IMG/VR virus record: IMGVR_UViG_3300042446_000416
Coordinates: 1 to 37,268 of that record
Source: a virus
Direction: 5' to 3' (one strand)
Length of the DNA stretch: 37,268 nt
A model generated the notes under the pieces. That model saw only the letters and a program-made list of their open reading frames with translations. It did no database searches and was not told the origin of the DNA. Both the position numbers and the translations under genes were made by a program. Of this stretch, positions 1 through 37,268 are shown in pieces. Numbering within the stretch: the stretch's first letter is position 1; each line of letters opens with the position of its first letter.

Positions 1-185
1 CTCTGCAAGAACTGGTGCGTCATGTTATTGCGCGCTCTAGTGATCAGAGATTCATTGAACATGAACGCGCAAGATACCTGATGCCCTCTTGCTGAGAAGT
101 AACCTACTAACGCAAGTAACGATTGCGTATATGCACCAGTACACATGCCTCCGTACATTGGTGTTGCGATAAAGAAGTGTGCCAT
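1..185 (-). CDS. Glycosyltransferase, N-terminal part (continues across the circular junction)
   Basis: An ATG at 185, preceded by a GGAGA ribosome site, opens a frame that reads to base 1 without a stop (61 codons, starting MAHFFIATPMYGG). The text, with a hydrophobic start and an NESLITRARN segment, is what precedes the DxD motif in phage glycosyltransferase-A-type proteins. The DxD-containing remainder lies at the right edge of the window (37264 down to 36496). If the terminal CTCT bases shared by both ends are counted once, the frames join exactly and give a 317-residue protein. It probably transfers a sugar to a phage or host component, but the acceptor is not evident. It is the last large gene of the minus-strand early operon. 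Confidence 0.85.
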   Translation of the reverse strand, partial: MAHFFIATPMYGGMCTGAYTQSLLALVGYFSARGHQVSCAFMFNESLITRARNNMTHQFLQ

Positions 186-203
186 TTGTTCTCCAAAGTT
201 AGT

Positions 204-231
204 GGGGCAAGCCGCAGTGACGCTGTGCCCC
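204..231 (-). other. Hairpin in leader of glycosyltransferase gene
   Basis: GGGGCA at 204-209 and TGCCCC at 226-231 can pair, with further inner pairing. The hairpin lies between the stop of the nuclease gene and the glycosyltransferase start. There is no T-tract, so it does not look like a terminator. It could affect mRNA stability or translation, or be chance. Confidence 0.3.
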
Positions 232-240
232 GCAGCGTTC

Positions 241-603
241 CTAACTATCTCCTTTTGCGGGAGATTCATCCTGCGACTGATGGGGGTCCAATTCATTGCC
301 AAGCAGTTTCAGCAGATCAGGTAGGTGCATCATGGCTAAGGACTTCTCGCCGTCAGCCCTCATGATTACGATGGGAGTTTGACCAGGCTCACACGCCTTG
401 TCTGCCTGCTCCATGAACTCATGAACGGCAATCTTCCTGCGCCTTTTGCACTCAATGAGATAGGTTCCCAGGATCAAGTCTCCCTCTTCGGATACCTGAT
501 ACTGCTTCAGATTGCGCCTGATCCTCACTCCAAGCACATCGAATATCTCATTGGCTACCTCACGTTCGTAGGCAGCACCACGCTGTCTGCTGATCTTTGC
601 CAT
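241..603 (-). CDS. Small PD-(D/E)XK nuclease, Holliday-junction-resolvase-like
   Basis: A 120-residue protein starting at ATG 603, which overlaps the TAA of the upstream small gene by one base (TAATG). A longer reading from a TTG at 612 is less likely. The pattern is a Lys/Arg-rich start, Glu14 in a helix, then Asp42 (EEGDL) and the Glu51-Cys-Lys53 pair followed by basic residues. This is the PD-(D/E)XK core arrangement seen in archaeal-type Hjc resolvases and related small phage nucleases. Family knowledge suggests it cuts branched DNA left by recombination or replication, in line with the exonuclease and annealing-protein genes in the same operon. The exact substrate is inferred; a different small endonuclease role is possible. 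Confidence 0.75.
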   Translation of the reverse strand: MAKISRQRGAAYEREVANEIFDVLGVRIRRNLKQYQVSEEGDLILGTYLIECKRRRKIAVHEFMEQADKACEPGQTPIVIMRADGEKSLAMMHLPDLLKLLGNELDPHQSQDESPAKGDS

Positions 604-755
604 TAGAAACAAGTCGTATTGCAGTTACCGTTGTAGCAGCAAGTCGTACATACAATCATCTTACCGCTTGCTGTCGTAACAGTATGGGTAGAACAATTAG
701 CGTATGCTGCTGTAGCAATTCCCAAACCCAGTACCGCCGCCAAAATTTTCTTCAT
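603..755 (-). CDS. Tiny secreted cysteine-rich protein (50 aa)
   Basis: ATG at 755 follows a textbook AAGGAG site at good spacing. The 50-residue product starts MKKILAAVLGLG, a short positively charged then hydrophobic stretch ending in an Ala-Tyr-Ala signal-peptidase-I-like site at residues 17-19. The mature part of about 31 residues holds six cysteines (21, 36, 39, 40, 45, 49) and many Thr and Asn. The sequence therefore predicts export to the periplasm and possible disulfide bonds. The stop overlaps the start of the nuclease gene (TAATG). I do not recognise the family. It is odd in an operon of DNA-recombination genes; roles such as superinfection exclusion or envelope modification are guesses. 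Confidence 0.75.
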   Translation of the reverse strand: MKKILAAVLGLGIATAAYANCSTHTVTTASGKMIVCTTCCYNGNCNTTCF

Positions 756-767
756 TTTCCAATCTCC

Positions 768-1061
768 TTAAAATGGTACGTCATCATCGTCGCGCATGCG
801 CTTAGATGGGAATGGGTTACGGTTGCTCTTGGTTTCAACAACCTCGCCCTCTGGCTTCACATAGTTGTCCTCTTTCAAACTGATCAAGGCACCACCTGAA
901 GTTTCTTTGGTCCAGGCAGCCAGTCTAACTGTCTCGCCTGCGGCATAGGCACGCTCTAGTTTTAACTCGCCTTTCCAGTCCGGACCATTGCCCTTCTTGA
1001 ATCGGTTGGTTAATAGCACCCCAGTGCCGACCTGTCTCTCACGTTGTTGATAATCACTCAT
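768..1061 (-). CDS. Small SSB-like protein with acidic DDDDVPF tail
   Basis: A 97-residue protein. The body has basic and aromatic residues (NRFKKGNGPDWKGEL) suggestive of a small beta-barrel. The last seven residues, DDDDVPF, closely match the acidic C-terminal tip (DDDIPF) by which bacterial single-stranded DNA-binding proteins recruit partner proteins. Its place between recombination genes supports ssDNA binding or an SSB-mimic or partner-recruiting role. It is shorter than E. coli SSB (178 residues), and the OB fold itself cannot be confirmed by eye. It overlaps the preceding gene's end by 8 bases, which implies coupled translation. Confidence 0.6.
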   Translation of the reverse strand: MSDYQQRERQVGTGVLLTNRFKKGNGPDWKGELKLERAYAAGETVRLAAWTKETSGGALISLKEDNYVKPEGEVVETKSNRNPFPSKRMRDDDDVPF

Positions 1062-1365
1062 CTTGATACCTTTCCTGATAATTAAGCCGTTCTGATTTCA
1101 GTGGCTTGGTTCTAAAAAACCCCTGATACTGGGGATACTGGTGCATAAACAAACGGGCATAGTAGGCAATGAAGTCATTACTAATCTTGAAGTCCTCGCC
1201 CTTTGTCTCAATGCTTGTCTCCCACCGTATTCGATTGATGATGAGCCATGCACTGAGATTCTTGTGTCCGCGATCAATGGCTTGCATAGTGAACCGCTTG
1301 AATAACTCATAAACATGCGGATTCTGCTTATGCCAAGCCCACCACTTGCGCTTGACGTCTTCCAT
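1054..1365 (-). CDS. Conserved phage protein of unknown function
   Basis: 103 residues if started at ATG 1365, which lies 7 bases after the upstream stop. A GTG at 1398 would add 11 residues, but no ribosome site is visible there. It is rich in Trp, Tyr and Arg, with segments WWAWHKQNPHVYELFKRF and AYYARLFMHQYPQYQGFF. To my recollection it belongs to a compact family common in tailed-phage early regions, but I know of no assigned function. Lying between a putative annealing protein and an SSB-like protein, it is probably part of the DNA-metabolism set. Confidence 0.7.
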   Translation of the reverse strand: MEDVKRKWWAWHKQNPHVYELFKRFTMQAIDRGHKNLSAWLIINRIRWETSIETKGEDFKISNDFIAYYARLFMHQYPQYQGFFRTKPLKSERLNYQERYQDE

Positions 1366-1372
1366 AGGCTGA

Positions 1373-2233
1373 TCACTTATGTGCCCCGCCTGGTTCACGC
1401 AATTGCAATGCGAGTGCCTGCTTTACCCTACCAATACCGTTACCAAGCACCTCATGCAGCGTAGGCTTTTCTTCCTTGATCATGCCAATGATGAAGTCGT
1501 TAGCCTTATACAGCGCATCAAGTTTGTCTAACTTGTCAACGACAGAGAACTTCTGGCTATCGCCAATCTTGTCCACCATTTGCAAAAACCCGTCCACCCA
1601 CTCTTCCTCGTTGGGAAACTTGTCATAGGCTTCCTTAGCACCAGGCACCATAAAGACAATCCCTTCCTCTGGGATCGGCTCTACTTCGATTGCTTTAGGG
1701 TCTTCGGTGACAACAATAGCGTCCCTACGGGCTTCCGGAATCGCCTCGACTTCGGTTTCGTCAAGCATTCCGAGTCCGGCATGGGAGAGGACCGCACGAC
1801 GAATCGCTTTTGTAGTCGCTTTAAGCAAAGCATTAGCAAGTCGCTCTCCGGATAGGCTTGAGACGTCAACAGCACCTTGATTCTCCGAAACTCTGCCATC
1901 AGCGCCGGTACATCGGACTGAGACAACGTAAATTCCATCAATTCGTTCCCGATGCGTAATTTGAGTTGACAGTTTATGAATTGCACAGAGTTGTTGTGTG
2001 GCGCCTGCATTTGCATAGAGTATTTGCTTTCCGTTCAGCGTTAATAGATCAAAGGGTTTGGCAGCAGGGTCCAATCCCACCTGGCGGCAGCGATACAAGT
2101 AGTAGTCGCGCTTTTGTCCTTCGTTTAACCCAGACAGATCACCACGCAATACGATGGAGTCCTGAATCTTTGGGTCTAATACAAGTTTGTTTGAGTCTTC
2201 AGGCACGCCTGATATATTGACAACGTTCGTCAT
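1373..2233 (-). CDS. Putative single-strand annealing / recombination protein
   Basis: 286 residues; ATG at 2233 follows an AAGGAG site and overlaps the upstream stop (ATGA). A conserved core at about residues 35-170 includes YYLYRCRQVGLDPAAKPFD, an NGK-LYAN segment and KAIRRAVLSHAGLGMLDETE. This resembles the core of phage RecT-like or annealing-type recombination proteins. The C-terminal third looks acidic and variable. Pairing with a YqaJ-type exonuclease in the same operon matches the classic two-gene phage recombination module (exonuclease plus annealing protein). The family assignment is by pattern memory and is the uncertain part; the gene itself is clear. Confidence 0.6.
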   Translation of the reverse strand: MTNVVNISGVPEDSNKLVLDPKIQDSIVLRGDLSGLNEGQKRDYYLYRCRQVGLDPAAKPFDLLTLNGKQILYANAGATQQLCAIHKLSTQITHRERIDGIYVVSVRCTGADGRVSENQGAVDVSSLSGERLANALLKATTKAIRRAVLSHAGLGMLDETEVEAIPEARRDAIVVTEDPKAIEVEPIPEEGIVFMVPGAKEAYDKFPNEEEWVDGFLQMVDKIGDSQKFSVVDKLDKLDALYKANDFIIGMIKEEKPTLHEVLGNGIGRVKQALALQLREPGGAHK

Positions 2234-2406
2234 TTCTTCTCCTTCATAATTGCCTGTTTGTCATTGCCTTCCACTTCTTCATCACATGATTCTTGAGTGG
2301 CTATGGCTCTCTTCATTGCCGCCTTGTTCCCTTCATAGTGCCCCACGTTGTATGAGATATACATGAAGAAAACAATGCTACCTAGCGCGACGATTAGCCT
2401 AATCAT
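2230..2406 (-). CDS. Small single-pass membrane protein (58 aa)
   Basis: ATG 2406 overlaps the exonuclease stop and the TGA overlaps the next gene's ATG, so 4-base ATGA overlaps flank both ends. The product begins MIRLIVALGSIVFFMYISYN, a clear transmembrane segment, followed by a hydrophilic Lys- and Glu-rich tail ending KEKK. Its own tail DNA supplies the AAGGAG site of the downstream recombination gene. No family recognised. The double coupling argues strongly that it is translated. Confidence 0.75.
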   Translation of the reverse strand: MIRLIVALGSIVFFMYISYNVGHYEGNKAAMKRAIATQESCDEEVEGNDKQAIMKEKK

Positions 2407-3308
2407 TTCACTAGGAACCTGCGTGAACCTGGCTGCTCGACTACAAACTTCTCGTACATTTCAGGCATGGACTGCTTGAATAAGTCAGCCGAGAATCGTT
2501 TGCTGCTCTTGCTGGTTTTCCAGGTAGCCAGGACGGAACCATCTACTGCCATGAGTTGCGCTGCTTCCATCATGTAGCCCTGGATCGCTCCAGACAGTTT
2601 CTCTTCCTTGTCTTCCAGGTCTTTGATCTGATCCTTAATCAGTTTTAGCACCTTGACCTGCTCTTCTAGGGTATGAGTAGCCACCAGGTTTTGCCCAGAA
2701 TCCTGCTTATAGACTAGGCGTGCAGCGTCCCCCATGCTCTCAGGATCAAAGTTGCGTGCCTGGATGCGCCCCCAGAACTTAGCCATCTCCTTGACGTGCA
2801 TATCCATCTGGTCGGCAGAGAACTCGACGGGATAACCCACAATCTCTTGACCGCCAAAGCAGACTACCAGGACCACCTTTTCAATCCGGTGAACGACAGC
2901 CTCATGGAGACACTGGACACGGTAGCCTAGATCAATCTGATCGCTACCCTCGTCTCCATATTTCTTACGTTGCTGGACGCCCAGGTTCTTGACCTCATAG
3001 AGTGTGGCGCCATCCTCACTGATGTAGTCAAAGTGACTGCGGATATACGGTTCATTGGGATGCGACAAGGCATAGTCAGCGTCTTTGAAATTGATCTGCT
3101 TACGTCTTGCGTACTCCCGCATGATCGGTTCCTGGAAGACGTGCCCCATCTGTACTAATTCGACGTGACTCAGGTCATCTAGCGCCTTGGCGCCAATCTT
3201 CTCAGCGTACACCTCACCTGCTTTGCCAGTGGCATAGCGTCTAGCATCACCAGACCACAATGCACTATTGCGTACTTCCGGTAGGAAGTCGTTTCGATCA
3301 TTACTCAT
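2403..3308 (-). CDS. YqaJ/lambda-type exonuclease
   Basis: 301 residues. The PD-(D/E)XK exonuclease motifs are in order: the GxxxxE segment ending at Glu60, Asp94 in SHFDYI, Glu105-Val-Lys107 and Gln132 in VQCLHEA. This is the pattern of the YqaJ/lambda Exo family, which resects double-stranded DNA 5' to 3' to leave ssDNA for an annealing protein. The C-terminal third is helical with a coiled-coil-like stretch (about 215-245). It begins after a GAGGGG site at normal spacing. It works with the putative annealing protein two genes downstream. Function is well supported by motifs; polarity and processivity are family knowledge. Confidence 0.88.
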   Translation of the reverse strand: MSNDRNDFLPEVRNSALWSGDARRYATGKAGEVYAEKIGAKALDDLSHVELVQMGHVFQEPIMREYARRKQINFKDADYALSHPNEPYIRSHFDYISEDGATLYEVKNLGVQQRKKYGDEGSDQIDLGYRVQCLHEAVVHRIEKVVLVVCFGGQEIVGYPVEFSADQMDMHVKEMAKFWGRIQARNFDPESMGDAARLVYKQDSGQNLVATHTLEEQVKVLKLIKDQIKDLEDKEEKLSGAIQGYMMEAAQLMAVDGSVLATWKTSKSSKRFSADLFKQSMPEMYEKFVVEQPGSRRFLVK

Positions 3309-3505
3309 ATCAGCCCCTCATTTGAAATGGATAGTTATGTCTTCAGTGTCCGGCGCAGCGAACAATGTGACCTCTACAGTTGAATCGTCTTCCAGCACGA
3401 TTTCCAGGGTTCGGTACATACAGTTGACCGACTCCTTGACCCCAGTGAAATTGATTCTCTTGACGCGATGAACGTCGATTGATGCACTCATATCAGCCCC
3501 TCATT
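3303..3505. repeat. Direct repeat of a 20-bp start region before two adjacent genes
   Basis: The 20 bases at 3303-3322 and 3486-3505 are identical. Each covers a start codon and its upstream GAGGGGCTGAT ribosome-binding leader, one before the exonuclease gene and one before the 57-residue gene. It looks like duplication or strong conservation of a translation start element. Confidence 0.8.
3318..3491 (-). CDS. Small hypothetical protein (57 aa)
   Basis: ATG at 3491 is preceded by the recurring GAGGGGCTGAT initiation leader also found before the exonuclease gene. The product is acidic towards its C-terminus (LEDDSTVEV, APDTED) and looks beta-rich. No family recognised. Spacing of 9 bases to the exonuclease start indicates the same operon. 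Confidence 0.65.
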   Translation of the reverse strand: MSASIDVHRVKRINFTGVKESVNCMYRTLEIVLEDDSTVEVTLFAAPDTEDITIHFK

Positions 3506-3508
3506 AAG

Positions 3509-3586
3509 TTAAGAATCCATACGATAACACATATACACAACGCCTACAAGATACACAACAATCCAAAAGACTTCGGTCATGCTCAT
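3509..3586 (-). CDS. Membrane micropeptide (25 aa)
   Basis: ATG 3586 overlaps the upstream stop (ATGA). The 25-residue product is almost entirely one hydrophobic segment (FWIVVYLVGVVYMCY) with a short MDS tail. Its stop sits inside the recurring leader that starts the next gene. Coupling and a clean membrane segment support translation, but it is very short and could be a leader peptide. Confidence 0.45.
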   Translation of the reverse strand: MSMTEVFWIVVYLVGVVYMCYRMDS

Positions 3587-3783
3587 GTCATGTACTCCTT
3601 CACCGTGACAGTGACACGGACAATACGCACGTTGAGATTGCGCCAGTAGTGATTGTCTTCCAGCCACATTTCAGCGTGCCTCTTGGTTTTGAATAGCGCA
3701 GTGTTAAACGTTGGCTCATAGTAGCCATAGGTTACAAAGCCACCGCGCTTGGTTTGGATAGCCCACAAGTGCTTCTTAGTCAT
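3583..3783 (-). CDS. Small hypothetical basic protein (66 aa)
   Basis: ATG 3783 (MTKKHLW) is preceded by GGAGG, although spacing is slightly long. A GTG two codons upstream is possible but unnecessary. The product is basic and aromatic (YGYYEPTF, KTKRHAEMWLEDNHYW), the kind of small fold seen in phage early proteins. No family recognised. It overlaps both neighbours, the coiled-coil gene upstream by 8 bases and the micropeptide downstream by 4. Confidence 0.65.
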   Translation of the reverse strand: MTKKHLWAIQTKRGGFVTYGYYEPTFNTALFKTKRHAEMWLEDNHYWRNLNVRIVRVTVTVKEYMT

Positions 3784-3946
3784 CGACACTTGCCTCCATC
3801 TCCAGGCGGGATTCCTTGAGACGTTGGACCGATGCTGATAACCGACGGACAGACTCTTTCGCCTTATCCAGTGCAGCCTGGTATTGCTTCTCTTGTTGAC
3901 GTATTGAATCGACTAACTCGTAGTCGTAAACATAGGTTGTTTGCAT
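3776..3946 (-). CDS. Small coiled-coil protein (56 aa), first gene of the early operon
   Basis: ATG 3946 follows GAGGGG at normal spacing and lies about 40 bases from a good promoter. After the N-terminal QTTYVYDYELVD, residues 15-50 form a Gln-, Lys- and Arg-rich helix with regular hydrophobic spacing, so a coiled coil is likely. As first gene of the operon it could be a regulator or host-takeover factor, which is inference. No family recognised. Confidence 0.65.
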   Translation of the reverse strand: MQTTYVYDYELVDSIRQQEKQYQAALDKAKESVRRLSASVQRLKESRLEMEASVDD

Positions 3947-3968
3947 GCTATTCCCCTCATAAGTTAGG
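3947..3968 (-). promoter_or_regulatory. Recurring translation-initiation leader (CCTAACTTATGAGGGG)
   Basis: The sequence CCTAACTTATGAGGGG upstream of the first operon gene recurs before the ArdC-like gene (5848-5868), before the 69-residue gene (4881-4903) and, slightly changed, before the 57-residue gene (3491-3513). The purine run is a Shine-Dalgarno site. The conserved AACTTAT just upstream is unexplained and may bind a regulator or keep the site unstructured. Confidence 0.6.
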
Positions 3969-3989
3969 ACCGGATTGAACTACATCTGC

Positions 3990-4018
3990 ACATTAGTCCT
4001 GTTCACACATCATGTCAA
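3990..4018 (-). promoter_or_regulatory. Sigma70 promoter of the minus-strand early operon
   Basis: On the minus strand a perfect -35 TTGACA (4018-4013), a 17-base spacer and -10 TAATGT (3995-3990) stand about 40 bases upstream of the first gene. This is close to consensus and the best promoter visible in the window. It would serve the whole run of genes down to the glycosyltransferase. Confidence 0.75.
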
Positions 4019-4124
4019 CAACTATTTCGATTGTATTTTCTAATCGACAATGACTACCTGATAGCCTGTGGATAACTCTGTGGATAACTTGGGGATAACT
4101 GGGTATGGGAAGGGAGGGGTCCAC

Positions 4125-4156
4125 CATATATCTATAGGGTTACATATATCTATAGG
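4125..4156. repeat. Direct repeat CATATATCTATAGG x2
   Basis: The 14-base word occurs at 4125-4138 and 4143-4156, just beside the DnaA-box cluster. It may be part of the unwinding region or iterons for a phage protein. Confidence 0.75.
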
Positions 4157-4180
4157 ATATAGGGTACCTATAGCCTATAG
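4150..4180. repeat. 31-bp near-perfect palindrome built from CTATAGG
   Basis: The arms at 4150-4163 and 4167-4180 match at 13 of 14 positions around a GTA centre. Each arm contains two CTATAGG-like heptamers. It can bind a dimeric protein or extrude as a cruciform. The heptamer recurs in the second intergenic region near 5955-5993. Confidence 0.75.
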
Positions 4181-4245
4181 TTTTTCTACTATCCTAAATA
4201 AAAAATAGATAGCAAAGATTCTATATAGAGCCTGTGGATAACTCT

Positions 4246-4489
4246 ATTTTTTTTAGGCAACCAGAATTTGAACCGAACGTCTGAACGTTTCTATTTTTTT
4301 TTGCCAGCCATGCTTTTTGAATCTGCGCGATTGACAAGTCATTTATAGATTAAGAGATTAGCAAATGCACTGCGCGCCCAGGGGCGCGTGCATGCGGCAG
4401 GGGATCAGGCGCCAGGGATAGCGCCCAGGATCAACCAGGAAAGCCCAGGCGCCGATCTTAGGACCAGGGCAGGGGATAGCCCAGGGAAT
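4246..4489. other. Gene-free stretch with GC-rich CCAGG/GGCGCC repeats
   Basis: No coding region could be supported here. The first part (to about 4370) is AT-rich with T-runs. From about 4371 the composition flips: 42 of 60 bases are G or C at 4381-4440, with many repeats of CCAGG, GCCCAGG and GGATAGC. The GC-rich part begins the compositional island that holds the ArdC-like gene. Confidence 0.6.
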
Positions 4490-4520
4490 AAAAAAAGGGC
4501 GCCTATAGCGCCCCTTTTAA
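4490..4520 (-). terminator. Rho-independent terminator of the ArdC unit
   Basis: On the minus strand, GGGGCGC pairs with GCGCCC around a 5-base loop (one bulged base) and is followed by seven Ts. It lies just after the last gene of the minus-strand ArdC unit and would stop its transcripts before the origin region. Confidence 0.75.
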
Positions 4521-4525
4521 TGAGT

Positions 4526-4547
4526 CCGGATTTTTCCTAGAATCCGG
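4526..4547 (-). other. Hairpin at the end of the 45-residue gene
   Basis: CCGGATT (4526-4532) and AATCCGG (4541-4547) form a perfect 7-bp stem with an 8-base loop covering the stop codon. The terminator follows directly, so the hairpin may protect the 3' end. Confidence 0.5.
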
Positions 4548-4674
4548 CGATATCTCCCAGGATCATGACCAGCCAAATAAAGGCATAAAACCCAAAGGCG
4601 CCCAGGACCGCGACCAGGTAAAAAAAGGCGCCGCCCTCATTCATTCGATCATCAAAGGATTTGCGCTGTCTCAT
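4537..4674 (-). CDS. Small membrane protein (45 aa)
   Basis: ATG 4674 overlaps the upstream stop (ATGA) with GGGGGA just before it. The first 15 residues are charged (MRQRKSFDDRMNE). The rest is one long hydrophobic segment rich in Phe and Gly (FYLVAVLGAFGFYAFIWLVMILG). It is probably an inner-membrane peptide. No family recognised. Its DNA has the same CCAGG/GGCGCC-rich style as the ArdC-like gene. Confidence 0.65.
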   Translation of the reverse strand: MRQRKSFDDRMNEGGAFFYLVAVLGAFGFYAFIWLVMILGDIAGF

Positions 4675-4880
4675 GCTTCCCCCTTTGACAGATCAATGAA
4701 CCAGGACGGGGGAATAGGACGATCAGGCGCCCAGGTATTCCCGTTATGTTCAAAGGTTACATGTCCGATAGAAAACCGGCGCCCTATTGACCAGGGAAGC
4801 GCCAGGGCAAAGGCGCCGCCTGGCGTGCTAATCGTTACTTTCCGGCATGGTGTAGAGCGTGAAACGCGAGATTTTTTCAT
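4671..4880 (-). CDS. Small hypothetical protein (69 aa)
   Basis: ATG 4880 follows the recurring CCTAACCTATAAGGGGCT leader. The product starts basic (MKKSRVSRSTPCRK), then has a beta-like stretch and a Trp/Pro-containing C-terminal part (WAPDRPIPPSWFIDL). No family recognised. It is the second gene of the ArdC unit. Confidence 0.6.
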   Translation of the reverse strand: MKKSRVSRSTPCRKVTISTPGGAFALALPWSIGRRFSIGHVTFEHNGNTWAPDRPIPPSWFIDLSKGEA

Positions 4881-4964
4881 AGTAAAGCCCCTTATAGGTT
4901 AGGAATGGCGCGCCCAATGCGTGCCCCAGGGCGCCCGATCCAGGCAGGCGCCCCAGGTCAGGCA

Positions 4965-5846
4965 CTAAGCCGCCAGCGCTTCGCTTTCCTGGTTTTCTAC
5001 CTGGTTAGACTTCACCAGGTAATCAAGCGCCGCCTGTGCTTTACCCGCCGCGCTTAGGATAAATTTTTTGTCATTCCTGAGAGACTTTAACCAGGACTCA
5101 ATATAGGCGGCATGTCTTAAATCGCCGTCAATGCCAAAGTGAGCGCATAGCATCGCGGCGCCTAGTTCCGCTACCAATTCCTCGTAAGCGTAACCCTCCG
5201 CGCCAAACCTGGCGGGAGTCAGGCGATCAAGGCGCGACTTGTGCCCCGTCGCGTGCGTCATCTCATGCAACAGTGTCGCGTGGTAATTCGCGGCACTCTT
5301 GAATGCCGCAAGGGGAGGCATGACGATTGCATCGGTAGAGGGGCGGAAATAGGCTTCATCTCCGGCATGCGTCAATCCGCCTGCCAATGCCAGGCGATCC
5401 ACTAACGCCAGGACGTCAGGGGAGGCGTCAAAATCCGCCTTTGGAGGTTCCGGCATTTCCGGCAGGGTTAAGCCCTCGCATTGGTCCACATTGAAAACCC
5501 AATACGATTTGACGAAAGCATAAGAGGATGTTTCGCTTTCGCCGTTTTCGCCTTTGGTTTCCTTTTTATGCACGTTCCAGTAAACGACGGGCGTGCCCTT
5601 TTGCCCTGCCTTAACAGTGCCGCCCAGGGCTTGCGCCTGTTTGAATGTCACATACCAGGGAGTAGCAAAGGGTTGCATGCCAAGCCAGAAATGATTCACG
5701 CCCCTATAGATCGTGCCGCTTGCAGGGTTATAAGGCATGCCTGCGCCTGGCGCTTGTTTCAGAGTACGCCAGGGCTTCACCCAGGGCGCCGCGCCCTTTT
5801 CTAGTTCTCCAATAATGCGATCTGTGATTATTTGTGCAATATCCAT
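4965..5846 (-). CDS. ardC: ArdC-like antirestriction protein / zincin metallopeptidase
   Basis: 293 residues. The N-terminal ~125 residues match the ArdC ssDNA-binding domain style (GAAPWVKPW, YRGVNHFWL, TPWYVTFKQAQALGG, GQKGTPVVYW). The C-terminal half is the zincin-like domain with HEMTH at 194-198 (zinc ligands His194 and His198, catalytic Glu195) and a downstream YEELVAELGAAML helix offering the third ligand. ArdC of conjugative plasmids protects incoming DNA from host restriction. Phage copies are thought to act early. The start follows an AAGGGG site in the recurring leader and lies below an operator-like palindrome. Its GC-rich word usage differs from most neighbours, suggesting separate acquisition. 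Confidence 0.85.
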   Translation of the reverse strand: MDIAQIITDRIIGELEKGAAPWVKPWRTLKQAPGAGMPYNPASGTIYRGVNHFWLGMQPFATPWYVTFKQAQALGGTVKAGQKGTPVVYWNVHKKETKGENGESETSSYAFVKSYWVFNVDQCEGLTLPEMPEPPKADFDASPDVLALVDRLALAGGLTHAGDEAYFRPSTDAIVMPPLAAFKSAANYHATLLHEMTHATGHKSRLDRLTPARFGAEGYAYEELVAELGAAMLCAHFGIDGDLRHAAYIESWLKSLRNDKKFILSAAGKAQAALDYLVKSNQVENQESEALAA

Positions 5847-5847
5847 A

Positions 5848-5868
5848 TTAAGCCCCTTATAAGTTAGG
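5848..5868 (-). promoter_or_regulatory. Recurring initiation leader of the ArdC-like gene
   Basis: CCTAACTTATAAGGGGCTTA immediately precedes the ArdC start. It is nearly identical to the leaders at 4881-4903 and 3947-3968. AAGGGG serves as ribosome site. Confidence 0.6.
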
Positions 5869-5888
5869 AATAGATCGGATGATCTATT
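5869..5888. promoter_or_regulatory. Operator-like palindrome
   Basis: AATAGATC and GATCTATT form perfect 8-bp arms around a 4-base centre, directly abutting the leader of the ArdC-like gene. The position suits a repressor or activator dimer site. No binding protein is identified. Confidence 0.55.
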
Positions 5889-6259
5889 GAGTAGATTAAC
5901 GCATTAAGGCGCCCAGGGGAAGACGTCCTATATATATATATACGATGATATTTTCCTATAGGTATATGGGTATCTATAGGAATATGCTATAGGGGACGAT
6001 GGGGTATAGGCGGATAGGTTGCCAATTCTCGCGCCCTGGTCAATATATGAAATCCAGGCGGCGGCAGGGCATGGGGTACGGGATCAATGGGGCAGGGGCA
6101 CTATCAACGCATGCGGCACGCCTGGCGCTGATCCTATCGGGCAGGGCATGCCAGGGCAGGACGGGCAGGCGCGAGTGTGTCCCACGAATGGACGCGACCC
6201 TCGGCAATTGCGCGCCCCATTTCGCTCCCCGCCCCAAGGAAAAAACGGGTTTTCCTAGA
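5889..6259. other. Divergent intergenic region with AT repeats and a GC-rich CAGG tract
   Basis: No convincing gene. At 5929-5942 is a TA run, at 5953-5982 an inverted repeat, and from about 6045 to 6185 a GC-rich stretch with repeated GGCAGGGCA and CCAGG words like those at 4371-4490. Open frames exist here (for example from 5999) but lack ribosome sites and have implausible compositions. Confidence 0.5.
5953..5982. repeat. Inverted repeat TTCCTATAG / CTATAGGAA
   Basis: Perfect 9-bp arms (5953-5961, 5974-5982) around a 12-base spacer, followed by another CTATAGG at 5987-5993. The same heptamer builds the palindrome in the candidate origin. Confidence 0.7.
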
Positions 6260-6286
6260 TTGCACTATTTACGTCTGTGCTATAGT
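6260..6286 (+). promoter_or_regulatory. Likely promoter of the rightward genes
   Basis: TTGCAC (6260-6265) and TATAGT (6281-6286) resemble -35 and -10 boxes, although the 15-base spacer is short. The predicted transcription start falls at or next to the ATG of the first rightward gene at 6293. Confidence 0.5.
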
Positions 6287-6292
6287 GAATAC

Positions 6293-6406
6293 ATGTACAC
6301 GTTATTAAATATATTGTTGATGATCTTCACATTCACCGGCATACTGTGTTGGTTGGTGGTGTGTTTTCTTGTGTTGTATTACTGGCTTAGTCAAAGGAGA
6401 GACTGA
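6293..6406 (+). CDS. Small membrane protein (37 aa), possibly leaderless
   Basis: The 37-residue product is a hydrophobic membrane segment (NILLMIFTFTGILCWLVVCFLVLYYWL) ending in SQRRD, so N-out, C-in topology is likely by the positive-inside rule. No ribosome site precedes ATG 6293, and the -10-like TATAGT ends 6 bases before it, so a leaderless transcript is possible. The stop is immediately followed by the next start. A longer frame from 5999 exists, but its N-terminal part reads as noise. Confidence 0.55.
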   Translation: MYTLLNILLMIFTFTGILCWLVVCFLVLYYWLSQRRD

Positions 6407-6619
6407 ATGTATGAGATAAGTAAGAGTGTTCCACTACCTACAGAGAAGGTTAAGCATAACTACCCGCATGAGCAGTTACAGGTGGGGGAGAGTTTCTTGG
6501 TTCCTGGTGGAAACATGAACGTGCTGTGCAACTACAACCGGATTAAAGGTAAGCGCCTGGAGAGGAAGTTTGTTTGCAGGAAGGAAGGCGATGGGATTCG
6601 CGTATGGAGGGTGGTATGA
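6407..6619 (+). CDS. Small conserved phage protein (70 aa)
   Basis: ATG 6407 has a strong AAGGAG site. The start MYEISKSVPLP, a VGESFLVPGG segment and an ending of the type FVCR-DGIRVWRV match a small protein family frequent in tailed phages (I believe DUF7303-like). Function unknown. It is predicted to be a compact beta-rich soluble protein. Confidence 0.75.
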   Translation: MYEISKSVPLPTEKVKHNYPHEQLQVGESFLVPGGNMNVLCNYNRIKGKRLERKFVCRKEGDGIRVWRVV

Positions 6620-6789
6620 GTACGGACGTGATGACGCCTACCAACAAACTGCGTTGGGTGCCGATTGAGAAGGATTCGGATGAACTGGTGCTTCAGCAGT
6701 GGTGGAGTAACGCTGAGGCGGTAAAGATGGGTCCAGCCCACATGGTCAAGGGAGAGTGGCGGGAAATAGAGGTAGAGGACTTGCCGTGA
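6616..6789 (+). CDS. Small hypothetical protein (57 aa)
   Basis: ATG 6616 overlaps the upstream stop (ATGA) and has GGAGGG before it. A start further upstream in the same frame is less likely. The product is Trp- and Glu-rich (KLRWVPIEKDSDELVLQQWW, GEWREIEVEDLP). No family recognised. Confidence 0.65.
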   Translation: MSTDVMTPTNKLRWVPIEKDSDELVLQQWWSNAEAVKMGPAHMVKGEWREIEVEDLP

Positions 6790-6851
6790 AATGGCTGTGG
6801 ATTCCGGCTTTGTTTTTTCTGGTCAACCTTTGGGTATGGGTGATTGAATGA
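6786..6851 (+). CDS. Membrane micropeptide (21 aa) with GTG start
   Basis: GTG 6786 overlaps the upstream stop (GTGA), and the TGA overlaps the next gene's ATG. The peptide is one hydrophobic, Trp-rich segment (WLWIPALFFLVNLWVWVI). A weak GAGG lies upstream. The double overlap and clean membrane character argue for translation, but it is tiny and may only serve coupling. Confidence 0.4.
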   Translation: MKWLWIPALFFLVNLWVWVIE

Positions 6852-7465
6852 GTCATAACCTTGAATTGCTATTTCCGACGCCGGTGGCGTTCTTTGATCT
6901 GGGGTTTGAACTGACCGAGGAAGAACGCACGTTCTTGCTAAACCAAGAGAGGCGCCCCAACGAGGGAAACCAGTCCTCTGTGGATAACTACCTGCTAGAC
7001 AAACCGGAACTGATCCGATTATCGGACCGTGTTCAGGAGTGTGTAACAGAGTATGCGACTGACGTGTGGAAGGCGGATATTCAAGCCTACGTCACCCAGT
7101 CTTGGTTGAACTGGACTAAGCCTGGGCAGTATCACCACAAGCACGCCCATCCCAATAGCCTGTACTCCGGCGTGCTGTACATCGACGTTGAGGATGACCG
7201 TGATCGGATTTCGTTCTACCAAAGCGGTTATCAGCAACTCAAGCCTAAGTACAAGGAATGGAACCGGTGGAACTCAGAGTCCTGGTGGCTGCCGGTTAAG
7301 ACCGGAAGTTTGGTGATATTCCCTTCCTGCCTAACCCACATGGTCGAAACCGTGCCAGGGGAAGTCATTGGCAAGGAGCGCGTGAGCCTTGCGTTTAACA
7401 CTTTTGCCAAACAGATTGGAGATAACCAAAGCCTAACCGAATTGATACCCAAGCACTTTTCCTAA
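6848..7465 (+). CDS. 2OG-Fe(II) oxygenase-like protein
   Basis: 205 residues. The segment around 95-112 (HHKHAHPNS then SGVLYI) followed by FYQSG, GSLVIFPSCLTH (His164) and ERVSLAFN (Arg178) matches the jelly-roll 2-oxoglutarate/Fe(II) oxygenase family common in phages (TIGR02466, 2OG-FeII_Oxy_5). The proximal His ligand is His99 or His101, His164 is the distal ligand, and Arg178 is a likely 2-oxoglutarate anchor. Such enzymes hydroxylate proteins or nucleic-acid bases; the substrate here is unknown. It lies upstream of an FkbM-type methyltransferase and terminase. Confidence 0.85.
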   Translation: MSHNLELLFPTPVAFFDLGFELTEEERTFLLNQERRPNEGNQSSVDNYLLDKPELIRLSDRVQECVTEYATDVWKADIQAYVTQSWLNWTKPGQYHHKHAHPNSLYSGVLYIDVEDDRDRISFYQSGYQQLKPKYKEWNRWNSESWWLPVKTGSLVIFPSCLTHMVETVPGEVIGKERVSLAFNTFAKQIGDNQSLTELIPKHFS

Positions 7466-7474
7466 CGGGTGCCT

Positions 7475-7759
7475 ATGACTGATGGGGGTTTGCTGGATGA
7501 AAGGCTGCGCTGTCGTGGCTGTGGCGAGGTGCATAGTCATGCCAAGATCGTAAGCCTTCCGGATGGTCGGGAGGTAGGAAACTACAGCGAAGAGCATCGG
7601 CGGTATTGGGAAGCCAACTGGGTTCTCAAGCGGTACAGAAGCAAACGGACCCGCCAGGAGTACCTGAGTCGGATTGAAGAACTAAGAGGGTTTGAGGCAA
7701 AGATGGAACTGCGGGACGAAATGCTGAGAATCTGGAATTGGAAAAAGGGGCGCAAATGA
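7475..7759 (+). CDS. Small zinc-ribbon-like protein (94 aa)
   Basis: ATG 7475 gives MTDGGLLDERLRCRGCGEVH with Cys13-x2-Cys16 and nearby His20 and His22, a candidate metal knuckle. The rest is helical and basic (KRYRSKRTRQEYLSRIEELRGFEAK). A GTG at 7469 is an alternative start. It resembles phage-encoded HNH- or zinc-finger-type accessory proteins but lacks a visible nuclease motif. No firm family. It overlaps the methyltransferase start (ATGA). Confidence 0.6.
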   Translation: MTDGGLLDERLRCRGCGEVHSHAKIVSLPDGREVGNYSEEHRRYWEANWVLKRYRSKRTRQEYLSRIEELRGFEAKMELRDEMLRIWNWKKGRK

Positions 7760-8535
7760 ACATATTGAATACTAGGCACGGGCAGATCATGGTCCGTCCT
7801 GGACCAGACCTAATCAGCAACTACCTGACCCAGGCTGGACAGTACGAGTGGGAGGTGGTCGAGATATGCCGCCTACTGGCTGGCAACTTTGACACTGGCA
7901 CGATTATTGACATAGGCGCCAACATGGGCACCGTTACGGTCCCTCTTGCCAAAGCCCTACCCAAGTACGACTTCATTGCCTACGAGCCACAAAAGCAAGT
8001 CTTCTACCAACTCTGCGGCAACGTGGCTTTGAATGATCTCTACAACGTGGACGTGAGAAACAAAGCATTGGGCAAAGACTACAAGAACTTTTGGATCGAC
8101 ATGCCCGACTACCAGACCAACGGCAACATTGGCGCCTGGTCTATGTCAGAGTTTGTGCGCGAGAACTCCACTGAAGCCAAAGCCGGTGGCAAACAGCAGT
8201 ACGTTCAGCAAGACGTACTTAACGACATTCCTTGCCCAAGCCCACTGCGGTTAATGAAGATTGACGTCGAAGGCATGGAGTTAGAGATATTGCAGGGCGC
8301 CAACTACATGCTGCAAGAACATAAGTACCCACCACTGGTTTATGAGTGCTGGTCACAGTTTGATTGGTACAAACCCGTAGCCGAAGAGTTAGACCTGTAT
8401 GTGCGCGGCATGGGCTATGAGACGCACAAGATTGGCAATACGATTGTGGCGTTAAACGAAGACAACCCGCTGAAGGTAAAAATCACACGCAACGGTGACG
8501 CCGTAGGCTTTGAGGTGGAGCGTAATGGAGTTTGA
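7756..8535 (+). CDS. FkbM-type SAM methyltransferase
   Basis: 259 residues from ATG 7756, which overlaps the upstream stop. The SAM-binding loop IDIGANMGTV sits at residues 51-60, with acidic Glu77 in FIAYEPQ and the family hallmark LMKIDVEGMELEILQG later on. These are FkbM/Methyltransf_21 features. Members O-methylate sugars or other small targets; the phage substrate is unknown. It could modify the same target as the nearby oxygenase, which is inference. Confidence 0.88.
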   Translation: MNILNTRHGQIMVRPGPDLISNYLTQAGQYEWEVVEICRLLAGNFDTGTIIDIGANMGTVTVPLAKALPKYDFIAYEPQKQVFYQLCGNVALNDLYNVDVRNKALGKDYKNFWIDMPDYQTNGNIGAWSMSEFVRENSTEAKAGGKQQYVQQDVLNDIPCPSPLRLMKIDVEGMELEILQGANYMLQEHKYPPLVYECWSQFDWYKPVAEELDLYVRGMGYETHKIGNTIVALNEDNPLKVKITRNGDAVGFEVERNGV

Positions 8536-10285
8536 TCGCCAAAAGTTTTACCACTTCTGCAAGCATCTCAAGATTGAGACGAAAGAGCAGGGCATGCGTA
8601 TCCTGGGCAACCAATTGCTCGGTACGCAAACCTACGTCATGGACGAAGTGGCGCGTGGTCTAGCCGAAGACAAGCATTTCTTTGTGGTCCTCAAGGGACG
8701 CCAGTTAGGGATCACGACAATCTCCCTGGCGCTAGACCTCTACTGGCACTTTATTCACCCTGGTATGCAGGGCACTTTGACAACGGATACCGAAGAAAAC
8801 CGTGAGCAGTTTAGAAGCACCCTACAAATGTACATGGACGGATTGCCCAAGGAATACAAAATCCCTCTCATGTCGCATAACCGAAACCAGATGGTTCTCA
8901 AGAACCGATCACGCCTGTTCTATCAGGTTGCAGGTATCCGAGCGAAAGGTAGCCTTGGGCGCGGTAAAGGAATTACCTTTCTGCATGGTACTGAGACGTC
9001 TTCTTGGGGTGACGAAGAAGGACTGGCATCTCTTTTAGCCTCGCTTGCTGAGACAAACCCGCTGCGCTACTACATGTTTGAGTCAACGGCACGGGGGTTC
9101 AACATGTTTCATGACATGTGGACCACTGCCAAACGCGCCCGAACCCAGAAAGCCATCTTTGTAGGCTGGTGGCGCAACCAGTTTTACTCTGCTGATCCAT
9201 CTTCTGACATTTACAAGGTGTACTGGGACGGAAAACTAAGCCCAGAAGAGAAGGAATGGACCAAAGACATTAAGAAAATCTACAACTACGAGGTCAATAG
9301 CCGCCAGATTGCCTGGTGGCGGTACAAGTTACACGAAGGCTTGAAGGACGAAGGGCTTATGTACCAGGAATTTCCGCCTACGGAAGACTATGCCTTTGTC
9401 ATGACCGGCACCAGTTTCTTCTCCACGGCACGCTGTACAGACGCCATGAAGGAGTCCAAAAAGCAGGCTTTCATCCCATATCGCTTCAGCATGGGTGCAA
9501 ATTTTGAGGATACGCAGTTAATTCAGTCCACTGAGCGCCTTGCCACGCTAAAAATCTGGGAAGAACCCGTCTCGACAGCCTATTACGTCATTGGCGCGGA
9601 CCCCGCCTACGGATCAAGCGACTGGGCAGACCGTTTTTGCATCCAGGTGTACCGTTGCTACGCCGATGGCATGGATCAGGTGGCTGAATTTGCGACTTCC
9701 GAACTCAATACCTTCCAATTTGCCTGGGTGATCTGCTATTTAGCGGGTGCCTACACCAATTCGACGTTAAACCTGGAGGTAAATGGTCCTGGGCAGGCTG
9801 TAATCCAGGAAATGCGTAACCTAAAGCGGCAAGCCACAATGCTTCCTGGCAGCCAAGCGCGGGAACTGACCAATGTGCTGTCTAACATGCAGCACTACCT
9901 GTGGCGCCGTAACGATTCTTTTGGCATTAGCAACTCAATTGGGTGGGTTACAACGCATAGCAGCAAAGAACGCATGCTCAACTACATGAAAGACTACTTT
10001 GAGCGCGGCATGATGCACGTTTATTCGGCAGATTGCATCGACGAAATGAAGGGAATCGTCCGTGATCAAGGCACGATTGCCGCTATGGGACGCGCCAAAG
10101 ATGACCGAGTGATCGCTTCAGCCTTGGCTGCCGCTGCTTTTGCTGAACAAGTCCAGCCCAGGCTAATCCAAATGCGGCTAACCCGTGAAAAGAAGCCAGT
10201 CCAGGATGAGCAAGCCGAAAACGGCGGTCAAGCCCAAGTAGGCAAGCAGGTTTCCAGTTACTTACGCGCTCTGGGGTTCCAATGA
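8525..10285 (+). CDS. terL: Terminase large subunit
   Basis: 586 residues from ATG 8525 with a GGTGGAG site; it overlaps the methyltransferase end. The N-terminal ATPase has the GRQLGITT Walker-A-like loop (58-65). The C-terminal RNaseH-like nuclease shows GADPAYG (first catalytic Asp near 358), NLEVNGPGQ and a final DDRVIAS Asp near 525. It packages DNA into proheads and cuts concatemers. No separate small subunit is recognised; the following 132-residue gene is a candidate by position only. Confidence 0.93.
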   Translation: MEFDRQKFYHFCKHLKIETKEQGMRILGNQLLGTQTYVMDEVARGLAEDKHFFVVLKGRQLGITTISLALDLYWHFIHPGMQGTLTTDTEENREQFRSTLQMYMDGLPKEYKIPLMSHNRNQMVLKNRSRLFYQVAGIRAKGSLGRGKGITFLHGTETSSWGDEEGLASLLASLAETNPLRYYMFESTARGFNMFHDMWTTAKRARTQKAIFVGWWRNQFYSADPSSDIYKVYWDGKLSPEEKEWTKDIKKIYNYEVNSRQIAWWRYKLHEGLKDEGLMYQEFPPTEDYAFVMTGTSFFSTARCTDAMKESKKQAFIPYRFSMGANFEDTQLIQSTERLATLKIWEEPVSTAYYVIGADPAYGSSDWADRFCIQVYRCYADGMDQVAEFATSELNTFQFAWVICYLAGAYTNSTLNLEVNGPGQAVIQEMRNLKRQATMLPGSQARELTNVLSNMQHYLWRRNDSFGISNSIGWVTTHSSKERMLNYMKDYFERGMMHVYSADCIDEMKGIVRDQGTIAAMGRAKDDRVIASALAAAAFAEQVQPRLIQMRLTREKKPVQDEQAENGGQAQVGKQVSSYLRALGFQ

Positions 10286-10680
10286 TCAAAGTTTTGACTG
10301 TCAAAGAGATAGAGGAACGGGTGCTGAACATGAATCAGAACCGTAAACGAGGCTTTTCGATGGAAGAGTTTTCTAGGTTTGCCGGTATTGACTACCGCAA
10401 TCTAAAGAAAATGGTCATGGAGGGGTGCATTCCGATCACGGAATTAAGCCAGCGCAAGTTATCCAAGGCGCTACTAGCCATTGAGAACGGTGAGGCAGGG
10501 ATGCGATTGGACATAGCAGGGCGCAAATTCCTGGATTACCACCCGCCGCATGAATACAAACCGACTATCAGAAGAGGAATGTCGATAGAGAAAAGTAATG
10601 AAGGCTTTTCACTCTCTGTTAAACCAGTGAATAAGCACGATTACTCTAAACCTAATTTGTTAAAGAAGGAAAGGGGCTAA
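10282..10680 (+). CDS. Hypothetical protein with helix-turn-helix-like centre (132 aa)
   Basis: ATG 10282 overlaps the terminase stop (ATGA). Residues about 25-60 (FSMEEFSRFAGIDYRNLKKMVMEG) look like a helix-turn-helix, and the C-terminal third is basic and Pro-rich. DNA binding is plausible, and its position after terL suggests packaging or an accessory terminase role. No family assigned. Confidence 0.65.
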   Translation: MIKVLTVKEIEERVLNMNQNRKRGFSMEEFSRFAGIDYRNLKKMVMEGCIPITELSQRKLSKALLAIENGEAGMRLDIAGRKFLDYHPPHEYKPTIRRGMSIEKSNEGFSLSVKPVNKHDYSKPNLLKKERG

Positions 10681-10681
10681 C

Positions 10682-11101
10682 ATGGGTGTATTACACGATT
10701 ACAAATGTCCGGTACACGGCTACTTTGAAAACACGCAGCCAATCTGTCCTGCCGGTTGCACTGACGTACAGGTTGTCTTTTTGAAAGCAGTTAGTGTAAA
10801 AAGTGAAAAAACGAAGCATAATGATCGTACTCTTAACCAACTCGCACTGGATTTTAAGATGGGTGATATTAAAAATGCGAGGGAGGGCGAGGCGCAGCCA
10901 ATGCGTACTCAGCAGGCTCCTAACAACCCATTCGCGCCGCGATGGGGTAGCCCCGCAGAACTGGGCGGATACAACTTGCGCTCAATAAACGGCGAAGCAG
11001 TGTCTGGAATGCAAGCGGTTAAACAATCTGGCACTAATCTCAGTGGTCCTAAGACTGGCTCTTACATTGCCGATCACGAAAACTTGCAGATTCAAAAATG
11101 A
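10682..11101 (+). CDS. Hypothetical protein with N-terminal zinc knuckle (139 aa)
   Basis: ATG 10682 follows AAGGGGCT. Cys9, His12, Cys22 and Cys26 form a CxxH...CxxxC arrangement (YKCPVHGYF then ICPAGC), typical of phage zinc-ribbon proteins placed between terminase and portal genes. The C-terminal 70 residues look disordered. It overlaps the portal start (ATGA). Function unknown. Confidence 0.7.
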   Translation: MGVLHDYKCPVHGYFENTQPICPAGCTDVQVVFLKAVSVKSEKTKHNDRTLNQLALDFKMGDIKNAREGEAQPMRTQQAPNNPFAPRWGSPAELGGYNLRSINGEAVSGMQAVKQSGTNLSGPKTGSYIADHENLQIQK

Positions 11102-12768
11102 GAATACCTAAAGAGCCGGTTGACCGCGAACAGTTTTATCTGGACATGATGGACAAGTGCATGGTGTCCCAGAATGAGCGCATGGCAACGTACACAATGC
11201 TGCGCTCTTACTACTTGTTTGGTGCAGGCATGGACTCTGCACCGGCACACTTTAATAAAATTTTCCCGCACATTGATCAACTTGCGTCCTTCATGTATTC
11301 GGCGGACACGACACGATTCTCAATCAATATCGGAGCAAGCGAGTCAACTGGCTATCACAAGATGATTCCAGCCTTGACCAAAGGCTTGCATGATTATTGG
11401 CTGAACTCTAACGCTGATCAGGTGTTTGACCAGGCGCTTAACTGGTCGCTGTGCTACAACTCAACCTTTGTCAAACTTGTATGGCGCAACGGTATTCATC
11501 CATACATGGTCGAGCCAAATATCTTTGGCGTGCTGCGCGAAGACGCGCCCTACACGGATCGCCAGGAGGCGATGGTGCAGGAATACTACATGACCAAGAG
11601 CGAACTGTACTCTCGGCTGTACTCGCACCCTAAGCGTGATGAGATTATCAACCGGATCGCACTGGCAGAGCAGCAAACCAAGCAGTACCCAGAAGGCGTT
11701 GAGCGCCTGGTTACGTCTGCTATTGACCCGACGATTTACGGTAACGTGCAAATGAGTCTTGCTGGCACTATGACCTACACGCCTAAGATTGGCGAACCGA
11801 CGGTCAAGATGCGCGAACTTTGGCTCTTTGATGACGAATTAAATGATTATGTCTGCGTGACTATTGCCGACCCTGACGTAGTGATCTATGATCGTGCGTC
11901 TTCCAGTTTGTTCTTGCAAGGTGAGCAGCCGTTTATCCAACTGTGCCCGAACCCTCAGTATGACTATTACTGGGGACAATCCGAAGTGCAGCGGCTAGTT
12001 TTCTTGCAAGACATGCGTAACAAGCGCACTGGTCAAATCCTTGAACTCTTGGATAAGCAGGTCAATCCGCCAAAAGCCGTCATGGGCTTTACCGGAATCC
12101 TGGACGAAAAGAATTTTGCTCTTAACCGCGCCGGTGGATTCTTGGCTAGTGACATGCCTAACGCCAAGGTTGAAGAGTTTACGCCCAACATTCCTAACGA
12201 CCTGTTCCGTGAACTAGGCGAAATTGACGCCATGTTTGCTGAAGCCTCCGGCATTGTGTCGGTGCTGCAAGGTCGAGGCGAGACTGGCGTGCGCTCTGCT
12301 GGACACGCTTCTCAATTGGCTAGACTGGGTTCCAGCCGCGCCAAGAAACGCGCCCTGGTGATCGAAGACAGCCTGGAAAAGATGGCTACCCTGTATCTTA
12401 AACTGATGCAAAAGTATGATGATACAGTGTACACAGATACAGATGGTAACAAATTCATTGCTGCACAGTTTACACCTGACTTTGTTGTTAAAGTCGATGC
12501 CCATAGCAATAGCCCGATCTTCATGGAAGACCTGCGTGATCTGACGTTTAGCCTATTCAACGCTGGCGCTATCAGCAAGTCACGCCTGGTTGAATTGCTT
12601 GAGCCTCCAATGAAACAGATTCTCATTGATGATATTAAACGCGCCGACGAACTGGCTGCTTCTCAGGCGGCAGCCAATCCAGCAGGACCGGAAGGCGCCG
12701 GACCCGTCGAGGAAGGCGGGGCTTCACCAGGGCAACCTGGTCAACCTCCCCAACTAAAGGTGGCGTAA
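11098..12768 (+). CDS. Portal protein
   Basis: 556 residues. Helical N-terminal crown residues, an IFPHIDQLASFMYS segment, the long central stem/wing region and a low-complexity C-terminal tail (Ala/Pro/Gly) fit podovirus-type portal proteins. Its position between terminase and scaffold/capsid genes supports this. It forms the dodecameric channel through which DNA is packaged and to which the neck attaches. Confidence 0.88.
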   Translation: MRIPKEPVDREQFYLDMMDKCMVSQNERMATYTMLRSYYLFGAGMDSAPAHFNKIFPHIDQLASFMYSADTTRFSINIGASESTGYHKMIPALTKGLHDYWLNSNADQVFDQALNWSLCYNSTFVKLVWRNGIHPYMVEPNIFGVLREDAPYTDRQEAMVQEYYMTKSELYSRLYSHPKRDEIINRIALAEQQTKQYPEGVERLVTSAIDPTIYGNVQMSLAGTMTYTPKIGEPTVKMRELWLFDDELNDYVCVTIADPDVVIYDRASSSLFLQGEQPFIQLCPNPQYDYYWGQSEVQRLVFLQDMRNKRTGQILELLDKQVNPPKAVMGFTGILDEKNFALNRAGGFLASDMPNAKVEEFTPNIPNDLFRELGEIDAMFAEASGIVSVLQGRGETGVRSAGHASQLARLGSSRAKKRALVIEDSLEKMATLYLKLMQKYDDTVYTDTDGNKFIAAQFTPDFVVKVDAHSNSPIFMEDLRDLTFSLFNAGAISKSRLVELLEPPMKQILIDDIKRADELAASQAAANPAGPEGAGPVEEGGASPGQPGQPPQLKVA

Positions 12769-12947
12769 TGCAACAAAACTCAGGTGCAATGAATAGTCAA
12801 AGTATGGTCAAGTCTGGCGATCAACCCCGCATGACTGACAAAAACCTTACGGAAGTGCGCGGTCCGGCTAACATTACCTACAGCCGCAATTCAATTAAGG
12901 GCAATATGACCCGTAATAACGGTTCCCGTTCTATGTCGAGAGGATGA
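12768..12947 (+). CDS. Small hypothetical protein (59 aa)
   Basis: ATG 12768 overlaps the portal stop (TAATG). The product is polar, rich in Asn, Ser and Arg (TYSRNSIKGNMTRNNGSR), and probably disordered. No family recognised. Its end carries the AGAGGA site of the next micropeptide. Confidence 0.6.
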   Translation: MQQNSGAMNSQSMVKSGDQPRMTDKNLTEVRGPANITYSRNSIKGNMTRNNGSRSMSRG

Positions 12948-12949
12948 AC

Positions 12950-13027
12950 ATGTACCAGAAAACCCCAATGAAATCACCCATGAAGCCAATGAAGCGCCCC
13001 CCTATGCGCGACAATAAGCGTGCGTGA
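12950..13027 (+). CDS. Met/Pro/Lys-rich micropeptide (25 aa)
   Basis: ATG 12950 follows AGAGGA at good spacing. The 25-residue peptide is strongly basic with repeated MK and PM pairs (KSPMKPMKRPPMRD). A terminator follows at once. It could be a translated peptide binding nucleic acid or a transcript-end leader; no known family. Confidence 0.5.
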   Translation: MYQKTPMKSPMKPMKRPPMRDNKRA

Positions 13028-13032
13028 ATAAC

Positions 13033-13060
13033 AGGGGCAGTGCATTTTGCCCCTTTTTTA
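13033..13060 (+). terminator. Rho-independent terminator between portal and capsid units
   Basis: AGGGGCA pairs with TGCCCCT around an 8-base loop and is followed by six Ts. It separates the packaging genes from the capsid genes and could set relative expression. Confidence 0.8.
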
Positions 13061-13063
13061 TGG

Positions 13064-13092
13064 TTGACTTGATAGTTAAAATGTATTTAACG
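13064..13092 (+). promoter_or_regulatory. Possible promoter of the capsid unit
   Basis: TTGACT (13064-13069) followed after 17 bases by TTAACG is a weak -35/-10 pair directly after the terminator. The -35 is good, the -10 poor. A fresh start here makes sense for highly expressed capsid genes. Confidence 0.35.
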
Positions 13093-13115
13093 TTATGCAA
13101 TCATAGGAGTTGTTG

Positions 13116-13550
13116 ATGGCTGTGAATCCTAAAGACATGTTGGACATGATCAAGCAATCTCGCAATGGCGAGGGTGCCGACATGCCAACTCCGCCTCCAG
13201 CCGAACAAGAAGCAACAACTGCGCCAATGGCGTCTCCTATGTCAACTCCTGAGCCTGCAAAGGGCGAGGAAGAAAAAGCAAGACTAAATATCATGATGGC
13301 GCTTGACATGTTGCAAAGCGCGATGGGTGTATTTGCTCCCGATTCCAAAGAGTCAAAGACGGTAGAAAAACTGGTTGCCGACATTACGCGCACGTTTGGT
13401 GAGCGTGAGTCTGAGACACGCCAACTGATCCCGTCTGAAATCCTACAGATGATTCAAACTCTGCCGCAGGCGGGTGGTGCCACACCTGGTCAGAGAACAG
13501 CAGCAATGGCACCCGTAGAAGGTGCGACTGCACCCCCATTACCAATTTAG
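13116..13550 (+). CDS. Hypothetical structural-region protein (144 aa)
   Basis: ATG 13116 has AGGAG at good spacing (the TTGs just before it are not needed). A Pro/Ala/Thr/Glu-rich middle (about 20-55) is followed by a Met-rich helical part (LNIMMALDMLQSAMG) and a Pro-rich C-terminus. It may be a minor scaffold or prohead component by position. No family recognised. Confidence 0.6.
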   Translation: MAVNPKDMLDMIKQSRNGEGADMPTPPPAEQEATTAPMASPMSTPEPAKGEEEKARLNIMMALDMLQSAMGVFAPDSKESKTVEKLVADITRTFGERESETRQLIPSEILQMIQTLPQAGGATPGQRTAAMAPVEGATAPPLPI

Positions 13551-13561
13551 GAGTAGATCAC

Positions 13562-13747
13562 ATGGAACTTTTTAAGCCAAAAGGTGCGCTGTCACCCCGC
13601 CGTCCGACGGATAACTCGCAGCAAAATGGTCAAGTAGTAAACACCCCTCGCTTCTCAGAAATGGGCGGATTGTCTAACGCTGCCAAGGCTGGCACGCGCA
13701 ACAAGATGACCATGAGCAAGCCTGGTGACACGAAAAAAGTGTATTGA
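13562..13747 (+). CDS. Small hypothetical protein (61 aa)
   Basis: ATG 13562 follows TAGGAG. Polar, basic and probably disordered (KPKGALSPRRPTDNSQQNGQ). Lies directly before the scaffold gene. No family recognised. Confidence 0.6.
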   Translation: MELFKPKGALSPRRPTDNSQQNGQVVNTPRFSEMGGLSNAAKAGTRNKMTMSKPGDTKKVY

Positions 13748-13766
13748 TTAGGAAAAGGGGCTAATT

Positions 13767-14297
13767 ATGAGTTTAGAAAATTATTCACCGGAAGCAATTG
13801 AAGAACTGGCTGCGCTTTCTAAGCGTTTGTCGGAAGACCCTGCCACTCGCAAGCAGTTTTTGCGTTTGACCAAACAGGTTCATCCTGATCTGCCGGTACC
13901 TGAGATTGAGATGGAAGAGGCAGTCAATGCACGCGCTTCTCTTGCAGAGCAAAGGGTTTCTCAACTTGAGGCAAAACTCAAGCAAAGAGAGATCAAAGAC
14001 GAACTCAGTAAGCGTCGTAATGTTTTGAAAGAAAAGGGCTACGTCTCATCGGATGACGAAATCCTTGAGATTGAGAAACTAATGACTGAAAAAGGCATTG
14101 CAAACCATGAGACGGCAGCCGATTACTGGCGTCACATGAAGCAAGCCGCTGTTCCTACATCTAGTGGCTTCCCAACTCCCGTAATGTCCAAGTTTGACAT
14201 TAAGGGATATATGAAGAATCCGGTTGGTGCGGCGCGTGAAAACGCTGCTGCGGCTTTGGCTGAACTTCGCAAGAATCCAAAGCCGATTGGTTTGTAG
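13767..14297 (+). CDS. Scaffolding protein (prohead core)
   Basis: 176 residues with a charged coiled coil from about 45 to 105 (SLAEQRVSQLEAKLKQREIKDELSKRR is part of it) and an Ala-rich basic C-terminus (about 150-176) suited to bind the capsid protein. Length, coil and position immediately before the major capsid gene fit a phage scaffold. The assignment relies on position and composition more than on a defined motif. Confidence 0.75.
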   Translation: MSLENYSPEAIEELAALSKRLSEDPATRKQFLRLTKQVHPDLPVPEIEMEEAVNARASLAEQRVSQLEAKLKQREIKDELSKRRNVLKEKGYVSSDDEILEIEKLMTEKGIANHETAADYWRHMKQAAVPTSSGFPTPVMSKFDIKGYMKNPVGAARENAAAALAELRKNPKPIGL

Positions 14298-14337
14298 TTT
14301 TGTTTTGGGGCTTTTTTAGAAAACTTCGGAGGTAAGT

Positions 14338-15348
14338 ATGCCTATTGGTGGCGGTATTCTTCCGGCTTCGGGTAGTCAACAGTACAACGAACTAACTTAT
14401 GTTACTCGTCGGGCTTTTATTCCGAAGTTGGTCGTACAAATCTATAACTCGACGCCCTTGATGGCGGCGCTGATCGCTAACAGCCAAACCGCTTCTGGCG
14501 GTGTGTCTTCAGTATCGGTTCCCGTTCAAGGTTCTCAATTCGTAAACGCTCAGTGGTCTGACTATTCTGGTTCGTTTGCACAACCTTCTGTACAGCAGGG
14601 TGCATACCAAGCAGAATTCAACCTCAAACTGCTCGTTTCTCCGGTTCCGTTCCTCGGCATGGAAGGCGCAGTCCAGCAAGACTACGCAATCATCCCGCTG
14701 ATCGAAGCCCGTATGAACGACGCAACGAACGTGATGATGGACGCTATGGCGTACAGCCTGTACAACAACACGACCAATCAGCAGCAATTCATTGGATTGC
14801 CTGCCGCGATTGACGATGGTACTGGCACCGCGACATACGGAAACATTGACCGCACCACGAATACCTGGTGGAAGTCCAAGCAGTACGCTGCTGGATCGGT
14901 TAATCCTACCCGTCAAAACGTACTCCAGTACATTTCCGGTACTGTCAAGAATGGCGCTGAAGTGCCCACCTTTGGTGTGTGCGGCTTTGGTACCTGGACC
15001 CTCCTGGCACAAGACTATGTAGGTCAAGAGAACTACATGATCACGCCTGGATCAGGTTTTGACGGTGACGCTAACGGACCCCAGGCTGCTTTCCGCGCCC
15101 TGATGGTTGCTGGTGTGCCCATTTATCCGGACCCATATTGCCCAGAAGGTACTCTGTACTTCCTAAACACAAACTACATGTCGCTCTATATCCATGAGCA
15201 GGCATCGTTTGCGTTCACTGGCTTTGAGTCCACCCTGCCGAACTTCCAGATTGGTTACGTTGGCGCCGTGTTGATGATCGCTGAATTGGTCAACACCAAG
15301 CCCAAAGCCATGACGAAGATCACCGGCTATAACTCACTAAGCCTGTAA
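14338..15348 (+). CDS. Major capsid protein
   Basis: 336 residues behind a strong GGAGG site. The sequence (for example RRAFIPKLVVQIYNSTPLMAALI and the NAQWSDYSG and GMEGAVQQDYAIIPLIEARMNDATNVMMDAM regions) is that of an HK97-fold capsid protein in the portal-scaffold-capsid order. It forms the icosahedral head. Confidence 0.9.
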   Translation: MPIGGGILPASGSQQYNELTYVTRRAFIPKLVVQIYNSTPLMAALIANSQTASGGVSSVSVPVQGSQFVNAQWSDYSGSFAQPSVQQGAYQAEFNLKLLVSPVPFLGMEGAVQQDYAIIPLIEARMNDATNVMMDAMAYSLYNNTTNQQQFIGLPAAIDDGTGTATYGNIDRTTNTWWKSKQYAAGSVNPTRQNVLQYISGTVKNGAEVPTFGVCGFGTWTLLAQDYVGQENYMITPGSGFDGDANGPQAAFRALMVAGVPIYPDPYCPEGTLYFLNTNYMSLYIHEQASFAFTGFESTLPNFQIGYVGAVLMIAELVNTKPKAMTKITGYNSLSL

Positions 15349-15358
15349 GGAGGAAGCC

Positions 15359-15694
15359 ATGTCATTAGCAATAACAAAACTTATCCTTGCGGGTGCAAAT
15401 GCGAACGCCGACGGTGCGTATTTTCAGACCGGTACTTTCAGTGTGGCTGCCAACGCAACCACGGTAGTAACTGCTGGTACCTACCTGATCACTCCTACTG
15501 CTAACGTGTCCGTTCAAGTGAACACTAACTCTAACGGCAATGCCTTCACTACCCTGATGGCAGCAAACGTTGGTGGTGTGGTGATCTCTGACGGTGTAAA
15601 CGTTCGTCTGTCTAACGGTGACGCCAACAACGCTAAGACTGTTACTTATGTAACCGTCAACGGCGGCGAGGCTGCTACCCAACAGTACGTTTAA
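15359..15694 (+). CDS. Beta-rich virion surface/decoration protein candidate (111 aa)
   Basis: ATG 15359 follows AGGAGGA. A Thr, Val, Asn and Ala-rich sequence with alternating hydrophobic residues suggests a beta-sandwich (for example TAGTYLITPTANVSVQVNTN). Its place directly after the capsid gene suggests a head decoration protein. Inference from position and composition. Confidence 0.6.
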   Translation: MSLAITKLILAGANANADGAYFQTGTFSVAANATTVVTAGTYLITPTANVSVQVNTNSNGNAFTTLMAANVGGVVISDGVNVRLSNGDANNAKTVTYVTVNGGEAATQQYV

Positions 15695-15703
15695 GGAGGC
15701 ACT

Positions 15704-16105
15704 ATGGACGCAAATGCCGTAGGTCGTTTATATCCTGACTCGTTTGGTAACTATCGCCTTGCGGAGCAAACTGGCGTAAGCCTGAACTCCACTGGTGACG
15801 TTACCACTCTGGTTGCACAGGCTGCGACTAAGTACATTGTGCGTCGTATTACGCTGTCTAATTTTAGTGGTAATGGTTCTGCTGCAAACGTTGGCGTCTT
15901 CACGGGCGCCAACTCTACCGGCACAACTATTGTTGCAGATGCGACAATTAGCGGTGCCACTGGCGCCACTAAATACGTTAATCTGACACTAGCATCGGCT
16001 GCAAATACAGACGTACTTACCGCCAAAGTGCTTTACGTTAATTGTTCGGCAAACGCCAACGTCACTTGTGACGTCTCACTTTATGGAGATATTGTCTCGC
16101 TATGA
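15704..16105 (+). CDS. Beta-rich virion protein candidate (133 aa)
   Basis: ATG 15704 follows AGGAGG. Similar composition to the preceding gene (Thr, Val, Asn, Ala). The segment TLSNFSGNGSAANVGVFTGAN is typical of tail-fibre or decoration beta folds. It overlaps the next gene by four bases. Role on the virion surface inferred. Confidence 0.55.
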   Translation: MDANAVGRLYPDSFGNYRLAEQTGVSLNSTGDVTTLVAQAATKYIVRRITLSNFSGNGSAANVGVFTGANSTGTTIVADATISGATGATKYVNLTLASAANTDVLTAKVLYVNCSANANVTCDVSLYGDIVSL

Positions 16106-16443
16106 CCACGATCTTTGTTCGCAACAATGGTGAAAACACATTTACCGACTCGTTTAACGGTACGGTTTATGAGTTTGCTCCGCAAAGGGAAGTAGAAATC
16201 CCTTTGGTTGTGGCAACGCATATCTTTGGTTACGGTGATGACAATAAGGAACCATATTTGGTACGACTCGGCTGGATGAAAATGAACACAGATTATGCGA
16301 TAGCAATGGAACGACTATCGCAGTTTTCATTTTCCAAAGAGTCATCCAAAGTAGTCCACTTGTCAGCCCCAGTGGTGGAACGAGTAGCCGCCCCCATGCC
16401 CAAAGCGCGGGGTGCGGCGAAAGTTGCAGTTAGCAATGGTTAA
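16102..16443 (+). CDS. Hypothetical neck-region protein (113 aa)
   Basis: ATG 16102 overlaps the previous stop. The N-terminal 70 residues look folded (FVRNNGENTFTDSFNGTVYEF); the last 40 are Pro/Ala/Lys-rich and flexible. It stands between decoration and adaptor genes. No family recognised. Confidence 0.6.
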   Translation: MTTIFVRNNGENTFTDSFNGTVYEFAPQREVEIPLVVATHIFGYGDDNKEPYLVRLGWMKMNTDYAIAMERLSQFSFSKESSKVVHLSAPVVERVAAPMPKARGAAKVAVSNG

Positions 16444-16445
16444 AT

Positions 16446-17084
16446 ATGGCAGAAACTTTAGCGGGTTACATTACAGATACCCGTCGCTTGCTGCATGACG
16501 TTAATGCGAATTTTTGGACAGACGCAGAATTAACTTCATACATTAACGACGGACGGAACACCTTAGTACGAGATACTGGGTGTAATCGTGTGCTTCAAAG
16601 CCACACGGTGCCTTATAACGTCGAAACAATTGATTTTGTCGATCTGCCGGAAGGCGTAAAAACAATTGACATTCTCAACATCAATCTCTACTGGGGAAAC
16701 TCGCGGGTTCCGCTTATGTACTTTCCCTGGACAAACTTTAATGCTCAGTTGCGATACTGGCAAAACTACACCGGACGTCCTGCTGCTTTTTCAATGTACG
16801 GTCCGAAAAAGATATTTATTGGTCCAAAGCCGGATCAAGCCTACGTCATGGAATTTGATACCGTGGTTGAGGTTGATGATCTGGTTACTGGTGCCCAAGT
16901 AGACCCACTACCAAGCCCATTTACTGAGGCTGTACCTTTTTACGCTGCTTACATTGCCAAGTACCAGGAGCAATCCTACGGTGAGGCAGAGATATTCAAA
17001 AACGAATACACCAAGCACGTCATGGAGGTATTAAACGGAACATTCACGCGCAGGCTGCCAACACCTTTTGTATCGGGGTACTAA
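16446..17084 (+). CDS. Head-tail adaptor protein (gp6/SU10 adaptor-like)
   Basis: 212 residues. The N-terminus (about 10-45: TDTRRLLHDVNANFWTDAEL then YINDGRNTLVRDTGC) and the C-terminal helices (about 160-200) match phage adaptor proteins that ring the portal. The order capsid, adaptor, large tail protein supports it. Family assignment is by pattern. Confidence 0.75.
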   Translation: MAETLAGYITDTRRLLHDVNANFWTDAELTSYINDGRNTLVRDTGCNRVLQSHTVPYNVETIDFVDLPEGVKTIDILNINLYWGNSRVPLMYFPWTNFNAQLRYWQNYTGRPAAFSMYGPKKIFIGPKPDQAYVMEFDTVVEVDDLVTGAQVDPLPSPFTEAVPFYAAYIAKYQEQSYGEAEIFKNEYTKHVMEVLNGTFTRRLPTPFVSGY

Positions 17085-18812
17085 ATGGCTGCCGTTGAGC
17101 AAAAAAAGCAGTATGCGGTTGTCAAAGACTTCAAGGGTGTAAACACCAAGAATAACCGTACCGTAATCGACAACGGTGAATTTGGCTGGCTAGAGAATGC
17201 CATGCCAATTGGTTTTGGCAACCTAAAGATCATTGCCGGTAACGATCAATTGTCCAACGTTACCTGGGCGCAAGAAGTGACCTACATGCAGTCGGTCAAC
17301 ATCAACAACAATGAGTACATGCTGGCTTTCCAGGACGATGGATCGGCTCAGTACGTCAATATTACGACTGGCTCTACCGGCAACATAGCGGCAGCAAACA
17401 CGTTTTCTAACTCTGGCGTCATGATTACCCAGTGGAAAAACGAGCGTGCCCTGATCCTAGACCCCAGTAAAGGCTATAAAACCTGGGACGGCACTAATTT
17501 ACATGACGTTGGCGCTGTCAATAGCATCACAATCAACAACGGCGGTACCGGATATACGGCAAATACTACCGTTACCTTTGGCAGCCCTAACCAGGCTAAC
17601 GGTATTCAGGCTACTGGCACGGTTGTAATTGTGTCTGGAGCCATTGCCGACATTGTTATGACTGAGTGCGGCACTGGATATACGTCCGCACCAACGGTTA
17701 CGATTGCTGGAGGCGGCACAAACGCTAACGTTACCTGCACAATCCTAAACCAGTCCGGCTCAGACATAGCCACATTCTCTGGTCGCACCTGGATTGCCAG
17801 TGATCGAACGGTTTTTTATACCGCTGCGGACACGTTTAACGACTTTTATAGCGTCTCTGCTGGATTTTTGACCATCACGGACTCTACCCTGCGGACAATC
17901 ATCTACCGGATTCTGTCTGCTAACAACTTTTTGTACGTCTTTGGTGAGGATTCAATCAACGTTTTCTCGGACGTAAGGGTGGATTCCACGACTGGTGTGA
18001 CCCTATTTACCAATACCAACGTGTCAGCGTCGGTAGGTTCCAAACTCAAGCACGCTATTTTTCCGTACTTTCGGTCTATTTTGTTCATGAACGAGTACGG
18101 CGTGTACGCCCTGGTGGGTGCTACCACGACCAAAATCAGCGATCCGCTGGACGGTGTGTTCCCGCTAATTGACTTTGACAGCGAAGTGACTGGCGGTCAG
18201 TGCTTGATCAACAACATTTTGTGTGCTGTTTACAACTTTAAGTACAACGACAACGGCACAGACCGATGGATTCAGGCAGCATTTTTTGAGCGCAAATGGT
18301 TTTTCACTAATCAACTTACAAACTCAAACTATGTTGCACCTGGTGTAAAGGATGGGTTTCTTAACTTATACGGCACTACAGGTCTTAACTTATACCAATT
18401 CTATGAGGATGACGCTAATCCGGTAGCGGTTGAAATTGAGACGGCTTTGCTGCCAATGGGCGATCCGATCCGTGATAAGCAGGCTCTCAAGATTGGCATT
18501 GAGGCTACGCTTGGCACGGTGCCGGTGATCCTGGATGCCTACGTTGATTCAGAATCGGCGCAGTCTCCAGTCATCACGTTTGCCAACTCTGTCCTCTGGG
18601 TCAATAACTCATCCCAGGTGATTGATTGGACTAACAATTCTTCACAAATTATCTCTTGGCTAGGCGCCCAGAGTAGCGGAGCAGGCTATTTCTTATACAA
18701 ATCTGACGCTAAAATGTACGGAAAGTATCTAGGAATGACTGTTCAAAGTACGTCAACCCCATTTACAATAAATGGGTTCCAATTTGAACATGAACTGAGA
18801 GCGAGGTTCTAA
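17085..18812 (+). CDS. Large tail/neck structural protein (575 aa)
   Basis: Starts directly after the adaptor. The N-terminal KDFKGVNTKNNRTVI and several beta-rich blocks resemble podovirus tail-nozzle or stopper proteins. Two GTGYT-x-APTVT-like units at about 152-220 form an inserted beta repeat often seen in phage tail proteins. The C-terminus carries the W-x-NNS-type repeat also found in the fibre gene at 22048. Likely nozzle or hub of the short tail; exact role inferred. Confidence 0.7.
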   Translation: MAAVEQKKQYAVVKDFKGVNTKNNRTVIDNGEFGWLENAMPIGFGNLKIIAGNDQLSNVTWAQEVTYMQSVNINNNEYMLAFQDDGSAQYVNITTGSTGNIAAANTFSNSGVMITQWKNERALILDPSKGYKTWDGTNLHDVGAVNSITINNGGTGYTANTTVTFGSPNQANGIQATGTVVIVSGAIADIVMTECGTGYTSAPTVTIAGGGTNANVTCTILNQSGSDIATFSGRTWIASDRTVFYTAADTFNDFYSVSAGFLTITDSTLRTIIYRILSANNFLYVFGEDSINVFSDVRVDSTTGVTLFTNTNVSASVGSKLKHAIFPYFRSILFMNEYGVYALVGATTTKISDPLDGVFPLIDFDSEVTGGQCLINNILCAVYNFKYNDNGTDRWIQAAFFERKWFFTNQLTNSNYVAPGVKDGFLNLYGTTGLNLYQFYEDDANPVAVEIETALLPMGDPIRDKQALKIGIEATLGTVPVILDAYVDSESAQSPVITFANSVLWVNNSSQVIDWTNNSSQIISWLGAQSSGAGYFLYKSDAKMYGKYLGMTVQSTSTPFTINGFQFEHELRARF

Positions 18813-19379
18813 ATGGCACTACCTATCACTATACCTAATTCGTTTGCTAACGCGAACGCAGCAATCCCATTATCTCAACTGGACAACAACTTTAGCACGG
18901 TTGCGGTTGCGATCAACGGAATTGGCAATGGAGCCGAGTCTCTTGCCAACGTCAACATTACTGGTGGCAATGCAGCAAGCATTGTCCTTAACAGTAACAA
19001 CCGTGAAAAAGTCACAATTGACGCTAACGGCGCTGCCAATACAATTAACTACGACGTTAATACACAGCAAGTGCTGCTATACACCGGAAACGCCTCAGCG
19101 AACGTTACGCTCAACATTCGCGGCAACTCCAGTGCGTCCCTAAATAACGTCATGTCGAACGGTCAGGCTGTCACGATTGCCTTTGGAATGACCAATAACG
19201 CGACTGCCAAGTACGTTTCGCTCAGTCAGATCGACGGCACCAACGTCACTCCTAAGTGGCAGGGTGGCACGACTCCCACTGGCGGCAATGCTAACTCGAC
19301 AGACTTTTATACCTACACGGTCATCAAAACTGGTAATGCAACTTATACGGTACTTGCTGCACAAACCAAGTTTGCATAA
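18813..19379 (+). CDS. Tail fibre/appendage protein (188 aa)
   Basis: Begins MALPITIPNSFANANAAIPLSQLDNNF, a stretch seen at the N-terminus of many phage tail-fibre and tail-attachment proteins. The remainder is Asn/Thr/Ala-rich beta structure ending in a YTVL-type strand. Probably attaches receptor-binding components or forms a short fibre. Confidence 0.7.
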   Translation: MALPITIPNSFANANAAIPLSQLDNNFSTVAVAINGIGNGAESLANVNITGGNAASIVLNSNNREKVTIDANGAANTINYDVNTQQVLLYTGNASANVTLNIRGNSSASLNNVMSNGQAVTIAFGMTNNATAKYVSLSQIDGTNVTPKWQGGTTPTGGNANSTDFYTYTVIKTGNATYTVLAAQTKFA

Positions 19380-19388
19380 GGATTAGCC

Positions 19389-21065
19389 ATGCCTATTCTT
19401 TCAACACTTGCTATAGCCACAGCCAGGGCGTATGGACTAACCAGTTTTATTGGCGCTGGTCCTTATACTGTAATTCAGCAATTTAATTTTACCGCTGATT
19501 GGACTTGCCCAACGGGTGTAACAGAAATTGAATACCTGATTGTTGGTGGAGGGGGCTCTGGTGGTCGCGCATCAAACAGATCGTCAAATGGCGCAGGCGG
19601 TGGTGGTGCTGGTGGATTTAGAACAGGCACAGGTTTGGCTGTTACAGCAGGATCAACTTACACAATTACCGTTGGTGGTGGTGGAGCGACTTCTTCTGGA
19701 TCGAGTGACGGACCTGGAAATGTAGGTTCAAATAGTTCACTTGCTGGTCCAGCACCATTTACTACTATTAGTTCTGCTGGTGGTGGTTATGGTGGCAGTC
19801 CAATTAACGTTGGGGGCAATGGTGGTTCTGGAGGCGGTGGTGGTAGCGACAACGGACCTACGGGGCATCCAGGTGGCTCTGGAAACAGTCCATCTACATC
19901 GCCGTCTCAAGGTAACAATGGCGGAAGTGGAATACAAACTGGTGGTGCTGGTGCTGCTGGCGGTGGTGGTGGCGCTGGAGCAGTTGGTCAAAACGGTCAA
20001 TCAAGTCCACAAAAACAAGGTAACGGAGGCGATGGCACTGCATCTTCAATTTCTGGTTCATCGGTCCCTTATGCTGGTGGTGGTGGTGCTGGAGCAAACG
20101 ATACAGTAACGGTTAAAGGAACCGGAGGAACTGGTGGTGGCGGAGATGGCGGACCATACTTGGGTAGTGGACAAAACGCCGGTGCAAATACCGGTGGCGG
20201 CGGTGGCTCTACTGGTGCTGGTAACAGTAATAGTTTGTCAAGTGGAGCAGGCGGTTCCGGCATAGTCATTATCAAATACACGGTATCTGCTGGCGGAGCA
20301 TCTACAGCAGTGTTTACTGGCTCCGGATCATGGACTGCACCTACGGGCGTCTCGTCTGTTGAATACCTTGTAGTAGCGGGTGGTGGCGGAGGTGGAGGAA
20401 CTCGCGGAGGTGGTGGTGGGGCAGGTGGGTTTAGAACTGGTACTGGTTTATCTGTAACTTCTGGAACTAGTTATACGATCACTGTTGGTGGAGGTGGTGC
20501 AGGCGGAACAGCACTTCCTAATCCTGCCTCTGGTTCTAGTGGAGGAAATTCCGTATTTAGCACTATTACTTCCAATGGTGGTGGTGGTGGTGGTCGAGTG
20601 AATCCAACCGGAACTGGAGATGGCGGTGGTTCTGGTGGTTCTGGTGGTGGAGGTGGTGGTGGTGATCCTGGAACCGCACCAGGTGGCGCTGGCAATACTC
20701 CATCTACATCTCCGTCACAAGGAAACAATGGCGGCAGTGGAACATTTATTACATATAGATGCGGCGGCGGTGGAGGTGGTGCAGGCGGAAATGGTTCTAA
20801 TGCTGACGGAACAAATGGTGGAAATGGCGGAACTGGAACATCTAGCGCAATTAGCGGTTCTACTGTGAGTTATGCAGGTGGTGGTGGTGGTGGCACTGGT
20901 AATACAACTGGAGGTGGAACTGCATCTGGCGGAGGTGGTGCAGGCGGCTCTAATAATAATTCTGGTACAGCGGGAACGGCAAACACTGGTGGGGGGGGTG
21001 GTGGTGACTCCAATACACTTGGCGGACCTGGCGGCTCAGGTATTGTAATTATTAAGTGGGCATAA
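19389..21065 (+). CDS. Polyglycine-rich adhesin-like tail protein (558 aa)
   Basis: Two homologous halves (about residues 25-297 and 298-558). Each half begins with a W-x-x-P-x-GV-x-x-x-EYL-V-GGGG motif, continues with GGFRTGTGL and YTITVGGGGA, then long Gly tracts, and ends GGSGIVIIK. The repeated Gly-rich segments resemble polyglycine-II helix bundles of phage adhesins and other glycine-rich surface proteins. Likely a receptor-binding or virion-surface protein. A run of eight Gs at 20991-20998 lies in the coding strand. Confidence 0.75.
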   Translation: MPILSTLAIATARAYGLTSFIGAGPYTVIQQFNFTADWTCPTGVTEIEYLIVGGGGSGGRASNRSSNGAGGGGAGGFRTGTGLAVTAGSTYTITVGGGGATSSGSSDGPGNVGSNSSLAGPAPFTTISSAGGGYGGSPINVGGNGGSGGGGGSDNGPTGHPGGSGNSPSTSPSQGNNGGSGIQTGGAGAAGGGGGAGAVGQNGQSSPQKQGNGGDGTASSISGSSVPYAGGGGAGANDTVTVKGTGGTGGGGDGGPYLGSGQNAGANTGGGGGSTGAGNSNSLSSGAGGSGIVIIKYTVSAGGASTAVFTGSGSWTAPTGVSSVEYLVVAGGGGGGGTRGGGGGAGGFRTGTGLSVTSGTSYTITVGGGGAGGTALPNPASGSSGGNSVFSTITSNGGGGGGRVNPTGTGDGGGSGGSGGGGGGGDPGTAPGGAGNTPSTSPSQGNNGGSGTFITYRCGGGGGGAGGNGSNADGTNGGNGGTGTSSAISGSTVSYAGGGGGGTGNTTGGGTASGGGGAGGSNNNSGTAGTANTGGGGGGDSNTLGGPGGSGIVIIKWA

Positions 21066-21074
21066 GGGCTGATT

Positions 21075-21335
21075 ATGGATACTAAGATTTATCGCTTGTA
21101 TGGCATCGACACAGCAATGCACTTGTTGCGTCCTGGTGCCAAGTGGGAATGGACTGGTGGGCTTGGATTTACTCGTTGGGATGATCCACGACCAAAGCCT
21201 ACGGTTCAAGAAGTAGAAGAGACTATGGAAAAGATTAAAACGTTTGAGGAATCTATTAACACTATTTGGTTGCCTGAGCAGATTGCAGAATTGACTGGTC
21301 AGCAACAAAAAATTGCAGAAGCAATCGGAGGATAA
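21075..21335 (+). CDS. Small conserved phage protein (86 aa)
   Basis: Starts MDTKIYRLYGIDTAMHLLRPGAKWEW and has a Trp/Asp/Pro central part and helical C-terminus (EVEETMEKIKTFEESINTIW). I recognise the pattern from small proteins near fibre genes of aquatic phages. Function unknown; a fibre accessory or chaperone is possible. Confidence 0.65.
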   Translation: MDTKIYRLYGIDTAMHLLRPGAKWEWTGGLGFTRWDDPRPKPTVQEVEETMEKIKTFEESINTIWLPEQIAELTGQQQKIAEAIGG

Positions 21336-21337
21336 GT

Positions 21338-21703
21338 ATGGCTCATTTTGCACAACTTGATAAAAACAATGTAGTTACCCAGGTGATCGTGGTGGCTAAC
21401 TCTGATACTGCGGACGCAAACGGGGTGGAAAAAGAATACATTGGCGCTGCTTTTTGTGAACGTCTTTTTGGCGGCACCTGGAAGCAAACCAGTTACAACG
21501 GAAACATCCGTAAAAACTACGCTGGCATTGGCTATACATACCATGCAGACATTGACGCTTTTGCCGCGCCGCAACCGTATCCTTCATGGACGCTAAATGA
21601 TCAGGCTCAATGGCAGGCTCCTGTTGCAATGCCTACCGACGGAAAAATGTACACCTGGGATGAGGCTACAACTTCATGGGTAGAGGTGGAAAATGGGGCT
21701 TAA
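21338..21703 (+). CDS. Conserved virion-region protein (121 aa)
   Basis: The opening MAHFAQLDKNNVVTQVIVV and GGTWKQTSYNGNIRKNYAGIG are features of a short protein family widespread in marine and freshwater phages, usually near tail genes. Function unknown. It overlaps the next gene by 11 bases. Confidence 0.7.
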   Translation: MAHFAQLDKNNVVTQVIVVANSDTADANGVEKEYIGAAFCERLFGGTWKQTSYNGNIRKNYAGIGYTYHADIDAFAAPQPYPSWTLNDQAQWQAPVAMPTDGKMYTWDEATTSWVEVENGA

Positions 21704-22037
21704 TGCTTTTACCGTACTAGGCAACACTTGCAAGATGGTGGCGGCTACTACCGCGCCTACTCCTATCCAGGTAACTAGCAGCACCCTTGGCGGAAACCAA
21801 TACCGAATAATTAACTTATCTAGTACGGTTACGGCATTTCTTGCCTATTCACAGACTTCCGCTGGCGCTACTGCTAACTGCGTAATTCCTACTGGCGATG
21901 GTGCGAATGCAAAAAACTGTATTCCAATTCTGCCAAACACTGATGAAATTTTGTCTTTTGTACCAAACGGATACTTTACGGCGATTACGGCGGCAAGCAC
22001 GGCTGATCTGTACATTACGCCTGGTGACGGACTCTAA
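21693..22037 (+). CDS. Small beta-rich protein, paralogue of the 33990 gene (114 aa)
   Basis: ATG 21693 has an AGAGGTGG site. A beta-rich sequence with the pattern NAFTVLGNT...GG-QYR--NL and the ending ITPGDGL. The same pattern and ending occur in the protein encoded at 33990-34316, so the two are paralogues within one genome. Virion-surface or fibre-associated role inferred. Confidence 0.65.
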   Translation: MGLNAFTVLGNTCKMVAATTAPTPIQVTSSTLGGNQYRIINLSSTVTAFLAYSQTSAGATANCVIPTGDGANAKNCIPILPNTDEILSFVPNGYFTAITAASTADLYITPGDGL

Positions 22038-22047
22038 GGAGTAGATC

Positions 22048-23445
22048 ATGCTAAAGGTAGCAGGCGGTGGTGGCATTACAGGTGGAGTCGTTTACCAAGG
22101 AACATGGGACGCCTCTACAAACACGCCTACGCTAACTTCTGGCATTGGTACCAAGGGTTATTACTACGTCGTATCCGTACCTGGAAACACAAACCTAGAC
22201 GGCATTACAGATTGGCAGGTCGGTGACTGGGCAATCTTTAATGGCGTTGCCTGGCAGAAAGTCGATAACAGTGAGGTGGTGTACGTCAGTAACGTAGCCA
22301 CTGGCACTGGACTTACTGGTGGTCCGATCACGACTACCGGCACAATCTCGCTTGCTAACACTGCTGTAACTGCTGGCGTTTATGGTGATGCAGCAAATGT
22401 GCCCCAGGTCACAATCAATGCTCAGGGTCAGGCTACGAACGTCACAAACGTAGCCATTTCAATCTCTGTTGCTAACGTTGCTAATGCTGTACCTGATAGC
22501 AGGACAATAACTGCCGGTACAGGATTGACAGGTGGTGGCAATCTTGCTTCCAACGTAACTATCAGCATGTCCAACACCAACGTAACCATCGGCACCTATG
22601 GTGGTGGGACTAACGCTGCTGAGATTACTGTCGATCAGCAGGGTCGGATTACTTCTGCTGCAAACGTAGCGATCCCCCAGGGCACCGTTACTAACGTTGC
22701 AACCGGCACTGGATTGACCGGCGGACCAATTACAAGCAATGGGACTATCTCACTTGCCAATACCAACGTTGCGGCTGGAGTCTATGGTGACTCGGCTAAC
22801 ACGGCTCAGATCACGGTTGACGCTCAAGGGCGTATCACTTCGGCTGCTAACGTCGCTATTCCGCAAGGTACGGTTACAAACGTAGGAACTGGCACCGGCT
22901 TAACCGGCGGTCCTATTACTAGCACTGGCAACATTTCACTGGCTAATACCACTGTAAGCCCTGGTACTTATGGCGGCTCTGGTGCAGTGCCGCAGATCAT
23001 CATTGATGCTCAGGGTCGTATTACTAGCGCCTCAAACGTTGCTATTGGTGGCTCTTCTATTGTTGTCACTAACGTTGCAACCGTTACCAACGGCACTTTG
23101 ATCAGTTGGGAAAACAACGCTCCGGCAACAATTACCTGGGAAAACAATAGCCTGGCTACGATTGGCTGGACTAACAACGTTTATCTGGTGACTGCCAACA
23201 ACGCAACAATTTTGGTCAACTGCTCTGCTGAGGCTTTGTTCGTAACACTACCTGCTGCTGGTAGCGTCAGCGGTCAACAGTACAAAGTCAAGAAAATTGA
23301 CAGTGGCGCCAATGCAGTAACGATCAATACGACGTCTGCACAAAACATTGATGGTTCATCAACCTATGTGCTTTCCACACAGTATTACAGCACTACGGTA
23401 CAATCCGATGGTTCTAACTGGTGGGTAACTGCGGAAGTCGTATGA
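22048..23445 (+). CDS. Tail fibre with tandem repeats (465 aa)
   Basis: The N-terminus (about 15-80) has a YQGTWDAS carbohydrate-module-like start and a GDWAIFNGVAWQKVDNS end. Then four tandem units of about 60 residues follow, marked by GTGLTGG at each start and by Q-x-QGRITSA-NVA at each end. The C-terminal part includes three W-x-NN steps and a compact beta domain ending NWWVTAEVV. Such repeats build trimeric phage fibres. The stop overlaps the start of the next gene, coupling the fibre to the ACP/ketosynthase block. Confidence 0.8.
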   Translation: MLKVAGGGGITGGVVYQGTWDASTNTPTLTSGIGTKGYYYVVSVPGNTNLDGITDWQVGDWAIFNGVAWQKVDNSEVVYVSNVATGTGLTGGPITTTGTISLANTAVTAGVYGDAANVPQVTINAQGQATNVTNVAISISVANVANAVPDSRTITAGTGLTGGGNLASNVTISMSNTNVTIGTYGGGTNAAEITVDQQGRITSAANVAIPQGTVTNVATGTGLTGGPITSNGTISLANTNVAAGVYGDSANTAQITVDAQGRITSAANVAIPQGTVTNVGTGTGLTGGPITSTGNISLANTTVSPGTYGGSGAVPQIIIDAQGRITSASNVAIGGSSIVVTNVATVTNGTLISWENNAPATITWENNSLATIGWTNNVYLVTANNATILVNCSAEALFVTLPAAGSVSGQQYKVKKIDSGANAVTINTTSAQNIDGSSTYVLSTQYYSTTVQSDGSNWWVTAEVV

Positions 23446-23666
23446 TGGAACCACAATTCTTAATTAACATTCTTTTTGCTACCGCAGGTGCAGCATTTGG
23501 CTGGATACTCAATAGCATTTCTCGGTCCATTGTTCGGATCGAAGACCGCATTTCTGAGATGCCAATGGTCTATGTCAACCGTGACGATTACCGCGCTGAC
23601 ATAACTGAAATCAAAGCCATGCTTGGCAAAATCTTTGATCGACTGGAACAAAAGGCAGACAGATGA
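23442..23666 (+). CDS. Small membrane-anchored coiled-coil protein (74 aa)
   Basis: ATG 23442 overlaps the fibre stop (ATGA). One membrane segment (FLINILFATAGAAFGWIL), then IEDRISEM and a helix ending MLGKIFDRLEQKADR. This architecture is frequent near tail or lysis genes of podovirus-like phages. Function not established. The stop overlaps the next start. Confidence 0.7.
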   Translation: MMEPQFLINILFATAGAAFGWILNSISRSIVRIEDRISEMPMVYVNRDDYRADITEIKAMLGKIFDRLEQKADR

Positions 23667-24010
23667 GCCTTAACATGGACGCACTGGCTACCCCGATATT
23701 TGGGGAGCCTGACAGCCTCCGTGACTTTTTGTTTGAAAACGGAATCCAGCACCAGGTCTTTTCTGAGCGCCTGATCGACGCTGGTTTCTACGTTCCGCGC
23801 TACCCCATCATTGACGCCGATCCACAAGACCTGGATGACTGGCTACAAATACATCAACTTGAACACCAACGCTTTGCTACAATTCTTAACTTGAATGATC
23901 CATTTAACTTGCTAGACTTGGACTTCAACCAGGAGGATGACTTTTACGACTGGGTAAATAGCCATCTTCTCATTCATGAACAGATCGCAAGAGTGTTGGG
24001 GGTGACATGA
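23663..24010 (+). CDS. Three-repeat His-rich helical protein (115 aa)
   Basis: Three copies of the pattern D-x-x-D-W/F-L-x(3)-H-x(3)-H-x(5)-L can be seen at about residues 18-40, 57-79 and 90-113, linked by acidic segments. The first copy keeps only one His. H-x3-H helices can bind metals or pack around a ligand. The protein is strongly acidic. It overlaps the ACP gene (ATGA), so it probably belongs to the same functional set, but no family is recognised. Confidence 0.65.
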   Translation: MSLNMDALATPIFGEPDSLRDFLFENGIQHQVFSERLIDAGFYVPRYPIIDADPQDLDDWLQIHQLEHQRFATILNLNDPFNLLDLDFNQEDDFYDWVNSHLLIHEQIARVLGVT

Positions 24011-24300
24011 TTAGTGACCAGGAATTCATCAAGTTATTTAACGCAATAGCCAAAGTAGCAAAAACACCGTCAAATCCGCCGCAGCCAGCAGAATCGCTGG
24101 AGGATAACTACCCAGACCTAAACATTGACAGCCTTGACGGGTTGATCATGGGTATGTATTTGTGCGACGCCTTTGGCATACCGGAAGAGATTGGCAAGAC
24201 CATGCAGGTTCAAACTGTGGGTGACACTATGAAGTTTTGCATGGAGAACGCCACAAAGACGGAGATCAATGTCGATAACGTCATTGCAGACCTCAAATGA
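24007..24300 (+). CDS. Acyl carrier protein
   Basis: 97 residues. The central NIDSLDGLIMGMYLCDAFGI segment matches the acyl carrier protein helix II signature, with Ser42 in DSL as the expected 4'-phosphopantetheine attachment site. Helical elements and an acidic character fit an ACP; an extra N-terminal stretch and a 20-residue C-terminal tail extend it beyond the usual ~78 residues. It needs a phosphopantetheinyl transferase, which the window does not encode, so the host enzyme would have to load it. Directly coupled (ATGA) to the ketosynthase gene, its probable partner. Confidence 0.85.
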   Translation: MISDQEFIKLFNAIAKVAKTPSNPPQPAESLEDNYPDLNIDSLDGLIMGMYLCDAFGIPEEIGKTMQVQTVGDTMKFCMENATKTEINVDNVIADLK

Positions 24301-25424
24301 GCCTATTTCTTACCCATACAAGCACGGTTTGCAGCACTGAAACCGAGTTTTTTGAGGAAATAGTGCATCCACAGAGGGTGCATTGGCTGCCTAAAACCTA
24401 CGAAAAAGCCAAAACTGGGTTTACCTATGCGCCACACATACTTTCAGATATGGTCCTCCGCCCAGAAAAAATTTCATGGCTTAGGGAAAACCCTAGTATT
24501 GGTAAGACGGCATTCATCCTGGCTGGAGGCAACCAACACTTTGCTGGAATCAATGCCAGGGAGAACCAAAAGCACACCAGGCTGCACTACGTTTACAAAT
24601 TCCTGCCATTTAGCCTGACCAACGTGTACGCCGGACGGATGGCGCAGCAGATATGTGAGCCGGACTACATCACAACCGACGCCACTGCCTGCGTTTCTAG
24701 CCTCAAAGTCCTAATGGACTGCCAGATGCTTGAGCAGTATGGCTACACCAGGTTTGTGATCCTGTCGGTGGAAGACGCTGTATCCAATTCAGTCCTGGAA
24801 TTCTTTGGAGACTCAGGCGCCAGCCTTACTAAGAAGCGTGAGGATGAGGAAGGTGTGCTGCCAAGTGCCTTTGATAGCAAGAATGGCGGTTTTTATGTTG
24901 GGCAGGGCGCAGTCTTTGCGGTCCTGATGACAGAAAAGGAGGTCAATCACTATGGCTTGACCCCAAGGGCTAGGCTAATGGGTGCTTACCACTGCGCTGA
25001 AAGAGAGAAGAATGCAATAGGGCAGCGGGAGGATGGTGATGGATACTCCAATGCTATTGATGGAGCGATCTATTACTCACAGATAAATAGACGCGACATT
25101 ACTATTGTTAAGAGTCATGGCACCGGAACTAAGTCTAACAATGCTTCTGAGAAAAATGGCTTGCTGCGGTCTTTAGATGAATTTATAGCGACTTCCTACA
25201 AGCAAAAAATAGGTCACACAATGGGCGCTTCGGGGTTGCTAGAAACCATACTTTTGCTTGACAATTTAGCCTATGGTGTTGTACCAGGTATTCCTAACAG
25301 AACTGAAGAGGACAATGTATTCCTGTCGCAGGATTGTGAGGCACCTGATGGATTAGTGTTGAGTTTAGCGGCTGGTATGGGCAACGTTTATACGGCTGCG
25401 ATATTTGAACCAGTGAGGACATGA
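24297..25424 (+). CDS. Beta-ketoacyl-ACP synthase
   Basis: 375 residues. All catalytic elements of thiolase-fold ketosynthases are visible: nucleophile Cys132 in TTDATACVSS, His274 in SHGTGT, Lys302 and His307 in KIGHTMGASG. Spacing Cys-His (142) and His-His (33) is close to FabF. The C-terminal loop reads AAGMGN where FabF has FGFGGTN, so the usual gatekeeper Phe seems replaced by Ala359 (eye alignment). Shorter than FabF (about 412). The enzyme should extend an acyl chain carried on ACP. It is coupled to the ACP gene and sits within the tail gene block, which is unusual for a phage. Product and target unknown. Confidence 0.9.
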   Translation: MSLFLTHTSTVCSTETEFFEEIVHPQRVHWLPKTYEKAKTGFTYAPHILSDMVLRPEKISWLRENPSIGKTAFILAGGNQHFAGINARENQKHTRLHYVYKFLPFSLTNVYAGRMAQQICEPDYITTDATACVSSLKVLMDCQMLEQYGYTRFVILSVEDAVSNSVLEFFGDSGASLTKKREDEEGVLPSAFDSKNGGFYVGQGAVFAVLMTEKEVNHYGLTPRARLMGAYHCAEREKNAIGQREDGDGYSNAIDGAIYYSQINRRDITIVKSHGTGTKSNNASEKNGLLRSLDEFIATSYKQKIGHTMGASGLLETILLLDNLAYGVVPGIPNRTEEDNVFLSQDCEAPDGLVLSLAAGMGNVYTAAIFEPVRT

Positions 25425-25425
25425 T

Positions 25426-25872
25426 ATGGCACAGATGGTGGACAGCCAGCAGCAAGAACTGAGTGTAGAAGACATTATCGGCATTGCTGGTATGAACACC
25501 GATGCTGGAGTTAGCCAGGCTCAATTGATCAACATGATCAATGCTGAACTTAAAATGCCTGACACATTGTTCTTACGTCAAGGCAACACAATTTTTATCA
25601 TTCACAAGGCTGAACCGCGAGTAGGATTCTTCCGCGCACTAAACGCCGACACAGCACCGAACTTCCTGCAAAACGGAACTGAATTTATCAAAGCCTGCTA
25701 CAAGATGGGCTTTGACACGATGGCTACTGAGTTTACTGATCCTACGGTATTGAGCGTATTTAGATACATTTCTAACAATCCGCCAAACCCCAACATGGGA
25801 TACCAGGTACAGAAGACGGGTAATGGGGGCTTTTATGTAACTGTCCAGTGTGGACCAAGACGGGGAGCATAA
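25426..25872 (+). CDS. Conserved phage protein, possibly acyltransferase-like (148 aa)
   Basis: Starts one base after the ketosynthase stop. Features such as NTIFIIHKAE, FLQNGTEFIKACYKMGFDTM and the ending NMGYQVQKTGNGGFYVTVQCGP suggest a GNAT-like alpha/beta fold found in podovirus internal proteins of aquatic phages. No catalytic motif is certain. Its closeness to the ACP and ketosynthase genes makes acyl transfer possible, but similar proteins exist in phages without them (from memory). Confidence 0.6.
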   Translation: MAQMVDSQQQELSVEDIIGIAGMNTDAGVSQAQLINMINAELKMPDTLFLRQGNTIFIIHKAEPRVGFFRALNADTAPNFLQNGTEFIKACYKMGFDTMATEFTDPTVLSVFRYISNNPPNPNMGYQVQKTGNGGFYVTVQCGPRRGA

Positions 25873-25875
25873 AAG

Positions 25876-27939
25876 ATGAGTGCTGTCGTTGAATTTGTTT
25901 CCGACGTTGTTGAAGACGTAGTTGAGGCGGTAGGTGACGCTGTAGAAACGGTTGTTGAAACCGTTGAAACTACGATCAAGGCTGTTGCTGAAAACCCAGA
26001 AATACTTATTATTGCTGTCGTAGCCCCGCAGATACTACCTGCTATTGGGGTTCCAGCAATTGCGGTGCAGCCAGTAACGGCTGCTTTGATCTCTGCTTCT
26101 CAAGGAGGGGACATTGAAGATATTGGAAAGGCTGCTCTTACTGCTTACGTCGCTCCGCAAGTGGCTGGTCGAGTCGGTGGCGCGGTTGCGGCTGCGACTG
26201 AAGGCTCTGCTCTCCAGAATTCGTTAGCAAGTGCGGCTGGCTCTGCTGCTGGCGCTGCAACTGGCGCGGCTATTACTGGTGGTGACATTGGTGCTGCTGC
26301 ACTCACTGGTGCGGCTGCTGGCGCAGGCGCTTCTATTGGTCGTGAAATTGCTGCTGCTACTGAATATGGCACTACACCTTTTAGCCAACAAACTCAGGAC
26401 ATAATTAGCCAAGAAGCCAATGTAAATAGGTTTAGCGGACTTGCTGCCGACATTGGATCGGCTGTTGGTAGAGGATTGGTTACTGGTGACGTCAATCTTG
26501 AGTCGGCATTTTCTGCCGCAGCAACACGCGAATTAGGTGATCAACTGCGTGATGCGTTTGCTTCATCGCCTGGATCGCAAGAAACTCAGAAGGCAACACA
26601 AATTATTGCCGCTGAAATGGATACAAACCCTGGTTTCCAGGAGCAATTACAACTTGCTCAGATTGCCAACGGTGACGTTGCACTTTCTGTAGATCAACAA
26701 ATTGACGCACTTGCTGAAGCACTTGCACGGGATACTTTTGATGCGGCTGCTACTGGGGAGCAAGTAGCGGCGTTGCCTGCGGTGGCTTTGCCCATCGCGG
26801 TCAATGCTGCTGCCCAGGCTGCTGTACGCGCTGCACCAAACTTAACGCAACAAATTGCACGTTTTGCTGCCAACGACCCGCGCTTTGCTCAGGTCATGGT
26901 TACAAATCCTTACGTTCAGCAATTGTTGGCTGCTGCTGGATTGACTATCTCTGTGTCTCTAACTGGTGACACTACAGTTAATCCGATCATCCGTCAGAAT
27001 GAATCGCCTGCTGAGGCTGCTCGTCTTGCTCGTTATGCGGCAGAAACTCAAAAGAGTCTGCCAAAGACTAATACGCAACAAGTTACACGCCTGGAAAACA
27101 CTGCCCGTCAGTATGACTTGCAAACTCAGAAGCAAGACTTAGAAGACTTGAGCCGTCAAGGGTTTAACGTTGATCAGCAATTGCAACGGATTGAAACCCA
27201 GATTGAGGCTATTCCGACGGTTGATGTTACTCAGCCCATTGGTGACTTCCCGATGGGTGAGCCGGTGGTTGAGCCTGGTACTTTGCCGCCTAGCCGTGCG
27301 CCGGTTATTGAGCCTTACACAACTCCTGGCATAAGACCGACAAGAACTCCTAGCAGGACTCCTTCTACAAGACCAGAGGAAGAAACTGCTCCGCGCCCTG
27401 GAACGGCACCTGAGACTGCACCTGAGACTGCACCCACTACTAGCCCAGAAACGGCTCCAGAAACAGCGCCAGTTACTCAACCGCGCACTCAAACGGATCG
27501 TGTGCCTGATCGGACTACGCCCCCAAGGACTCCAACAACTCCACGCACTCCAACTGGTGCTGATGGAACACCTACTGGTCCTGATGTTGGGGTCGAAGAA
27601 GAACCAGTCAACATTGATGACTTGTTCACCGACGAGGATATTCTTGAGTTTATCCGTGAGGGGTTAGGCGAAGACTTTGTGGCTGAGACTCCTACCGACG
27701 TTGATGAAGTTACAACCGGCGGCACTGAGGGGACCACACCACCGACGATTGACATTCGTGGCGGTGGCGGGGCAACAACTCCTAGCCCGTATCGCACGTC
27801 CGTATCTAGCCGTGCAGTAGGTACTGGTCCTGGCGCCGTAACTGGTCGCAAAGAACCTATGTTTGGTGGTGATCCTGGAGCGCAAAGTGACGCATGGAAC
27901 GTCCGTTCGCTCCGCTTGAAAAAGGCGCTTGGCTTATGA
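25876..27939 (+). CDS. Large internal virion / ejection protein candidate (687 aa)
   Basis: An amphipathic valine/glutamate start (VSDVVEDVVEAVGDAVETVVETV) precedes long Ala/Gly-rich hydrophobic segments (about 30-160) with membrane-inserting character. A Thr/Pro/Ala-rich linker at about 480-580 holds tandem APET units, and the C-terminus ends LRLKKALGL. This composition and the position after the tail genes suit a DNA-ejection protein that crosses the envelope. Inferred; no motif-level match. Confidence 0.6.
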   Translation: MSAVVEFVSDVVEDVVEAVGDAVETVVETVETTIKAVAENPEILIIAVVAPQILPAIGVPAIAVQPVTAALISASQGGDIEDIGKAALTAYVAPQVAGRVGGAVAAATEGSALQNSLASAAGSAAGAATGAAITGGDIGAAALTGAAAGAGASIGREIAAATEYGTTPFSQQTQDIISQEANVNRFSGLAADIGSAVGRGLVTGDVNLESAFSAAATRELGDQLRDAFASSPGSQETQKATQIIAAEMDTNPGFQEQLQLAQIANGDVALSVDQQIDALAEALARDTFDAAATGEQVAALPAVALPIAVNAAAQAAVRAAPNLTQQIARFAANDPRFAQVMVTNPYVQQLLAAAGLTISVSLTGDTTVNPIIRQNESPAEAARLARYAAETQKSLPKTNTQQVTRLENTARQYDLQTQKQDLEDLSRQGFNVDQQLQRIETQIEAIPTVDVTQPIGDFPMGEPVVEPGTLPPSRAPVIEPYTTPGIRPTRTPSRTPSTRPEEETAPRPGTAPETAPETAPTTSPETAPETAPVTQPRTQTDRVPDRTTPPRTPTTPRTPTGADGTPTGPDVGVEEEPVNIDDLFTDEDILEFIREGLGEDFVAETPTDVDEVTTGGTEGTTPPTIDIRGGGGATTPSPYRTSVSSRAVGTGPGAVTGRKEPMFGGDPGAQSDAWNVRSLRLKKALGL

Positions 27940-28943
27940 AAATCTTACGGATGATGACGGGCGGAGGACGCTCTGTGGAAGAACTAGCCGACATGGTGCG
28001 GCAGTTTGGTCGTGGACGCGACAAGATTCTTGCTCACATCACGCCGGAAGAGGCTGCCAAACTCAAGGAAATGGGTGGCAGTGGCACGATCAATCCGATG
28101 ACTGGACTGCCTGAGTTTCAGGAAGACTTTGACATTGGCTTTGGTCCTGGTAACTACACCCCAGACTACACGGCTGCCGACGTTCAAGGAATGGACGAAG
28201 AGCAATTCAACCGTTTTACTGGCGGCGGTGACTTTACTGGTCAAACTATTGTTGAACCTGGTGCTTTCAATACGCCTGCTGCGGCTCCTGAAGAACGTTC
28301 CTATTACATGCCGGACGTGCAGCGTGAACTTGAAGTGGCTGAAGCAGAGCGTATGGCTCCGGTCAGCACCCGTGCTGCACCTGCACAAGAAGAAGGATTT
28401 CTTGGTCGCACTGAGCGCGCCCTGCGGGAAGGTAAGGCAGCACTGGACAAATACCCAATGCTTACCCGTGCTGGATCAGCCGTAGGTTCTACGCTTGGTC
28501 AGGCTTTGATGGCTGCCAGGGCTAACCGTCAACGTGACGCAATGATTGCCAGAGAGCGTGAAAGAGCAGCGCCATTCCGTGCTGCTGAAATGGAGGCGCT
28601 AGATCGCGCCCGTGCTGGAGGCATGACTGCTTCAGAGGCACAAGCATTAGAAACAGAATTAGCACGCGCTCGTCAAGGATTGAGCGCCCGTAATATGGGC
28701 ACAGGTAGTGCCGCAGCAGGCATCCAGGCTGGACAACGTTCCCGTGCCCAAAGTGTCGCTAGACAGCAGAGTTTTGCAGAAGCCTTACGTTTGGCTGGTA
28801 TTGCCGATGCTTATGAGCGCCGTGCGCTTGAGCAAGAACTGGCTAAAGATACCGAGTTGGCTAAGTTGTTTGCCGACGTCGTAGGGCGCGAGATTACTCA
28901 GGCTGGACGCACACAGGCACCGGCACCGACTGGCAGGGGATAG
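27936..28943 (+). CDS. Internal virion protein (335 aa)
   Basis: ATG 27936 overlaps the upstream stop (ATGA), which decides the start over an in-frame ATG 14 codons earlier. The N-terminus (MKILRMMTGGGRSVEELADMV, then ILAHITPEEAAKLKEMGGSGTINPMTGLPEF) is a recognisable phage tail/internal protein signature. From residue 150 on it is a long Ala/Arg/Glu-rich helical region. Probably part of the ejectosome. Confidence 0.65.
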   Translation: MKILRMMTGGGRSVEELADMVRQFGRGRDKILAHITPEEAAKLKEMGGSGTINPMTGLPEFQEDFDIGFGPGNYTPDYTAADVQGMDEEQFNRFTGGGDFTGQTIVEPGAFNTPAAAPEERSYYMPDVQRELEVAEAERMAPVSTRAAPAQEEGFLGRTERALREGKAALDKYPMLTRAGSAVGSTLGQALMAARANRQRDAMIARERERAAPFRAAEMEALDRARAGGMTASEAQALETELARARQGLSARNMGTGSAAAGIQAGQRSRAQSVARQQSFAEALRLAGIADAYERRALEQELAKDTELAKLFADVVGREITQAGRTQAPAPTGRG

Positions 28944-28944
28944 C

Positions 28945-30354
28945 ATGGCTGAAGAAAATCAAACTGAAGACCTAGCGCAAACGCCTAAAAGCACCACTCT
29001 CCCAGACACACTGGGCACAGTGCCTACTCTTTTAGGTGGGTTTGGTCAGGCTGCTGGTATTTCTGGGCGCGGTAAGTTTGCCCGTGAAAAAGTTGGCGCA
29101 CTATTAGGTGATGCTGCCAAAGCCGAGGCTGAAGCCAAGTTTGGCGCTTTTGAGCGCGATCAGGGAATCCTGCAAAAGACCGCGCAAGCCGAAAAAGACC
29201 TGGCTACTAGCATGCGTACCCAGACCCAGAATCTTGAAAGAGACTTGGCTAAACCTGGCGAGTTTGCTGCTCCTGAAATCAAGGCTTCCGACTATGCTGC
29301 TAATGCTGCAATGCGTATGGTCACTTCCTTGTTGCTTGGTGGGGTAGCACGCACTTCCGGTATGGCTCAATTACAGTCGATCCGCGCCATGCAAGACGCT
29401 GAAGACAAAGGGCAGCGTCAGGCTTTTGCTGATGCACGCCTGAAGTTTGATGACTCTGAACGGGCGCGCAAAGAGAACAATTCCATGCTCAAAGAGCGTT
29501 TTGAGCGCATGATGAAGTTGCTATCCCAGGATCGCAATGCAGCATTGGTTGAGGCTAAGTTGATTGAAGGCAACATGGGCAAAGGCATTATTGCTGCTGA
29601 ACTGCGTGCCGGTAACTATCAAAAGGCTTACCAGTTGTTCCAAAACGCCATGAAGCAGGCTGATCAATTAGAGGTAGCCCAGGTCAAAGAGGCTGCTAAA
29701 CCTGCCAAGATTGAGCAATTACCGTCTGGACTTGAGAAAACCCTTGAGAAGGTTGGTACAGCAAGCGTTTCTCTCAATCGTGCTAATCAAACCAGAAAAC
29801 CTGAATTTTTTGGCATTGCGCCAAGCGACAAGGTTGCAGAGTTAATTATTTCTGGCGTAGAAAAAGGCTTGCCGGTTGGTGACATTATGACTTCATTAGG
29901 AGTAAATGCGCCAAAAGTAAATCGTGAGGCGGTTGAATGGTGGAAAGACTATTCTGGTTTTGTGTCCCAAGTGCGTAATCAATTGTTCGGTGCAACATTA
30001 ACTCTCAAAGAAGCATCAGATTTCAGAAAATCTACAATTAGTCCAGCAACCGATCCAAAAGTTGCTGATGATTATTTTAGAACGCAAATTGCAATTATTA
30101 AAAAAGCGGTTGAGCGTGAACGTAAAAAAGGATTGGCTAGAGGCGTAAGTGCAGAAACTTTATCTGCTTATTTAGATACCGCAGATGATGAACCGGCTGC
30201 ACCGGCTGCACCGGCTGCCGCAGCAAGACCTAATGACAGGGCTAGGATTCCTACCGTAAACACCAAAGAAGAGGTTGATGCACTTCCCGCTGGCGCTGAG
30301 TACATTGATGCTCAAACTGGCGTAAGAGGTAGAAAACCTGGAGGACCGCAGTGA
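28945..30354 (+). CDS. Internal virion protein (469 aa)
   Basis: Helical, Ala/Lys/Glu-rich protein. The middle contains coiled-coil-like stretches and the C-terminal part a WWKDYSGFVSQVRNQLFGATLTLKE helical unit, typical of the large ejection proteins of short-tailed phages. Near residue 417 an Ala-Pro tandem repeat arises from three copies of a 9-base unit (30193-30219). Role inferred from neighbours. Confidence 0.6.
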   Translation: MAEENQTEDLAQTPKSTTLPDTLGTVPTLLGGFGQAAGISGRGKFAREKVGALLGDAAKAEAEAKFGAFERDQGILQKTAQAEKDLATSMRTQTQNLERDLAKPGEFAAPEIKASDYAANAAMRMVTSLLLGGVARTSGMAQLQSIRAMQDAEDKGQRQAFADARLKFDDSERARKENNSMLKERFERMMKLLSQDRNAALVEAKLIEGNMGKGIIAAELRAGNYQKAYQLFQNAMKQADQLEVAQVKEAAKPAKIEQLPSGLEKTLEKVGTASVSLNRANQTRKPEFFGIAPSDKVAELIISGVEKGLPVGDIMTSLGVNAPKVNREAVEWWKDYSGFVSQVRNQLFGATLTLKEASDFRKSTISPATDPKVADDYFRTQIAIIKKAVERERKKGLARGVSAETLSAYLDTADDEPAAPAAPAAAARPNDRARIPTVNTKEEVDALPAGAEYIDAQTGVRGRKPGGPQ

Positions 30355-32816
30355 TGGCGCAAACTGATCGCTTTGGCAACCCAGTAGTTGAATCGTCCAA
30401 GACTGATCGTTTTGGCAATCCGGTTATTGAAGAGCCTAGGTCATCCGTTACTGCTTCCAGCCCAGAGGCTAAGAGCCTGGCAGAGCGAATTCCCGTTGGA
30501 GAAACTGATCGTGAGGCTGCTCGACTGGCTGCCCAAACTCCGCCTGAGCGCCGAGTGCAGCCAATTTCCCCAGTACAGGGTGCATTGCAAGCCATGTCCG
30601 CAATCCCCATTCTTGGTGGTGGCGCTAGGGTAGCCCAGATGCTATCTGCTGGAGGCAGGCTTGCTCCGTATGCCAAACGTGCGGCTGACGTTTTGATTCC
30701 AAAGACCGGCAAAGAACTTGTTGGTCGTGCTGCCTTGACCGGCGCTGGTGGTGCTGCCGCCCAAGCGGTGAGCAATGTGCTGCCTGAAGACACTGCGCCT
30801 TATAAGCGCGAGTTGGCTGAAATGGGTACGGCAATGGCTGTAGAGGGTGCCGGTGGCGCCCTACGATCCGCTGGTCGTGCTGTTCGTCCTATCCTGCCTG
30901 GTGGTCCTGGCAGGGCTGGTGAGCGTGTGGTTCGTGAGTTGCAGCCTGAAGTCCTAGAAACCTTACCTGCCCTTACAGAATCCAGAAAGAGCATTGTCCG
31001 GCAGGCTATGGAGCGCCTGCGTGGTAAGCCTATTGAGTCAGAGGTTGACGTTGGCGAGGTTGCGCGTATCCTTGGAACTGATGCGGCTCTCACACGACAG
31101 CGTGGCGGGGAGTTGGCTTCGCGTTTAACGGCTGAGACTGAGCGCAGAATGGCAGACATTAGCCGTCCTAAGACCGCTACAGAAGTCGGTGAAGAGGCTA
31201 GAAACCTAGCCAATGCAAGGCTCAAAAAACTCATAGAAGACAGAGAAACGCTGGTCAAAAAAGACAAGAAGGCTGCCTTTAATACGGCTCGTACAAGGGA
31301 ACTTGAAGGTCGGCGTGTTGATGAGACAGACGCTTTTGCACGGGCAACAAAAATAATAGACTCCTTGAAAGTCGATCCAGTTACTAAATTACAGGTAGCA
31401 ACTGGGGACACATCAAGACAACTTGATCTTGTGCGAAGAGAGTTAACTGGCATCACATTTAATCCGATGGATGGAACGACTACCAAAACTGGGGTTTCTT
31501 TCGAAAGGCTTGAAGACCTACGCAGATTCCTCGGTGATCGTGCCTCCGGCATGAACAATACCGGCTATGACGCTATCCAGCCTCAACAGGCTTCCAAATT
31601 AAAAGAACTTGTAGAAGACGTCATGAAGGAGTTTACTGGCGGCAAACTTAACGACAAGACTGGTCGAGTAGAGGGCGGGGCGTTCGAGAAGTACCTGGCT
31701 AACTACCGCGAGGCTTCTGTGCCAATCAATGAATTCCAATCTACTGTTGGTCAAAAACTAACCGCTATGGCTGAGGCGCCAAGGGGAACGTTTGCGACTG
31801 ATCCTATGGCTTTGCCCAAGGCTATCTTTTCTAGCCCGACAAACGTGGATGACTTCATTCGCTTAACCGGCGGAGACAGAAAGAGCGTTGAGGCGCTGGC
31901 TCGTAACTTTGTCAGTGAGCAGACTGCCAACATGTCTTCCGCCCAGATCAAAGGATTTCTCAATACAAACCGTAACTGGCTGGCTAAGTTTCCCCAGGTG
32001 CGGGATGACTTCACTAAGTACTCTGATCGCCTGGTTCGTGAGGGTGACGTGCAGAAACGCTTGGCTACCCGCACTGAGGAACGTGCAGCGCGCTTTGAAC
32101 TAGGGCGCGATCCTGCTGAACAAGGGCGCCGGTTTAGAGACTTGCTTACCGGCACTGGCAATGAGGCAGACGTGGCTGCGGCTGGTCGGGTGCTTGGCAA
32201 GACTCCAGAGGGACAGCAGGCATTCAAGACAGCCGTGCGCGAGATCATTGGCACTACGCCTCCTGGCGGACTTGAGGCACGCTACCGTGACCGTATCCGT
32301 CCTGCGCTCCAGGCTTCGGGACTGTATAAGCCGGATGAGATTGGCTTACTGGATGACAGCATTAGGGATATTGTCAGCGTTGAGGTTGCAGTGCAGCGTG
32401 CCATGAGCCGTGCTTCTCAGATTCCTGGCGCTGAGTCCAATGCCTCCATGCTTACCCGCCTGATCAATGAAGAGGTAGCCCAGATGAAGAAGGGCGCGGC
32501 AATGGCTGGCGCCATGACTGGAACCTTACTGGGTGGATTGCGCTACCTTGACCTGCCAACACCTAGCCTTACCCAGTTGGGAGTGGGTTCTGGTGCTGCT
32601 GGATTGGCTTTCAAGGACAGATTCATGCAGTACAACAACAACATTCGGGCTGCTGTAAATGACATAGTTACAGACCCCGAAAGGTTGCGTCAGGTTCTAT
32701 CGGTGCCTCCTGCCCAACGGGAAGGCGTGATCGCCAGTTTGTTACGTCAGGCTGTCGGTACAGCCGTGGGAGTCCAGGCTCCAGAGAGGGAAGAAAATGC
32801 CACTCAAGCGCGGTAA
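30354..32816 (+). CDS. Large internal virion protein (820 aa)
   Basis: ATG 30354 (GTG 30351 is the alternative) with GGAGG upstream. The N-terminus has two tandem TDRFGNPVVE-like units, a repeat seen in T7-like core proteins of many podoviruses. It is followed by Ala/Gly-rich membrane-type segments (about 75-165) and a long charged helical body. Lytic transglycosylase motifs are not seen. Probable ejection/core protein. Confidence 0.65.
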   Translation: MAQTDRFGNPVVESSKTDRFGNPVIEEPRSSVTASSPEAKSLAERIPVGETDREAARLAAQTPPERRVQPISPVQGALQAMSAIPILGGGARVAQMLSAGGRLAPYAKRAADVLIPKTGKELVGRAALTGAGGAAAQAVSNVLPEDTAPYKRELAEMGTAMAVEGAGGALRSAGRAVRPILPGGPGRAGERVVRELQPEVLETLPALTESRKSIVRQAMERLRGKPIESEVDVGEVARILGTDAALTRQRGGELASRLTAETERRMADISRPKTATEVGEEARNLANARLKKLIEDRETLVKKDKKAAFNTARTRELEGRRVDETDAFARATKIIDSLKVDPVTKLQVATGDTSRQLDLVRRELTGITFNPMDGTTTKTGVSFERLEDLRRFLGDRASGMNNTGYDAIQPQQASKLKELVEDVMKEFTGGKLNDKTGRVEGGAFEKYLANYREASVPINEFQSTVGQKLTAMAEAPRGTFATDPMALPKAIFSSPTNVDDFIRLTGGDRKSVEALARNFVSEQTANMSSAQIKGFLNTNRNWLAKFPQVRDDFTKYSDRLVREGDVQKRLATRTEERAARFELGRDPAEQGRRFRDLLTGTGNEADVAAAGRVLGKTPEGQQAFKTAVREIIGTTPPGGLEARYRDRIRPALQASGLYKPDEIGLLDDSIRDIVSVEVAVQRAMSRASQIPGAESNASMLTRLINEEVAQMKKGAAMAGAMTGTLLGGLRYLDLPTPSLTQLGVGSGAAGLAFKDRFMQYNNNIRAAVNDIVTDPERLRQVLSVPPAQREGVIASLLRQAVGTAVGVQAPEREENATQAR

Positions 32817-32979
32817 GAGTCAAAAAACAATTAGCACTAACATTGGTGAGATGGTGCGTTCGTTCAAAGATACAGGCAAAATAGGTACTAGCAAGCCTAG
32901 TAGTAAGAAAGCCGCTGTCCGTCAGGCTGCGGCTATCGCCTATCGTAAAGCAGGTAAATCAAGAATGGGGAAAAGATAA
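32797..32979 (+). CDS. Basic small protein (60 aa)
   Basis: Highly basic (MPLKRGKSQKTISTNIGEMVRSF, then KPSSKKAAVRQAAAIAYRKAGKS). It resembles the small DUF6496-like family common in phages; function unknown, nucleic-acid binding likely from charge. Overlaps the upstream large gene by 20 bases. Confidence 0.65.
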   Translation: MPLKRGKSQKTISTNIGEMVRSFKDTGKIGTSKPSSKKAAVRQAAAIAYRKAGKSRMGKR

Positions 32980-33158
32980 TGGAAAAAGAAGAACGTGAAA
33001 TGTTTGGTGCAACCTCCACTCCCAAAGAGCGTGAGGCTATGCGTACCGAAAAGGCTGAAGGTGAAAGCCGGAAAATGTTTGGCGCCACTATGACTCCGAG
33101 GGAGCGCATGGAAGTCCAGCGTATGATGAAGCGAGACAATCGCAAAGGCAAACGATAA
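32979..33158 (+). CDS. Small duplicated-motif protein (59 aa)
   Basis: ATG 32979 overlaps the previous stop (TAATG). Two copies of an R-x-M-F-G-A-T-x-T-P-x-E-R unit (residues 6-18 and 31-43) are followed by a basic tail (MMKRDNRKGKR). Charged and helical. No family recognised. The stop overlaps the next start. Confidence 0.65.
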   Translation: MEKEEREMFGATSTPKEREAMRTEKAEGESRKMFGATMTPRERMEVQRMMKRDNRKGKR

Positions 33159-33340
33159 TGGAACAAGACTACGGCAAGAACGGATCAGAGTATGAGAAGT
33201 CTCAGCCTGGTGATACAGAGACAGAACGTAAGATGAAGTCTCTTGCCCAGGAGCGTGCTGCAATGCGGGGCACTTCTATGCTGATGGGTGATCGCCGGAT
33301 GAAGCGTGACAAGCGAGGTTCTAGGCAGATGGAAAGATGA
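33158..33340 (+). CDS. Small basic protein (60 aa)
   Basis: Polar N-terminus (MEQDYGKNGSEYEKSQPGD) and very basic C-terminus (MGDRRMKRDKRGSRQMER). Its C-terminal style resembles the preceding gene. Coupled to both neighbours. No family recognised. Confidence 0.6.
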   Translation: MEQDYGKNGSEYEKSQPGDTETERKMKSLAQERAAMRGTSMLMGDRRMKRDKRGSRQMER

Positions 33341-33543
33341 GTAAGAAACAAAAAGGGGTAAACCCAGAACTGGAGAAGGCGGTCAACGACTTACTCCGGA
33401 CGGTCATGGCAGACCCCACTGCGTCGCTAACAGATAAAACGAAGGTACTTGATAGGGCTTTGAAACTTGAGCAAATCAAACAGAAGATCAGCGACGAAGA
33501 GTGGGGGAAAGGATTTTTTAACTCTGATGAAGGAGAAGAGTAA
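33337..33543 (+). CDS. Small helical protein (68 aa)
   Basis: Overlaps the previous stop (ATGA). Helical with NPELEKAVNDLLRTVM and DRALKLEQIKQKISDEEWGKGFF, a pattern I recall from small proteins near lysis or internal-protein genes of phages. Function unknown. Confidence 0.65.
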   Translation: MSKKQKGVNPELEKAVNDLLRTVMADPTASLTDKTKVLDRALKLEQIKQKISDEEWGKGFFNSDEGEE

Positions 33544-33770
33544 TGGTAGACGGGGCTGCGTTAAGGATTGTAAGAGTCGCACTAGAGGTTTTGTCGATGA
33601 GACTTTTGACGGTCCTTGCGATGACGATGAGTTTTGGACTGGCGCTGTGGACGATGGCAGAGCCTTCTTGGGAACGGATGGCGATGGCTGGATTCTTTGC
33701 CGTGTGTATTTATTTACCGTGCATTAGTTGGGAAAGGAAGAAGCAAAATGATGAAGATAAACAAGACTAG
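33543..33770 (+). CDS. Small two-segment membrane protein (75 aa)
   Basis: TAATG overlap with the upstream gene. Two hydrophobic segments (about 21-39 and 45-63) with a polar C-terminal tail (WERKKQNDEDKQD). Could be a holin-like or antiholin protein, as it lies about 1.4 kb from the proven-type holin, but no family is certain. Confidence 0.6.
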   Translation: MVDGAALRIVRVALEVLSMRLLTVLAMTMSFGLALWTMAEPSWERMAMAGFFAVCIYLPCISWERKKQNDEDKQD

Positions 33771-33990
33771 CATCACTGCTTACATGGCGGAAGAGAAGAA
33801 AGAGTACGCCAATAAGTCAACCGGCAAGCCTATGCGTCAGGCAACCGTGGCGGATACGCTCGGTCAAGGTAAGCCTACTCGCACAAACCCTATGGGCTTT
33901 ATGTCTATGCAGTGCTTCTCCGGTTCTCCGGACCAAAAGAAGTCACCTACTAGCAAGCCTGGTAACGCCGGTGGCAAAAGGATCATCTAA
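33748..33990 (+). CDS. Small hypothetical protein (80 aa)
   Basis: ATG 33748 has AAGGAAG upstream; the next ATG (33751) is equally possible. It overlaps the membrane-protein gene's end out of frame by 23 bases. Product polar (TSITAYMAEEKKEYANKSTGK) with a Gly/Lys-rich C-terminus. Longer readings in the same frame lack a ribosome site. No family recognised. Confidence 0.6.
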   Translation: MMKINKTSITAYMAEEKKEYANKSTGKPMRQATVADTLGQGKPTRTNPMGFMSMQCFSGSPDQKKSPTSKPGNAGGKRII

Positions 33991-34316
33991 TGGGAATCAT
34001 GGCATTTACCCCGATGGGGAACACGGTAACGTTTACCGCTGCCGTTACACCGCCTACCCCAGTACAGGCAGTATCAACGACTATCGGCGGCACACAGTAT
34101 CGGGTTCACAATCTGGGTAACGCTGCCGTGTACATTGGCTTTGGCGCTACCGCTAATGCTGCAACGACAATGGCTAACGTCTCGGTGGTTGGATCAACAC
34201 TGAGCGTCATGCCTAACTCGGTTGAGGTATTTACCCTGAACGCCAATACTTACTTTACTGGAGCCACTACTTCCGGTACGGCTGTAGTCAACATCACTCC
34301 TGGGGATGGTCTGTAA
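33990..34316 (+). CDS. Small beta-rich protein, paralogue of the 21693 gene (108 aa)
   Basis: ATG 33990 overlaps the previous stop with AAAAGG upstream. Shares with the 21693 protein the pattern AFT-x-x-GNT, P-PVQ, IGGTQYRVHNL and the final ITPGDGL. Probably a small virion-surface or fibre-associated module present twice in the genome. Confidence 0.65.
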   Translation: MGIMAFTPMGNTVTFTAAVTPPTPVQAVSTTIGGTQYRVHNLGNAAVYIGFGATANAATTMANVSVVGSTLSVMPNSVEVFTLNANTYFTGATTSGTAVVNITPGDGL

Positions 34317-34831
34317 TGGCATTGCGGACGGCAGGTGGATTGACCATAAACCAGACAACTAACTTTGCTGGTTATTATGGTTCCTTTTACAGCAGCGTTG
34401 ATCAATCGGTAGCAGCCAATACACCGATTGCGATGGCTGCCGAAACCACTGCCGACGCAGATGGCGTAACAATGGAATTGAATGGTTCTAGCAAGAAGAC
34501 GGAGGTTACGTTTGCTAACGCAGGGACATACAACATTCAATTCTCAGCCCAGTATCACAACACTGGTGGGGGTGGATCAGGTCAAACCGTAGATATTTGG
34601 TTTGCCTTAAATGGCACAGCCATAGCAGATTCGGCAACCAAGTTGGTAGTACCGTCCAATGCGCCATACGTTGTAGCAGCCTGGAACTTTATCATTAGCC
34701 TTGCAGCAGGCGATTACATAGAAATCTATTGGAAAACAGATAACGCCAACATCAAGTTAGAGCATGTTCCTATTAACTCTCCAGTGCCAGCAATTCCGTC
34801 CGTAATTATTACTGCACAGCAAATAAGGTAA
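34316..34831 (+). CDS. C1q/TNF-like jelly-roll virion protein (171 aa)
   Basis: The blocks YYGSFYSSVDQSVAANTPIAM, FANAGTYNIQFSAQYHNTGGG, VDIWFALNG and WNFIISLAAGDYIEIYWKTDN match the compact C1q/TNF-type domain found in phage fibres and bacterial surface proteins. It probably forms a trimeric receptor-binding head. TAATG overlap upstream. Confidence 0.75.
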   Translation: MALRTAGGLTINQTTNFAGYYGSFYSSVDQSVAANTPIAMAAETTADADGVTMELNGSSKKTEVTFANAGTYNIQFSAQYHNTGGGGSGQTVDIWFALNGTAIADSATKLVVPSNAPYVVAAWNFIISLAAGDYIEIYWKTDNANIKLEHVPINSPVPAIPSVIITAQQIR

Positions 34832-34833
34832 CT

Positions 34834-35187
34834 ATGGATAGCCAACACGATAGCGCCAAAGAAGTAGCCGGAAGGTCGATAGGACGTTTCGGACTTTTCT
34901 ACATCACACTGATCGTACTGATCGGCGTGGGGTCCAGTTACTTTCTGTCGGAGGCAGCAATCACTGCCGTGATGACGATGGTAGGTGGCGCTCTCGTTGC
35001 ACTAATTAACATGATGAACGGCATAGCAGGTACAGCCGTTAAAGAAGACAAGCCAGAGTTTAAGGTAATTGCAGACCTGATCGCTAGGCTGGACCAGAAA
35101 GAACCTCCCATGCGTGTTGACGTAGTGGATGGTAAGGTCAGCGTGGCTAAAGGTGGAGACGTCGTAACCATGAAGGAATCAAAATGA
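34834..35187 (+). CDS. Membrane protein, candidate lysis-associated (117 aa)
   Basis: Two transmembrane segments (about 19-38 and 41-61) and a charged cytoplasmic tail. Located directly upstream of the holin gene, with a 4-base overlap. Could be a second holin or antiholin; no motif separates these. Confidence 0.6.
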   Translation: MDSQHDSAKEVAGRSIGRFGLFYITLIVLIGVGSSYFLSEAAITAVMTMVGGALVALINMMNGIAGTAVKEDKPEFKVIADLIARLDQKEPPMRVDVVDGKVSVAKGGDVVTMKESK

Positions 35188-35594
35188 TCCCGTTGGCTGC
35201 GCTCTTTGACATTGGCATGAAGGTGCTGGACAAGGTTATTCCTGATCCGGAAGCACGCGCCAAAGCCCAGGCTGAACTGCTCAAGGTGCAGCAGGAAGGT
35301 CGCCTTGCCGAACTCAATGCCGACAACGTAGAGGCTCAAGAACTTACTAAGCGGCAGCAGGCAGATATGTCCTCGGACTCCTGGCTGTCTAAGAACATTA
35401 GACCAATGACCCTTATCTTTATCCTGGGTGCTTACTTTGTCTTTGCCATGATGAGCGCCTTTGGTAGCAACGCCAATGAGAAGTATGTTGAACTGCTAGG
35501 GCAGTGGGGCATGCTGATTATGTCCTTTTACTTTGGTGGCAGGACGCTTGAGAAGATCATGGATATGAGGTCTAAGAATGAACCTAAGTCCTAA
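35184..35594 (+). CDS. Holin, GTA_holin_3TM-like
   Basis: 136 residues. The amphipathic N-terminal half with DPEARAKAQAEL is followed by DSWLSKNIRPMTLIFILGAYF and GQWGMLIMSFYFGGRTLEKI, the hallmark of the GTA_holin_3TM family (PF11351). It forms membrane lesions at the end of infection. The overlap with the endolysin gene supports the lysis-cassette role. Confidence 0.85.
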   Translation: MIPLAALFDIGMKVLDKVIPDPEARAKAQAELLKVQQEGRLAELNADNVEAQELTKRQQADMSSDSWLSKNIRPMTLIFILGAYFVFAMMSAFGSNANEKYVELLGQWGMLIMSFYFGGRTLEKIMDMRSKNEPKS

Positions 35595-36015
35595 CTTTGC
35601 ACTGGATGAATTAACAGCATCGGAGACGGCAGCCAGACATGGAATCGACAACACGCCGGACCAAGCAACCATCCAAAACCTTACGCGCCTCGCCAACGCG
35701 CTCCAAGAAGTCCGTGCGCTCCTTGGGAACAAAGTCATCATCGTCTCCAGCGGCTACCGTAGTCCGGAACTCAACCAAAAAGTCGGTGGATCAGCAACCT
35801 CAGACCACTGCAAAGGGCTGGCGGCAGACTTTATATGCCCGTCTTACGGTACCCCCGACGAAATTGTTCGGGTGGTTATGGCTTCTGCTATACCGTTTAA
35901 GCAAGTCATTCGGGAATTCGACAAGTGGGTCCACTTCTCCATCCCAGAAGAAGGTGAAGCGCCCAGGAAGCAAGCCCTGATCATCGACAAACAAGGGACC
36001 AGGAACTATGCCTAA
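35578..36015 (+). CDS. Endolysin, M15 peptidase
   Basis: 145 residues. The M15-type zinc site is visible: SGYRSPELN, then SDHCKGLAADF with His77 and Asp84, and WVHFSI with His119. These enzymes cut peptidoglycan stem peptides (L,D- or D,D-peptidase). No signal peptide, so a holin is needed for release, consistent with the gene upstream. Overlaps the holin gene by 17 bases. Confidence 0.9.
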   Translation: MNLSPNFALDELTASETAARHGIDNTPDQATIQNLTRLANALQEVRALLGNKVIIVSSGYRSPELNQKVGGSATSDHCKGLAADFICPSYGTPDEIVRVVMASAIPFKQVIREFDKWVHFSIPEEGEAPRKQALIIDKQGTRNYA

Positions 36016-36271
36016 GAAGGGTGTTAGTCTAGCCATAGGTAGGGGTGAGAAGTTACCCGTCAGCAAGGGTGCTGGCTTGACCGCTAAGGGCAGGGCTAAG
36101 TACAACCGTGCTACCGGCAGCAAACTCAAGGCGCCTGCTCCTAACCCAAAGACTAAGGCTGATAAAGGTCGTAAAGCATCATTCTGCGCCCGTATGAGTG
36201 GCGTGGTTCGCAACGCTAAGGGTCCGGCAACACGGGCTAAAGCATCATTAAGAAGGTGGAACTGCCGATGA
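36008..36271 (+). CDS. Basic protein, DUF6321-like (87 aa)
   Basis: Highly basic with GAGLTAKGRAKYNRATGSKLK, KASFCARMSGV and a C-terminal RRWNC motif, the pattern of a conserved phage family I know as DUF6321. Function unknown; DNA- or RNA-binding plausible. Coupled to both neighbours. Confidence 0.75.
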   Translation: MPKKGVSLAIGRGEKLPVSKGAGLTAKGRAKYNRATGSKLKAPAPNPKTKADKGRKASFCARMSGVVRNAKGPATRAKASLRRWNCR

Positions 36272-36420
36272 AACCAGGACTCTATTCCAATATTGCCGCC
36301 AAACGTGCCAGGATCAAGGCTGGCTCTGGTGAGCGCATGAGAAAACCAGGCAGCAAGGGTGCCCCCACTGCTGCCGCCTTCCGCAAGTCTGCCAAGACTG
36401 CGCGCAAGACAAAGAGATAG
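36268..36420 (+). CDS. Basic small phage protein (50 aa)
   Basis: ATG 36268 overlaps the upstream stop (ATGA). The start MKPGLYSNIAAKRARIKAGSG, then MRKPGSKGAPTAAAFRKSAK is a very conserved small protein sequence in tailed phages. It is basic and probably binds nucleic acid or coats a structure; no assigned function. Last gene before the terminator. Confidence 0.8.
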   Translation: MKPGLYSNIAAKRARIKAGSGERMRKPGSKGAPTAAAFRKSAKTARKTKR

Positions 36421-36457
36421 TTGTCTCCTTGCCATGCCACTTCTCCTTCGTGGCTTT

Positions 36458-36487
36458 CCCCCCGCCTGATACGCGGGGGGTTTTTTT
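36458..36487 (+). terminator. Strong rho-independent terminator of the late operon
   Basis: CCCCCCGC and GCGGGGGG form an 8-bp GC stem with a 7-base loop, followed by seven Ts. It separates the plus-strand late genes from the converging minus-strand genes. Confidence 0.9.
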
Positions 36488-36704
36488 AATACATCTTATT
36501 TACCAGTCTTAGTATTTCGTCTGCCACTAGACTTTGGTTTTGTAGTTTTGGATGCAGCAGCCTTGCCACTGGCTGCCCGTACTTGTCCACTATTAGCAGT
36601 CCTTGTGGATTTACTTCTACCGCCCACGGCGTTCCCAGTTGATCTGCCATCCACTCCTGCTGCCGGTCTGTTTCGTAAGCCTGCTGGCTGCTGTCCTCGT
36701 CCAT
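36486..36704 (-). CDS. Small phage protein overlapping the glycosyltransferase 3' end out of frame (72 aa)
   Basis: ATG 36704 has a good GAGGG site. The product (MDEDSSQQAYETDRQQEW, LGTPWAVEVNPQGLLIVDKYGQPVARLLHP, ending LRLVNKMY) looks like a genuine folded protein with a pattern I recall from small phage proteins. The other frame over the same DNA is the low-complexity Gly/Ser/Lys/Arg tail of the glycosyltransferase. Both may be used, or the tail is only a side product. It ends 10 bases beyond the glycosyltransferase stop. Confidence 0.65.
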   Translation of the reverse strand: MDEDSSQQAYETDRQQEWMADQLGTPWAVEVNPQGLLIVDKYGQPVARLLHPKLQNQSLVADEILRLVNKMY

Positions 36705-37268
36705 TTTTACCCTCAAAGTTACAAGGCTCATCCGTTGGGATAAGCGTTCCTTCAAACAAATAACTGCCCATGTGACCTAGTTGGCACCAGGGTGCTGCGT
36801 ACACCTTACCGCCTGCCCTACGCCACTCATGACAGAAGTGATAGTCCTCGCTCAAAAATCGCTGAGACTCAGAATCAATCGGCGTGTCAAAGAATGCGTA
36901 AATCAATTCACCTGGTTTGAGTGAAGCCATGTCGTTGCGAAACTGTGGCGTGCGCTTCTTTAACTTCTCGTATACCTTGCGCTTGACCATCAAGAATCCA
37001 GTGCCAAGGGCTGCTACCTCGCATGGTTGATCCTGGCGCACAACAACGTTGGGTCGGTTGTCCACCAGGTTCACGACAAATGATCCGGTGAAGTTAGCCA
37101 GGTTCTCTTGCCCACGTCCTACGGCTTCTCGGACCTGCTGCCAGTTGATTTCCTTCTTGGGATAGATGCCGCCAATTACGTCCTTGTCCGCCTCAAACAT
37201 ACGGTAGGCGTCTTCAGGTCTGAATTTAATATCTGCATCAATCCAAAGCATGTGGGTACATTGGCTCT
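36496..37268 (-). CDS. Glycosyltransferase, C-terminal part (5' end lies at the left edge)
   Basis: The frame enters from the right edge (SQCTHMLWIDADIKF) with no start, carrying the DxD motif (Asp-Ala-Asp) typical of GT-A glycosyltransferases, then IGGIYPKK, GTGFLMVKR and SEDYHFCHEWRRAGGKVYAAP. It joins the left-edge part to give 317 residues when the shared CTCT is counted once. Residues after about 250 are low complexity and basic where the DNA also encodes the 72-residue protein. Confidence 0.87.
   Translation of the reverse strand, partial: SQCTHMLWIDADIKFRPEDAYRMFEADKDVIGGIYPKKEINWQQVREAVGRGQENLANFTGSFVVNLVDNRPNVVVRQDQPCEVAALGTGFLMVKRKVYEKLKKRTPQFRNDMASLKPGELIYAFFDTPIDSESQRFLSEDYHFCHEWRRAGGKVYAAPWCQLGHMGSYLFEGTLIPTDEPCNFEGKNGRGQQPAGLRNRPAAGVDGRSTGNAVGGRSKSTRTANSGQVRAASGKAAASKTTKPKSSGRRNTKTGK

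Follow-up and report, generated by a model that had tools for sequence, protein, structure and literature searches.

How does a tailed phage begin to copy its DNA when none of its genes is recognisable as part of a replisome? The question is raised by a small element at positions 4067-4241 of the virus record IMGVR_UViG_3300042446_000416, the whole of which (37,268 nucleotides, hereafter the window) was analysed. An earlier note on this DNA had suggested that the element is a replication origin at which host DnaA loads the host replisome, in a genome that it took to be complete. Completeness is upheld: the record is a complete circular map, with a 4-bp overlap between its ends and a single 342-codon frame that becomes whole again across the join. 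The gene divided by the record ends (36496-37268 joined to 1-240) is glycosyltransferase-like, a tentative name that is our own reading; its family hit, phrog_1574, has no function.

The three perfect DnaA boxes (TTATCCACA) and the near match (TTATCCCCA) that had been described as flanking an AT-rich repeat were recovered at exact positions (Table 1), and their clustering is beyond chance. Along the early operon, the far box is followed by a T-rich stretch, the CTATAG/TATAG array and the near box, and then by two phased boxes, 48 bp of spacer, the promoter, the 3776-3946 gene and the exonuclease operon. The start spacings are 12 and 11 bp within the tandem part and 154 bp out to the far box. 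Neither a tandem pair at 11 or 12 bp nor three boxes inside 180 bp occurred in any of 2000 dinucleotide shuffles of the whole window. The exact box is also enriched window-wide (4 copies against 0.26 per shuffle), the fourth perfect copy lying within a coding gene at 6979-6987; the loose consensus TTWTNCACA is not enriched across the whole window (5 against 3.54 expected, with at least 5 in 34 of 100 shuffles). A DnaA-trio of the B. subtilis type, a motif that does not define every oriC, was absent from the ACA side of the tandem boxes (run of at least 3 in 0 of 12), and at the far box a run was present in 4 of 7 cases with weak or no significance.

Table 1. Features of the early region of the window, including the DnaA-box element
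Feature	Position	Strand	Evidence or remark
PDDEXK / RusA-like Holliday-junction resolvase	241..612	-	phrog_244, E 5e-21; PF24608
SSB-like protein (weak)	768..1061	-	phrog_18154, E 0.0017
114-aa all-helical protein, phrog_13625	1054..1398	-	slot between RecT and SSB-like gene
RecT-type annealing protein	1373..2233	-	same-cluster relative: phrog_561, E 6e-27; PF03837
RecE-like/YqaJ exonuclease	2403..3308	-	phrog_434, E 3e-39; PF09588
56-aa coiled-coil-like protein	3776..3946	-	first gene after promoter; 28-member cluster; no family match
Sigma-70-like early promoter	3990..4018	-	TTGACA 4013-4018, 17 bp, TAATGT 3990-3995; 48 bp from boxes
DnaA box TTATCCACA	4067..4075	-	exact match; tandem, promoter-proximal; kept in relatives
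DnaA box TTATCCACA	4079..4087	-	exact match; tandem, 12 bp from 4067 box
Near box TTATCCCCA	4090..4098	-	one mismatch; phased position, 11 bp from 4079 box
AT-rich CTATAG/TATAGATATA repeat array, candidate duplex-unwinding element	4124..4232		repeats and low stability
Inverted repeat, 14-nt arms, 3-nt gap	4150..4180		inside AT-rich array
Far DnaA box TTATCCACA	4233..4241	-	exact match; opposite side of AT-rich array
ArdC-like antirestriction protein, ssDNA-binding domain and zincin	4965..5846	-	PF08401, PF18818, phrog_7245

The early strand encodes, besides the proteins of Table 1, several very small proteins, and the other strand carries the terminase, portal, capsid, tail, holin and endolysin genes. 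The DNA genes common to the family are a RecE-type exonuclease, RecT, an SSB-like protein and a resolvase; exonuclease and RecT are each present in 14 of 14 whole genomes. The RecT-type copy of the window itself gave only a Rad52 match, below the cutoff. Between RecT and the SSB-like gene lies a slot (window 1054-1398) that is filled interchangeably by phrog_13625, HTH_39 or phrog_2693 proteins, or is empty. Genes for a 2OG-Fe(II) oxygenase and a methyltransferase are found at window 6848-7465 and 7738-8535. The record-wide set consisted of three models, DnaB_C, DNA_pol_A and Bac_DnaA; each matched 0 of 20 records (the window and 19 relatives), and in the positive controls they matched 14, 10 and 14 of 14 control genomes, respectively. 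None of the early genes of the window has a Walker A motif; in the window such motifs are confined to the protein at 30351-32816 in the tail region and to a late protein that is small and basic. Among the 77 early-region representatives of relatives (best 25 of 33 and 25 of 70 families), and in 23 proteins of relatives and 10 window proteins inspected singly, no helicase, primase, polymerase or initiator was recognised. The matches listed for the window proteins and the 77 early proteins of relatives include no cognate Rep or O-like initiator of an iteron- or Rep-type origin. The earlier picture of a phage with recombination proteins and no recognisable replisome genes is borne out by the HMM searches of the window and 19 relatives.

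The box module is kept among relatives, which were gathered via the exonuclease (51 loci) and the portal (80 loci kept of 356). Of the 28 members in the cluster of the 3776 gene, 23 are at loci that include its upstream side, and these form 15 groups at 90% identity; left out of the count were L001, which is a copy of the window, L057, which duplicates the L009 contig, and L007, L013 and L026, each of which breaks off at the gene. In 14 of the 15 groups at least one exact box is kept, placed after the upstream early genes and before the exonuclease operon: two or more exact boxes in 11, one with near variants in 3, and none in L025. Compared with L021, L025 misses about 60 bp with all three boxes, the AT-rich array and the promoter being the same; this looks like a clean deletion, which may be natural or an assembly fault. 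The boxes of the L009 group lie farther upstream, ahead of an inserted gene, and the box pair of L032 points the other way. In relatives further removed (portal about 68%) the cluster has kept its position despite different neighbour genes. A same-direction group within 250 bp is present in 11 of 14 whole genomes, and a stricter tandem pattern matched 10 of 20 records, with no match for the reversed control. When a tandem group is defined by steps of at most 25 bp, all 21 tandem groups listed contain an 11- or 12-bp step, and one also has a 20-bp step. Phased positions without an exact box are mostly occupied by one-mismatch variants (e.g. TTGTCCACA, TTATTCACA and TTATACACA), and several relatives have a same-direction exact far box between -133 and -156, G013 one at -216. 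The same layout is found in an independent GenBank contig, JAGYJQ010000016.1, which belongs to a MAG labelled Balneolaceae.

That contig (L337/L341) is a full-length family member, and the label of its MAG, the clearest host name obtained, may be a host hint or the result of faulty binning; another contig, from a MAG labelled Alphaproteobacteria, is less closely related. ArdC homologues are spread across many plasmid hosts. Window 4360-4900 contains strand-biased repeats: CCAGG occurs 14 times where 1.1 copies are expected (CCTGG once), and GGCGCC 8 times where 0.4 are expected. In G001, L003 and L012, similar one-sided CCTGGG/CCCTGG repeats lie on the upstream side of the boxes; most other relatives lack them.

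The DNA beside the boxes is predicted to melt readily. By nearest-neighbour stability, the second least stable 60 bp of the window genome begins at 4168, and the one less stable site is at 5925, in the spacer from which ArdC and the late genes diverge. Among the 12 genomes examined, the box region (160-500 bp, its bounds chosen by hand from boxes and array) holds the least stable 60 bp in one and the second least stable in 10, and ranks only seventh in G010; the ranking uses base-pair stability with no supercoiling model and covers the MAG contig over 17.6 kb only. For 12 of 22 sequences, no more than 5 shuffles in 100 reach a hairpin comparable to the inverted repeat of the array; the hairpin is clear in only part of the family and was rejected as a core element. 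A TTGACA-type match is present in 17 of the 22 sequences listed, and the distance from boxes to promoter among relatives, worked out by hand, runs from about 12 to 77 bp.

We propose that host DnaA uses the 4067-4241 element as an oriC-like origin of replication, a reading of the sequence to which we give slightly better than an even chance. A DnaA-dependent origin is favoured because the phage has only recombination genes, the host helicase needs loading, and boxes by meltable DNA are the simplest recognised way to do so; the lack of recognisable DNA-copying genes together with a conserved oriC-like stretch suggests that these uncultured tailed phages probably recruit host DnaA. Host DnaA would bind the phased same-direction boxes cooperatively and then melt the adjoining AT-rich array, whereupon host DnaB helicase and Pol III would be loaded for a first round of theta replication of the circularised genome. 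The RecE-type exonuclease, RecT, the SSB-like protein and the resolvase would then convert the copies to concatemers for packaging. As the origin would sit beside the early promoter, early transcription could help its opening. It is plausible, at a little under even chances, that a widespread lineage of tailed phages, lytic by appearance, lost every replication gene including initiator and loader, leaving a minimal transplanted oriC as the sole start and RecE/RecT for the concatemers. This would be, to our knowledge, the smallest DnaA-only origin in any phage.

The element resembles bacterial oriC in its same-direction boxes with 2-3 bp gaps beside very unstable AT-rich DNA, and its boxes have the perfect E. 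coli-type sequence. It differs in having only 3-4 boxes, no dnaA/dnaN neighbours and no DnaA-trio at the tandem boxes, and in adjoining a phage early promoter. Iteron plasmid origins likewise combine DnaA boxes with AT-rich repeats; these origins require a plasmid Rep protein, whereas no Rep protein was recognised in the window. The low-affinity sites of E. coli oriC, as described in PMC4451416, share one orientation and are separated by 2 bp. HTVC010P-type pelagiphages (Polarivirus skadi) are small tailed phages that reportedly have no DNA polymerase, helicase or primase and are described as host-reliant (PMC10504331); they differ in that skadi is said there to encode a helicase loader, and the word DnaA is absent from the main text of that paper. 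MPP-C cyanopodoviruses have genomes of about 37.8 kb without DNA polymerase, for which host Pol III is proposed among other ways (PMC9860041); they differ in encoding primase/helicase and SSB, and this main text does not contain the word DnaA either. DnaA boxes have been marked by Ori-Finder in one Pseudomonas phage (PMC11512268). Our search of the literature, partial in coverage, turned up no paper whose listing describes a DnaA-box origin in replisome-free tailed phages.

GC skew, put forward in the earlier note as a check of origin position, gave no support and was dropped as an origin marker: the cumulative minimum falls away from the boxes in 9 genomes out of 10, and the skew at four-fold sites agrees with the origin in only 4 of 10, both measures being confounded by gene strand. 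Three genomes (G003, G004 and G015) have the same recombination-only gene set with clustered boxes absent, which indicates that the lineage has, or can have, another mode. Upstream of the exonuclease, 13 boxless loci contain isolated 8-mer pairs only and no other tandem array, and the variant boxes or alternative tandem arrays sought in divergent relatives were nowhere clustered. Of the suggestion that the host replisome is loaded by DnaA, the missing replisome genes and the kept module stand, whereas the origin role itself stays a proposal: GC skew lends it no support, and L025, the boxless relatives and the tandem boxes of phages with their own replication genes count against it.

The strongest alternative, which we nevertheless consider unlikely, is that the boxes serve to control the early promoter, or to capture host DnaA by titration or in the manner of DARS/datA, and so slow host initiation, with phage DNA synthesis beginning elsewhere. 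The boxes do lie just upstream of a sigma-70-like early promoter, and tandem boxes are less rare in phages than the earlier note had implied. A scan of viral contigs gave at least 120 stretches with tandem boxes and 8 with the reversed pattern, and only 4 of the 120 matches listed carry the exonuclease of this family. Counted over tandem-box records only, those of at least 25 kb (n=29, from the best 80 of at least 120 listed) contain DnaB_C in 9, PolA in 6 and one or the other in 11. A three-box query at E up to 1 matched 442 of 50,697 phage records, and near-identical tandem TTATCCACA arrays, as in the window, occur in T5-like, Lactococcus 949-like and T7-like Berlinvirus phages. These phages encode their own replication genes; in Berlinvirus nasanit an RNA polymerase is annotated. 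Being common in viral contigs and present in phages with their own replication genes, tandem boxes alone are no proof of an origin. DARS and titrating promoters, according to PMC5835720, have similar box groups. Against promoter control or capture, the variable promoter distance is not readily compatible with an activator at a fixed position, the DNA flanked by the boxes ranks first or second in instability in 11 of 12 genomes, and the phage would still need a way to load the host helicase.

Replication might also have no dedicated origin and be recombination-dependent from the start, RecE/RecT joints being restarted by host PriA and the boxes being accessory. The presence of exonuclease and RecT throughout, the three genomes without clustered boxes included, is consistent with this, but the conserved place, direction and spacing of the box module would be left unexplained, and during the first round a lone infecting genome would presumably find no partner to invade; we regard this course as improbable. 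Marginally more doubtful still is a small undetected initiator or helicase loader, for example the slot protein, that would bind the repeats and bring in the host helicase, DnaA having no more than a helper role, as in iteron plasmids or lambda. Small proteins that look DNA-binding often occupy the slot: 8 of 14 genomes have a winged-helix HTH_39 cluster there and 2 a different protein cluster, and the window has phrog_13625. Loaders of the lambda P and SPP1 G39P types have no Walker motif. The slot is empty, however, in the box-bearing G007 and G014, so that its protein is unlikely to be an obligate initiator. Relatives of phrog_13625 are found in 55 phage records of several kinds, including 100-kb Acinetobacter phages, and the protein model (pLDDT 76) has no PDB match at E 0.001. 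Pelagibacter phage Hodr, which shares the phrog_13625 protein, showed no DnaA boxes in the 16.3 kb examined.

If the element is indeed a DnaA-dependent origin, a whole phage family would start its replication under the cell-cycle initiator of its host, and phage replication would depend on the supply and state of DnaA. Recruitment of the host replisome without polymerase or helicase genes, a matter left open in the text of PMC9860041 and PMC10504331 available to us, would then be explained for these phages, and they would offer compact natural DnaA-only origins for mapping the minimal needs of an origin.

What the first reader, a model, noticed from the sequence alone, without database searches (positions are those of the whole stretch)
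24007..25424. Phage-encoded acyl carrier protein plus intact ketosynthase in the tail gene block
An ACP with the DSL attachment Ser42 and a beta-ketoacyl synthase with Cys132, His274, Lys302 and His307 are coupled by a 4-base overlap, and coupled in turn to the tail fibre through two small genes. Fatty-acid elongation enzymes are rare in phages, and here they are placed with virion genes instead of early metabolic genes. Possible roles: making a special acyl chain to modify a virion or host envelope component, altering membrane lipids before lysis, or making an acyl signal. Seen: motifs and overlaps. Known: ketosynthase and ACP chemistry. Inferred: the purpose.
Basis: partly seen in the sequence, partly recalled or inferred. 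Interest (0 to 1): 0.92.

Follow-up and report, generated by a model that had tools for sequence, protein, structure and literature searches.

The report
Phage fatty-acyl carrier and ketosynthase pair
Hundreds of environmental bacterial-virus sequences carry a matched pair of genes for building a fatty-acyl chain (its carrier protein and its chain-extending enzyme), always side by side and intact, probably to supply an acyl group to a virus-encoded transferase-like protein that sits among the virus-particle genes; the purpose is still unproven.

Summary
ORFs 24007-24300 (ACP, 97 aa, DSL Ser42) and 24297-25424 (beta-ketoacyl synthase, 375 aa, Cys132/His274/Lys302/His307) overlap by 4 bases. The KS has a thiolase/FabF fold; the ACP matches solved ACPs by profile. 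It is no curiosity: scans matched over 500 IMG/VR stretches, every viral KS examined with upstream DNA has the ACP beside it (121/121 and 118/118, overlapping sets), and catalytic residues are invariant (82/82 KS, 81/81 ACP). The 'tail gene block' is only one of two contexts: in about 50 other contigs the pair sits beside a helicase-like gene, away from virion genes. A third gene recurs, 25426-25872, 148 aa, with a GNAT-acyltransferase fold lacking the usual CoA loop. It follows KS directly in 117/118 loci of the first set; in helicase-type contigs long enough to tell, it lies 15-20 kb away on the other strand (5/5). It also occurs without ACP-KS, once beside a decayed KS relic. I infer that ACP-KS makes a dedicated acyl-ACP that this protein transfers to a target, perhaps a virion/ejection protein (NodF-NodE-NodA or HlyC-like logic). 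Activity, substrate and target are not shown.

The parts
24007..24300 (+). acyl carrier protein, 97 aa, DSL attachment Ser42
24297..25424 (+). beta-ketoacyl synthase (FabF superfamily), 375 aa; Cys132, His274, Lys302, His307
25426..25872 (+). 148-aa GNAT-fold protein, candidate acyl-ACP-dependent acyltransferase; conserved H60, R70, N73, D75
   Evidence: AF2 pLDDT 91; Foldseek/VIA GNAT, Z up to 11.5; conservation
23663..24010 (+). 115-aa protein of unknown function, directly upstream of the ACP; also present in relatives that lack ACP-KS
23421..23666 (+). 81-aa small protein (phrog_462 'lipoprotein', E 2.6e-11)
22048..23445 (+). 465-aa tail-like protein
   Evidence: phrog_31460 tail protein E 1.7e-8
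25876..27939 (+). Ala-rich 687-aa protein following the GNAT-fold gene; candidate virion/ejection protein and candidate acyl target (inference from position)
   Evidence: no family hit in the window; relatives follow the GNAT-fold gene in the same order

Best explanation
The phage ACP is converted to holo-ACP by a host phosphopantetheinyl transferase, takes acyl/malonyl groups from host fatty-acid synthesis, and the phage KS elongates on it, giving a dedicated acyl- (or beta-ketoacyl-) ACP. That acyl-ACP is the donor for the GNAT-fold protein encoded by the next gene, which acylates a protein or envelope component used in virion assembly or DNA delivery; the best candidate targets are the large proteins encoded just downstream. 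Shown: real ACP and KS families, invariant catalytic residues, obligate ACP-KS pairing, GNAT fold of the third protein, its presence wherever ACP-KS occurs and the relevant region is held, and at least one loss of ACP-KS with GNAT kept. Inferred: catalysis, use of the phage acyl-ACP by the GNAT-fold protein, and the target.
For: Pairing: ACP adjacent to KS in 121/121 viral loci (the one exception, L118, is a bacterial contig) and 118/118 of a second, overlapping set. Third partner: GNAT-fold gene adjacent in 117/118; in helicase-type contigs, where ACP-KS is elsewhere, the GNAT-fold gene is on the opposite strand 15-20 kb away in 5/5 contigs long enough to hold that position, each with one KS only (positions compared by hand; some of these contigs are close relatives). 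Conversely 20 related records without an intact KS hold the GNAT-fold gene strongly in only 6 and weakly in 2: KS implies GNAT, not the reverse. In L222 the short gap before GNAT holds a decayed KS C-terminus with stops, so ACP-KS was lost there and GNAT kept. The fold lacks the Gly-rich CoA loop (NADTAPNF after strand 4), as ApxIC/HlyC-type enzymes that use acyl-ACP lack CoA-binding elements (PMC8339906). GNAT R70 is kept in 81/82 carriers and in both helicase-type GNATs read, but lost in 2 of 4 non-carrier lineages. Downstream genes of a second phage group include a 'DNA ejection protein' match (phrog_4287, E 2.2e-5) and an SLT internal-virion-type protein.
Against: In about 50 contigs ACP-KS is not with virion genes, so co-expression with virion proteins is not required. 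The GNAT-fold family is broader than ACP-KS (hhalign 97% to proteins of ACP-KS-lacking phages), so it may be a core assembly factor with no catalytic role, and 'KS implies GNAT' may partly reflect shared ancestry. GNAT-only lineages L162 and L217 keep R70. No acyltransferase family matches it by sequence. The window's own downstream proteins have no family hit, so 'ejection protein' there rests on position only.
Confidence: 0.4

Rival explanations
1. Membrane or lipid remodelling: ACP-KS feeds back into host fatty-acid synthesis (chain length, unsaturation) or diverts malonyl units, changing host membranes before assembly or lysis. The GNAT-fold gene is only a neighbour.
For: A lone KS and ACP need host FabD/FabG/FabZ/FabI to go further, and none of the window ORFs scanned matches those. 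The helicase-type placement would suit a host-takeover gene. From general knowledge, excess FabF blocks E. coli fatty-acid synthesis. Authors propose lipid roles for phage ACPs (PMC11705849, PMC8224337).
Against: A dedicated, divergent ACP is not needed just to elongate host chains; the recurrence with a GNAT-fold gene in two genome layouts is then unexplained.
Confidence: 0.3
2. Acyl signal or small molecule: the GNAT-fold protein transfers the acyl group to an amino compound, in the manner of LuxI or N-acyl amino acid synthases.
For: Acyl-ACP plus GNAT-like fold is also the chemistry of LuxI-type enzymes (established knowledge); Foldseek's top PDB hit is an NRPS acyltransferase domain (NcdE).
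Against: No receptor-like gene recognised in the window; the GNAT-fold gene is followed by the Ala-rich virion-type gene in both layouts.
Confidence: 0.1
3. Non-enzymatic role: ACP and KS act as scaffold or chaperone parts of virion assembly or of another complex.
For: Position beside virion genes in the window group; ACPs do have roles in other complexes (general knowledge).
Against: All four KS catalytic residues and the ACP serine are invariant; helicase-type placement.
Confidence: 0.08

Closest known systems
Rhizobial NodF (ACP) - NodE (KS) - NodA (N-acyltransferase)
   Same: Dedicated ACP and FabF-like KS, with an acyltransferase that attaches their product (NodA transfers from ACP; nodE needed for the polyunsaturated chains, PMC5080398; that paper swaps the NodE/NodF labels)
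   Different: Sequence membership not tested; the target there is a chitin oligomer; bacterial symbiosis genes, not phage
HlyC/RtxC/CdiC toxin-activating acyltransferases
   Same: GNAT-like fold lacking CoA-binding elements, acyl-ACP donor, target encoded by a neighbouring gene (PMC8339906, PMC8510554)
   Different: No sequence match; catalytic His/Asp correspondence not established; no ketosynthase partner there
FabF/FabB-type beta-ketoacyl-ACP synthases
   Same: Thiolase fold, Cys-His-Lys-His
   Different: 17-22% identity in structural alignments; far below the fabF equivalog cut-off; 375 aa against about 410
Phage-encoded ACP genes (Alteromonas phage R22Y, Erythrobacter phage vB_EliS-R6L) and fabG-acpP-fabF in three Rhodobacteraceae prophages
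   Same: ACP in a phage, or acpP-fabF order in a reported prophage
   Different: No ACP-KS pair reported in the passages read for the two phages; the prophage set includes fabG in the normal bacterial fab order and may be host DNA (my inference)
T7 gp13 / P22 gp14-type small proteins before the ejection genes (from memory)
   Same: Small gene before ejection proteins; BFVD hit 'Internal virion protein A', Foldseek E 1.8e-3
   Different: Homology not established; no ACP-KS known there

Membership tests
Beta-ketoacyl-ACP synthase superfamily | thiolase fold with KS-type relatives | tested here: met
   VIA Z 33-35.5 over 322-337 residues; model pLDDT 74 with low-confidence stretches 19-45 and 80-106
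Beta-ketoacyl-ACP synthase superfamily | Cys-His-His triad plus Lys | tested here: met
   C132, H274, K302, H307 in 82/82
FabF equivalog (TIGR03150) | score above curated cut-off | tested here: not met
   81.3 against 493.75 bits
Acyl carrier protein | DSL serine at the start of helix II | tested here: met
   Ser42 in 81/81
Acyl carrier protein | profile similarity to known ACPs | tested here: met
   16-row profile matches PDB ACPs at 1.1e-5; the single sequence alone is below the Pfam PP-binding gathering score, 15.1 against 20.8 bits
Acyl carrier protein | four-helix fold | not tested
Acyl carrier protein | phosphopantetheinylation by AcpS | not testable with these tools
   needs an assay
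GNAT superfamily (148-aa protein) | GNAT fold | tested here: met
   pLDDT 91; Z up to 11.5; Foldseek prob 1.00, best E 2.3e-4
CoA-using GNAT enzymes | Q/R-x-x-G-x-G/A pyrophosphate loop before helix 3 | tested here: not met
   the stretch is NADTAPNF in the window; N73, A74, D75 and N79 nearly invariant
HlyC/RtxC acyltransferases | catalytic His/Asp pair in the HlyC position | tested here: inconclusive
   H60 and D75 conserved, but positions were not superposed on ApxC
NodF-NodE-NodA | sequence homology to NodF/NodE/NodA | not tested
   analogy of gene set only
Host-derived auxiliary metabolic gene | recent host origin | tested here: inconclusive
   the one GTDB scan found an 80% hit on a 37.6-kb phage-sized contig and one 28% bacterial hit; that scan reaches close relatives only

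The most novel reading that the evidence does not exclude
A widespread phage-encoded lipidation module: a dedicated ACP and ketosynthase make a specific acyl chain that a phage GNAT-fold enzyme attaches to DNA-ejection proteins, helping them insert into or cross the host envelope.
Probability: 0.22. Interest if true: 0.92.

Novelty: new variant of a known kind. Interest (0 to 1): 0.72.

Why it matters
It shows that fatty-acyl chemistry is a standing, selected part of a large set of uncultured phages, not a one-off capture, and it gives a small three-gene set whose function can be tested directly in E. coli. If the acyl group ends up on virion proteins, it would be a new way for phages to get their DNA through cell envelopes.

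Tried and rejected
Megablast of the window against phage records: no match. Family scans of the 148-aa protein: no convincing Pfam or PHROG family. Idea that ACP-KS-GNAT is one inseparable cassette: rejected, since GNAT occurs alone and ACP-KS occurs in a helicase-type module. Idea that co-location with virion genes proves a virion function: rejected for the same reason. A GTDB scan for a host or bacterial donor gave no usable answer. Faster divergence of GNAT after ACP-KS loss (branch 0.47 for L158/L219 against a median end branch of 0.078) is suggestive only: 3-4 independent changes. No ACP structure was predicted (both jobs spent on GNAT and KS). Literature searches found no description of an ACP-KS pair in lytic phages, in an open-access library only.

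Full report
Observation. Two ORFs at 24007-24300 and 24297-25424 overlap by four bases and carry the residues named. The KS hits Pfam Ketoacyl-synt_C at 1.4e-13 and many FabF-type models, none above its curated cut-off. Its AF2 model (pLDDT 74, pTM 0.81) matches FabF, KasA and type II PKS ketosynthases at Foldseek E about 1e-19 and VIA Z 33-35.5. The ACP is weak as a single sequence, but a 16-row profile finds solved ACPs at 1.1e-5.

Conservation. C132, H274, K302 and H307 are invariant in 82/82 KS, and Ser42 in 81/81 ACP. Pairwise dN/dS for KS is 0.08-0.14. ACP lies next to KS in 121/121 viral loci with room (the only exception is a bacterial contig, L118) and in 118/118 of a later, overlapping set. 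The two genes therefore travel as a pair.

Third gene. The next ORF, 25426-25872, has no convincing family hit, but its AF2 model (pLDDT 91) has the order two helices, three strands, helix, strand, helix, two strands, and matches GNAT acyltransferases (Foldseek best E 2.3e-4, prob 1.00; VIA Z up to 11.5). The stretch between strand 4 and helix 3 reads NADTAPNF, without the Gly-rich CoA loop. HlyC-type enzymes also have a GNAT-like fold without CoA-binding elements and use acyl-ACP (PMC8339906); a homologous enzyme, CdiC, acylates a delivery protein encoded next to it (PMC8510554).

Gene order around it. Among the 80 best relatives of the 115-aa gene, 62 have at least 2.5 kb downstream: 27 have ACP-KS-GNAT, 9 GNAT alone and 26 none by BLAST; ACP and KS were never seen apart where both places are held. 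Several of the last class carry a remote homologue (L265, L267, L269, L274; hhalign 97.2%, E 3.7e-11). The phages MW202825 and MW202753, with portals 64-67% identical to the window's, lack ACP, KS and the 148-aa gene. In L222 the short gap before the GNAT-fold gene holds a decayed piece of KS (RPKIGHIKCYFGLLLTLVLLDNPVYGVVTATPVR against KQKIGHTMGASGLLETILLLDNLAYGVVPGIPNR) with stops nearby: ACP-KS was lost there and GNAT kept. A GNAT tree needs four changes of ACP-KS state, at least three forced by well-supported branches.

Second layout. A scan with the KS of L115, and then with that of L327, showed about 50 distinct contigs in which ACP-KS is not followed by the GNAT-fold gene; in 46 of them it lies beside a helicase-like gene and a ~100-aa gene. 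Eleven longer contigs were searched for the GNAT-fold family and for KS. One of them, G016, has the window-type order. Of the other ten, five (G001, G008, G010, G014, G015) have a single KS and a GNAT-fold gene 15-20 kb away on the other strand; in the remaining five (G009, G011, G012, G013, G017) the position expected from that spacing lies beyond the contig end (my comparison of coordinates). In the two of these GNATs read in full, H60, R70 and NADTA are kept. So far I have not seen a KS in a record that holds the expected region but lacks the GNAT-fold gene; short fragments such as L115 cannot tell. Twenty related records without an intact KS hold the GNAT-fold gene strongly in six and weakly in two. 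Shared ancestry may explain part of this, and some of the contigs are close relatives of one another.

Interpretation. The pair very probably makes a dedicated acyl-ACP with host help. That the GNAT-fold protein uses it is the best-supported next step. That the target is a virion or ejection protein is a weaker inference from gene order: in the second phage group the same block includes a match to a DNA ejection protein family and, in MW202545, an SLT-domain protein. The window's own proteins there have no family hit, and the morphology of both groups is not established (MW202545 is deposited as Siphoviridae). Membrane remodelling by ACP-KS alone remains a serious rival because of the second layout. 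The host is unknown.

Novelty. Phage ACP genes are known, and one paper reports fabG-acpP-fabF in three prophages. I found no description of this ACP-KS pair, its two layouts or its GNAT-fold partner, within an open-access library and with limited searches.

Noticed in passing
L222 near 6345-6490; L446: Decayed KS C-terminus with stops between the 115-aa gene and the GNAT-fold gene: a relic of a lost ACP-KS pair.
   Followed up: yes
L327, L313, L318, L319, L323, L329, L330, L365 and others: ACP-KS in a helicase / ~100-aa gene / DUF2800-like module, a second genome layout for the same pair.
   Followed up: partly
L115 5722-7115 (also L276): ACP-KS with no GNAT-fold gene held on the short contig; the SLT/ejection-like genes there are on the other strand.
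   Followed up: partly
window 7738-8535: FkbM-type methyltransferase domain (PF05050, E 2.1e-8), overlapping the start of the terminase large subunit ORF.
   Followed up: no
window 6848-7465: 2OG-Fe(II) oxygenase (PF13759, E 1.1e-18); MW202545 also has one annotated.
   Followed up: no
window 4965-5846 (-): ArdC-type antirestriction protein with zincin-like metallopeptidase domain (PF08401, PF18818).
   Followed up: no
L236, L249, L250, L255: Very large Ala-rich proteins (about 980-1125 aa) directly follow the 115-aa gene in place of the GNAT-fold and 687-aa genes.
   Followed up: no
L117 (JAGYJQ010000016.1): A 37.6-kb contig in a MAG labelled Balneolaceae carries a KS 80% identical; probably a co-binned phage contig, so no host is inferred.
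   Followed up: no
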